A DNA stretch of 64,000 nt from Antedon mediterranea (taxonomy: Eukaryota; Echinodermata; Crinoidea; Comatulida; Antedonidae): NCBI RefSeq assembly GCF_964355755.1, contig NC_092670.1, forward strand, positions 7,680,201 through 7,744,200, written 5' to 3'. The notes beneath the pieces are model-generated. The model was not told where the DNA came from, did not search any database, and saw nothing but the letters and a program-made list of their open reading frames with translations. Each line of letters starts with the position of its first letter. Within the stretch, counting starts at the first letter, position 1. Of this stretch, positions 1 to 64,000 are shown piece after piece. Made by a program: the position numbers and the translations under genes.

Positions 1-1040
1 GGATCTAACCAATGTAGCTCGGAATCCCTGAAGTTCAAAATCATAACCTATGTCATCATCAGTAGCTATAAAAGAATTTGAATTGCTTTATTTAAAATTA
101 TCTATTAAATAGTATACTTTTGAGAACCTAACCAATTGTTTTTAAAAGTCAGGAAATAATGTAATCTCTCTCTTCCCAGCTTAACTTTAGGATTAGTTTC
201 AGGTCTCATGTCCTTGTTAAGCAGCGATACAACGGCGTCGTTGCACAACTTTTATAACGTATACCTAATACACAGATTAGGCAACGTTATAAACACATCC
301 TAAAAAAGTCGCCTATTTATATTTTAGTGTAGTATATTGAGGAAGCGATTCTACTAGAGTCTTGATTACTTGTCTTTTTTAGATGTGTGAATTTTCAATG
401 ACTATTATAAATATGATAAAATATAGTTATGACTGCGCTTGACGACACATGTTTTTTTAAACGTCGTCAATATGTCATTATTGCTCCGCATCGTTCGTGG
501 GCGACACCTGCTATTATTATATATGTGTATATGTTTATTTACATTTTGTTTATGTCTTTGTTCCTGAATGTTGCTTCTGTTGGTGCCTATTGGTATGAAA
601 AATACATCAGTATTGTCTTGTGTGAAATTTATTTTTTTTCAATTCATATAGGCCTACTTTTGTCCTTAGAAAAATGCTTAAAATGACAATCACGTTTGGA
701 GAATGTCCTACTTTAAATTACAAAAAAAGCTTGTTCTGCTCGTTCTGCTATAACGCGTACGGGGTTATTAGGGTATCAATTTTGTTGAAAAGATTTAAAT
801 TTATACGATAAACAATAGAAACCGTATACCAGGCGCTACCCTTTAACAACAAAGTTATAATAAACAACCTCCACTGATGTGTATCAAGGCAATCTAACAA
901 CATGATGCTGAGCACCGTTGGATCAAATGTTTTATGTGGGGTTGTGACGTCCCCTACACAACATACTTAGTACTGTAACCGCAACTAGTATGAAGAACAG
1001 TCAAATATTGTTTTTTATGGATATTGTAAAGCATGGAACA
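1..1040. other. intergenic or 3' intronic sequence, no gene recognised
   Basis: I see no exon here. The C-terminal part of the neighbouring minus-strand lipoxygenase (roughly 170 residues with the remaining iron ligands) should lie downstream of position 1669 on the minus strand. I could not find its characteristic His/Asn motif in this stretch, so those exons probably lie beyond the window start. An 85-codon open frame at 429-686 has no family resemblance and an ordinary AT-rich composition. Confidence 0.5.
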
Positions 1041-1322
1041 GAAATTGAATTGAATTGAAATTTATATTTATACTGGGTAACCTCTTCAGTCAAAGACTGG
1101 TCTCCCAGAGGGCCCAGTTGGGTGATCAGTGGCTATGATGTACTAATACACCGGGGTAACCCCCTACTCGTCTCGAAAGATGTACTAGGCTCTTTAAAGT
1201 GCACACGAGCTAGATGTGTACTACCACCAGAACCATGGAGTGAGTGAGCCTCGAACCCCTGCCGATGTTATGGCTACGTAATTACGGTTCCACTGTCTTA
1301 ACCGCTCGGCCACTCACAGGAG
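1041..1322 (-). mobile_element. tRNA-derived SINE
   Basis: On the minus strand the element begins near 1320 with a tRNA-Leu/Ser-like head. A box A-like GTGGCCGAGCGGTTAAG is followed about 45 bases later by a box B-like GGTTCGAGGCTC. The unrelated body ends near 1046 in a short repeat tail of the ATTCA type. A pol III head, a non-tRNA body and a simple tail are the usual layout of a SINE. A similar tail occurs near 61300. Family identity was not determined. Confidence 0.75.
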
Positions 1323-1668
1323 ATCTCTCATATACTAATATTCAAGTATTCTTCATTTATGTGTATTTTATAGATGTTGTTTTGTGCTATGTTAACATTT
1401 ATTGTACAGTAAATGTTTATAGTTTCGTTATTTTCGTAGAAATGTATTCTTTTAAGATTTGTGATTGTTTAATTTGATTATGTGTTTACTTTTATGTAGG
1501 ATGTTACGGATACAAAAGTTCAGTACCAATAAATATTATTATTAATTTGTCGCAGCCAATCGTAAGATCAAAGGAGTATTACAAGTTCCTATCTTGGCAA
1601 GAAGGCGATCCTCAGCATCCTGTTAGATTGCCTTGGTATTATTGTAGAATAGGAAAAAGAAATCTTAC

Positions 1669-4600
1669 TGTAGTATTCTTTAACGATCGTATCGACGTAG
1701 TTTCTGATGGCGTCCCATACCTTGAGGCCGTCTTCGCGGTAGTAATACTTTGTTAGCACTTCGGGATCATCAAGTCTTCTATGTTTTAAATTAGCAGGTA
1801 GAATACCATTGTTTGTGAATGACCAAGTTTTGAATGCATTCGCAATTAATGCGAACGTTCCTTTTAGGCCCATTGAAAAAAGTACATCAAATGCACCGCC
1901 TTTGGCCAAAAGTTTTCCTAAGCCACGACTGTTGAAAGAAAATTTAAAGTTATTGAATCATTAAAATCTTAACAATTAATCTTTATCGATAAATTTACTC
2001 ACGATTTATTGCATTTTTAAGAACTTCTTAGCTGGTTATCTTGTTTTAATTGGTGTTAAGCTCTGTCTACACATCAAACTAGTTTTTGACAATAAAAGTG
2101 TGATATGCCCAAATATGGTAGTGATATGACGTCTTCGTGTCCATATATGGGAATATCACATTTGTGATAGTGTAGACAGAGCTTTAGTTTTATAAGTGTC
2201 TCCTGAGCGAGACAAATTACCGTAAACCTTACGTTCAAGCAATTCTAACACATGGGTGTGAACGAAACTCAATTTGTATTTAGTTAATTATTAGGGGAAA
2301 AATCAAGTAGATCTTACTGATTTATAGCCATGACAAAATGAAGATGTGGCGCAACCAATCGATAGAGAGGATGAGACGGTGAAAGATGACGATTCACGGC
2401 TACACTGATGGATTCCAGGATGAAATGCGTAAACGCTAAATGCGTACATGCCTCGTGGTAGGATGCATCTCCTAGGTTAAACCACATCTTCGCCAGAACC
2501 CATGTATACTTAGGATCACTGGGTAGGAATACCTATGAACACAGTGACGAGAGTATCGTTGTAATTCAGGTCCATAACCATATTATTCTAACTCAGGTTA
2601 TGCATGGTATGTAGGTTTGTTTTGAGACAACTAATTTTTTAGTTGTTGTCTCGGGTTGAGAAAGGGGCTGGGGAAAGTGGCGTACCCTATACAAACATAT
2701 ATTTGAAGGCCCATATGATCACAGTATTCTAACTGACGTGGGTTTGTTGAAAGATGTGAGGAGGGTGGAATTTGAACATATGCAGGCGGGGAGGGGTTAA
2801 AAACAATATACATGTATTACGTTTAACACAAAATTTATTAGATGGTGTGCAATACGGCTTGTTTTACAGTATGTATTCTTACTCTCTCAGCGTACTATTT
2901 TTATATTACTGTATATAAGCAGATTACGATTCAAATTAAAAATATATTTGCTACTAAAGTAAAAAATAAAATTAAATACGTATATAACGTTGTATAATGC
3001 AAGTAGGAGTGTATCAGGAAATGAACAACTTACTGGATTTTCCGGTCCTTTTTCTTGATAAAGCTGAATAGCGATTGGAATCAGATCATTGTTAACATTT
3101 GCATAGAAAAGACCAATTGGTACAGTTACCTGTATGAATAATAAAACAAATGCTTCGGGGATTATTTTTTATTTAAACACACAATGCCTACGCACAAGAT
3201 CTTTCAGGATATGACATGGATTTGAGTTAAGCTGAACAAGTCGCTAATATTCCATTCTGCAGCAGAACCACTAAAATTTGAACACGATACCACGAGATTA
3301 GTAAGCAAGCGGCATTTAACAACTAGGCTACATGTCAGTAGGCTTACGCAGATACGGTATTTCCCATTTGTCGTTCGTCAAATTGAGGGTTTAATGTATA
3401 ATTCAGGAGTACAAGTAAAGATGTTAATTTGGCATAACGACGATCGGGGACGAGACTTCTGGATGTTCCCCTAAAGAATCTATCTATGATATATATAGAA
3501 CAGCAATAATCCTGAAAAGTAGTATTGGTTCCCACCCACACACACACCACTATTTTTCGAGTCCTAAAGGTGCCTCTATGATTCTTTCTTTTCTACTTAA
3601 TTGAGTTAGTGAATTCACTTTTTAAAAAGCCTCCGTTGGTGTGCTGTTAATAATATTTTTTTAATTTAGGAACCGTTTAAGCGTAAAGAATTTCTATTCG
3701 GACTATCTTAATTTTAGTTAATAAGCTTTGCGGTTAAAAAGAATAGTCTACCGTATCCTTGTTCTATTGTAGCAGGCAGGCCACCACTGTGTCAACTTAA
3801 AAACGATAGTGGAATTATAGTTCCACGCCATTTGCTTAAACAATAAAATACGGTTTACCGAAGAGCAGCAAATTCCTGGCGTGTATTAGGGGAGGCCTAG
3901 GAGATTTAAATCGTTAAATGGGCTACAAAAATTAAAGAAAGTGCCCGTTGTACAGGCGATGGTCAAAATACGAAGCATTTCCACATTATAAGTAAGGATA
4001 GAACCGCGAATAGAACCGACTTACCGCGAATAGAACCGACTTACCACGAATAGAACCAACTTACCGCGAGTAGAACCAACTTACCGCGAGTAGAACCAAC
4101 TTACCGCTGGTAGAACCAACTTACCGCGAGTACAACCAACTTACCGCGAGTACAACCAACTTACCGCGAGTACAATCAATTTACCGCGAGTACAATCAAT
4201 TTACCGCGGGTAGAACCAACTTACCGTGGGTACAACGAAATTACCGCGGGTACAACGAAATTACCGCGGGTACAACGAAATTACCGCGGGTACAACGAAC
4301 TTACCGCGGGTACAACGAACTTACCGCGGGTACAACGAACTTACCGCGGGTAGAACCAACTTACCGCGGGTAGAACCAACTTACCGCGGGTAGAACCAAC
4401 TTACCGCGGGTAGAACCAACTTACCGCGGGTAGAACCAACTTACGTGGGTAGAACCAACTTACGTGGGTAGAACCAACTTACCGTGGGTACAACCAACTT
4501 ACCGCGGGTACAACCAACTTACCGCGGATAGAACCAACTTACCGCGGGTAGAACCAACTTACCGCGGGTAAAATATAAGTGAAAACAATAGATAGGACAG

Positions 4601-7600
4601 AAAATCTTACGTTTTGTACACCTTCTAATACTTTGTGATTCACAATGAAAATCCGCTTATTCTGCAAACATTCATCTAATGTCTTTCCCTCTAAAAATGA
4701 CTCTACCATTTGAGCTGTGACCCCAAAGCTGAAAACAGTAGAATAGAAACAATGATTAGAAATGGAAAATTGTGTGATGATTTTTATCAATGTTATATTA
4801 TCCTCAAAATGAACAATAAAGATAGCTTAAATAAATTGTTTCATTTTCGTGGACAAAAAAAATTTAGAAAAACGGATATCAGAAAAAAAACCCCAATAGT
4901 ATCAAACTTTGACCTGTTATTACTAATACAGTTACACGATAAGAGATACTAGTTTTAACTCTCAAAGATTGCCCTTGACAGTATTATAAAGATTTAGTAT
5001 ATGTCCGTGTGTTGTATAACCATAGAGGAATTAGTTTGATCCCTCCATGATACAATGTATTGAATTATAGTAGTAGTAACGTAATCCACATTGTTGTTAT
5101 ATCCTGTTGTGGGAAATAATATGTTAGTCTTTACCTTTTCAATGCACTTTAAGTTTGTTATTATTGTTCTGTTATTGTTTTGGTTGCACGTATATTGAAA
5201 TATGAAACCTTGAAATGTATGCAATGAAATAACAATTGAATTGTTATTTAAAGATACTGAAAAATAACAGATTGTCGGTGTTAAAGAATTATCCTATAAT
5301 ACTGAGGAAATAATTTGGAATGTGGATAAAAATAATTAAAAACAACGAGAGACAACGTTATGAGACTAGTTTTTGTGTGATTCTTACTTGTTGGGAATTT
5401 CTGTGCATAGTTGAATAACATTCGGATTACAACCATTCATCACTAAATTTCCAAATTTTAAATCGTTGTCCCATCCATCAACGCCCTGCGTAAATAAATA
5501 ATGAAATACAGTATATACATAATAATATACATAATAATATATTACCTTTGAATTTGTATGGAATAAAAAATAAGGTGTAAATGTAACGAATAAACAATTG
5601 TGGTATAGTCAGCCAGGGAAGAGTAAAAAAATGTAAAAATAGTTTTGATAGCACGGCGAAACGTAAATAACTTCATAGCGGAAACACCGAACCATCGACA
5701 TTGGCCCATCCTTTTTTGGATAAAATAATATAGTATTATATTAATCAAAAGATTGGGCCGAAATAGTGTTTGCTTTTGCAGACATTTGTTATGATAATGT
5801 CTGTTTCGATTTACTGCTATAAATATAGACATTTGTTAACTGATAACACTATCAATTATTGAAATCGCTTCCTTAATTCATTCATTATTCAGAGTTGTAG
5901 TGGTACAAATTGTACGCATTGTTATGTGCAGCTATAAACCCGTCGTGTTTTTGTCCAGACGCATCTATTTCTAAACATAATGTTTACAATACTTCGAAGT
6001 TCTTTGGGATTTGACAGCTGGACGCTGAACCTGTAGTGAGATAGTAACTATAGTATTAACCGTTGACTTGGTAGGATCATTGACCTTGGTCCATGGTAGG
6101 ATTAACCAAACAGGACGTACCAGATCTAATACTTCAAAACATTATGAAAACTTGAGATTTGATATGTTACAAATTTTTAAGGTAGAGACCAATTTATTCG
6201 AACCTTTTAAACGCAAAAAAAACACGCAGACGATAGGCTTACATTGAGTCTCATTGACTTGCAAAAATGCTCAAATTATTGTACGCCCAATTAATTTTAA
6301 AACGATTCGTTTAAAAACAAATTAGAGTAAGTATATATAAACGAAATAGACGTTACGTTGTGTTGTGCTTTCTTGGTTTGAGTTTGGACTGCATTGTAAA
6401 ATGGATCGATTTAATATCTATACTATGGTTGGAAGTGTCTTTCGTCCTGGACTTACCTCTGGTCTATGGAAACTGTATCTGTACACGTCTTCCATGTCTT
6501 CTAATGTTTTAAACTTCTTGGTTGACATCATAATAAGTTCTGTATGCATCTTCATCTTTAACTTTGTTGTTATAATAAATTTCTACAAACAATAGTAATA
6601 AATACAAAATGATGGTAATAGTAAGCCTAATACAAACTAATAATAAATGAACACCATACACATTAAGCTTGGTTCCCACGACTAGAGACGCAACGTAAGA
6701 ATGACGTAGACGTGAATTGACCAATCACAAGCGATGTCTTATTCGCTTGTGATTGGTAACTGTCTATAACTTCGCTTGTCATTGGTTAAAAGGCTTGCGT
6801 TACGTTCTAGTGGGAACACTTGCGTTGCGTCTCTAGTGAGAACCATATGATGCCTTAACATTATCTATAAAACAGGGGTTATACTGTATATCTCAATGTA
6901 TCTATATTGAAATATTAGTGTTTCTGGGAGCTTGTCTACTTTTTCTTGCTTACTTTATTTGTATCTTGAGATTACCCACAGCTTTTTTCAATATTTTGAC
7001 TTGGGAACGCCTTAGTGGCCCTGCTTCATGGGTTGGACTACTTTTTTTTCTCATCTTTATGGATTTCCTCATTTTAGCCGTTTCAAAATTAATCAATATG
7101 CAGATTTTAAAAGTTGGTGCGTGTTTAAAATAACTGTAATAATCTTTGAAAGGAAAAGTGAGATTTACTAACCATGTAATTTGGTGTAAAAGCTTCGTCT
7201 TTTGGTAGAACCACCGCCTAAACGTAAAGTAAATAGCAGTTATGCAATTAAAATGTCAAAATACGCCAGATAACAGTTTTTATTCTACTTCCTCGAGTCT
7301 TACAAACACACTGGAACAATATTTCTGCCACCAAACTGTGAATGTGAATAAGCTTGTCCATGAAAACTTAAAATAAAAAACAACAAACTGAGATGTGACC
7401 ATAAAATAAAGGTATCCCATGCAAACTTACCTGTACAGGTATCCCGTCTATCTTTTGTTCAAATTCGTACACCTGACGTTTTTCTTCGAGTTCTTTCTTT
7501 CGTTGCGCATGCTCACTATCGTTCTGTGGAAGCTTGGAATCATATCTTGACCATCTTAATTGAGAAATTGATGAATTAAATTCTATTTCTTAAATATTTA

Positions 7601-8560
7601 AACAGTATTCCTATTTTTTCCGCCGTTTGGTTATTCATAGGCCTATTCTGGCTAAAGAGACCCGCTCTAGACCCACCCCGTGGTATTCCACTCATAAACA
7701 TTATTTGCATCGGCGCTTGTTTAACATTGGCCAAATACTAAAGAACCTTTATCCATGGTCCTAAAAGTTAAAAAAGGACTACTGCTTTTGTAGAATCTGG
7801 ACACTTATTTGGTTTATGGCAACGTTTTAGTGAGCGAATTGCACGAAGGAATTCATATTAGAAATGGGGGGAGGGGGGTTGTTGGCAAAGTTGACGTTTA
7901 ATGTTCACCTTCACAATTCACAAATCCTACTCCTACCTATCAACACATTACAACAACATAATGTAAACACGACGGGGGCCCAATCGATTGTTTATTATTA
8001 TTTGATACAATCATTACTATAATACAAAAGTAGTTATTTTGTTCTTGTGAAACCAGGCTAGGCCTAAAGCTATCTTGGGCTTTTCTTTCAGGCTCTTTGC
8101 ATCTTTTAATTAAATCATTTGAATATTAGTCTGTTTGATAAATTGTGAAATAAAACGACAAATGAATGAATGAATGTAGGCCTAAATTTAAACCTTACCT
8201 CCTCTTTAGGCCTGCTGTTATCCACCTGTTGATTGGGAATTCATACACCTCATCTCTTACATTGTCTCGGACGATAATCCACTCTACACACCAGTTATTG
8301 TTACCAATACCAATTCGACGATCTCGCCACAGTTCAATTTTATCGATTACACCAAAGTCCTTCAACGATATTGGATACATATCCTGATTTCCCTGTTCGA
8401 AATCATCATGAAATCGTATGTCCAGCTTATAGTCTTTTGATCGTTTTCCGTTTGTGTTGATTAAGGCGATATATATGTTAGCGTCCGTACCCGCTCCATT
8501 TCTGTCGGCTGTTTTCACAAGAACTTGGTAGTCACCCTGTTTCGACCCTCGATTCCCCAT
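1669..8560 (-). CDS. PLAT-domain lipoxygenase, N-terminal two thirds
   Basis: Iron lipoxygenase, which inserts O2 into polyunsaturated fatty acids. Nine minus-strand exons keep one frame: 8560-8199, 7554-7431, 7217-7173, 6582-6457, 5485-5388, 4728-4611, 3129-3034, 2532-2318 and 1928-1669, giving about 481 residues. Most donors are GTAAG-type; the third exon uses GTTAGT. Residues 10-118 form a PLAT/LH2 beta-barrel. The catalytic domain then shows LPKDEAF, FGNLVMNGCNPNVI, LIPIAIQL and WVLAK. The two iron-ligand histidines are His349 and His354 in HEACTH, with a conserved His at 359, followed by YYYREDGLKVWDAI. The first ATG opens MGNRGSK, a match to the N-myristoylation consensus and unusual for this family. 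The remaining iron ligands and C-terminal carboxylate are missing because the gene runs off the left edge. Positional and stereo-specificity cannot be assigned. A 20-bp minisatellite and MITEs lie in its introns. Confidence 0.92.
2058..2184. mobile_element. short MITE with AAGCTCTGTCTACAC termini
   Basis: The terminal inverted repeats AAGCTCTGTCTACAC and GTGTAGACAGAGCTT flank a 127-bp unit containing GATATGCCCAAATATGGTAG. It lies in a lipoxygenase intron (between exons 1928-1669 and 2532-2318). A second, internally expanded copy is at 50483-50672. Confidence 0.75.
4002..4570. repeat. 20-bp minisatellite in a lipoxygenase intron
   Basis: About 28 head-to-tail copies of a 20-bp unit close to TTACCGCGGGTAGAACCAAC. 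Variants are clustered: GAATAGAACC at the left, CGAGTACAACC next, GGGTACAACGAA in the middle, GGGTAGAACC to the right. This pattern suggests local homogenisation. Two adjacent copies near 4441-4480 carry a one-base deletion. The array ends about 40 bp from the donor of the 4728-4611 exon. Confidence 0.97.
6663..6847. mobile_element. MITE of the GCTTGGTTCCCACTAG family, copy 1
   Basis: The unit has inverted termini (TTAAGCTTGGTTCCCAC at the left, a degenerate TAGTGAGAACCA at the right) and internal inverted CCAATCACAAGCGA blocks. It lies in a lipoxygenase intron. Related copies occur at 39128, 47116, 48215, 52744, 60903 and 63035. Confidence 0.8.
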
Positions 8561-9235
8561 TACAAATCACAAATATAATTCACACAATTGGTCCACGGAT
8601 ACACTTCAGCTGTTATGGCAAAAAGAACAGAATGCAATGAATTTAGCTACGTGATCATGCTTGAATGAACAAGGTGATCCGTAATAGCGCCAGTTAAACT
8701 TTTATGACGTCATAGATAAAGCATTCTGCTCACTGATTGGGTAATAATTCATACTATTGTAAATCTTATCGGGTTAATAATACAGTTGGATTAGAGAGGA
8801 ATTACACCACTCTTCCTGGTTTGAATCACGGGTACCACTCCTATAATTGGCAATCAACTATTCCGAAGAAATTGTTTTTACCAGTACTGTAGCACATTGC
8901 GGTAAAATCTTGATATAGTATATTATATGCCAGATAAAAATATTAATTTGCATTCGTTTTCTTTCAATTTTATGTTTATAACTATAAACTATTTATTTAT
9001 CTTTAGCGGAAATATTTCATAACTTAATTTGCGTATAAGGCATGGTATCATAAAAGGTGAGGAGCGACACGCCTCCAAATATCTACGCATGCGCACAATG
9101 AACTAACATGCAAATCGAAAGCTCCCCCTCCAATATAATCATATAAAAATAACAGAATTCTCTCGAACAATCTTCACATTATTATATCATATCATAAATT
9201 GTTGTTTAAAAACGTCCAGTGCCCAACCTGTAGCT
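8561..9235. other. intergenic, lipoxygenase upstream side
   Basis: This stretch lies upstream of the lipoxygenase start codon. It should contain the 5' UTR and promoter, but I see no clear TATA box or initiator that I would defend. Confidence 0.4.
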
Positions 9236-9341
9236 CATTCAATATCCAGATTTATTTTTATTTTATTTTATTTTATTCAGCTGTTGGTTGACAACTGAAT
9301 ACAATAAAATAAAATTAAAATAAATCTGGATATTGAATGAA
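9236..9341. repeat. long near-perfect hairpin
   Basis: Inverted repeat with arms of about 45 bp, starting CATTCAATATCCAGATTTAT and returning as its reverse complement, with a loop of about 14 bases (CTGTTGGTTGACAA). The inner arms are ATTTT/AAAAT-rich. Confidence 0.85.
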
Positions 9342-9504
9342 TTGAGTGGACATGTGGAGTGTCTGTTAACGTTGACAAACCAAAATATTTTTTTTAAACG
9401 GTGGTTACCTAAAAAATAGGGTTTCAGTTGACTAACAATAGAACAAACGGGTGAATTTGAAAAGAAAGAGGTAATTACTACTACTACTACTACTGTACTC
9501 ATAT

Positions 9505-10207
9505 AAAACAAGGCCATATAGATGGCTACAGTCGCGTGCTCATTAGTGTTTACCGACCGACCAACCTACCAACTGACCGAAATTACTGAACATGTTTAAA
9601 AATGTTGAAATGTAAACACATTTATATTTTTTTAATTTACACGTGCGTAGCCTGTCACTTTTGACGTGCTCGTATAACGTAATTTCGAGTTGAAAAGTAA
9701 GTCAAGAAAACAGAAATCGGGCAAATAGAGTGCGCAATAACATTTAACGCGCAGTGCGCGCGCAAAAATCTGCGCACTCATGGACATTTTGTAAACGCTT
9801 AAAATTGCCTGAAACGTACTCTTATTTCATCGAAAATAAATTTTAAGCGCGCGTACGCATGCGTTACATGCGCTACGCATGTAATTGTATTGCCATATGA
9901 TGATTTGTTATGCCCTGAAATTTATGAGTACCAAATTTTATTTAATTGTGATTCATGGTTTTGAAGATATGATTACAAACGTGATTTCGTTAAATCGTGG
10001 GTAGACCACGTAATTTTTTATTGCGCACCGTGAAAACATAACCACATCGATTCCTGGCCATAAGGAATATACTGTGAAAAATTGACTTAGCTAGATTAAA
10101 CTGATATCAAGATAAGGTCAAAAAGCGATAAAACGCATAGTGATACCGGACCGACAGACAGACCGACCGACATAGCGAACTATAGAGTCGCGTCCACGCG
10201 ACTAAAA
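9505..10207. mobile_element. repeat element with CGACC-rich ends, full-length copy
   Basis: It begins near AGGCCATATAGATGGCTACA with GTCGCGTGCTC and a CCGACCGACC block. It ends with CCGACAGACAGACCGACCG and GAGTCGCGTCCACGCGACT. The ends therefore share AGTCGCGTG / CACGCGACT inverted sequence. No long open frame is present, so it is probably non-autonomous. Internal copy at 24130-24680; end fragments at 41800-41860 and 49731-49833. Confidence 0.7.
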
Positions 10208-11481
10208 ACATGTACATTAAATTTGATTATGTTTTAAATTATGACGCTTGCCTCTTGTACAAAAATGAAGTTTTTTGGACAAGTAGTTTTCGAGAAAATG
10301 CAATTTCAGTTTACTACTATAGGCTTTGAAAAAGAACGATCAAAGATATAGTTATGTTTAACATTGAGATATATAAGAACTAAGCCTCCCTAGATTTGTA
10401 ATGGAAAATTGTATTACACCATGAGTCGAACTTAAATGAACGATTTTAATATTGATTGGAAATTGTATGGTTATCAAAGGTATGTAAAATGAAAGATAAA
10501 CAATTGGCACAAATAATTATTACCTACTATAAAAAACTATGGATATTAAAAGGTAGTCAACAATTGTAAACATATCAATGAAGAACACGCACTCTTAAAA
10601 TGTAAATAGATTAAAAACTTTTAGAAAAAAGTAGAAAACATTCTTAAATCTCTGTTAAAGACGAACAAATATCTTTTAAGAAACGTATCCTTGGTATCAA
10701 TAGGCCTATGTTTGCACTCTGTTCTACTCTCGAATTGCCTCTTACCCAAATAATAAAAGTGAAATCTATGTGGATATCTTTTAATTGTGCTCTAATCTAT
10801 AGAATAAAATGTGAAGTATACATCGAACAAAATACAGTATACGATTGTTCTCATGTAAATTTTAAAATTATATGTATTTATTTCACCATTACCAATCATC
10901 GCTTTGCAGTCCTCACGAAGGACTAGCGCATATTTTTAAGGCTATTTTAGTGGTCACACAAGTCACAAGTCACAAATCAGTTTATTTGATCCAAAAGAAA
11001 AAAAAAAATACAAAGCAAAAAATATACAAAAGGACCAGGGAGACTTCCATTAAGGCCAAAAGCCGCATGCATGGAAGCCACCCGAACATTTTAAATAATA
11101 TATAATTCTCATGTATATAATATAATTAAAAAATTAACAAATCATAACATGCTCTATTTACTTTAGTATAAAGGTTCATCTGGATCTCTGTATAGTACTC
11201 ATAACATTTTTCTTTTGGATGTTTCACAAGAAAATGTTATGAATATCAAGCTTTCTTTTTTTGTTTCGATTTAGATGCGTTTACTTTTTATAGGCCTCAC
11301 ATATACGGTACAGAAACACTCTCACTCACACAAACATGTGAGCAAACCTGAAGATATATATCGATCTCATACATTCAACAAACATAAACCCGAGAGTCGG
11401 CATTGTCTGGCATTATTGCCAACACTGTTGCCTCATTCCTTCTTCTTCTTGGCTTTGCTTCGCGAACGAAGATTTTTTTTT
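10208..11481. other. no gene recognised
   Basis: AT-rich sequence with short, unsupported open frames only. No exon, RNA gene or element boundary that I can defend. Confidence 0.4.
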
Positions 11482-12546
11482 ACGCCGTGGTTAGGATTCC
11501 GGCACCGGAACTCAACTGCCCACCGTTAGGGAATCCGACACGCTATTGCGCATGCCCAGAGCTCTGGGAAGTGAATTATAGCTTGCACTAATAATAGTGC
11601 CACACCACGGAGAGTCGGAGTGTTTGTTATAGGGATTTATATAACACCTATATAAATTCCTGTCATTTGATTGGACGAATGTGGGTCACATGGCGTGCAA
11701 TAGTACGCACTATTCAACGATCGTTAAATAGTACTTTTTGAAACATTTTTGTTTGTTATTTAGATGTTATATAAAACAAATAATGAATGTTTTGTATTCG
11801 TGTAATGGTACAAATAATGGCACTTGGTGAATGATGAAAGGTTATATCAACTCGGCTTTGCCTCGTTGATATAACCTTTCATCATTCACCTCGTGCCATT
11901 ATTTGTACCATTGCACTCATAAACATTCATTATTTGTATATTACTGTAGCCTAGATAGTCGTTGCGCGAGCGAGAGAGCGATGGATGAAACTTGGCCTAT
12001 GCCATACATGAATTAATAATTAAAATATGACTACGCCACGCGTTAAAATAATTATAATGATATTAATAAGTATCAGTATCTATCTAAGAATCGTAATGCT
12101 GTTTTTAGCGTTGCGACCCTGACTTCCCGAACAGTTTTTTCACATCCACGCGGTGGCTGCCGTCAACAAATCAACTTGTGATTGCATGTTGTATATGTAC
12201 AGTATAATGCGTTATGAAAAATCATAAAACTAGTCATGTATTTATATAATTCATAATGATATGAATTTTATATATGAATGAAGCAACCACTTTTTAATTA
12301 CAAAACAAATACTATAGGCCCACTGGTCACGTAGTCTAACTGGTAGCCCTAGCCTAGATTAGTGGATCCCATATTAGAAGGCATCTAGGCTAGTTCGCCG
12401 TCGTGTGGCGCAGCTATGAAATAATCCATCGCTGTTAAAAAGTATAGAGAGTCGCCGATTACCTTGCTCTGGGCATGCGCAATAGCGTGTCGGAATCCCT
12501 AACGCTGGGCAGTTGAGTTCCGGTGCCGGAATCCTAACCACGGCGT
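11482..12546. mobile_element. non-autonomous DNA element with ~80-bp TIRs
   Basis: The left TIR (11482-11562) begins ACGCCGTGGTTAGGATTCCG. The right TIR (12466-12546) is its reverse complement with few changes. Both outer ends abut T-runs of about eight, a possible target duplication. There is no transposase frame inside; the interior carries a separate hairpin MITE (11634-11946). Confidence 0.8.
11634..11946. mobile_element. hairpin MITE, full copy
   Basis: The left part reads from ATAACACCTATATAAATTCC. The right part is a large hairpin whose arms (AATGAATG...GGTTATATCAAC and reverse complement) pair for about 80 bp around a short loop near TCGGCTTTGCCTCG. It is nested inside the 11482-12546 TIR element. 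A copy in opposite orientation lacking the hairpin centre is at 40521-40737. Confidence 0.85.
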
Positions 12547-13745
12547 TTTTTTTATGAAGGGGTTTGTCCACGTCTGTCACAGGCTCGTTTGTGGCTTACA
12601 AGTCCGATGCGAGAAAGGCATGCCCGTCCACAACGGCTGCAGAGGAATGTCTGCTGCAACTTTTAGACCTATCCATCACAGTGCAAGTTTACTGAAACCA
12701 GGCATTATCGTGACGAGTTCTTCTCACAGTCAAAAACCTCTCACAAACATTACCCACTATCCAAGCACTCATACAATAAACTCATTTATTTATATAGCAT
12801 AACTTCCAACATGCTCGCACATTAGTCACAGTCATGGTGTAACACGATCGTCAACCAAAATTACAAATTGGTTTAATAAACCGTGTTTACACTACCACTA
12901 TATTATAAATCGACTGTGGACAATCACATCCTACCCATCATCTAGTTCTGTTTAATACACTGGATAGATGCAGGTTTTGAAAAAAATTGGCAATTTAATT
13001 ATTTTCAATCGTCATATTAAACCTATAGAAATACTGTACTTAAAACTATGTATAATTAAGAAAAACTGGGTAGGTGAATACATTTCACTAACTGCAGCTA
13101 TTCCAAAAGAGTGGTTAATATCCAAAACTCAAATGATTCTTCTTCAACTTTCTCAACAATTTTCACTATCCATATATCCTCTGGTAGCTACTGTAGGTTG
13201 CTCTTCTATAATTCTGCCTTGCCACATACAACAACCAAAATATGGAAACGAGTTTACAATGGAACCTTTCACATGCTACAATTATTAGCTACAGAAGAAC
13301 AAACTCTGAAATAAAACTATTTTCACAAACAATTTCATAAAACAATTTCTCTTGAAATTCTCGCTGCTCTGCTTATCCTTAAAGATGTATTGTCCCTACC
13401 CACCCTGCTAAAATGAAGGCTAATAAAAATCAGACTTTGAATAGACTATTTTGTTTTTTTAATAACTTTTCTACTTCCTTCCATAAGAAAAAAAAGTTAT
13501 AAAATGACAAAATAATGGTTTATAATACAGTATAAAGAAGGCGATTTGACTATTTTAAATTAAAATTTTTTTCAGGTTTAAAATAATTTTTTTTATCCAA
13601 TTGTTAGTCAAAGTGGATAACTATTATGCGACATTAAAATGGCATATTAAAAAAAAAATTGTTCTCAGGGAGAAAATATACATCTTCGTTTAATACACTA
13701 ATTGAATAGAATCCCATGTTTATACAGTATACAGTAGAGCTTTTT
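12547..13745. other. no gene recognised
   Basis: This lies on the 3' side of the zinc-finger gene. Only short open frames are present (for example 12968-13288), with no recognisable domain and biased AT-rich content. Confidence 0.4.
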
Positions 13746-16301
13746 TCAATCTGTCTCTCCTGTGTGTATTCTCAAATGTCTTTTCAAATTCCCACTTTGA
13801 TTAAATTTCTTACCACAATGTTCACATTCATATGGTGTCTCTCTTGTGTGTGTTCTCAAATGTTTTTTCAAATTCCCATTACAATAAAATTTCTTCCCAC
13901 AATATTCACATTCATATGGTAAATCTCGGTGTATTTTCAAATGTCTTTTCAAAACTCTACTTTGTTTAAATTTCTTTCCACAATTTTCACATTCATATGG
14001 TGTCTCGTGTGTGTGTGTTTTCAGATGTGACTTCAACTCTCCATTTTGTTTAAATTTATCTCCACAATGTTCACATTCAAATGGTTTCTCTCCTTTATGT
14101 ATTCTTAAATGTGCTTGTAAATTACTAATCTGGTTAAATTTCTTTTTACAATGTTCACATTCATATGGTGTCTCTCCTGTGTGTATTCTTAAATGTTTTT
14201 TCAAATCCCCACTTTGTTTAAATTTCTTACCACAATGTTCACATTCATATGGTGTCTCTCCTGTGTGTATTCTTAAATGTATTTTAAAACTTCCACTATG
14301 TTTAAATTTCTTTCCACAATGTTCACATTCATATGGTGTCTCTCTTGTGTGTGTTCTCAAATGTTTTTTCAAATTCCCATTACAATAAAATTTTTTCCCA
14401 CAATATTCACATTCATATGGTAAATCTCGGTGTATTTTCAAATGTCTTTTCAAAACTCTACTTTGTTTAAATTTCTTTCCACAATTTTCACATTCATATG
14501 GTGTCTCGTGTGTGTGTGTTTTCAGATGGGACTTCAACTCTCCATTTTGTTTAAATTTATCTCCACAATGTTCACATTCATATGGTGTCTCTCCTGTGTG
14601 TATTCTTAAATGTTTTTTCAAATCTCCACTTTGTTTAAATTTCTTACCACAATGTTCACATTCATATGGTGTCTCTCCTGTGTGTATTCTTAAATGTATT
14701 TTAAAACTTCCACTATGTTTAAATTTTTTTCCACAATTTTCACATTCATATGGTGTCTCTCCTGTGTGTATTCTTAAATGTATTTTAAAACTCCCACTTT
14801 GTTTAAATTTCTTACCACAATGTTCACATTCATATGGTGTCTCGTTTGTGTGTGTTTTCAGATGTGATTTTAACCCTCCATTTTCTTTAAATTTCTTACC
14901 ACAATGTTCACATTCAAATGGTGTCTCTCCTGTGTGTATTTTCAAATGTGATTTCAAATTCCCATTCCATCTAAATTTCTTCCCACAGTATTGACAATCA
15001 AATGTTTTAAAATCTCTGGCTATGTGTATTTTCAAATGCCTTTTCAAAATTCTACTTTGTTTAAATTCTTTTCCACAATGTTCACATTCATATGGTGTCT
15101 CGTTTGTGTGTGTTTTCAGATGTGACTTTAACTCCCCATTGTGTTTAAATTTATTTCCACAATGTTCACATTCATATGGTTTCTCTCCTGTATGTATTCT
15201 TAAATGTGCTTGTAAATTACTAATCTGGTTAAATTTCTTTTTACAATGTTCACATTCATATGGTGTCTCCCCTGTGTGTATTCTCAAATGTCGATTCAAA
15301 TTGTCCTTGCGTCTGAATTTTTTTCCACAATGTTCACACATATATGGTGTCTCACCTGTGTGTATTTTCAAATGTGTTTGTAAATTACTAATCTGGTTAA
15401 ATTTCTTCCTACAATGTTCACATTCATAATCATATGGCCGTGTCTCTCTTGTGTGCATTATCAAATGTCTTTCAAATATTTTACTTTCTTTGAATTTCTT
15501 CCCACAATGTTCACATTCATATGGTGTCTCTCCTGTATGTATTCTCAAATGTCTTTTCAAATTCCCACTTTGTTTAAATTTCTTTCCACAAGGTTTACAT
15601 TCAAATAGCGTCTCTCCTGTATGTATTCTCAAATGAATTTTCAAACTCCCACTTTGTTTAAATTTCTTCCCACATTGTTCACATTCATATGGTGTCTTTT
15701 TTGTGTGTAATCTTAAATGTTTGTTCAAATTGTCATTCTGTTTAAATTTCTTCCCACAATGTTCACATTCATATGATGTCTCTTCTGAGACAGTGTGTGT
15801 TATTCTGCTCCAGTGTGCTTTCAACTCTTCAATATGTTTAAATTTCGCACCACCACTAGGCCTAGGCCTAAGCCTATGTCCACATTTAGTTGTAGATTCC
15901 TCTCTGCACACGCTCAGAGTCAAATGTCTTTTCAAATCCCAACTGCGTTTAAATGTCTTTCCACAATTTTTACATTCGCATGTTGTTTCTTCTTTCTCTA
16001 ACCCTAGGCCTAATTCGCGGTCTTCAAACTTAAAATTATCTTCGTATAGGCCCGAGGACGAGACTATGTCTTGGCCTAGATCAGGCCCTCGGCCTAGGCC
16101 AAGTACTCCGAGTATGGCTTGGCCTAGTGTATCGCGATCGGATGTCAGTGTATCTTGACTTTGGCAATTTAGATTAATATCATTATAGCTTTCGTCTTTC
16201 AACTCTTCTTTCGTCCATGATGGTGTATGATGTATTCCTAAATGCACCTTCAAATCACTGAACTCAAATTTATCTCCACAGTGTTCACATTTATATTTCA
16301 T
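13746..16301 (-). CDS. poly-C2H2 zinc-finger protein (851 aa)
   Basis: Single-exon gene, a probable sequence-specific DNA-binding nuclear protein. I place the start at the ATG at 16301 (MKYKCEHCGDKF). The same frame stays open further upstream, but its only start-like codon there is a TTG. One N-terminal finger (spacing one residue short) is followed by about 80 acidic or low-complexity residues, a C2HC finger, and a degenerate finger. An uninterrupted tandem of 24 canonical fingers then runs to the stop, ending HTGETD. The usual linker is TGETPYEC rather than the vertebrate TGEKPY. No KRAB, BTB, SCAN or ZAD domain is visible. Fingers 13-17 and 18-23 are near-identical blocks offset by 501 bp, showing recent internal duplication. 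Finger 20 is the extra one. The target DNA is unknown. A further 5' exon cannot be excluded. Confidence 0.93.
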   Translation of the reverse strand: MKYKCEHCGDKFEFSDLKVHLGIHHTPSWTKEELKDESYNDINLNCQSQDTLTSDRDTLGQAILGVLGLGRGPDLGQDIVSSSGLYEDNFKFEDRELGLGLEKEETTCECKNCGKTFKRSWDLKRHLTLSVCREESTTKCGHRLRPRPSGGAKFKHIEELKAHWSRITHTVSEETSYECEHCGKKFKQNDNLNKHLRLHTKKTPYECEQCGKKFKQSGSLKIHLRIHTGETLFECKPCGKKFKQSGNLKRHLRIHTGETPYECEHCGKKFKESKIFERHLIMHTRETRPYDYECEHCRKKFNQISNLQTHLKIHTGETPYMCEHCGKKFRRKDNLNRHLRIHTGETPYECEHCKKKFNQISNLQAHLRIHTGEKPYECEHCGNKFKHNGELKSHLKTHTNETPYECEHCGKEFKQSRILKRHLKIHIARDFKTFDCQYCGKKFRWNGNLKSHLKIHTGETPFECEHCGKKFKENGGLKSHLKTHTNETPYECEHCGKKFKQSGSFKIHLRIHTGETPYECENCGKKFKHSGSFKIHLRIHTGETPYECEHCGKKFKQSGDLKKHLRIHTGETPYECEHCGDKFKQNGELKSHLKTHTHETPYECENCGKKFKQSRVLKRHLKIHRDLPYECEYCGKKFYCNGNLKKHLRTHTRETPYECEHCGKKFKHSGSFKIHLRIHTGETPYECEHCGKKFKQSGDLKKHLRIHTGETPYECEHCKKKFNQISNLQAHLRIHKGEKPFECEHCGDKFKQNGELKSHLKTHTHETPYECENCGKKFKQSRVLKRHLKIHRDLPYECEYCGKKFYCNGNLKKHLRTHTRETPYECEHCGKKFNQSGNLKRHLRIHTGETD

Positions 16302-16849
16302 GATGATACATTTATATGTGCACACTAGGCTAGGCACTGCATTGAGCACCTCCACCACCACAATTCGCAATCGTAACAACCGTGTGGAGGCCGGCCAACG
16401 ATAGTGTGTAGCTAGCTAGTTAGGCCTACACACGTGTTCGGCCTACACTATTATTTCTATGGAGCGCCATGCACGCATTATTTGAAAAGTATCATGGAAA
16501 GTGTGTTGGTACGGTTGAATGGTTGAATTATGGACATGATGCGATGTGGAGTACTGTTTTTAATTTTAATCAAATGAGATCGCTGTATTTATTCGAATAA
16601 ACGCCCCGTTTATTGTGCCAAAATAAAAAAATATCTTTTGATATTGATATTGTTTTGATATTAAATTCGATAATTAAAGCCTTTTGAACGTTATACATTT
16701 TCAAAACAAAAGGCTCAACTCCATCAAACATTTGATCTCAAAATATTAAGTTGTAATTGTTTTTATTGTTTATTCAATGCAGCTTATTTTTAATTGGTGA
16801 CGTATCTCATTATTGTTTTGTTTTGTTTTATTTTGACTACTTAGTTTTG

Positions 16850-16996
16850 TTATTTTTGTATTTTATAAGTAATGATGGAGTAAGAGCAGTTTTCTGTTTG
16901 GGCTCATGCCTATTACTTGCTCCTGGCAAGATGAATTGTAAAATGTAATTTATGAACTTTTGCCGAATAAATATTATTATTATTATTATTATTATA
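16850..16996 (+). mobile_element. retroelement 3' end with (ATT)n tail
   Basis: GCTCCTGGCAAGATGAATTG, then TTTTGCCGAATAAAT runs into a (TTA)n tail at about 16972-16996. This looks like the 3' end of a LINE or SINE. It lies between the zinc-finger gene and OSGEPL1. Confidence 0.5.
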
Positions 16997-17952
16997 CGCT
17001 ACTAGGAATAGTTGGACACAAACACGGCTTCTAATCCATTCAATGCCGTAACTCTCTCTATATTATGGCTCTGGTTCAAATACAGTAAGAGCGCCCTCTA
17101 TATAGTAGCGGACGGAATATCAAAACAAACAACTCCACTCTCTCACCTCTCTCCACACACACATGGCCGGACTCTCGATCTCGCGGGCCTACAGTTATGA
17201 TGAGGACATTTTGTTTAAATTACCACTTTTTTGGTCTACTAAGTACTAGACCTATATGAGTATAAAAGTGAAGTTTTTTAGATGTACATTTTAGCTTAAT
17301 ACTTTTTTATTCCAGGTGGTGAGCTTCGAGTTTTATTTCGAGTCTTGAGACGTCCCCAAATCGACTACTCTGCCTACTACTTCACTAGCTAGGCCTACTA
17401 CTACTAGAGATTAGGCCTAGATTACGTATTCCTCAGAATCCAGGCAGGTGCGTTGTCCATAGGACCACGTCCAAAGTAACATCGCGTCTTCCACATGGCC
17501 GGGATGCTTGCTAACGGGCGAGATCTTTCCGTATGTAATAAGACTAAAGAGCTGATGGTTTAATTGCTTTATTTATTTTGAGGGCCCTTTATAATGATGG
17601 CCAGTTCCTTCTTTACTGAAACTGGACTGGTGGTAAAGGCCACTTTCATTATTAGAGATGGTAATAATAAAAAAAATAATATAACCAGAGCTACTGTAAT
17701 AGGCACGGGCCTCTTCCCTCCAATATATCTTAATGAATGAATAGTGCCACAACATACAAGTGTTGGTTTGCACTATACAAAAGATAATTCTTATTACAGT
17801 ATTATTATTATTGTATTATTATAAACACCTGACTAGATTTGATTACAGCAGTACTATATCATATGCTCCTGAGAGGCTTCTGTCTAGTTAAATCTATTAT
17901 TATTGGCAAGTGATAAAAAAAATTATAAAGTAATTTTTTTACATCCTCAGAT

Positions 17953-20900
17953 ATGCTTGAGATGAGATCAATTATTTATAAAAATCCTTCAAAATTCTTT
18001 AGTAATTTTGTAAAACAGAGGTTTGTTTTGGGAATTGAAACCAGTTGTGATGAAACTGGAGCAGCAGTTGTAACAGACAGCGGTGATGTCATCGGTGAGG
18101 GCCTACGCTCTCAGAAGAACATACATGTCAAGTAAGGCTATAAACAATTTTTTATTTAAAAAAAACACCAAATTGTGAGTGCTGTATGGTTGAGCAGTGT
18201 TTAAGGAGTATCAGTATTTATCTCTTTTTGTGGGCAGTCTTTATGATTGCACACTGTGGCCAGCAGCTTGCCAGTTTTTGCATATTTTTCCAGGACCATG
18301 GTAGGAATTTAAATTATCTATCCACAAGAAAATATGTTTTAACTTTACATTATAATTATATATTTAGGCAAATTGCCTAGGATAACCATAAGCGAATTCA
18401 TTTACTATCTTTCTTAAAGGTGGCAATCCTGTTCACAAGACAAACATACACAAGATGCTCTATATATAAAACAAAGTCATAAAACAAAGTCTTAATACTG
18501 TACAAGTCTTTGGGAGTGAAGTTGTAATTTGTCATTAGAAAAAATCCTGACATATAACAGGACTTGAACCCAGGACCCTTGAATTGGTAGCCAAGCATCA
18601 TAACCACCAAGTCACAACTCTACTCCAATAATGTATCTAATTTTGCTTTTTTTTAAGGAATGGAGGTGTAATACCACCGCTTGCTCAAGCCTTGCACAGG
18701 GAATGTATACATAGCGTGGTACAAGATGCCTTAGATCAAAGTAGATTAGACATCCAGGTCAGTGTATTTGACATTGGGAATTATGTCTCATAACATAATT
18801 CAGAAGTAAACATCGTGGGTTCTACACAACCATAATAATATTATACAATATTCACAATTTATAAATTTAAAATGAATAACGTTAATTATTATTACTGTAT
18901 TCATATATTATCATTTAATATTTTAACATTTAATTTTTAAAGTCTCTGTGATCTTTTTTCTGCCTCCATTGACAAGTACCTAATGTATTATTTTTTTTTG
19001 TAGGATATGACTGCCATTGCGACCACAACGATGCCTGGTCTTGCCCTAAGCCTGATGGTAGGCCTTGAGTACACAAAGCAAATAATTGCAAGGACAAACT
19101 TACCATTTATTCCTGTTCATCATATGCAAGCTCATGCACTAACAGTCAGAATGATCCAACGGTATTTATTTGTTCTCGCTGATTTAACCCTGTATTATTT
19201 TAGTTTGTAACACACCTGTTTTTTAATTGCCAAATTTGTTTGTGTGAATTGAAAGTGTCGGATTAAACGCATGCTTATTCTAGTTTCCATCTTCCAATAA
19301 CTTTCTGCAACAAATTCTAGTTCTTTGAGTTTTTCGCTTCAGCAAAATTGGTTGTTCGAATAGTTTATTTTTTGGGAAGTGAAAACATTCGAAAAACCAA
19401 TGAGAGCTCAGAAACGGTGAGTTATGACGGTTCCATGATCACTTTATTCGCTCTTGTAGTGTAAAGGGTAGCACGATTAAATTTACCTAGTGGAAAACAG
19501 GCTTTACAGTATCTTTGTCTTTTGATTGTTGACCTCTTCTTAATTAAACATTTTGAGTGAAATGGGGAGAATATTTTTATGAGTTGAAAGTTAACTTTTC
19601 TTTTTAATGGACAATCAGCCTGTCAACTCATGAAAATATTATCCCCATTCAAGTAATACAAAATCCCTACAGTAAAAAAATGAACTTTTCCTTTGTTTAT
19701 GATGATACCAATAATGTTTGTTTCTGTAGGGTTGAATTTCCATTCCTTGTACTTCTAGTTTCTGGAGGTCACTGCTTGTTGACCGTGGCCAGAGGAGTAG
19801 ATGATTTCTTGATATTAGGTCAATGTCTTGACAATGCACCAGGAGAAGTTTTTGATAAGGTATATTCTTTTCATTAATATACAAAAGTATATCACAAATC
19901 ATTTTCTGTATTTATTTATGTATTTTCCACTGTCACTGGTTAATGAACAATACCTTCCAACCCCAGGGAAAGGGACTTCAATTAAATAATTATTATCATT
20001 ACACAAACAATGCCAATTTTAATATGAACAGGAACACTACATACAATATAAATAGTCTGTCAATTAATTGCTCATCCCCAGCACTCCAATAGCATGTTCC
20101 CTCCCCCTGCTAGCATAACATTGTAACTGTAAATGTGCAAAGTAGAATTTACACAAATGAGCAGTATGGTAAGTGGAAAAACTTGTGCTTGTACAGGCCT
20201 TGCCTTTTTAAAATTGTAGGTGTGCTACAAATTTCACTCTGCAACACATTCAGGGGTGCTGTAGGTGTGCCTTTGTATTTTGGTGTGTAGAAGTTTACCA
20301 AATTTAAGTGTGTTGTAATCACACTCCTCAAGGGCAGTTAGGTGAGTGATTGCACTAGCTTACCTCAAAAGAAAAAGCCTGCTTGTCCTACAGTTTACCG
20401 TTACAGTTTATCCAGTTTAATATGTTTATCAATTTATTGTCGATTGTTAACATCCTAGTGCACAGCCTTTAGAACTATTAAATTCTGTATTTTTCAGGTT
20501 GCAAGAAAACTGAGACTGCAGCACCATCCAGAGTGTCAAGGTCTAAGTGGTGGACAGGCTATGGAAAAGCTAGCTACTGGGGGAAGTATACGTCTGCTGA
20601 TGGGCAAGGGAACACAGCTACCTAGGTCTAGAAGCTGCGATTTTAGTTTCTCTGGCACAAGGACTGTGGCAGATGAGCTAATAAGACGTCAAGAAACGAA
20701 TCAAGGTAATACAATAAAAACAAAAATGTTTTTTGTTAGTACTGGACTGGAATGATAGTATGCCTATTAAATATATACTGAAACATGTAGAATGAAGATT
20801 ATTAGAATACGACTTTGAATAGGACATTTTGCAGTTTTTAAAATTATTATTTAGCTGAAAAAAAGTAATAAATTCGCTTAAAAGATACTGTTTTATTTAT

Positions 20901-23900
20901 TATTTTAATTATTAGATAATTTAACCAATTATTATTTTGTCAATCATCAACACTCAATAATAATATTTATTCAGTTATTAATGTAAAAATAACCAGGAAT
21001 GAGAATAGGCTAAAGCCCAAAAGATTGTGCACTCACTCCATACAATACATACAGTTATGATAAAACCATATACAAGAAAAATACAAATCAATTCTTAACT
21101 TAAAATTACACCTCTGTGTCTTGCCTGGTAACATCCGGATATCGGACTTCTTTTCTCAACAGAGTACCTCTATTTTTTTTTTCAGAAATAACAAATCATG
21201 ACGACAGCTTCTTAGAAAATCTGCCCGATATTTGTGCATCTGTTCAACACAAGATCACGCACCACCTTTGCACGCGTGTTGTACGTGCGTTTCAATATTG
21301 CAATGACAAAAGGCTTATTCCAGACAACAATCAAACTTTAGTAAGTACAGGTCTTCCTCCAATTAAAGACCCATTCAATTAAACAATACCTCCATAGTAT
21401 GTACCTTGGCCCTGCATGATAGCCTATCTTTTATCATGAGGTGCTCCCTCCAATTAAAGACCTTCCAATTGTTAAGACTCCCTCCAAATAAAGACCACTG
21501 TACCGCAATCCTGGATGATTGCTTATGTTTTATTCCATTAGGTGCACTCCTCCAATTAAAGACTCCAGCTAATTAGAGACCAATTAAAAAATTTTTAAAT
21601 TACTGATTTTTAGGGTAGAACAGTTATTGATAATTTAAAGACCCCTTCCCTGCAATTTTGGACGTTTTTTGGAAAATAATACATATATATCACTTTAAAA
21701 ACATTAAACCATGTCATTCCTTGTCTTAAATGTACGTTTTATGGTAAATTATGATAAAAAGAGAGAAACTATGCACTACCTAAGTAGCTCGCGGCGATCG
21801 ACCTCTCGTGGACGGTCTTAGGCCTAGCCTAGCTAGGCTTAGTTTTGTAGGCCTAGCTGGTAAACATTGGTAACGTACGAACATCATACGCTAGCTATAT
21901 ACCTAGCCTGACGTTGTATAGTTGCTGCATTAATTGTCTTTCTATTTTTGCCAGACTCCGTTGATACAAATTGGGGAAAACCCGGTATTTTCGCTGAAAA
22001 GTTAAGAGTCTTCCATTTGTTTTGGCCTCACGATAGTTCGAAAAGTGGGCGAATTACAGGTGAAAAACAAAAATATCAATCCGCGCGCAATGCATTTTGG
22101 GATTTATAGCGGGCCGCTATAATTATTAGAATCAACTTATTTTTCACATTTTTAACCGTTTAAAGACGAAAAAATTTATCGCAATAGGACCATATAGTAT
22201 TATTTTTACATTAAATATAGTTTGTGATCTTAAATTAGATCTAAAAAACGTAGGGAAGGGGGCTTTAAGTAAAATCAGATATTAGAGAATTGGTTGAGAA
22301 TTACTGAACAAGTACTTTAAAAAAAATGTTATAGCACCCTCTATAGATTGGACATACAAAAACCCCTATGATATTTCATTTTCTGAAGGTCTGTAATTTA
22401 GACTAAAAAGCATTTTATTGTTCAAACATAAATCTGTAATTCATTTTCACTTTAAAATTATTTTACCTTGTTATTGTAAACAAATCAATTAATTGTTTTT
22501 TGCCCTCGAGTGTGAATAATATTATCATTATTTAGGATTGAATTGAATTTATATTTTTCTTCTAGGGATTTATATTAAATTTATTATTAGTAATTTCAAC
22601 TGAAGTTGCCCAGAATATACGTCACCTTTCATGTCCTTTCCGCCTCTATCTTGTTGCCATGACAATTTGCTTAACTGATTGTATTAGAACTGAATAGTAG
22701 AAGTTAAATAAATTCAAACTCTATTTCAATTTCTCCAATTCATAAGAAAACAAATTCCTATAACCTTTTTCTTTCATAATTTTCACCGTAATAAATATTT
22801 TGTCCTTTAAATTCCCTTTTCTTTTTCATACCATACAATTAATGTTTGAAAACCTAAAAAAACTACCAATTTGTTAGAATACAAATTTGACGAAAACCCT
22901 AACAATTCAAAGAAACAATTAGGACTGTATACAATATATAATTTTTTTAGTTTTTAAAAAAAAAACATGAAAAATTAAGATTAATAAAATCAGAAAAAAA
23001 CATGAGAAAAATAATGTTTTCACCTATAAAAGGACAAAACAAATGGTTTAATTCAACTAAAAACCTACTGGCTACCAGCCAATTTGACTACTTTTTGCTT
23101 TAAATTGAAAGGGAATCACTATTAGTATTATGTAACAGTACAAAAAACCCCCATATTATATCTTTAATATTTTGTACTTATTTTGTTATTTAATACTAGT
23201 TACAGTACTTTAAATTAAAGATGAAAAGACATTTTTTTATTTTAAAATGTAATGGTACAGTAATTTTTTTTTTAAATAATATTCAAGATTAAATTAAACT
23301 AGATTTAATTCGTCACTATGACGAATTATAGGTTATATGCATTGATTTAAATAAAGATAATTGATTTTTAAAAGATATATTGATTGATTGATTTTCTCAG
23401 AATCTTTAATTATTTATAATATATGATAGGACCTTGCTAACGCGAACACCATAGCCGGTATCACAATCCGATCAAAGATCCATATGCGTATAATGTCATA
23501 AACCACATTTGTTGTTACATAATAATAAAGACATAAGTTAATTTTTATCTAGATTTCATTATAAATCATGTGTATAATCTATACACTAAGAAATAAATTT
23601 GAACAAACAATACGGATAATAAAAAAAAATCTTATTTCGTTTCCCAAGGTGAGACTCGATCTCGGTACCCTGAATGCCATAGACACGAGCACAGACCATC
23701 GAGCCATACACAACTGACTTAAAGTTGTAGAAAAATTCCTCCGTGTATTTACTATGCAGTAATCACTTTGGTGCAAATAGATTATTACATACCGAAATGA
23801 ATTATAATTTTTTACTATGATGACATCTTTAAAATGTAAACAAATGATGCACTGTCAAACTATATACTTTTAGCTTTAATATATGAACTTTTGAAGGAAG

Positions 23901-26900
23901 AAAGTTAATGTTGAGTTTGTTATTTTGGCCTAAGAAAATGTCATAATTTGTTTGATTGTCGAAATTATTTTTTTTAAATTTAATATGCAATTAATGATGA
24001 CTTAATCAAGTTTTGTTCTCTTAATTTGATAATAAATCATACATATGATACATACATTTCAAGAAAATGAAATAAAAAATAGGTGTTCCCCTGCATTCTG
24101 ACGATATATATTAATTTTAAAATTTAGCATATTTTCACCATTTTGTTAACTTATACGTGCGTAGCCATTCACTTTTGACGTGCTCGTATAACGCAATTTC
24201 GAGTTGAAACGTGAATCAAATATGATGATATTATTAAAGAAAGATTGTAAAACAGAAATCGGGCAAAAATAGTGCGCATTAACGTTTAACGCGCAGTGCA
24301 CGTGCAAAATTCTGCGCACTCATGGCAATTTTTTAAACGCTTAAAATTGCCTGAAACGTACTCTAATTTCATCGAAAATAAATTTTGACAATTTTGAACA
24401 TTTTAAGCGCGCGTACGCAAGCATTATAAGCGCTACGCACGTAATTTTATTGCCATATGATGAAATATGACCTGAAATTTATGAGTACCAAATTTTGTTT
24501 AATTGTGATTCATGCTTGTGAAGATATGATTACAAACGTGATTTCGTAAAATCGCGCGTAGACCGCGTAATGTTTGATTGCGCACCCTGAAAACATAACC
24601 ACATCGATTCCTGACCATAAGGAATATACTCTGAAAAATTGACTTAGATAGATGAAACTGATATCAAGATAATTCACGGACAAAATAGTGCTAAGGAAAG
24701 AATAAATAAATAAATAAATAAAGATTTTGACAGAATCAAGAGGTTATATGCCTGATAATGCATATAACCTAAATATGACATCTAGTGTATTCTAATTATA
24801 GGTTGTGTCTGGAGGTGTTGCTAGCAATTCATACATCCGTACTGCTCTTGAAAAAACATGTAGCGTTCTAGGATATAATTTAATTTGCCCGCCACCTAAA
24901 CTGTGTACAGATAATGGCATTATGATAGCCTGGGCAGGAATTGAAAAACTCAAGCTCGGAATAGGAATTTCGGACAATCCACAGAGCGTTAGATTCGAGC
25001 CAAGGTAAGTCCAAATTATGTTGATTTAATTATACATTAACCTATTAAAATATGAAATTGTATTCAGATTAATGTATACTGCTAGTGAAGTAATACAGTA
25101 TTAAAGTAATTGCCTAATTTTGAAGAAAATGATTGCATATTAATGTTGAGAATTGGTATACCGTTACAAATATTCAGCCCTCGGGGGAAGAGTTCTTTCT
25201 GCTCGCTGATCTTAAGCCAAAAGGCCAATCTTTCTTGCTGTAAAGGTTATCCTTGTCATACATGCATTACAGAGGAGCAATGGGGTCCTGTAGTATAAAC
25301 ATCACAATAGAATAGCAAATTACTATACTATCATTGATGGGGGGAAAAGGAATATCAGGTATCAGAATAAACTATCAATCGTTTATTCCATCTTATAAAT
25401 GATGGTTTGAAATTTATATCAATGAGGTATATAATAACACTGAATTTGTGAAATTATTTAGACATTTAAGCTAACTTTTGATCATTAACTTTTGAAATTG
25501 ACACTACTGTGCCCTCGAGTTAAAAGATTCAAAGTCATTTAGTGTGAGGTTGTTTTTTTTGTGCTAAATATCAAGGCAAAGAATAACAATTAAAGTGTTT
25601 ACTATATATTATATTACTAAAATATACAGTCATTGAAATTCAAATTAATTAAAAAGTATTTTGTTCTGTTGAATGCTGTCAGAGCATTCAACTGCAGATT
25701 GAGTGGTCCCTGGGGAAATCCTGGTGTCCCTCCCATTATATCGGATACAGTAGTCATAGTCACTCACTATCTAAATACTGCATATTCAATTAGTTAAACT
25801 GTTGGGCAGCCAATAAGGTTTGGACATTAATAAACATCTTTAGCTGCAAATACTGTTTATCCATTGGATCATCATGTTGTAACTTATACTTTATTTAGTC
25901 TAAAGTGGCCACTCAATCTCTCACATTGAGATCTGTTTTTCTGTTTCTCTTTGGTAGTTTTATGAAACTACAAAGTCTGCTTGAAAATATAGTAGAAACT
26001 TATTAAAGGATATTTTTAGGAACAAACAAAGCGAAAAATATCCCCTAAATATTGGTTGGCCATGGTGTAATATATTTCCTGTTGTGTTTCTTGAGAAAGT
26101 TTCTCCTTAATAATTATGGGGGTATCCTGAATAGTGGTTATATACCCAATAGAGAGGCTCTACTGTAAATACAAAGGTTGTAGAAACAAAACAAGGAACA
26201 GTTTTTATAGTACTGTACAGTATGTTGATTTGAGACATATTCTGTAAAAGAGGAAAATGTGTTCAATCAAAATTTCCTGCTGCACTTTAATTAAGACAGT
26301 GACATAAATTGTTCCTTATTGCAAAATTAATTTATCGAGTAAAACTCAAATTGACATTGAAGCAAATGAGAATTTATTGTAATTTATTTTTTACTTTATA
26401 TGTTAATCCTAAGCTATAAATCTATTTGTAAAATCCTGACATTTTATGTAACAAATCAATCAAGAAATGAGAATAATTTTCAAGTTCAACGAACTTGAAT
26501 ATGAATAATTTAATTATACTTATTGTTTTGGTGTGTTTAATAATTGATTCAATTATATGAATAATATTGTTTTGACAAGAAAAATACATAAATGCCAGGA
26601 TCAAGTAAAGGTATGAACCCAAAAAGAATACCCAATCTCAGTGGAGTATCCTCACATTTATACAACAATATTTGCCCAGTATCATACGATAGTAAAAATC
26701 CTTAAAATAAAGCATCTCATGTGCATCATGTGTGGTGTATGTATCTATCATAAGGTTAAGTTAAATGTTAAGTTTTGGTCTATACTGGGGATACACTTGA
26801 AACACTTGAACATTCCTATGATACTGGAGGATATAGGCCTACCTAAGTACAGTACCATGAATCAGGTGCTCTTATACTCAGACATCAGTAATACATAACA

Positions 26901-27111
26901 AATATAGATAATAGTAGAACATTTTCTGATAAAAAACTGTTTTTTAGTACTGTACCAACCATACTAAAATAATAATAGTAACACATTATGCAAGATTTTA
27001 ATTTAGTTTGTGATTTAATTTGTGGTTCTTTTTAGGTATCCAATTGGTCAAGACATACGTAGTAGTGTTGCAGAGGCAAATATCAAAGTAAAGGCTGTCA
27101 AATTTTGGTAG
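17953..27111 (+). CDS. OSGEPL1: mitochondrial tRNA N6-threonylcarbamoyladenosine transferase (TsaD/OSGEPL1)
   Basis: Kae1/TsaD-family enzyme that transfers the threonylcarbamoyl group to A37 of mitochondrial ANN-decoding tRNAs. Eight coding exons in frame: 17953-18131, 18658-18757, 19004-19161, 19730-19859, 20498-20705, 21186-21340, 24802-25004 and 27036-27111, giving 402 aa (human about 414). Residues 1-24 are basic and hydroxylated, as expected for a mitochondrial presequence, and contain no early acidic cluster except Glu3. Motifs in order: GIETSCDET (27-35), HHMQAH with metal ligands His133 and His137, SGGH (157-160), DFSFSG, SGGVASN (313-319) and [10 protein letters not shown] with metal ligand Asp347. 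The ATG lies two bases after a likely acceptor (CATCCTCAG), so a non-coding 5' exon is probable. The protein appears intact. The 3.5-kb sixth intron holds repeat copies. A poly(A) signal follows at 27178. Confidence 0.97.
18557..18622 (-). mobile_element. tRNA-like SINE head in OSGEPL1 intron 1
   Basis: On the minus strand, GTTGTGACTTGGTGGTTATG (box A-like) is followed by GGGTTCAAGTCCTGT (box B). It resembles a diverged tRNA gene and is most likely the pol III head of a SINE rather than a functional tRNA. The expected anticodon arm is poor. Confidence 0.55.
23645..23712 (-). mobile_element. diverged tRNA-like sequence in OSGEPL1 intron 6
   Basis: Minus-strand TGGCTCGATGGTCTGTG, then GAGATCGAGTCTCACC, approximate box A and box B at tRNA-like spacing. 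Weak stems; I read it as a SINE head relic. Confidence 0.4.
24130..24680. mobile_element. internal copy of the CGACC-ended repeat element
   Basis: Closely matches 9636-10110 (shared ACTTTTGACGTGCTCGTATA, TTAAGCGCGCGTACGCA, AACATAACCACATCGATTCC) with small indels. It lacks the outer CGACC-rich ends. It lies in OSGEPL1 intron 6. Confidence 0.85.
24741..24770. repeat. perfect 11-bp hairpin before OSGEPL1 exon 7
   Basis: AGGTTATATGC, loop CTGATAAT, then GCATATAACCT. It ends 31 bases before the AG acceptor of the seventh coding exon, so it falls where a branch point would normally lie. Confidence 0.8.
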
Positions 27112-27177
27112 AATATAAAAATGGTATTAAGGTATATGTGTATAGTATGACATAACATAAAATATACTTTAATATTA

Positions 27178-27183
27178 AATAAA
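27178..27183 (+). promoter_or_regulatory. OSGEPL1 polyadenylation signal
   Basis: AATAAA 67 bases after the TAG stop at 27109-27111. Confidence 0.7.
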
Positions 27184-28879
27184 TAAGATAGAACAATTTT
27201 TATTATAAAAATACCATTTAAAATATGGCGAATTAGTCATTTTAATGAACCAAAAGAAGAAAAGCATAACAGTATTCATTGATATGTTTATGGTATAAAT
27301 GGTGTAAAATAACCCCTAAAACACAGGTAATCTTTTATTTGATAAACAAATACATGGACCAGCCCGGAAGTTCTAAATTGTAAAATTAAAAAAGAATGAC
27401 TTCTTTATTCTCATCTACAGAATAATAAATATATTCTTTCAACTTATTTTTTACTTAAGCTGGCATCTATTTGGTCATGAGTAAACTTTGCAGATCAAAT
27501 TGATGATTCAGGTGCCGTTTTCACCAATCACACTTAAGTGAGATATTTCCCTTCATAAGAATTTCTTTTTTTTCTGTTTTTTTTTTATTCATTCTTTCAT
27601 TCCGTAAAAAATATATAAAAAATAAAAACAACATGTGTTAATAAAAATACATATGTGTTTATAACATGTATGTACTAAACCTTTTTACTTTAATACATAA
27701 CATAATTAGTCATATTGGCACAACAAAGAATTTCTCTTGAATCAAGAACAAAAAATTAATACAGATATCACTTCGGTGGTATTCACAAATATTTTAGGGT
27801 TTAAGTGAAACCCTTCAAATTCGTCTTTTTTCCCCATAACTTCTAAGGGCCCTCAATTGCATATGCTTACTTTACCATATTATTATTTGTCACAATGAGA
27901 ATTTCTCTCATAACCTTGCATTACAATTTTGTTGTATTCTGAATGCCATTTTCTTCTGATTTATCACATAATTCCTTTTCTTCAGCTGTTTTGGATTGTT
28001 TGTCGATGTCCCATGTTTTTGACCAGGAATTATATGTATCTTTATATTGTGTTAGAACAAGGATTTGGACGACTTTCTGTTTACACAAATTACACTTTAG
28101 TGAATTGAGATATCCTCCTTTCTAACTATCTCACTTAAGTAAAATATTTTGCAAGTATTCATAAATAGGTAGGATAATTTGTAATATTGGATGTGCTTCC
28201 ATTGACAATAATCATGAGCTATCTGTAGGCATGTTTACTCCTATTTACACTTTCAGTGCTTGTCAGTAGTTTTAAAAGGGTAAACAGGAACACTAATCTA
28301 TTTTATATACAGTATAGCGCTGATAAATGAATGATCTCCACATCGTATACCTCTTCTTGACGCAAACCACCTTAAAGTGTTGATAAACAAATTGGTGTTC
28401 AAAGGAATTACCACTTCTAGATGTAGAGCTTGATTAGTATAGATATACATAATTATCTTTTTATCCGGAGTTACAAGGTTTTGCATGTAATACTGTATTT
28501 AATAAGATACAAGGTTTTGTCAGTTAAAGTTATTATGGCTGAAATATAGTCAATTAAGTGACTTGTTGTTCTATCACACATCTAGACAGGCAGACAGACA
28601 GATATTCAAAATAATACTCATTCTAAGGTGGCTTTATTATCTGAAAAATGTTGTGTACATTTGAAAAAATAGTTTAGTATGATGATTAAAATTAATGGTG
28701 GTATTGATTAACAGCTTACATTCCAGATTATTCAATACGCTTAGTGACTAAGTTGATCATAGAATGCGTGATAATCAGCTGGCATAACAAACTTTAGCTG
28801 CTGCAGATGCTGGTACTTGCTTGGCGTTATCTTTCTGCGTTCACTATAAAGTGCTGGTGGCGCGCCCCCGATAGCCTGT
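27184..28879. other. no gene recognised
   Basis: AT-rich intergenic sequence between OSGEPL1 and the transposon relics. No supported feature. Confidence 0.4.
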
Positions 28880-30593
28880 AGCCTTGCTCAACGTGGGTGG
28901 GAAATCTTCATCCACTTATCAGAAAAGTGAAGCTTATACTGGACAGTTGCGCCGCCTGTATACTTGATACACCTCAGATCAGTTACTGTCGTTTCATCGA
29001 CCTTGCAACCTGGTCGTATTTCTTTAAAAATGTTGAAGTTGAGATACTTTAGACTGTATGGAGTTGGATTAGAACAAGCCTGTCTCATTATCTCTAGTCG
29101 TATGATAATTTTTAGTTTGCGCTCTATTGACCTTTATCTGCGTGTGACCCTGTACTAAAATCTTCTGTATTATTATTTGTACTGTTTTAGCTTTCTCTCT
29201 TGAGAATATGTTAGGCATTGGCTAAGATAACATTCCGATTCTGATCCGTCACTGTAAAGAATAAAAGTGTCATACTCCAAATGATTGTACAAGTAGTCGA
29301 TAATACAAGAAGCGAATTCGCTTGCAGTAAGGCTTCCTTCATGCCAAACGTAGCTTGTGATATCTCGACTCACAATGTCATATATTGTAAAATTATGTAC
29401 ACAAAGTTTTGTCTTGTAATACAATGCAGAGGCTTTCAATCGTGGTGACAGAAGGAAAGCCTGGAGGTCTATCAGGAGTACTAGAGTCTCCTCTGTGCCT
29501 TCGTGGGCAAGTGCATTTTGTTTTTCAGCTTTTTCATGTCTTGCTGCCTCAACATTAATTCGGTGTTGCTCCCACTCTTAATCTGATATGTTGGGCCTGA
29601 AGAGAGATAAGTTCATTTTGTCAAATTCTTCGTAGAGTAATTTTCAAGAGAGTCATGTTTGTCCCTTGGTCTGGCATTTCTCTTTATATAGTCTATACAA
29701 CATTGACATGTCAATTATAGGTTCAAGATACAACTTGTACGAACGAGAAGGGAGCTTAGCTAACTTTGCTAGAAACTGATTCCGGAAGAAGTCTCGATCT
29801 CAATTGCTTCTAGCATAGTATAAAGATTTTCGAGATGATGTTTCTAGCTGTTTGTAGTTTACACAGCTGGCCCATTGTCTGACCAAGCACTCTCCAATGC
29901 CAGTTGTACCCCTTACGTCTTGAATCTGCATCTCCTGTTTTCTTCTGTTTCACTGGTTTCGAATCTACTAGTCCCTGTACCAACACTTTCTTTCTTCCCC
30001 AATCCAAGATGTCCCATATTTCATCAAAGAAACTCTTTTTGTCGGCTTCGGTAAATTCGCGACAGTGGCGTTTTTGTGTCTGCTTACATGTGCACATTGG
30101 TTTCAAAGAACGCTTATTTGTTCACATTACCTTTTGATCCCATGTATTACTTTCCCTTTTCTCTTAAATTTTGCTGCTTTTTTCGTTTCCATGACAGTGG
30201 ATTTGCATGCCCTCTCTTTGCTCTTTTTTTAACTGGTGAGTCAGTCGGTGCAGCCTCCCGGTCTGTATTATCATTTGGAGATCCATCAGTGTCATCACCA
30301 ACATCGGACAGTTCATAATTTGGATCATCTGGTTCATCGTCTAAAGACTCATCAGCAGACTTGGCATTACCATCATCGGATGGTTCATAAGTTGGATCAG
30401 CGGATTCATCATCTAAAGACTCATCACCAGTGTCTTCCTCATCTATGTCAGCAATGCCTTCAACACCCTGGGATGCATTCACACTTCCTTCCTGATCAAC
30501 CTTGGCATCACAATCAATGTTAATGCTTAATATTTGTGTTACAAGGTTTAACATTTGTCGGGTCATCATACCAGTGATCTGAAAGTACAACAA
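28880..30593 (-). pseudogene. relic of a DUF7869-like transposon protein
   Basis: Minus-strand frames in family order. An acidic, Ser/Asp-rich N-terminal piece (30593-30147) ends in basic NPLSWKRKKQQNL. A Cys-containing piece with KKSFFDEIWDILDWG lies at 30106-29810. A piece with LLIDLQAFLLSP, ALYYKTKLCVHNFTIYD, YVWHEG and FILYSDG covers about 29560-29173. A C-terminal piece with YTGGATVQYKLHFSDKW lies at 29088-28888. The YYK.KL.V.N.TIYD and W.E blocks are typical of multicopy, transposon-derived metazoan proteins with a DUF7869-type RNase H-like domain. The expected QNRN-like residues after SDG are missing, and frames are broken between pieces, so it is probably dead. The family name is from memory of the motifs. 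Confidence 0.55.
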
Positions 30594-31639
30594 ATATACT
30601 ATTAATTACAATTTGTACTGAGTAAATTTCAAATTGTTTCAGACATTCACATGCATCAATTTGAAAAGAGCATTTTTTGCAGCACTGCCTGCATTTTCTA
30701 AGTAAAAGACAAAATTTAACATTTTGCCATGGGGGCCCAAGGAGTGTGAGCCCGCTACTTGCCATCTGCATGAATAAAATTTATATTTAATTCATTCCAC
30801 ATTGCAGTGAAAAATCACACAAAATTGATAGTTTTAACTATAAATAATGATCACATTTAATAATAATTCATTCTCAGAATCAGCAATACTCTGTGTTAAC
30901 AATAGAATATTGTACGTCTTTACTTCTTTAATACTGTATAATTCTTCACAATCTAACTTCCTAAAACCTACAGTTACTTTGGTTAAAGCTTTCAAAGAGG
31001 CTTCACTTCTTTGCTGTATTAGTAATAAAGTATGTGAAATAACAAATAAATATTGCTATTGCTATATTTTACTTACTAAATTCTTCATAATCTACAGTAA
31101 TCCGATTTAAAATTTTATTTGTAACATTTTCAAAAAAATTTGATGTCGATTAAGAGACAGACTTTTCATTAAGTATTCTCTTCTTTTGTGTGACGGTGTA
31201 TTCTTCAACAGTCTTTCACGTCTTTTGCAAGAGGATGCTGGTCTGGTTTTCGCAGGTTTATTTGGCGAGATCTGCTTAATGCATAAACTGCATCACAAAA
31301 GATAAAGTCCTTATTGAAGATCTAGAACCTTAAACACTTTTCAATTTCATCTGCTTTTTTTGTCCTCATAATTAGCATAATAATTAGCATAATAATTAGC
31401 ATAATAATATACCATGTGGAAAAAAAAGGTACAGCAAAGCTACTTTTTATCCTGCTTTGATCTTTTTTTTTTTTTCTGCTCGATTTTTATTGGGATTGAA
31501 TATCTTGCCATTGAGACGGATGTGTGGTGTTGAGTATGCGGTCTAGTCTGTTACTAACATAAACATTCTTGTTGTAATGTAACCAAGTACCATCCGAGTA
31601 GTAGAGAAGAGTATATAAACATGTACTTGGCCCAGGGTA

Positions 31640-32295
31640 GAAGTAGATGGGGTATTAGCAATTTGTTCAACCGAATCATGAAAGGGTTGATCCTGTGGAT
31701 TGACTTAATTTGAATTATCAGGCTTATCCACGAAAACTTTTTCTACAGTTGAAGCTTGTAGTAACTCTTTGCGAATACAGTATCATAAGGATTAAATGCA
31801 GCATTCACCATAATGCATGAAGCAACATACATGTCTTTTACCTGTATTTTTCTTGAGGAACTTTCAACATGCCTTGTTGTATTCAGATTTCAATGATCGG
31901 AAAACAAATTTATCCAAAGGTTGCAATGGTTTGTTGTGTGCGGTGGGAAGGAGCACCAACATGGTGGACAAAAAACTTTCTAAACCACATGTCAAACAAC
32001 TCCGTATCAATGAACAATGATTTGCTGACACCAAAGAGAGAATCGGCAGGAGCATTCTGCATTAAAGAATCGCTCAGTCGCTGGCCTTTAAAAATCAACG
32101 GTGACAAATAATCCGCAGCATTTGCACATGCTAGCACTAATACATTGTCACCTCTGTCTCCATTTTTTTTACACTGGATAGTTCTCTATTTTGATCTATC
32201 TTGAATCTTTGATAAATTGTGCACCAAACTAAGTCTGGTTTCATCGGCATTATATATCTGTGATGGCTTGTTCTTTAAATCCAAAATTTAAATCT
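31640..32295 (-). pseudogene. pogo/jerky-like DDE transposase relic
   Basis: The minus strand reads QIYNADETRLSLVH (first catalytic Asp region) and a stop. It continues GDRGDNVLVLACANAAD, LIFKGQRLSDSL, FDMWFRKFFVHHV. In another frame it reads LLPTAHNKPLQPLDKFVF and SLKSEYNKAC, then a C-terminal part near 31640-31830. This order matches DDE_1 transposases of the Tigger/jerky group. The segment that should carry the second Asp (between FVHHV and LLP) is deleted. Stops and frameshifts make it non-functional. Confidence 0.75.
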
Positions 32296-32312
32296 TGCGA
32301 ACTGCATCTGGA

Positions 32313-32705
32313 TTAAATTGATATTGTACAGTATATACCCATTATAGAAACCCTGCTTTTAGCATTCGCCGTAATGCATACTTGGCCCAGGGTTGCCTGT
32401 GGAATTGTGGTTGGCATTATCATCAGTAGAAGTAGATGGTGTATTAGCAATTTGTTCAACCGAATAATCAAAGGGTTGATCCTGTTGATTGACTTAATTT
32501 GAATTATCAGGTTATCCACGAAAACGGTTTCTACAGTTGAAGCTTGTAGAAACTCTTTGCGAACAGCATCTGGATTAAATAGATATATACCCGTTGCAGA
32601 AAGCCCTCTTATAGCAGCAATCGCCATGATGCATGAAGCAACATATACGTCGTTTAATATTACTTTGCCTGGATTTTTCTTATCTCTTTTTTTAATTACT
32701 TTCAA
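32313..32705 (-). pseudogene. second pogo/jerky-like C-terminal fragment
   Basis: The 130-codon frame carries GLSATGIYLFNPDAVRKEF, the typical C-terminal GFRATGIWPFN-like motif of Tigger/jerky transposases. It shares long stretches with 31640-31830, so two related copies lie side by side. Confidence 0.65.
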
Positions 32706-32879
32706 AGGTATTACTTGCTTGTTACTTGATGTTATGGGTCGGTTAGAAAGCTAAATATAGCTTATATGACCCTTCCTGTCTTCTTATAACCAAGATATAC
32801 GACTCCGGGTGTACACATAATGTTCCAGAGTGTTTATAAATGTGAAAAAGTAAACTTGCAGTCAAGGGACTTCCAATGA

Positions 32880-33270
32880 TCATATCATTGAGGAGTGACT
32901 TGAATAGATTTAAATTTGGAGATTTTACAACATTGATTTCTTAGACTTGATTTATCACTTGGTATAAGTAGTGATCCATCGTTAGCAAATAAAGATCTTG
33001 GTGTGATGGCCAATCCATAGTTTCCTATTGTTGTTTAAAGTTTTGGCAAGAACTCTGCTCGAGAATGCTGTATGAAAAGAAATCTTGATAGAAGTTGTCT
33101 TTGTTCTCTAAGTTTAATGGCCTTATCGCCAACTGAAAACTTTGTTTTATGCATCCATGTACCAAAGCTTTTGATTTTAGCTTTCATTCGGTCCCAAATA
33201 CTACTACTGGTGTCAATAGAAAGTCGGTTTTGACAAATTGTTTATATAAATCTTCACCGATCTTATCACC
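32880..33270 (-). pseudogene. relic of an uncharacterised multicopy metazoan gene family
   Basis: The minus strand reads SIWDRMKAKIKSFGTWMHKT, FSVGDKAIKLREQRQLLSRF, a stop, then TTIGNYGLAITPRSLFANDG and LLIPSDKSSL. I recognise this block as part of a repetitive invertebrate protein family of unknown function, usually transposon-associated. I do not assign an activity. Confidence 0.5.
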
Positions 33271-33439
33271 TTTCATGATGTCATTCTTTACAGATTATGG
33301 TAGAACAAGTGATAAAACTATGTTGTTTCATAGCGCAAGGTTGAGGTGATAGTTTCTTTCAACCTTAAAGCATTCTTCTTAGACACTGTGCCTCCCTCTA
33401 GTTGGTAATGTGATGGTGTTTAAGAAAGCCATCTCTCTA

Positions 33440-33960
33440 ATCTTTTACCATCATAGTAAAGTATGGAGCAGTTGCTATAACTCTGTCAATGTACTCTACT
33501 ACTACGACTACTCTAATCATTATCACCATAACATGCGTAGCAATTTCAGGATTTTTTTTCCTTTGCACATCTGCTTTCAAATTTCTGATTTCATTATCAT
33601 TAGATCCAACATCAACAAATCCTGTAATGGTTCCACTTTTCGTTGAAAAACAAAAGACTAGACTTCACTTTCATCTCGTCAAATAGCAAAGACATTTCTG
33701 TTTTTATATCAATTGGATCATTGCTTATGTTTTAATCCTTCTTTATATGTTTGATATGTTCACAGGAAATTCCAGCACCAGGTAGAGAATATACTGTGTA
33801 TTGTTGAACCTGCTAGTAACTTTAAAAACTCATCACTCTTTGCATGTGGTGCAACACACCATTTGATAACGCCAGTGTGCCATCGCATTTGTGTTTTTTT
33901 TTTTACAAAGCTTCCTGCTGCTGTTTGAACAATAATTCTGATGCTCTCCACTTTAGTATT
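33440..33960 (-). pseudogene. P-element/THAP9-like transposase relic
   Basis: The minus strand reads MRWHTGVIKWCVAPHAKS, then DIKTEMSLLFDEMKVKSSL. After a frameshift come KSGTITGFVDVGSNDNEI and NPEIATHVMVIMIR. The WH..VIKWC, DEM, G.VDVG.N and ATHV.V.M blocks in this order are characteristic of P-element-type (THAP9-like) transposases. At least one frameshift is present. No THAP zinc finger was found upstream. Confidence 0.7.
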
Positions 33961-35705
33961 GCTTCCTTTTTAAAAGGGTTCAGCCTCTTTAAAGGCTTTC
34001 TTCATTGCAACAGACTGTGTATTGTTCAGAGAACTCGCTTCCTCGCAAACATGTCTCTTACTTTTCTGTCTGTTTACATTTCTCTTCAAAGACCTTTTCT
34101 GTCTTTGTTATAGAGAAGACTTTTCAATTAGATGTCTATGCGCCATATATCGTAGGTTTGTTGATTCGTGCAAAGCATCAGATGTATTCCTTTTACGCTG
34201 TTTGAACAAAATGCATCGCAAGTCATCGCAATAATTGCATCGAATATTTTACTGTGTGAGCAATTCACATTTGACGTGCCGTACAGATTTGGAGTTTTGG
34301 CAATAGACAGATGTAGACATTTTCCCAAAAGGGCTGCATTCTGTTTCACCACTACAACCTGTCCTCTCAAATATTTTTTTGAATTTTGTTCACCAACATA
34401 TATCGCCTGTTGTCAACAAATGAAGAGCTGATATGCAAAAGGGCTTATGTCCACTTTATTAATTCTGAGAAAACAGCAAAAAAATGATTAGTAAAGATTA
34501 CACACTTTTAATATTATCAAATTTAGTATTTAATGGTAGATTTATGGTCTGTTAATTTTTTAAATAAACGGATGTAAGCCCTTTTGCAAACATTTTGCGA
34601 AAAAAACACAGTGTCAAAGTAGTAAACTACAATTTGAATCATTTAAATGTAAAACAGTTTTTATTTGTAAATCTTTTGATTAAACCATTAATAACAGATA
34701 TTTTTATGTACATTAATACATGATATACATGATTTTTTTCATGCTCTATGTTAAAAAAGGTAGCATATTTTTTAACGTCTGCAAGTGTTTTGCTTTAATC
34801 ACCAGTCTTTTACATTAAGGTCAAGTTTGGCTTCATCTTCCTAATCACTATCACTTCCCATTTCATTGTGGGCCATGTCCGTACAAATAGAATGATAAAA
34901 GTCTCTACCTCGTCTATGCTTTACAGGTTTTACAGTATAGGCATGAAGATATCACTTGGTCTTGGCGCACCTTGTTCGAGTCAAAATACATTGCGTCCCA
35001 CAGCTTCTGTTGTTGTCCGAAATAGCTTCTTTCAGTGTGCTTACAACTTCTGTTTGGGTGTTTATCTATACCAGAAAATGATTTTATGTCAGTGTCATAT
35101 TGATTGTTAAAAATGCTTGAATGCAATACAAACAAAGTGTTCTATAATAGATTATCCTTTATTTTAAACTAGACTAGACCTAAAATACACACATATATAT
35201 AACTAGTTATTTCAAGAAATAAAAAGGTGGAAATTTGGCCATTTTTCGACAAATTTAATATTGCCACTAATGCACATTACTCTAACAAAATGGTTTGAAA
35301 TGCCGAAGTTAACTAAAACTTGTCCATGCGCGCACGCTCATATTAAAAACTCTAAGAATTGTTTCATCAGGAGATAGAAGACAGAATAGGTTGTTTGTCT
35401 TCCCTTTGATCCTTTCAGCCAGGTCTGCTAGACTCGTTACCTTCAAATAAAATTTATCTCCACAAACCAAGCACACATCAGCAAATCAAGTGCAGTATCA
35501 GGAGTAATTCTTACTCGTTTGGTAAAAGATGTCTTCTTCTTTTGTGTGCACCGCACCAATATTCCTTTACATGACAGACATATATATTCGGGATACTACC
35601 CTATGACAAAAGACAAGAAAATTCTTTCCTGGTTTGAACTATGGTAGTCAAGAATTTAAAAATCTACCTATCTAAAAACTATGGTACCTACGCCGTAGAA
35701 TTGAC
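33961..35705. other. probable further transposon debris, not assigned
   Basis: Short minus-strand open frames (for example 34370-34128), and a Cys-containing stretch near 35400-35600 reading LVCGDKFYLKVTSLADLAER in one frame, hint at more degraded coding sequence. I cannot place them in a family. Confidence 0.3.
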
Positions 35706-36262
35706 AATCTTCAACTTAGAGGCTATCCTTGTCGGACAGCTTCATTGCCTTTTTTAGCTGCCATTACATATTTATAATTTCAGTCTATTATTCTGTAATG
35801 GAATATTTGTAAATATTTTTTTTGCATGATTGATTAAAAATAAAATGTTTCTTGTTTGTAGAAATGACATTTAAATTAATTTATTTTTTAATCTTCAACT
35901 TAGAGGCTATCCTTGTCGGACAGCTTCATTGCCTTTTTTAGCTGCCATTACATAACTATAATTTCAGTCTATTATTCTGTAATGGTATATTTGTGAATAT
36001 TTTTTTTTGCATGATTGATTAAAAATAAAATGTTTCTTGTTTGTAGAAATGACATTTAAATTAATTTATTTTTTAATCTTGAACTTAGAGGCTATCCTTG
36101 TCGGACAGCTTCATTGCCTTTTTTAGCTGCCATTACATAACTATAATTTCAGTCTATTATTCTGTAATGAAATATTTTTAAATATTTTTTTTGCATGATT
36201 GATTAAAAAAATAAAATCTTTCTTGTTTGTAGAAATGGCATTTAAATAATTGATTTTTAAAT
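35706..36262. repeat. three tandem copies of a ~184-bp unit
   Basis: Units starting AATCTTCAACTTAGAGGCTA near 35706, 35890 and 36076 are nearly identical through TGTTTCTTGTTTGTAGAAAT. They differ by a few substitutions and one-base indels. Confidence 0.95.
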
Positions 36263-37795
36263 TATATTATTTAACAACAAGATTTGTTCACTTCACTACT
36301 TTATATAAAAACAAAATGTAAAAACTAATATTGTTTAAAAATCATATAGTAAATGTGAAAGATAAATATCTAATATACTTTGATTGTTTACCTGGATTAT
36401 GTGAGGTTAAAAAAAACAAATAAAGTTTCTGAATATTAACGAATAGTTGTTTCAAGGGCGTTTATCTCATTTTGTTCCACATACTGTTAATCTACCATCA
36501 TTAGGAAATGTTCGAATGTATGTAATGCAATGATTCAATGTATTCTATTTAGGCCTATTCATACTACTGTATATGTATATTTATACTATTCTATTTAGGC
36601 ATATTTAAGGCAGCATGTTTCTTAAACTAGGAGATAGAATAGGCATTTGAAATCAGCACTGCTGACTCTTATGTCGAGAGAAGCCATTGATCAATGTTAG
36701 AACCAACCAAGGTGCTTTAAACTTTCTAAGCTTTGTTTGTATCAAACCTGTTAGTGGCGGTAATTATCGCTCTTGGTTTCAATTGAATAAAATAAAAAAT
36801 AAAATAAAAAAATAAAATAATGTACCAAATGCCAAAATATTAAAAAAGCTTTAGTTACTTGCTTTTGCTTTTGCAGGTTTAACTTTAATAATTATTTGAA
36901 TGAATTGTGCCACTTTTTATAACAATGGCAACATGGCCTTTTAGAGTACACTCCCTGGGTTAGACAAGCATCTATGTAAAAATAAACTTAATATAAATAT
37001 GCTTTATATTGGTTAAATATTCAATCGTTGAATGATAAAGGTATTAAAGTGTGACGTCAAACTACACAGTCATTAATTCTCCCTTCGACACGAATCCCAA
37101 AAATGTGGGCAATCAAATCCATAAAGACTCATTCCCTGATCGCATTAATGTAATTTGATATTTCTTTTGTCAATTTTAATTGATGACAAGAAGTTGAATT
37201 CTATGTTTTCGCAATTGCCTTAATAATAATGATATATTTATTTCCCCCAGAAGGTGAGACATAAGAATGTTGTTAACATTCCTGAAAGTTATAAAGAAAA
37301 AAAATGTGGCCTCGCAACAACATTTCTGTATTGTTCTGTATTTTATTACAAAAATAATGTACACAACACAGACAAGTTTTAGAGATTTCATAGTTTATAA
37401 TTCTTTAGAGACGTTACTCTTTCACCACATAGTGACTCACAATTTTATAGACAATATTTATGAGTCAATGCATAAAATGCTTGCGTAAACAATATGTAAT
37501 AAATAAAACTATAAATTGCTTACGTAAGATTTTTTGTTTAGAATTTGTATTCGCCTATTGTAAATATTAACTCATTTCTATTTTTCATTTGTTACGACAT
37601 TTATTGCTAGTTGTAACAAATTCATATTTATTTATTTTTATGTACGATTTTAACATATTAATCTTAACGTTAAAGCGTTATATGCAGATAAATTATATTT
37701 TTTAATGAATGTACAGTAGTGAATATTTTTTTGAGTTTTTGAATTTGATATTAAGACATTGTTTGATTTGTACATAATTATTTAAATCACTAATG
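36263..37795. other. no gene recognised
   Basis: AT-rich sequence. A (AAAAT)n-like stretch near 36785-36830, preceded by GGTAATTATCGCTCTTGGTT, looks like the 3' tail of a LINE. Confidence 0.4.
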
Positions 37796-38459
37796 TCACA
37801 CTTTGACCTAAAACCATTTGGATGTATGGCTTTAACCCGAAGATCAAAATGGATCACACACTTTGACCTAAAACCATTTGGATGTATGGCTTTAACCCGA
37901 ACATCAAAATGGATCACACACTTTGACCTAAAACCATTTGGATGTATGGCTTTAACCCGAACATCAAAATGGATCACACACTTTGACCTAAAACCATTTG
38001 GATGTATGGCTTTAACCCGAACATCAAAATGGATCACACACTTTGACCTAAAACCATTTGGATGTATGGCTTTAACCCGAACATCAAAATGGATCACACA
38101 CTTTGACCTAAAACCATTTGGATGTATGACTTTAACCCGAACATCAAAATGGATCACACACTTTGACCTAAAACCATTTGGATGTATGACTTTAACCCGA
38201 ACATCAAAATGGATCACACACTTTGACCTAAAACCATTTTTGGATGTATGACTTTAACCCGAAGATCAAAATGGATCATACACTTTGACCTAAAACCATT
38301 TGGATGTATGGCTTTAACCCGAACATCAAAATGGATCACACACTTTGACCTAAAACCATTTGGATGTATGGCTTTAACCCGAACATCAAAATGGATCACA
38401 CACTTTGACCTAAAACCATTTGGATGTATGGCTTTAACCCGAACATCAAAATGGATCAG
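37796..38459. repeat. 60-bp satellite-like tandem array, 11 copies
   Basis: Head-to-tail copies of a 60-bp unit containing CACTTTGACCTAAAACCATT, then TTAACCCGAACATCAAAATG. Copies are almost identical. Copies one and eight share AGATC instead of ACATC. Copy eight also has a 2-base insertion (CCATTTTTGG). Because 60 is a multiple of 3 and the unit lacks stops in a frame on each strand, long spurious open frames appear on both strands. It ends about 410 bp downstream of the neurotrophin-like stop codon. Confidence 0.98.
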
Positions 38460-38663
38460 TCAATAGTAATACAAAGAACAAAGAAACAATTCAACTTTAA
38501 CACAACTATGAAAAACTAAATGTTTATTGTTAGAAATGTCATTAGGTTTCCTATAAAAATTGAAATCTTGCACTGTAATATAAGTACTAAGCAAGTAGAT
38601 GTCTAAAATTTAATATCAATATAAATGTTAACAAATGGTTATGGTACACATTAATAGACATAA

Positions 38664-38669
38664 TTTATT
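38664..38669 (-). promoter_or_regulatory. candidate poly(A) signal of the neurotrophin-like gene
   Basis: AATAAA on the minus strand about 200 bases past the stop codon at 38868-38870. Confidence 0.5.
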
Positions 38670-38867
38670 TATTTAAAGTGGAAAAACAATCTGCTACGTG
38701 GTGCCGTTTAAAAAAAAATAGACCTACTAAAATGACAAAATACATTTCCATGAACAATGTTCCAACGGCGCCCCGTAATAGATTTGATCATTATTTGGTT
38801 GAGGTCTGTTTTTAGTATAGTTTCGTGGTTGAACCCCAGAAAGTGTCGGTAGCATACACATGAACCG

Positions 38868-41363
38868 TTAATTCCTCGACGAGCCCACACAGCAGTATAC
38901 CACCACGTATGTCTGTTCTATGTTTCCGGTTGTAAGGTTGATGACGTATGCAAGATGGAGTCTTTCTGCTTCGTCACAAGCTGCATTTACAACACGGCTG
39001 ATCTGTGATTGACAGGTCTCTTCCATGAACCACTGATAGGTGTCGTCTTCTTGAAGCTTTGGGAAAACAATGTTAAACGAAACAATTACCATTATTTTAA
39101 ATGACTACTTACTAAATATGTTACCTTTTAAGCTTGGTTCCCACTAGGACGCAACGCAAGGACGTAGACGCAACGCAAGCGAGTTAAACAATCACACGCG
39201 ACTGTTCGAATAATCCATCGCTTGAGATTGGTCAAACCACTTTGCGTTGCGTTACATCCTTGCGTCGCGTCCTAGTGGGAACCAAACTTAAGGCTACGGT
39301 CACACGTTAGTAAGTTGATCCAGCGTTCACATAGGCCGAAGTTCCCAGTAATAAGTTCCCAGTAATAATTGTACAGTTTTCTTAATGTAGGCCTGAGCCA
39401 AATGAATACTATGTATTCTACTAAGTCCAAAAAAAAAACCGTAACATAAAGTTTAAATGTTTACACGATTACGTTTCAGTAACAGTACATTAAAACCATT
39501 TTGGCAGACCGAATATATTTCCCGGGGTAAGCCTATAGTTTTTGAACATTAGTGCATATACACTTGCTTGATTACCAATATGTAATCCCGGATTTAGGAG
39601 ACATATTACATTTTTAATTTACCTGAATGACTTGAACTAGTGTTCCATTTGAGTCAATTGTTATGAAGACATTATTCCAGCTGTAGACTGGTTCGCAAAC
39701 CCTGTATGAACCATCACGTCTTCGTCGTGAATCTGACGTGTTACTGACGGCTCCGCCACGTATCTCTGGTAAAGAGTCTTCTTTCATGAAAGCTCCTGAT
39801 AGATATGCCTTTACTTCGATTCTCTGTCTTTTTGACAGCTTTACAACTGGTCGTTTTGCATTCACCTTTTTCAAAACTCTGTGATTCCTTTCCAAAACTT
39901 TAATCTTTCTCTCGTGCTTTTTCTGTAAATAAAAACATTAAAACAAAGGATTGTTTTTATATTATTTTGTAACAATATAAATATATAAGATTTGCTATTT
40001 TTGTCCTGTTGCTAAGCTCATATGTTATTATATTGCAGAGGCTCATCGAGACAAAGGCTGTGCCTTGTGAGGAGCCTCTGGTGGGTGAAATATTGAATAA
40101 AAAAACAATATAGAATATTGTATTTAATTAATAGTTACTTAAACACTTGTTGTTGAAGCAGTTCGACTGTTTCTGGTATCCGTATATTTTTTTTGTATTA
40201 CATTTTATTGATTTTTTTATCATAATTTAAATTCACATTGGGAACATAACTACACTATTACTCCTAACAATTTTAATCACTTTTGACATTTTTTTTGCCA
40301 TTTTATAAAAAAAAAAAAATTAAATGGAGGAAAAAATGATTACTGAAATATTGTTATATTGTTTTATTGTAATATGTGTATTGATATTTATTTTAATCTT
40401 ATAGGCCCTATAAATATCCTGTTTAATATTTTACTACACAGAGCAATTTTATTCAAAATTTCATTATGTATATTTTACAATTTAATACAGAGTAGGTCGG
40501 TCCCCACGAAAGGCAATAATATACAAATAATGAATGTTTATGAGTGCAATGGTATTTGTACCATTACACGAATACAAAACATTCATTATTTGTTTTATAT
40601 AACATCTAAATAACAAACAAAAATGTTTCAAAAAGTACTATTTAACGATCGTTGAATAGTGCGTACTATTGCACGCCATGTGACCCACATTCGTCCAATC
40701 AAATGACAGGAATTTATATAGGTGTTATATAATTCAGGTTAAAACACATCTCGCACTGGACGTGATTAACTTGACATCTAACAAAAATGTTTTGGGTAGT
40801 TGTATAGATGGAAGATGTCAACACAAAATGTATTTTACAAAATAGTGATTGTAAAGTAGAAAGCTATTGAAAACATATTTTTTTCATTAAAAACGATCGT
40901 TAATTATTACACCTTCTGTAAAATTAACATTTATTAGTAAATGTATTACCAAAGTTGACTTTTGTTCAGTGTCCAGTGGTGTAATAGCGTTAACCTTACA
41001 CCTCCTCCTGTTATTTGGGTCTATAATGATATCAATATCTTCAATATCTTCTTCGTCTATAGATGTAACATTACCATCTTCTGTAATGTCCTCTATCAAC
41101 AGTTCTGCTTCGTCCGTGCTGATTTCATCTTCTGTCGAAATCTCCTCTATTTCAATAATTGTCACCGCTGGCGATGTTCTTTCTGTCGTCATCGCATCCT
41201 CCCCACGAGTTACATTTCTCCGTCTATTTCTTGCTCGTTGTCTATTCTGAGCTTGCCGCTCATCTCTATGTAGATTTAGATCTTCCTCGTTTTGTCGAAT
41301 GCATGTGTAAGTTAGGTCAACACAGACAACTATGATAACTAGACATATAGCAGTAACTTTCAT
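38868..41363 (-). CDS. secreted neurotrophin-like (NGF/Spätzle-type) precursor
   Basis: Three coding exons in phase 0: 41363-40950, 39922-39623 and 39056-38868, giving 300 aa. Residues 1-20 are a hydrophobic signal peptide. Residues 21-203 form a pro-region, first basic, then a long Asp/Glu/Ile-rich stretch. RRRR at 204-207 is a furin site, releasing a 93-residue chain. That chain opens GSYRVCEPVYSW, like the NGF start FSVCDSVSVW, and continues to YQWFMEETC, like QYFFETKC. Cysteines are 214, 253, 265, 293 and 294. Spacing 265-293 (27 residues between) equals that from Cys80 to Cys108 of NGF. The third NGF cysteine is absent, the loop after 253 is shortened to 11 residues, and the final CxC is CC. 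N-glycosylation sequons are at 199, 230 and 278. A likely 5' UTR exon precedes an acceptor at 41389-41390. Frameshift alternative: see findings. Confidence 0.8.
39128..39292. mobile_element. MITE of the GCTTGGTTCCCACTAG family, copy 2
   Basis: The best-preserved copy: TTAAGCTTGGTTCCCACTAG at the left and CTAGTGGGAACCAAACTTAA at the right. TTAA at both ends could be a piggyBac-style target site. It lies in the second intron of the neurotrophin-like gene. Confidence 0.88.
40521..40737. mobile_element. hairpin MITE, centre-deleted copy
   Basis: Reverse-complement match to 11634-11946, ending at GACAGGAATTTATATAGGTG. The palindromic core present in the other copy (about 86 bp) is missing: GGTACAAAT joins directly to ACCATTGCACTC. 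It lies in the first intron of the neurotrophin-like gene. Confidence 0.88.
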
Positions 41364-41799
41364 CTTGCGAGGTTCAGATACTGAAACTCTGTAAATAAGA
41401 AAATTAAGTGTACTTATTCAATCGTTTATTACCAGTAAAATCAAATTTAAATAAAAAATAAATAAAAAAGATACACCGCGATAACGAGAGTAAACAATAC
41501 TAATATTTTAAAGAATTTGGAAAAAATAGTTAAATATCTTTAACAGAAGTAGGAAAGGTTGGACAAAGTCGCGAGAAAGTATGGATAGCATACAAGTGAA
41601 GAAGATTACGATTAATACGATATTAATTTAAAATATTTTGTGGCTCACCATTTCCTTTATTCATTCAATATTTCATTACATAATTTCTAAACATTTTCAT
41701 TATTTTGTGTTTTTCCTCATTAATATCATAATTTTAACCTTTATTATCATATACCATTAGTAATTATTTTAGATAACAAGGCCAACAGCCATAAGTCGC

Positions 41800-41862
41800 G
41801 TGCTAAAACGCATAGTGATACCGGACCGACAGACAGACCGACCGGCCGACATAGTGAACAAT
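41800..41862. mobile_element. end fragment of the CGACC-ended repeat
   Basis: AAAACGCATAGTGATACCGG and the CCGACAGACAGACCGACCG block match the right end of the 9505-10207 element. Confidence 0.75.
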
Positions 41863-42287
41863 AAATTTCATCAACAGATTACATACTGTAACCTTTGTTT
41901 GAAAAGTAATCTGCTTACCTTTTAACTCAAATCATACGATTAAGAAAAGTAACTATTGTAAATCTCTTTTATTAAATTTTATAATGTCGCAGTATGAACT
42001 TAATATCAATTTTAGTCGCAGCCATGCAACTATGCTATCATGTTCCAACATAATAATATGATAATCCGATGAGGTGGAAAAACAACAAAATGATATATAA
42101 CATTAACTAAATAAAATAACATATTTCTGATATTGAGTGACATTTTTTAGCACATAACAGTGTAACCGAGTATTTGTTAGGCCTATTTGTATTGTCTTTT
42201 GTGCCAAGCAAAATGAATTTCCATTTTGGAGTGGACCAATAAAATGTCTTGAATCTTGAATCTACACAAGTAAATTCATAGTTTACT

Positions 42288-42363
42288 AACAAAAGTTTGA
42301 ATACAGCTTGCTTGTGTAGACTCGGCTACAGTATACTATAACACTATCAAACTTTTGTTTGCA
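42288..42363. repeat. short inverted repeat
   Basis: AACAAAAGTTTGAATACAGC and its partner CAAACTTTTGTTTGCAAGCTG face each other around a GTGTAGACTCGGCTACAG spacer. Possibly a remnant of the MITE seen at 2058. Confidence 0.5.
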
Positions 42364-43930
42364 AGCTGTACTGCGGGTTTGCACGTGCTTACAGACAAAA
42401 GTTTGAGTGTATATTAAACTTATTATTTTAGTACAATATTAAATCCATATGTTGGCCTCATATATTATTTGGTATCTCCGAGCACCACACCCGGAACTCC
42501 TTTTCCCACACACAACCTTGTAACATTGAATTAATTCTTATCTTTATATCAAGCGCATCCTTTCTAATTTTTCATTTTTAATACAGTACTGTATTACCCA
42601 GTAATATTATTTTGTATTTATTTTTAAACTCCCCACAATAGTTAATTTCTATTAGTAGCAATGACTCGTGTTGGTGTGGAAAATACAAAAGAACAAAGAA
42701 TAAGATTTAAAAAGATTTATGTTATTCATTTAAAGAGGTCACGTTTTCATGGTTGGCGCGTACACAGGCAGGAGGGGTTTCTAAGGAGTTCGAAGTGGGT
42801 AATCTATATTTAAAAGTAAAACGCATATACTAAGTTGTCTGCGGTTTTACTGGCTGACGAGTTGGGAGTTTCTCTTAATTATTTGATATTTTAAAGTTTC
42901 TTCCTCCTAAGGCAGTCTTAACGAGAATATGATAGTATGCAGATGTATGCAGATTTATACTCTGATTTGGAATTTCGGTTATGGAACTTTACACTGAAGT
43001 AAACATACAAAAATAAATGTGTACGTCAACATAATAGTTAATAAATTAATTATTGTTTTTAACTGTGATATATTATTGTTCTGCAATTGTAAATAAAACA
43101 CAACATATTGTTTATTGTAGTTGAATTACAGAGCCTATAAAAAAAACTTACATCAGGTTCAAAGATACAGTGCAAAAAACAACATAACATAAGTAAAAAT
43201 AATGTGCATGGAATATAGTAGCGATTTATAGACATTTGTGAATTTAAAAAAAATATTAAAGATACCTTGATAATATTTAATAATTTATCTTCATATTTCG
43301 TTCAGAATTTCTAAGCGGTTTACAGTTTTTTTTAAGTGATTGTTATGATAATAGTTTAATTAAAATGTTTACAAGTATACAATAGTATAGAGTTAGACCT
43401 TCCCTTTTTTTTTTAAATTTCAATAAGCAATGACCACGACTCCTTTCACATAGAGACAATTAATTATATTATTTTCGGACTATTTTTCTAAATACGTTGC
43501 ATTTACTTATTTTCTTACCATGTATTAATTCAAATCCAATACCTATTTTTTCCTAATATTTAATAAAAAATGAACAGTAAAATTCATTAAATGACTCACC
43601 TTCTATCCCGTTCAGTGTTTTTGGGTGTTTGTAGTAATTTGGCCAATCTTCCTTTCACCAATACCTTGAGATAACGCAACACCCTGACCAATGATTTCCT
43701 ATTATCTTGTTATATCCGTTTTGTGTGCATTAATTAATTCCCGAAGATTTAAGGAAGTTTTTTTAATTACGCTCGACCTGGTTTCTTGACGACGGAAGGA
43801 AATGCACTCCCTTGCTTCTTATTAAAACTTTCAGTTTTATTGCTTCACACAAACAATTGCACAATCACAAAGTATTTTACATGAATAATATAATTGTTGT
43901 GAAACTATATTATGAAAAACTTCAGATAGA
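42364..43930. other. no gene recognised
   Basis: This is the upstream side of the neurotrophin-like gene. A GT donor context (minus strand, GATAGAAG followed by GTGAGTCATT, near 43593-43600) could mark a non-coding first exon, but nothing else supports it. Confidence 0.3.
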
Positions 43931-43954
43931 CTGAACAATACCGTATCTCGAGGT

Positions 43955-46140
43955 GTTATAAGGCTTTAGTCAGGTGGTATGTAAATTTTCTTGTTATGAC
44001 GACATTTTGAAATCAGTTCAGACCTTTTGTTTAACAAATTTGTTTTGTTTGCATTTAGAATACTACGGTGGCTGATTTCCGCCAAAGAAAAACATTATTT
44101 TGTAATAATACGGCGTTATAACGCCGTAATTTGGGCGTTATAACGCCGTATTAGGGCGTTATAACGCCGTAATAGGGCGTTATAACGCCCTAATTTAGGG
44201 CGTTATAACGCCCTAAATATACAATCTGTTCACACGTACATGCGCATGCGTAGTACATCAACAAACCTCTCGGCGCATTCACAGATTTTAGAAAGTCACG
44301 TGGTACATTACTGGCCATCTTTGTGTCCAACTATGCCTATGTTGTGTATGGAGTCGAGTCATGTGCTTAAAAAATGTATAACATTCACAAGGTTTTAAAT
44401 ATCAAAACAATCAATTTGTTTAAAGGCTTTTGTTAAGATAACGCAATCTTAAAGTTACTGCGAAGATGATTTTAAACAACAAAATGTAAAAACAATGCAT
44501 TACTATAGAGAATCGCTGTACAAAATAAACGCGTAGAGCCAGCCAGAGCCGTTAAATTAAATGGATTAAAGCTATTTTTTTTGTTTAAAATCATCAAAAA
44601 ATAATGTTATTATTGTTTTAACAAAAACCTTTAAACAAATTGATTCAATCCATTCAAAGCCGCAACTCTTTATGGCTCTGGATTTGTTGATGTACTACGC
44701 ATGTGCATGTACGTGTGAACGGATTGTATAATTAGGGCGTTATAACGCCCTAATACGGCGTTATAACGCCCTAATTACGGCGTTATAAAGCCCTAATTAC
44801 GGCGTTATAACGCCGTATTATTATAAAAAAAAACATTTTCTTTGGCGGAAATCAGCCACCGTAAAGTACATAGCTTTTCATCTAGACAAAGACTACAACG
44901 CCCATAAGCGGCGTTCTTAGTGGAGGAATATTTAATTACTTTCCATTTAATTGTAAACATTACGTCATTACATTTCAAAGACCATACGTACTTTGAGAGC
45001 TCGGATTCTTTACTGTACATTTCTTTTTTGAAAGATTTCTTGTGATTGTTAAACCTAGTTTTAAACTGCCCACCCGTCATACCAATATATGTCTTAGTTT
45101 CGTTTATGGTTATGACGTCGGCGGAGTAGACAATTTCAGATGCGAGGCATGAACCATTTAGGGGGCATTCGGGTTTGTTGCGGCAAATGCACGCACTTTC
45201 TCGTTCTGTATGGGGGTTCAGTACATTGTGGTTATGCTTGTTAATTACATTTTTTTACACATGGCATACAACTATAGCTTACTTTAACATTGTTCTTATT
45301 AAATATTGTATGTAATATACGTGTCCATTGGGAAAATGTTTTTTAATTAATGGTAAAAAGGTTCGTGCGACATTTGTCTTAATGTTCGTACTGAATGGTG
45401 GTTTGAACCATATTATGTTTCTCCCTCTGTTTCTTCTTATACCGGATGCGGAGTGGTGGGTGTACAGTAAGTTATCTTTGTGTCCGCTTGTTCGAAGTGC
45501 TTCGCTGTATAGTTGCTTGGTGTTTTCGAATGTTTCTTCGTCGCTTGATAATTGACTTATAGCCTACGCTTATTAACTCCTGCCGGGATCTGCTTTAATA
45601 TCACAGGAGGGTGGTTAGAGGCTATGTTTATGTAAATGGGTTGGTTGCCTGGTTTTCTATATGGTTGGTATTTCCCAGTTGGGCTATTCATCCTTCACAA
45701 ACTTGGTCAACAAAAGTTTAATCGGTCTCTACCGAGACGATGGTTTGGCGGCATTCAAGAATGTGTCATCCCGTAAAATTATTGAGATAAAAGCAGAGTT
45801 ATATAAAATTTTCAGTAATTTCGGATTAAAGATAACTACGGAATCGAGCTCGCATACCTCCGCCCCGTCGTAACTGCCCATGGCTACATCGAAGTTACAA
45901 TCAGTACCGCGTTTACTCCATACCGAGTTTCTGTGGAAGAGTAAATTTTCACGAGAATGCATTATTACATCAATGTCTAGTTTGGGAATACGAGTGTAAT
46001 TGCTGGCCCAGTCGATTGCCGTGCTTAATAAGTTTAGTGATATAGATGGATAAAAGTCCACTATATCGAACATAATACATGTGTGTCGATGTTTGTCTGT
46101 ATAATGTTCTTGAACCAGTCAACTACAGTCCTCACGCTTG
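43955..46140 (-). pseudogene. Penelope-like retroelement (RT + GIY-YIG), disrupted
   Basis: Minus-strand relic. TVVDWFKNIIQTN and FDIVDFYPSISLNLL begin the reverse transcriptase, followed by FDVAMGSYDGAEVCEL near 45850. The next segment, with the catalytic GLYRDDGLAAFKN, is on the plus strand (about 45690-45850). Minus-strand coding resumes with GKYQPYRKPGNQPIYIN, ASNHPPVILKQIP, RNIIWFKPPFS and PECPLNGSCL. The GIY-YIG endonuclease part is KTYIGMTGGQFKTRFNNHK, with ELSKYVWSLK and CLDEKLC. A fold-back element (44064-44863) splits the protein there. The end LNANKTNLLNKRSELISKCRH-type sequence follows at 44063-43970 with a stop. Known family role: target-primed retrotransposition. Frameshifts and stops show it is dead. 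Confidence 0.85.
44064..44863. mobile_element. fold-back element with palindrome arrays, inserted in the Penelope-like relic
   Basis: The termini are TACGGTGGCTGATTTCCGCC and its exact reverse complement. Inside each end is an array of the 14-bp palindrome GGCGTTATAACGCC: five perfect copies at 44110-44215, and three perfect plus one mutated at 44733-44817. Further inward, matching sequence (CACACGTACATGCGCATGCG and its diverged inverse) extends the arms. The left side also holds about 130 bp with no partner. There is no open frame of note, so it is non-autonomous. Target duplication is unclear; GTACTT/GTATTC is a possible imperfect 6-bp one. Confidence 0.85.
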
Positions 46141-47115
46141 TTTCGCACTACCTGTACAGTAGCACGCAATGAGGGGACGTAATCCCAACATAGGCCTAAT
46201 CGAATTGACCAATTGCAAGCGGCCGTTTAGATTGTCCATCTCTTGTCAAAGATGATACCCTTAAGTCCATGTGTTACGTCTTTGTGATGGTAACGGAGAT
46301 TTAACGTGAAATGGTTAAACTTTTTTTCTATTCCTCCCTTTAAGATATGAGATAGGCATATATCAATTTTCCTATATCATAGATAATTATTAGGCAAGAA
46401 AAAACAAATTGTCATACCGTAGGCCTATACATTTTTATTGTTTGAACGCGCCCTTAAATAATGCGTACGTGTTACTTCGTTGACGATAATGTGTTACGCA
46501 TTGAATTGTCACAAAAATAAAACTATTGTTTTTATAAATATTTCTCTCATGGATTATTATAAGTGCTCTCTGGGAAGTTGAGTTTGAAGTAAATAAAGAA
46601 ATAAATCTGAAATTGTATACGATAATTGAAATCATGAATTATTCTGTCAACCTGCATACTGTTGTGTCCTTGAACGTTCACTACGCAAAGTAAAAGGGCG
46701 CCGCCTATCCATATTAATTTTTTTTCTCATGTTTTATAATCGAACAACGCCCGCTGTCGAAGAAGATATAATTATACAGTATGCATTTGAGAGAACATCT
46801 CTCGTAAATGAACACCTTGTAACAATCATTCCAAATCCTGATTTGTTTTGTCATCTAACCAGCGTAGTGCTAGTTGGTGCCTTTATTATACCAGGGAGAG
46901 GTATAAAACAATTATTTGTATACCTCCCTGATTATACCTCCATAATAACTTTCTGCCAGTTTTACCGTTTGGTGCTGTATGATAAACCTCCTGTAGGCGA
47001 TCACTAAATATAATGTTAGACATTACTATTACTAAAAAAACTAATTATTTAAATATAAATGTAAATCAAATATTAGGCCTCTTTCATGTGGTCCTATATC
47101 TGCAAGAACTTCTAC
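46141..47115. other. no gene recognised
   Basis: A 92-codon plus-strand frame at 46729-47007 has no domain I know. No other supported feature. Confidence 0.35.
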
Positions 47116-47297
47116 AGCTTGGTTCCCACTAGAGCGTAACGCAAGGACGTAAACGCAACGCAAGCGTTTTAACCAATGACAAGCGAAGTTATAGACAGTT
47201 AGCAATCACAAGCGAATAAGCCATCGCTTTTGATTGGTCAATTCACTTGCGTTGCGTTACGTCCTTGTGTTGCGTCGCTAGTGGGAACCACGCTTAA
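47116..47297. mobile_element. MITE of the GCTTGGTTCCCACTAG family, copy 3
   Basis: AGCTTGGTTCCCACTAGAGC to CTAGTGGGAACCACGCTTAA, with the internal CGCAACGCAAG and CCAATGACAAGCGA blocks. Confidence 0.88.
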
Positions 47298-48214
47298 GAG
47301 GTCAAACATCCCGGCCCTGTGAGTATAAGATACACTTTATTCCTTGTCTGGAGGTAATTCAACTGTAGTCTCTCCCTGAACTTAGTGTCTTGTTATTATT
47401 GTTTTTTTCTTTATCAGGGTAGCAACCGTTGTCAACTAAGGATATAGTTGAAATTAATTGTACAAATAAGATTATTATTGTTCACTTCTCTTAAACAACA
47501 TATTTACAAACTTTGTATGTTGAAAGAGAGCGAAACTCCCTTCGAGCTCATCTATGATTTCCCATGTTCGTCGTAAATAATCGAACAATCAATTTGTATA
47601 TCTTATGAAAATTAATAAATGCATCGGCACCTTTGATTGACACGCCTGTGCTTTTTAATTTGATGTGATGCTGTAAAATATCCAATTACAGTTATCTGGT
47701 AAGGAATACAATGTTAAGTGCCTACTAACTAACAATACGATAACAATAAATACGTTGTTTGTCAGTGTTTTCTAGATTAACTGTCGGATATATCGTTAAA
47801 TAGTTTGATTTTATGTGTTGCAATTTCAAATGAATATTACCACATACGTGGTAATGATACTTATTGATATTTTTATTGTTTACTATCAACTGTAGACATT
47901 GAATAAAAGAATGCTTTAATGTATGTAATAATGTTGTTCCGTATGGTATCTAAACATTAGCGAACTTTTGTTGTCACAGCGCAATGTTGGTCGTCTCCTG
48001 GACCTCAACCAACCTTTGTCGAGTTGAGGAGCGAGGATACACGTCCCAGTATTTCCGCATGCGCACAAAGACTAACATGACGTAGTTTGATCGCCGTTCT
48101 TCACAAAACGTCATATGATCAGCTAATATGCGCAGAATGACCAGCTCAGAAACATGCGCAGAATGACTGTATCGAATCAAAAGTTTTGCGTACTCGCGTC
48201 GTCGAAGATCACTA
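47298..48214. other. no gene recognised
   Basis: Contains GGAGCGAGGATACACG-type sequence near 48030 that resembles 9058-9100, a possible old repeat. Otherwise nothing supported. Confidence 0.3.
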
Positions 48215-48406
48215 TTAAGCTTGGTTCCAACTAGAACGTAACGCAAGGGCGTAAACGCAACGCAAGCGTTTTAACCAATGACAAGCGAAGTTATAGACAG
48301 TTAGCAATATCACAAGCGAATAAGCCATCGCTTGTGATTGGTCAATTCACTTGCGTTGCGTTACCGTACGTCCTTGTGTTGCGTCGCTAGTGGGAACGAC
48401 GCTTTA
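48215..48406. mobile_element. MITE of the GCTTGGTTCCCACTAG family, copy 4
   Basis: Very similar to copy 3 (shared TTTTAACCAATGACAAGCGA and GTTATAGACAGTTAGCAAT), suggesting relatively recent common origin. The two lie about 1.1 kb apart in the same orientation. Confidence 0.88.
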
Positions 48407-49730
48407 CTGTATATTAAAACTGTAAAAATCCCTCATAAGAATATATTACCCCGTGGAAGTCTGTGCATTTTTGTTTTCACGTGAAAAGTGTAATTGTGTG
48501 TGATGCAGTTTACTATTATAGGCCTAATTTTGATATGAATTTAAATGTCCATAAAGGAATGTCAATAAGGTCACGTTTATTGAAACCTTTTTGCAGAATC
48601 ATTATTATTATTCTCGTTCCTTAAATAGCTGGCATTTATATTTTTGTAATGTTTTAAAAATTATACGAACGCATTAACTTAACTCTTAATTTTAATATAA
48701 AATTTAGTAAAATGTACAGTATACAGTGCCTATTTCACTTCTGATGGTATATATTACTTTCACAGCAAAGTTGATACTTACAATTAGCTTCTTCAGATTA
48801 ATGATTCATATAATTGTCTATCTAACACCAATGCAAATTATTTTATATTTGTCTAATGAAAGATGAAATTGTGTACGATTTTGAAACAAATATCTTAAAA
48901 TATTTCTAACATTAGGCCGAGTTGAACATTAAAATAATGTAGTTCGTTTTTGTTAAGTACTGTATCAGTTTTATATCGTTCCGAAAGCTTGATTGCTCAA
49001 ACGATATCCACATATGGCATTTATTTATTGAAACTCATAGCTGATAAGTCTTAAGTGCATTTTAATGTCGTTCGTTTGATCACATGATCTGATGTCGCAA
49101 TTGCTTATTCTTGGTATTTCTATTGTAGTCATAGTTCCAGTTTTATTAGGAATGATAAAATTATATTTAACGCGTCCAGAATGACATATAAAACGATGGA
49201 TGTTCTGGTTTTGATCTAATTTGACATCCGTGGCTTTCAATCTTTAAAATCACCGATACAAAAGTCGAGAGGTAGGTCGCCCGAAGAAGCACGTGCCGCC
49301 GCTATTCGTTGCTATCTCTACAAATTCTACATTTGATATACAATTCCTGAATGTATCCTAGCCATTCGATTGGTTAATTCCGTATCAAATGTTAGTATAT
49401 TAGTTCTATTACACGGTAATTGTTCAATTTATTTGTTTTATTACACGGAAGCGTTTTTTGTAAAAATAAAAGTTATGTCAAATATCAAATTCTGTGCCAT
49501 GCGAAGCCAACGCTGTCTAAAATTGTTGGTTCATTGAAACAGCGGGTTAATTGAATATTACGGCGTGTTGTGAAACAAAACTGTGTATGTTTTGCTTCCG
49601 AATGATATGTATGCCTAGAACTCATCATTGGGAGACTTTCCCATAAAAGGAACGAAAAATGAAAAATAACAGACGAGGCGCGCAGAAACCAAAAAAGATG
49701 AAAACTCTTGTAGCGAGATTACCTATATAA
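48407..49730. other. no gene recognised
   Basis: A 71-codon minus-strand frame at 49240-49025 starts with ATG but has no recognisable domain. It could be a small exon or chance. Confidence 0.3.
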
Positions 49731-49833
49731 AAACAAGGCCATATAGATGGCTGCAGTCGCGTGCTCAAGTTAGTGTTTACCGACCGACCAACGGACCGAC
49801 GTAGTGAGCTGTAGAGTCGCGTTACACGCGACT
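49731..49833. mobile_element. short CGACC-ended repeat (centre-deleted)
   Basis: The left end (AGGCCATATAGATGGCTGCA, GTCGCGTGCTC, CCGACCGACC) is joined almost directly to the right end (GAGTCGCGTTACACGCGACT). Compared with 9505-10207 the whole interior is missing. Confidence 0.8.
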
Positions 49834-50482
49834 AATAACTGGGTACCATTTGTGTTCAGAAAATTTGACATATGTATGGGTCATTCTGAAGTGCCACTTT
49901 GTTGGTTTCCGAAGTTGTTCTGTTAATACAGATTCTAAGCGCCTACAGAAATAATAGGCGCAGTAAAGTTAACAAGTACTTTGTTATACAACTGCCATAA
50001 ACGTTTATTTTTACCAAAACAAAATGTATCAACGAACGGTATGATAAATGTGTTTTTTATACGATACAAATAAATGAATCTTAACAAACGATATAAATTA
50101 TAATACATATTGTATTGATATCAGCCTAATAGGGCATTTAAATCCAGTAAAGTGTTTTTTTTATCGGAGCACATAACGATCACATTTTCAAGAACACAAC
50201 CACGGGATTACTTAACAAAAGAAAAATTAGGAATTGTTTTTTGAATTACTTTATATGTTTTTATAGTCATATACAAAAACAGTTTTGCTGTATTAATAAT
50301 TTCTATAAAAATAAATTAGAATTATGAAAACAACTGAAAACAAAAACTAAAAGCGTTAACTCGTTATCGAGGAGAATACTATAACTACGAAGTGTTTAGC
50401 CAGTCGTCCTTGGTTGGACAGAATACTATTGATCTAAAAAAAACACGCTTCATTGAAAATCACCGATTCTACACCGATTCTA

Positions 50483-50672
50483 AAGCTCTGTCTTATACTA
50501 TCAAACTAGTTTGACAAAAAAAAAATGCGATGTTCCCAAATAGGGTAGTGACATGCCCAAATAGGTAGTGACGTGCCCAAATAGGGTAGTGACATGCCCA
50601 AATAGGTTAGTGATATGCCCAAATATGGTATTGATATGACATCATCATGTCCATATATTGGCACATGCACCT
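50483..50672. mobile_element. MITE copy with internal tandem expansion
   Basis: Begins AAGCTCTGTCTTATACTATC like the 2058-2184 element. The internal GTGACATGCCCAAATAGG unit is repeated about five times before GATATGCCCAAATATGGTA. The right terminal repeat is missing. Confidence 0.75.
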
Positions 50673-51414
50673 TCCTAAAACTATGCACACATAAGCTATA
50701 TTCACATTTAAAAAGTCATAAAGAACCTTTTACTAATGTATATTACTGTCATTCCGACATAAACATGATTCAAACTTGTTTCAATAAGTTAAATTTTCAA
50801 CAGTCCCCCTAGAAATTATCAAAACGTCAACTTAAAACTTTTCTTTTCAATTAATAATTGTTAGGGCGCATTATATAACTTACATAGGCCTAGATAAGTA
50901 GGAAGTACTTTAAAAAAGTACGGTAGAGTGTAACAGAAAAAAAAAGAAAAATAAGAAAAATAAATCGATCATAATTAGGATGCATGATCAACAAAAATGT
51001 TTTGCCTTTACCTGGCCTTCAATTTTGTTGGTAGAAGATTCACAGATTTTACATTTGGCATCTTTAAAATAATATGTGTAATAAAAACGAGGATTATGTG
51101 ACATATTAGTTGAGAAATAAACATTACGTTTGAATTAATTTATAGTGCTTTATGATTATCAGATATTAAAAGTAGGAAATGAATAACGAAATTGATCTTG
51201 ATTCGTTAATGTACCATTGCTATTAGAAAATTAATTAAAATAGAACGAATATTAAGTGAATGGATACTCTTAAATATTAGTACTTAATAGGACGGATGAT
51301 TTCGTCGATCTTTGCGAACAGCTTTTTGATGAATCTTTCTGATGATGAGAGGTTGGTACCGGTACTCCTAATATATCTCATAATAATAATACGGTACGAT
51401 GCAATCCAAGTTAA
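50673..51414. other. no gene recognised
   Basis: AT-rich intergenic sequence without supported features. Confidence 0.35.
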
Positions 51415-51715
51415 AAGGGATCCATTCCAGGTGTAAATAGATCTTTTCCGAGTGTTGATGGATTCTTTACGAGTGTAGGGATCCTCTCCGTGTGTATAAT
51501 GAATGCTCTCCGAGTGTTACGGATCATCTCCGGGTATTATAGATCTTATCCAGGTTTCTCCTCTTTTATAGGGATCCTCTTTGGGTGTATGTGATCTTCT
51601 CCAGGCGTATAGGGATCTTCTCCGGGGGCGTACAGGGATCTTCTCCGATTGCATAATATGGATCTTCTCCGGGTGTGTAGATATCCTCTCCGGATGTATA
51701 GAATCCAGTCGATTT
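51415..51715. repeat. degenerate ~27-bp tandem array
   Basis: About eleven diverged copies of a GGATCTTCTCCGGGTGTATA-like unit, with spacing varying from about 24 to 32 bases. Confidence 0.85.
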
Positions 51716-53600
51716 AAATCGTGATATATTCTTCCCATCCAATGACAAAACATTCATTGTTTGTTTTTGATTACACCTGTAGGCCTACTTGTCGATTAGT
51801 TGATTAGTACCATATATTAACTTAATCGTTTAAAAAAAAGAAAAATACGAATGCCAGGTGATACGAAATCATCTGTATGTGGGTTATAAATATTTAACCC
51901 GTAAATTCATACCTTGTAAACCTATCCAAAACATTATTTAGATCTTATTTTTCCTTTTACTTGTATTTCGATTTATAATGTACCGTATAACAATAACATG
52001 ACAATGAGGGTAATAAGAAAATATTTTGTATAGAGCAGCGTATATTTAATGTACTATTTAAAAAGTAGATATTTTAATTAAGGAACGTGCGTGATCATAA
52101 CGATCATTTACCGTTTATTGTAGAAAAGGCGATATGTGTTTGCCGATCACCAATGTTGTGCTATTTTTACTTTTTAATCTAGAACCATCTATACAGATAT
52201 AAAAACAAGTCATTATATTTGGATTTTATTCGTTAATGAGCGAAAATTTAAACTATATGTTTAGGAAATGAGTGATGGAAATGAACTAACCTCAGTGACA
52301 TCACATTTTTAACAACTCCTTATCATTTCAATATAAACCATTAGCCTAAAAATAGCGATCATTATCAAGAAAAACTCATCCGTAATATCTTTAATGACAG
52401 CAATGATGTTTATATATTTTACTAATCATACAAAAACTTTTATATAGTACAAATAATGAATGTTTGTGAGTTCAATGCGGTGAATATTGTAATGAGTTGA
52501 AAGATTATATTCAACAAGACGAAGTAAAGTTGAATAGGAAAAACACGCTTCCAAACTACTCCTCCATTCAACGAATACAAATATTCAATTTGGGAGTTTC
52601 CCACGCAACGCGTAAACCTTAACTTTAACGTTATATTTCGGATGCAAGCCGAGCCGAGAAGTGTCAATTTTTTGTTTCTTGATAATTTTGTTTACAGTGG
52701 GCAGCAGAAAATATGAAATGTTGATAGAAAACCCATATTTATTTTGGTTCCCACTAAGACGCAACGCGGTAAAGTAAGTGAAATTCAAAAAGAAAAGACC
52801 AATCACAAATGATGAATTATATAAACTGTCGCTTGCTATTGGTCATTGCGTTGCGTTCTACTAAAAACCTACATCTGAGCACCTGTCTTACGTCATACAT
52901 TAATACTTTACCATAGCATGGGGCGCAATCGTCGCCAATACTTGTCAGAAAAAGTGATCGTGTGTGAAGTGTTGCCCATTAACCGACAAATACTGCTGTT
53001 AAACTAACTTGCTGTAATTGAGTGTGACTAGGATAGCAGTGATAGTAGTCACAAATTATAGTTAAATATAATTTGAAATACTAGGTATAGTATCATCTAG
53101 CCATGACATGAAGATATAGTTCAAATAAAATGATTTTAATGAGAAAACGCAATGTCATACGATTTAACTATACTATATGTCACAATAGCGTCATTCATCT
53201 TATTTATATTATCATTAACGTAACGTAAATTAAATTTACTATTTTGACAATATTGTTGTCCCTCAAGAAAAAAAGTTGTGATTCTACTTATAGACCTTAT
53301 ACATATAAAACTTATTTTAAATAGTAAGGCAAATAGGGGATTTATTATATTTTAGTGTACAAATATGAATAAGCAGTAACATATACATATTCAACTACTT
53401 ACTGTATATTAATAGGCAATGTGTTTTTTACCTAGGTCTAGATTCCTGTTGACTTTTTTCAGTCTAAATGAATGATTAGAAACTGTTATTATAGTTTTAA
53501 TTCGCTAGATGCCGCCAGAAATAGATTGTGTAACCCTTTTTAGGCTAAAATGTGTATATTATGTTTCGATTCCTATCACAAATGCTCCAACAAAACATGA
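51716..53600. other. intergenic with repeat fragments
   Basis: Holds a degraded hairpin-MITE-like piece (52440-52580, ACAAATAATGAATGTTTGTG start) and a MITE copy (52744-52869). Otherwise no gene. Confidence 0.4.
52744..52869. mobile_element. MITE of the GCTTGGTTCCCACTAG family, shortened copy 5
   Basis: TTGGTTCCCACTAAGACGCA at the left, TTGGTCATTGCGTTGCGTTC near the right; shorter than copies 1-4. Confidence 0.65.
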
Positions 53601-53606
53601 TTTATT
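53601..53606 (-). promoter_or_regulatory. GPCR polyadenylation signal
   Basis: AATAAA on the minus strand 56 bases past the TGA at 53662-53664. Confidence 0.65.
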
Positions 53607-53661
53607 GTGGCGATATAAAAATGTAGGCCTATAGTTTGTCGCCTGGGCGTCATGAGAAAAA

Positions 53662-54660
53662 TCACACCGCGTCGTTAGTCGAGTCTTCTTCGCCCTCTAC
53701 ACCCCGTCGGCAATTTGCAGCCGTGCGTTTAATTTGACGATTACTTAACATCACCACTATCGGATTTACGAATGCCAAACTGTACGCAAGAAGTGTGGCA
53801 ACGTGTCGATAATTTGAAAGCAGTAATGACGTCGATATGACTTTGAGATTGAGCAACAAGAAGAAAAGCTGATCTTGACCCCAAAAAAACACAAATAGTA
53901 ATGACAATATAAAGAAACTAATTATATCATTTGATATTGACGAACATCTGTCAAATCGTGGGTATTGCTGTGATAGAATGACATCAATAGCATACGTATT
54001 GCTTCTTTTAATTTTATAGCGAATATGACAGTACACCATCACGTGGAAGAAAGTTGGTACGGCGTATAAAATGACAAAGATGAAAATACTAAATGCCTGA
54101 AATTGGTTAATCGTCACCCACTTAACAGTACATTCGTCATTTTCAGTTGCTGAAACTACTAATATTCCGGAAAAGTTTATGAAAATTGCTATTATCCATA
54201 TACACAAAGTAACGAGTCTACTGAGATTGTGATTTCTTTCGATGTGTTTTCGATGACACCTTGGATGTACCACGTGCACATAACGATCTAGAGTTATGAA
54301 AAGCTGTGAAAGTATTCCGGCGATGTTACCAATCCAAAACAACATCGGATAAAACACAAGTAAACAGTAGATGGAGCCCATAGTATCATCCGGTACGTCA
54401 CTCACTGCAGGAAATGGAATGATACCGACAGACGAGACCAAGTTAGAAAATGTCAAACTTTCTAGGAGACAATATACAGATGTCGGAACTCCGTCTGTCA
54501 CGCGACGTCTCAGGAACAAGACCAGTAAAAGGAGGTTGAATGTGATACCACAGACTGCCAGGCATATCCTAAAGAGGACTACTAAATCTGGTTCGCTGTA
54601 TTTTTTTCCCGAGTTTAGAAATACCTCCTCATTGTACCTGTCATCAATCAAGTGCTCCAT
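53662..54660 (-). CDS. orphan rhodopsin-class G-protein-coupled receptor (332 aa)
   Basis: Intronless 332-residue seven-transmembrane receptor, plasma membrane, ligand unknown. The ATG at 54660 gives a 25-residue extracellular N-terminus. Approximate helices: 26-51, 60-85, 95-125, 146-170, 186-211, 245-272 and 283-308. Class A landmarks: Asn42 in TM1, Cys99 at the top of TM3 paired with Cys177 in loop 2, LDRYVHVVHP (DRY 125-127), Pro202 in TM5, Trp260 in TM6 and NP at 299-300 in TM7. Departures from consensus: the TM2 acidic residue of LAxAD is replaced (FSNLVSS), TM6 reads FFWGQDQ without the CWxP proline, and NPxxY is NPIVV. These changes suggest a rapidly evolving, lineage-expanded receptor like those reported for echinoderms. 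The tail is short and acidic (EGEEDSTNDAV). A poly(A) signal lies just downstream. Confidence 0.9.
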   Translation of the reverse strand: MEHLIDDRYNEEVFLNSGKKYSEPDLVVLFRICLAVCGITFNLLLLVLFLRRRVTDGVPTSVYCLLESLTFSNLVSSVGIIPFPAVSDVPDDTMGSIYCLLVFYPMLFWIGNIAGILSQLFITLDRYVHVVHPRCHRKHIERNHNLSRLVTLCIWIIAIFINFSGILVVSATENDECTVKWVTINQFQAFSIFIFVILYAVPTFFHVMVYCHIRYKIKRSNTYAIDVILSQQYPRFDRCSSISNDIISFFILSLLFVFFWGQDQLFFLLLNLKVISTSLLLSNYRHVATLLAYSLAFVNPIVVMLSNRQIKRTAANCRRGVEGEEDSTNDAV

Positions 54661-55239
54661 TGATAATCTTCAAAGAGAGATTAAGGAGAATCGATCAAAT
54701 GTCTTTAAAGAGTGTTCTACTCAAACACCTTGCGTACATACTAAGTGCATATACATCCTTTATGGTAGACCTTTCTGCTTTCGTACAACAAGATTCCGAA
54801 ACATGATGTAGTATCATAAATATTTATTGAACTGTTTTATTGCACGCGAACTTGCCTTTAAAATTAGTAAAGTTATTGTTATACACAGAAACTATGCTAA
54901 TATCCCTACCAGCAATTTATCAACCGTACTTATAATGTGAATAACAAAAGGATGTTATACTACAATATGATAATTTACTCCAATAACATATTTATTAAGA
55001 AAATACCAATATAGTTTAATGTATTTCTGTATTTTTTACCGTTAAACAAATATCGCTAAAGTTGATTTGAGGCGCTTTTGAGGGGGTTCGCCCACCTTTA
55101 AAAATATATCTTTAAAATCATTATGTATTATGCCTATGTATTGATAACACAGTATTATCCACACAGGGTACGATAGTTTAATGAATAACATAATGAACAC
55201 ACATTAAACTCTTGATTTTTGTAATGGTACTATTTAGTT
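54661..55239. other. GPCR upstream sequence, no feature
   Basis: Should include the GPCR 5' UTR and promoter; no motif stands out. Confidence 0.35.
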
Positions 55240-55635
55240 TAGTTTTTGAAATTTTAAACAATACCCAAGAACACGTACATTCTTTTGCACAGCTCTCGGA
55301 GCTCCGTCCTTTTTGGAATGCTCTTCCACAATCAATCAAGAAGAATGCCAACTCTATTGACATCTTCAAACAGTTGCTGAAAACCCATCCCTTTCGCATA
55401 ACATATGGATTACATGATTTCTACCTGGCTCAAGCCTTTAGTACTTTAGGGAATGTATTATGGTTAGGCGCTATACAAAAAACAATTATGATCATTGTTG
55501 TTGTATTTAATGTAGCAAACTAGTACTGTAAAAACAATATGCTGAAAGTAGGCTGAATTTTATTTTCATTGTATGCTATGAACATTATTCAAAATTACTT
55601 TATAATTTCGCTATGAATTGTTTTTTAATGACCAG

Positions 55636-55668
<33 letters not shown>

Positions 55669-55672
55669 GAAC
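55240..55672 (+). mobile_element. 5'-truncated LINE 3' end with (TCAA)n tail
   Basis: Plus-strand frame carrying FWNALPQSIKKNANSIDIFK and QLLKTHPF, the usual C-terminus of CR1/L2-type LINE reverse transcriptases (WNSLP..I......FK..LKT..F). About 230 bp further on it ends in a (TCAA)n run at 55632-55668, consistent with a LINE 3' tail. Confidence 0.7.
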
Positions 55673-57335
55673 ACATTTATTTTCAATCATTCTTATGAGA
55701 AAATGATTTTTCTTTCATTCTTAATCATAAATTTATTTATTTTTTATATTTTTTTGCACTTCGCGGAAGCATCCCCGCTTTAATTTTTTTTTAAATATTC
55801 ATCGTTCTCTCTTAAATAGTTCTTATACATGTCCTTATATGTCATAACGTGTGTTAATCATAAATAAAAAATTATAGGATAAATGTTACCTCATCACTTG
55901 TTTTTATTCCCATCTGTTTCTATTTTTTTTCATTTCTAAACATTCTATTTTTTTTTTCTTAAAACATATTTCTATATAGTTCTATTAATTACATAAAATA
56001 AGATTACCTTACACAATTTATAATAAGAAATATTACAAAAAACACACAGATAAGAGCAAATTGTTATCGAACCAAACTCATTTGGTATAACGGTACAGGC
56101 TACTAGTCTATCTGCAATTAAAACTGAACTCCATTATACCTATCTTTCATTGTACGACTTATCGGATTTAGTATTATTAATGCAACAGATTAAACAATGT
56201 CATCCGAACCATTCAATTTTCTATCATTTCACAGACCTAGTCATATAATGCCCATATGAACCTAGACTAAATTAGGACAATACCATTACCCATGTACTTA
56301 GATATATAAAAATGTCGTGTTTAGAACATTTTTTACGGGTGAATCAATGGATCGGTGTTTCGAGTGTGGATTAAATCAGATTATCAAATTCAGTCGCTAA
56401 TTCGGATTATAAATCACTGCGCTGTTGAGAGATTAGACAGATTAGTAATGCATATTGATAGAATAATGAAAAATAATAATTACTGATTAAAAGGAGTGTA
56501 ATTAAAGATTACTCTCGTTTGCTATACAATTGCACAACGTAGTTTAATGTTTATGAGTTCAATAATGAGATTGTATTTCTGAGTTGAAAGATTGACTGTT
56601 CTTTTTACCTAGCTACGCCTTGTTAATAAAACAGTCAGGCTTTCAACAAATGACAATATTCTCCATATTAAAAGTACAAAGCACTCATTATTTTTTAACA
56701 TTTTAAAAGTTGTTTTTATATTCGTGCTTTCACTGAGGATTTTAAGGGTTCTTCTTCTTCTTTTTCTTCTTCTTCTTCTTCTCCTTTCACTTGCCTTATA
56801 TAGTTACCATAATCTTCCGACCTAATATTTGTTCTCATTACATGATTTTGTTATTTTTCCACAGATTTAAAAATTAGTGTTTTAGTTAAAGAATCAAGAA
56901 TCAAGAAGAATCATTATTTGCACCACCCTGTGGTAACTGCAGTTTTTGATAAAATGATTATAAGATAATGTCTTGGTGAACGATATTTTTAGTTTTTTGG
57001 TGTTTTTTTTGGGTGAAATGTGACTATCTTTATTTACAAAGAATCTACATCGAAATTAACCATGCCATAGTCTTTGGCCAGTTTACTTCACAACCCTTTC
57101 CAGACAATGCTATTGTTTTTAGCTTATCTTCTTCACACCTCTCCTAACAATGTTCTTCTATAGTTAGTTTCAATCACTCCCATCTTGCTATTGTTTTAGC
57201 TTTCAAACATAGACATCCAATTTCTTCAGTTTCCTGGACTGCATTTCTCACTTCTGAGGACGATCGAAGTATATTGATCGAAGCATCGAGAAACTCAACA
57301 GTTCTTTTCAGAACATGTATATACGTCATGTACCG

Positions 57336-57342
<7 letters not shown>
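55673..57342. other. no gene recognised
   Basis: AT-rich. A degraded hairpin at 56535-56700 resembles the 11634 MITE hairpin (TTTATGAGTTCAAT, GTTGAAAGATTG). A (TTC)n stretch lies near 56750-56785. ATCAAGAATCAAGAAGAATC near 56892 looks like a retroelement tail. Confidence 0.4.
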
Positions 57343-57378
<36 letters not shown>

Positions 57379-57380
57379 AA
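57343..57380. repeat. (TA)n microsatellite
   Basis: Nearly pure TA run with one interruption, immediately before the first tRNA-bearing repeat unit. Confidence 0.95.
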
Positions 57381-57490
57381 TCATACTGTAAATTATAGAA
57401 ACAGTGCTCATATTCGGAACATGATCTCATAATCGCGTCGAACATAGCTCATTGGCGAAAGTTCCATATTTTTTAGTTGTATGAAAAAAT

Positions 57491-57561
57491 GTCTCTGGCT
57501 GGATTCGAACCTGCAACCTCTCGCTTACAGGGCGAGTATCATACCACTAGACCACAGAGCC
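57491..57561 (-). tRNA. tRNA-Thr(UGU)-like, copy 1
   Basis: Starts GGCTCTGTGGTCTAGTGG. The anticodon arm CTCGC/GCGAG is perfect, with loop CCTGTAA and anticodon UGU. The T loop is TTCGAAT. The acceptor pairs with CAGAGAC except position 2 (G-A), and the T stem has one A-A mismatch. A run of six T follows directly, a good pol III terminator. No intron. The mismatches leave open that it is a pseudogene. Confidence 0.65.
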
Positions 57562-57858
57562 ATGTATGGTATTATCACAGATTTTCACCCACCAGATACA
57601 TTCTCTCATACAACAAACGCCCTCACAATCAGTGGAGGCTTAACAAGTCAGAATAAATTCCAACTTTAATTCGCAACGGTTTTTTAAAATAATATTGTGT
57701 ATATGTAAATCAATGATGTTGCGTAGCACTGTGTAAATTATATATAAATCATACTGTAAATTATAGAAACAGTGCTCATATTCGGAACATGATCTCATAA
57801 TCGCGTCGAGCATAGCTCATTGGCGAAAGTTCCATATTTTTTAGTTGTATGAAAAAAT

Positions 57859-57929
57859 GTCTCTGGCTGGATTCGAACCTGCAACCTCTCGCTTACAGGG
57901 CGAGTATCATACCACTAGACCACAGAGCC
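57859..57929 (-). tRNA. tRNA-Thr(UGU)-like, copy 2
   Basis: Same sequence as copy 1 at a 368-bp offset, including both stem mismatches and the T-run terminator. Confidence 0.65.
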
Positions 57930-58207
57930 ATGTATGGTATTATCACAGATTTTCACCCACCAGATACATTCTCTCATACAACAAACGCCCTCACAATCAG
58001 TGGAGGCTTAACAAGTCAGAATAAATTCCAACTTTAATTCGCAACGGTTTTTTTAAATAATATTGTGTATATGTAAATCAATGATGTTGCGTAGCACTGT
58101 GTAAATTATATATAAATCATACTGTAAATTATAGAAACAGTGCTCATATTCGGAACATGATCTCATAATCGCGTCGAGCATAGCTCATTGGCGAAAGTTC
58201 CATACAT

Positions 58208-58257
58208 GGCTCTGTGGTCTAGTGGTATGATACTCGCCCTGTAAGCGAGAGGTTGCA
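58208..58257 (+). pseudogene. truncated inverted tRNA-Thr copy
   Basis: Opposite orientation to copies 1 and 2. Contains the acceptor 5' strand, D arm and anticodon arm, then breaks off at the start of the T arm (GGTTGCA followed by unrelated ACGTATT). Box B is absent. Confidence 0.9.
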
Positions 58258-60902
58258 ACGTATTATTTATTCCGCCATGCAAACCTTCAAACACTATAAT
58301 TTAAAGACAATAACATACACGTCATGCAATTGTTACAAATATAACATTTTTAAATAAAGCAATGGGTTTTTTTTAACCATAACAAATATGTTCATTCAGA
58401 GATTTCATTTTTAAAAAGGACATGTTGGCTGTATCTCCCGGGAAATCGCTTTACATTATGACGTTAATTGGACATCGTTTTCAATTACATTTTAATGATT
58501 TTTAGGTGATTATCATTTAACTTTGTTTTCCATCTTAAATTAGATGGTTCTACTTACTAAAGTTGTAATAGTTATCTAAATTTAAACCCCATTTTAAATT
58601 AAAACGTTATCATACTCTAACTCGTTTTCATACATTCGTGACCGTTGCATTTATTGCATTTGTCCACCTATCTCTAATATAATAATTTAGTAATCTAAGA
58701 AACTCGTATTATCTTTAGGTTTTTTCGTATACGCCCTAAATGTCGACGTCATCGACATACAATGTGTATTTTGTTTTGATTAATACAGTGTCGGATATCG
58801 TACTGCTGTATGATGCAATATAAATACGAATCTTGATACTATCATATATTTGTTTAATATAATACAAAAGGTATTCAGTTTTATAATAACGCAGACACGC
58901 ACCACCTGTTGCGTTGGGTAATCAAACAATACTAGTTTATTTTAATCAGCTATGAAAATATCATTCATACTCACGAAAGTAAAAATCAACACCAAATAAA
59001 AATATGTAAATCCTAAATTAGTCTGGTATTATTCGATTATTTCCAAAAGTGTGTGGTGACAGCATTACCCACAATTCAGTTAGAAAACCTATTATTGTAG
59101 CTCATGTAGAGAGAACCTTTTAGCACTTCAAGTGGCTGGTGGGAAGTATGGAATAACCTTCCTATATAATTGCAAGAAGCGACTTCTTACAATACGCTTA
59201 AATATAAGTACAAAACACAACACAAATGATGTATTTAAATAGAAACTTTAACTTGAGAACCTGTGTAACTTGCGATGTATTGTATTATTATTAATTATCT
59301 ATCTGTATTAAAAATGTAATTGTACTTGTATGTCTTTCTATAACATAAAACAAAACAAAACATTTTTGTAACTTTTGTAACTCATGACTATTCATTATTA
59401 TGCATGTATTTCTTTAATCATGGACCATTTTTAAGAAAATTATTTTTAATGAAAATGACATCCATGTAAAATAAGTTTATAAATAAATAAATAACGTGTA
59501 TTAAAAGTACTAGGCCTAATAGACCATAGAGGTTTGAAACTGACTTGCGATAGTCAGTTAGATAATTATTATCTCGTTACAACTATACAGAATCGGGTGC
59601 AAAATACCAAATGCAATGATTAGATAATATCTATTTGGATAAGTTTTGTTGTCAGGGAAGTCCATTTTCAGGTGGTTTCTGTACAATAATAGTTAAGTTA
59701 ATTTAAAAAAAAATTGCTATGATCAGCAACATCATATTTAGAAGGTTCCGGCCCAGTGTTAATAATCACAATAAAAGTATCGAAAACATTTCGAAACAAT
59801 TGTAAAATACGAGATTTTTAATTATCAGGCACCCAGGCGTCTATTTCAAAGTCCGCTGACAAAATTTCTGACAGAAACACAAATTTTCAATTCCCTTAAA
59901 TTAATCTTCCGTGGCTAAAAGGTTAGTAAGTGCTACATCAATAATTTAAATTTTTAGATGACACGATAACATTAAACATCTTTAATATGGAATAACCGGA
60001 CAAACAACACGCGATTAAAAAAACATCAATGTTTGTTATTATCCATATCAATATAAAAATTCGATGCAATTAAAAAACAATTTCCTATATCGTAATACTG
60101 CAGATGGAAGTTTGTTTACGTAACTGAACACTCATAAAAAAAATGAACTCTAAACTACATTTTCTTGAAAGGTTAGGTTATTAAACTTTATTTAATATAG
60201 GAGATTATATAAATTTGTTTGTCTTCTTTGTATACAACGTCTGTGCATCGTACCCACAGTGGTAAAACTTAGGTTAAGTTTAATGTGTATTATCTCCGTA
60301 CAGCAGAAAGTTAAAAATCAACACACTGAAAGGTAGAACAATAGATAGCCATTGCCAAAAATAACAATTGTCTTTTTTAATGATATAAAGACAAATTATA
60401 CCTCCAGTAATGCCATGACAACAGGTAAATAAAGTGATTATCATGTATCGTACTGTATGTTTGTTGATTATAGTTATATACATTATGGTTAATGGATGGG
60501 ATTTTATCTTGTGTTTTTATTAGCTTTTTTCCGTTGCTGCTGTAACTTTTTTTTGTGAGACGAGCATCACGATTTTCGGTGGACGAATAGGCCTACAGTT
60601 ACCTTATCTTATCTTAACGCATATTATCCTATTATAGTTTGCAACTCCTCGGGTCGATAAGTCGTTGTGTGGAGCGTATCTAGACATAGTGTTCTGTCGA
60701 CTTCTTGTGCCTACATGTTGTTTATTTCTGACAAGCATGATGGTGAATGTATAAAGACATGACTTTTTAGGGTAGAAACAAAATACACTACAGGAGCAGA
60801 CAAACAAAATGATATCAGTTCATCGCTAGGTTTGGAAGCCATTTTTTTTGCAAACATGTTTAAACGTCTTTAGGCCAGGCCTAACTTAATTGTTGATAGA
60901 AA
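58258..60902. other. no gene recognised
   Basis: AT-rich, with only short open frames. No RNA gene, exon or element end that I can support. Confidence 0.4.
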
Positions 60903-61015
60903 GTTTTTTCCACTTGTGGACGCAACAAAAAACGTAGGCACAACGTTAGGGAGTGAGTTGACCAATCACAAGTGACAGTTCAGATGATCCATCCCGTCGT
61001 GATTGGGAACCAAGA
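60903..61015. mobile_element. degenerate MITE of the GCTTGGTTCCCACTAG family, copy 6
   Basis: CACTTGTGGACGCAAC at the left, GACCAATCACAAGTGACAG inside and GATTGGGAACCAAG at the right. Confidence 0.55.
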
Positions 61016-61294
61016 TTTACCATTAATTTGTGCACTAAAATGTATGTTTAGAGATAAAAATAAATTACATAATATTTAACAAGTAACAAACTTCACTAAG
61101 ATTAATTTTTCAAGAAATTAGATTTTCTCAGAATGTGTCCTTAGAGTACCACATTCAGGTAATCAATAATACTTCTTATAATTGGTTATTTAATGAATTA
61201 ACACATAAAATCGAAAGAAGAAGGAAGACTATTTGATCTTAATTACACTCGCGTGTAAGATTTCTCCAGACATTGTGTCTGTCTTTAATGAATA
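61016..61294. other. no gene recognised
   Basis: Short AT-rich spacer, nothing seen. Confidence 0.3.
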
Positions 61295-61360
61295 AATGCA
61301 TGTTCAATTCAATTCAATTCAATTTCTTTATTGCTGCAAATGCCACCAAGGGCTAATATC
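61295..61360 (-). mobile_element. SINE/LINE 3' tail fragment
   Basis: TTCAATTCAATTCAATTCAA next to TTTATTGCTGCAAATGCC, the same simple tail as the SINE at 1041-1322, here without a visible tRNA head. Confidence 0.45.
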
Positions 61361-61867
61361 CGCTTAAACATACTACATCATACAAACATATACATATTTA
61401 CATTTAAAATTTAAACACATAAAAGATATAGTGATTACTACTGTTGTAGTTATTATTGTAATTATTGTAATTATTGTTATTATGATTATATTTCTAGGAA
61501 TTTCAATTTTGATCGACTTGGGTTGTTGACACGGAAGTACTCTTCAAACAAAATATGAAAGGTCAATGTATTGGGTTTTATTTAATAGCTTTAAACTTTA
61601 TGGTAACATACTCGTAGAAAAAATGTCGTTGTATGTGTATTAATTGTTTATTGTTTAAAAAATAAACACCATTAATTACTAGTTTGAAGTATCATAATGT
61701 ATCAAGCTGAATATAAAATTAACAAATTGTTCCAATTTTAGACGCCGAGAAGAACAGTTATAAAACTAGACGGCGGGCACTCTATACAGATAGATTTTCG
61801 CGTGATCGGAACATATAGTACCGTTTATTATCATGACAAATATCAATTTTCCGTTCAGAGAACGAAA

Positions 61868-62160
61868 GCTTATGTTTCCACTAAGCGAATTTGTTCGCGC
61901 GAATTCAACGTTTCGCAGAGAAAAAAAATCGCGCTACCCTTATGTTCATCGAGTTTCGCCGAGCTTTTCGAGTCGCATGAGTGCTCAAGAATATTTTCTG
62001 AGATCTGATTGGTTGCGAAATTTTTGTTTCGAAAAAAGTAGAAACATGACGAACTACTGTACCAGAATTTGTCACAGAGAGGGATTTGGAAAAATTCGAA
62101 ACATGAATACTCATGCGTATAAGCTGACGCTTCCGATTCGCGCGAACAAAGTCGCTTAAT
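61868..62160. mobile_element. MITE with AAGCGAATTTGTTCGCGCGA ends
   Basis: AAGCGAATTTGTTCGCGCGA on the left and TTCGCGCGAACAAAGTCGCTTA on the right form terminal inverted repeats of about 24 bp. The TTCG/CGAA-rich interior shows open frames on both strands that I treat as by-products. Confidence 0.7.
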
Positions 62161-63034
62161 AGGGTTAATACCGCGCCGGCGGGTACTGAATAATATAATA
62201 CGTACTTTTGGCAAGGGCACACTCAGTTGTACTGTAGAAATATTGTTATCTATGCCATCTTATGAAGTCAATCCATGTTTAAAATTACTGACATAAAGTA
62301 GTTATGAGAAGTTCATGTCGATCTTCTTGTCTCAGTTATCGAACTAGGTCAATACTGTAATAATAATAATGATGGGACGTTAAAGAGTTACTTTTCATCA
62401 TCGAGTTAATTATTATAACGGCTATGTATACGTTCAACCTTATAACTTATGTAGACTTATTCTTTCAAGTACATAATTTTACATCTGTAGTACGTGATAA
62501 TTGTATACATTAAGTTGGCACATCCGCGTAATTAAAGATTGAATTTAGCTGAATGTTCTAGAGTAAGAGTCCCATTTACTTTGTTAGCGTCACCATGCTG
62601 TGATGTCAAAACAATATTGACTCTATTACCTTACTTATATAAGTGTATAGACCTACATATGATTATTGAATTAGAACATATATATATTAAGAAAAGTTAA
62701 ATATGTGTGTTCAATTTTGGTAAAATATGATATTTGTGTGGGTCTTGAAAATTGATCTCATGAGTGAGATTAAGGACAGGATTAAGTTTCGGTTATTATG
62801 AGCGAGATTAAGGACAGGATTAAGTTTCGGTTATTATGAAAGTAACGTTGAACCATTTAAATATAAATTTAAAAAAATTTAAAATCGATTTTCTCACTTT
62901 TAAATAGCATTCCAGTAATAACTAGGTCGCACAATATTGATTGAATTGATTTGTTTTAAAAGGTTTACACTAATTCATTAAAACACTTTTAATGATCTGA
63001 TGCAATTAATGTTTCTGAGCCTAATGCAATGTAA
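62161..63034. other. no gene recognised
   Basis: A 41-bp direct duplication (GAGATTAAGGACAGGATTAA unit) sits at 62765-62840. Otherwise nothing. Confidence 0.45.
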
Positions 63035-63152
63035 TTTGACCAGTCATAAGTGATGGAATATTCATACTGTCGCTTGTCATTGGTCAATTTGCTTGCGTTG
63101 CACTGCCTTCTTTTAATTTCCTTCGTTGCGTCCTATTGTGAACCAAGCTTTA
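63035..63152. mobile_element. degenerate MITE of the GCTTGGTTCCCACTAG family, copy 7
   Basis: CGCTTGTCATTGGTCAATTT inside and GTCCTATTGTGAACCAAGCTTTA at the right end; the left end is lost. Confidence 0.6.
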
Positions 63153-63299
63153 GGGGTCGGGACTACCAAAGTAGTTTTTTTGCCTTCTCTATAGTTAAAA
63201 CTATGTATCGTGTTTGGTACATGTTAAAATTATGTAGGGCCTCTCTCTCTCTCTGGGTGCCATATCTACAGACGTAGGCCATTATGTTCTGCTACAATT

Positions 63300-63660
63300 T
63301 TCTGCTTGTTGCTTTCGTTAACAGGTCCACTCCTTGATGTTTTACACCTTTTTCTGTTAACCACTCAATTACATTTATCATCCACATTACTCGTCTTCTA
63401 CCCTACTCCTCTTTCTTTCTATCTATCTTTCCAGTTAATGATGGGTTCTCCAAACCATCTTTCCTTACTATACGACGACCGAGGAATTATCTGCCTTATC
63501 CTCATTTCCTAAAAGAACTGTCCTTTTCACATTAGCTTCTCTGCACACCTCTTTGGTCACGTCAATCCAGGAAATCCTCAACATTCTCCTCAAAAGTGTG
63601 GTTTTTGTAGGAGAATGTAGAGCCTACTTCTTAACCAGAGAAAAAAACATACTGTAAATT
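63300..63660 (-). pseudogene. LINE reverse-transcriptase C-terminal fragment
   Basis: The minus strand reads LLRRMLRISWIDVTKEVC and REANVKRTVL. After frameshifts come ENPSLTGKIDRKKERGVGRR and MWMINVIEW. The RRMLRISW, GKI..K.+RGR+R and W+..I.EW order is typical of the RT C-terminus of several non-LTR families. The reading is broken, so this is a relic. Confidence 0.6.
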
Positions 63661-64000
63661 GATGGTCACGATTTCCTGTTTTCTCATTCAACCTACACGA
63701 CCAAACCTATTTTTTAATGACTTAGGCCTACTATAACTTCAGCAGAGAGGACTACCTTGATTGAGCGACATCTCTCAGGCTGTGGCACAAACTGATAGCT
63801 ATTAATTCAGTGCAGCTCTTGTTTTGCGTTAATTCTCTACTGAACTTTATTTCACAAGGAAACACACCTTTAAGAAATTCACATGAGGAAGTTTATAAGT
63901 GTTTCGTTTGACCTAAACCAGGTTGTTCCTACTACTGTAGTCGGTCGTCGCAGACCGAAAGCCAGGAACAAGTTATTGATATAATTGTGCGCATGCGTGG
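63661..64000. other. no gene recognised
   Basis: No feature supported up to the window end. Confidence 0.3.

What the first reader, a model, noticed from the sequence alone, without database searches (positions are those of the whole stretch)
38868..41363. Neurotrophin-like factor with a depleted cystine knot
Seen: the mature chain after RRRR has only five cysteines (214, 253, 265, 293, 294). Known: NGF-family proteins have six, paired 1-4, 2-5 and 3-6, and the 2-5/3-6 pair makes the knot ring. Here cysteine 3 is gone, the loop between cysteines 2 and 4 has 11 residues instead of about 21, and the final CxC is CC. The spacing from the AAC cysteine to CC is exactly that of NGF. Inference: a ringless knot with one free cysteine that might form an intermolecular bond, loosely recalling the reduced knot of IL-17. 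The long acidic pro-region is also unusual.
Basis: partly seen in the sequence, partly recalled or inferred. Interest (0 to 1): 0.8.

Follow-up and report, generated by a model that had tools for sequence, protein, structure and literature searches.

The report
Nerve-growth-factor-like proteins without the knot
This gene belongs to a small family of probably secreted proteins in this animal's genome that are related to nerve-growth-factor and Spaetzle signals but have lost one of the three disulphide bonds of the cystine knot, while some keep an extra cysteine like the one thought to join two Spaetzle chains.

Summary
A three-exon minus-strand gene (300 aa) ends, after RRRR, in a 93-aa domain with cysteines only at 214, 253, 265, 293 and 294. 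It is not one damaged neurotrophin. The same genome holds six further genes of the family and one broken copy. All seven share a phase-0 intron at the same place, a conserved glutamine and four invariant cysteines (neurotrophin C1, C2, C4, C5). C6 is absent in 7 of 7, C3 in 6 of 7; the seventh keeps C3 beside a new cysteine. So the 3-6 disulphide, half of the knot ring, appears lost as a pair. The genome also has one six-cysteine neurotrophin and four modelled Spaetzle-like genes with all six knot cysteines. The family aligns with these five from C1 to C5 (hhalign E 1.9e-9; 0 of 200 shuffles as good). The window's CC is not a collapsed CxC: C294 is C5, and C293 matches the extra cysteine before C5 of Spaetzle-like proteins. 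Likely role: a processed, secreted, covalent dimer acting as a ligand. Fold, bonds, receptor and expression were not shown. New variant of a known kind.

The parts
40950..41363 (-). exon 1: signal peptide and acidic pro-region (residues 1-138)
   Evidence: donor GTAATAC; hydrophobic N-terminus
41304..41363 (-). probable signal peptide (residues 1-20; end estimated)
   Evidence: best 11-residue hydropathy 3.7; no dedicated predictor was run
41010..41204 (-). acidic stretch of the pro-region (residues 54-118, 24 D/E, 1 K/R)
39623..39922 (-). exon 2: basic pro-region, processing site, first part of the domain (residues 139-238)
   Evidence: dN 0.035, dS 0.130 against the broken copy on contig C5
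39788..39850 (-). pro-domain motif PVVKLSKRQRIEVKAYLSGAF (residues 163-183), like LTxxQxxxVxxxYGSYF of paralogues
   Evidence: aligned with C11, C6 and C7a by MAFFT; similar stretches in C7b and C11b by eye
39716..39727 (-). RRRR (204-207), furin-type site
39695..39697 (-). Cys214 = neurotrophin C1
39057..39622 (-). phase-0 intron after VQVIQ, same place in 7 of 7 family genes
   Evidence: six genes; C11b
38868..39056 (-). exon 3: rest of the domain and stop (residues 239-300); Q246 is the conserved glutamine
39012..39014 (-). Cys253 = C2
38976..38978 (-). Cys265 = C4
38892..38894 (-). Cys293 = extra cysteine before C5 (also in paralogues C6 and C1b; Ser in the other four)
   Evidence: register is my reading of the motif
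38889..38891 (-). Cys294 = C5; C6 is replaced by Gly296
   Evidence: register is my reading of the motif

Best explanation
The gene encodes a secreted precursor. A signal peptide is removed, a convertase cuts after RRRR, and the 93-residue C-terminal domain folds as a reduced neurotrophin/Spaetzle domain with two intrachain disulphides, 214-265 (C1-C4) and 253-294 (C2-C5). The 3-6 bond, and with it the ring of the knot, was lost in this family. Cys293 sits where some Spaetzle-like proteins have the extra cysteine tied to covalent dimers, so the likely product is a covalent homodimer that acts as an extracellular ligand, in the manner of Spaetzle or a neurotrophin. Shown: gene structure by splice sites, family, cysteine pattern, homology to the NGF/Spaetzle group. 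Inferred: secretion, cleavage, pairing, dimer, ligand role. Receptor (Toll, Trk or other) unknown.
For: Six further genes share the phase-0 intron (7 of 7) and the invariant columns C1, C2, C4, C5, two Gln, Arg and Ala. Six-member profile against 177,635 PDB sequences: 12 hits at E<=10, 11 named NGF and one 'ovulation-inducing factor' (an NGF, recalled), best E 0.0047. hhalign of the seven against 4 Spaetzle-like + 1 neurotrophin of the same genome: Prob 96.3, E 1.9e-9; 0 of 200 shuffles that keep the invariant Cys columns reach it. Six members against the 4 Spaetzle-like alone: E 3.2e-6, 0 of 200. Best Pfam hit NGF, Spaetzle or Coagulin in 5 of 7 members, all below cut-off. C-terminal pattern [S/C]-C5-x-[A/G] in 7 of 7 against [S/C]-C5-x-C6 in 4 of 4 Spaetzle-like and 1 of 1 neurotrophin. 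Exon 2 against the broken C5 copy: 8 silent and 8 replacement codons, dN/dS 0.27. Wilson 2009 (PMC2772990, passages): sea urchin NT2 has a Cys adjacent to the fifth, tied there to covalent dimers.
Against: No member passes a Pfam cut-off, and 2 of 7 have an unrelated best hit (C7a DUF6452, C1b an Ig model). Against the neurotrophin alone the six-member profile gives only Prob 15.4, E 0.0017. PDB hits cover only C1 to C2. The AlphaFold model of the window domain alone is poor (pLDDT 51.7, pTM 0.37) and finds no reliable match. Four of seven members lack the extra Cys before C5, so covalent dimers cannot be general; the Pro three to two residues before it in 4 of 4 Spaetzle-like genes is absent in 7 of 7, and Wilson names a Pro (136 in that alignment, not matched by me) with the Cys for the dimer. 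A furin-type site shortly before the domain is seen in 3 of 7 (window, C7b, C1b). C11b keeps a C3. No transcript data.
Confidence: 0.55

Rival explanations
1. Same superfamily, but Cys293 pairs with Cys253 (NGF spacing) and Cys294 is the free or interchain cysteine.
For: 27 residues lie between C265 and C293, as in NGF (NGF number recalled).
Against: Cys294, not Cys293, is invariant in 7 of 7; 293 is Ser in four members.
Confidence: 0.12
2. A coagulogen-like monomer: a structural or clotting protein of body fluid rather than a signalling ligand.
For: Member C7b matches Pfam Coagulin, E 2.6e-4, below cut-off. [quoted passage not shown] Four of seven members lack the extra cysteine before C5.
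Against: The window member has the extra cysteine and an RRRR site; four other members' hits or its own are to NGF or Spaetzle. No clotting feature was tested.
Confidence: 0.15
3. A decaying neurotrophin pseudogene, or a wrong gene model that misses an exon with the other cysteines.
For: A broken copy exists on contig C5. C11 has a frame change in its pro-region.
Against: Seven genes on four contigs share the cysteine pattern and the intron; window exons are open with GT-AG ends; exon 2 dN/dS 0.27; a canonical neurotrophin exists elsewhere.
Confidence: 0.06
4. An unrelated small secreted cysteine protein; the NGF and Spaetzle matches are chance.
For: All Pfam scores of the family below cut-off; poor fold model.
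Against: Profile-profile E 1.9e-9 over C1-C5, 0 of 200 shuffles; 12 of 12 PDB hits are NGF-type.
Confidence: 0.05

Closest known systems
Spaetzle-like / NT2 proteins of Ambulacraria (sea urchin Sp-NT2, acorn worm NTa and NTb; Wilson 2009, PMC2772990, passages read) and the Spaetzle-like genes of this genome (contigs C4, C2, C6)
   Same: Multi-exon genes, colinear C1-C5 alignment, conserved Gln, extra Cys before C5 in some members
   Different: The four modelled here keep C3 and C6 and have a phase-2 intron between C2 and C3; the window family lacks C6 (and mostly C3) and has a phase-0 intron before C2. The published sequences themselves were not compared
Canonical neurotrophins (NGF, BDNF, NT-3; this genome's copy at C2:39933087-39933398)
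   Same: C1, C2, C4, C5 and Gln; signal-like start, pro-region and basic cleavage site in the window gene
   Different: Six cysteines and a domain in one open frame in the canonical gene; the window family is split by an intron and lacks C6 and, in 6 of 7, C3
Drosophila Spz6 (Zhu 2008, PMC2586362, passage)
   Different: It has three extra cysteines in unusual places, per that paper; which two are lost was not checked here
IL-17
   Same: Knot-type fold with one disulphide fewer in chordates (PMC4517768, passages)
   Different: No Pfam match of any of the seven members to IL-17 at the thresholds used (E<=10; E<=1)
Coagulogen
   Same: One family member (C7b) matches it weakly
   Different: The window member shows no match to it

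Membership tests
Neurotrophin (NGF) family, strict | six knot cysteines | tested here: not met
   C3 and C6 absent in the window gene
Neurotrophin (NGF) family, strict | Pfam NGF score over the curated cut-off | tested here: not met
   22.8 bits against 27
Neurotrophin (NGF) family, strict | knot-domain Gln conserved in all NTs (PMC2586362, passage) | tested here: met
   Q246; same residue in all 12 aligned sequences: 7 family, 4 Spaetzle-like, 1 NT. That this is the Gln of the paper is inferred
Neurotrophin (NGF) family, strict | signal, pro-region and basic cleavage site before the domain | tested here: met
   sequence features only
Spaetzle family, strict | Pfam Spaetzle score over the cut-off | tested here: not met
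   no match listed for the window; E 0.04, 0.059, 0.028 for C11, C6, C11b, all below cut-off
[quoted passage not shown]
   C293-C294; CC also in 2 other of the 7 members
NT/Spaetzle superfamily, broad | colinear similarity C1-C5 beyond the cysteines | tested here: met
   hhalign E 1.9e-9, 0 of 200 Cys-fixed shuffles
NT/Spaetzle superfamily, broad | NGF-type fold | tested here: inconclusive
   pLDDT 51.7, no reliable match
NT/Spaetzle superfamily, broad | functional dimer | not testable with these tools
   needs protein
IL-17 | Pfam IL-17 match | tested here: not met
   no IL-17 hit for 7 of 7 members; remote similarity can be missed

The most novel reading that the evidence does not exclude
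A cytokine family, of at least seven genes in this animal, dismantled the cystine knot that defines its superfamily. C6 was lost first; one surviving gene (C11b) kept C3 and gave it a new local partner two residues before C4; the others then dropped C3 and shortened the loop. The NGF-type dimer is held without a ring, and in some members by a Spaetzle-type interchain bond instead. The order of loss rests on one gene whose place in the tree is weakly supported (37.5/50).
Probability: 0.35. Interest if true: 0.65.

Novelty: new variant of a known kind. Interest (0 to 1): 0.5.

Why it matters
The knot ring is usually treated as what holds NGF, Spaetzle and related growth factors together. A natural family that lost one ring disulphide, beside relatives in the same genome that keep all six knot cysteines and a possible intermediate, gives a ready set for asking what the ring does for folding, stability and receptor choice. 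It would also add to the neurotrophin and NT2 types that I found described for sea urchin and acorn worm.

Tried and rejected
A single-sequence PDB search with the window domain gave only three unrelated weak hits. Structure: the single-sequence model has six strands but low confidence; Foldseek lists NT-3 at rank 20 with E 1.4, no better than unrelated rows, among the 50 of 277 rows shown, and no neurotrophin or Spaetzle entry is among the 50 entries that VIA-align shows; I draw nothing from either. A search for LRRCT_2, a domain I recall from Trk, found nothing, and nothing rang in the control genomes, so it is uninformative. dN/dS between members is saturated for most pairs, and for C11-C7a dN = dS = 0.39 (in that call the window row was cut to exon 2 by a look-up fault, so its rows cover 26 codons). 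The tree of 12 short sequences is weak inside the family; the split of the seven from Spaetzle-like + NT has 91.7/92. Six-member profile against the neurotrophin alone: Prob 15.4, E 0.0017, though 0 of 100 shuffles reach its score. Pseudogene and IL-17 readings were rejected as told above. Papers: nine searches; in their listings and in the passages of four papers that I opened (PMC2772990, PMC2586362, PMC4517768, PMC9427763; of the first also part 1 of section 7) I saw no description of this four/five-cysteine family. I did not open the other listed papers; most subscription papers and all preprints are outside the library.

Full report
Gene. On the minus strand, exons 41363-40950, 39922-39623 and 39056-38868 (stop included) encode 300 aa; introns are GT-AG. 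The N-terminus is hydrophobic. The pro-region has an acidic part (54-118: 24 D/E, 1 K/R) and a basic part (119-207: 27 K/R, 9 D/E), then RRRR and a 93-aa domain. Cysteines in the domain are 214, 253, 265, 293 and 294.

Genome context. The window is part of contig C1 of a 354-Mb assembly. Pfam NGF finds one match in it, a six-cysteine neurotrophin on C2 (E 1.2e-23), whose best solved relative is NT-3 (E 1.8e-21). Pfam Spaetzle finds six matches up to E 1, none over the cut-off exon by exon, but two spliced genes of the C4 cluster pass it (39.8 and 41.5 bits against 27, with approximate joints). Spliced at GT-AG sites, the 4 Spaetzle-like genes that I modelled have seven or eight cysteines, C3 and C6 among them, and a phase-2 intron between C2 and C3. 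HYR domains are abundant (150 matches from the 150 scored of 1417 candidates) and the arthropod cuticle domain Chitin_bind_4 gave none (nothing rang in its controls either), which fits, but does not prove, an echinoderm or other deuterostome.

Family. Searches with the window domain and then with members give six further genes: C11 (15.14 Mb), C6 (22.93 Mb), C7a (21.38 Mb), C7b (29.50 Mb), C1b (36.47 Mb) and C11b (17.66 Mb), so seven genes on four contigs, and a broken copy on a fifth, C5. All seven have the same phase-0 intron (six, C11b). Invariant columns in the seven are C1, C2, C4, C5, two Gln, Arg and Ala. C11b is the weakest member by sequence (E 0.0158 from C7b; 0.19 in reverse) and is held by intron and motif. 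Hydrophobic N-termini were seen in the 6 members checked (C11b not checked). C11 changes frame between its hydrophobic start and its pro-region, so it may be an allele, an assembly error or a pseudogene. The searches score only the best candidates, so seven is a lower bound.

Broken copy. Against the window, the C5 copy has two 4-base insertions and a 6-base deletion in exon 1, and the donor after exon 2 reads GA; no exon 3 was found in the 19 kb taken, about 8 kb of it downstream, nor by the genome search. Exon 2 differs from the window by 8 silent and 8 replacement codons (dN 0.035, dS 0.130), a sign of constraint on at least one lineage for some time.

Homology. A profile of six members against all PDB sequences gives 12 hits at E<=10, all NGF-type (11 named NGF, one ovulation-inducing factor), best 0.0047, over C1 to C2. 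hhalign of the seven against 4 Spaetzle-like + 1 NT gives Prob 96.3, E 1.9e-9; the score 51.9 compares with at most 24.5 in 200 shuffles that keep the invariant cysteine columns. Six members against the 4 Spaetzle-like alone: Prob 88.0, E 3.2e-6; against the NT alone: Prob 15.4, E 0.0017. Pfam best hits: window NGF 1e-4; C11, C6, C11b Spaetzle 0.04, 0.059, 0.028; C7b Coagulin 2.6e-4; C7a and C1b unrelated. None passes its cut-off. The tree separates the seven from Spaetzle-like + NT (91.7/92) but does not say which of the two is closer.

The cysteines. At the C-terminus the Spaetzle-like and NT proteins read [S/C]-C5-x-C6 (SCCVC, SCCVC, SSCVC, GSCSC, SSCDC). The family reads [S/C]-C5-x-[A/G] (CCVG, SCSA, CCAA, SCAA, SCKA, CCTA, SCHA). 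MAFFT and hhalign place these blocks one residue apart from this for some sequences; the register given here is my reading of the motif. C6 is thus absent in 7 of 7. C3 lies 4-5 residues after C2 in the 4 Spaetzle-like genes and is absent in 6 of 7; C11b has a cysteine there and another two before C4. Loss of both is what loss of one disulphide would leave. The remaining set, C1-C4 and C2-C5, has no ring. Members with CC (window, C6, C1b) have one cysteine over.

Mechanism. Wilson 2009 (PMC2772990; [quoted passage not shown] C293 falls on the place of the extra Cys in the SCCVC genes of this genome; the Pro before it in 4 of 4 Spaetzle-like genes is missing in 7 of 7 family members. I expect a convertase-cut, secreted, covalent homodimer. 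This is inference. Single-sequence folding was too poor to help.

Known parallels. [quoted passage not shown] Chordate IL-17 has serines for one cysteine pair (PMC4517768, passages). So reduced knots exist; what I did not find described, in nine searches, is a multi-gene family of a probable deuterostome with C6 lost in all members and C3 in all but one.

Noticed in passing
37797-38458: 60-bp minisatellite, 11 copies, 98% matches, just downstream of the gene's 3' end.
   Followed up: no
39128-39291: Inverted repeat inside intron 2: 39-nt arms, 92% complementary, 86 nt apart, MITE-like.
   Followed up: no
53665-54669: 335-aa open frame of a rhodopsin-type receptor, 7tm_1 E 1.2e-18.
   Followed up: no
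13749-16415: 889-aa open frame of C2H2 zinc fingers with an 84-bp repeat on the DNA.
   Followed up: no
8198-8566: PLAT/LH2 domain frame, E 4.1e-22.
   Followed up: no
L012/L008 (C11 and C7a members): This pair of the family has dN = dS = 0.39 over 88 codons: fast change or relaxed constraint; C11 also changes frame in its pro-region.
   Followed up: partly
L041 (C11:17662600-17665400): Member C11b with C3 and a new cysteine two before C4, no C6: possible intermediate.
   Followed up: partly
L032-L033 (C4:32443000-32460000): Cluster of Spaetzle-like genes (at least three last exons, ending SCCSC or SCCVC) in a genome that does not look like an arthropod's.
   Followed up: partly
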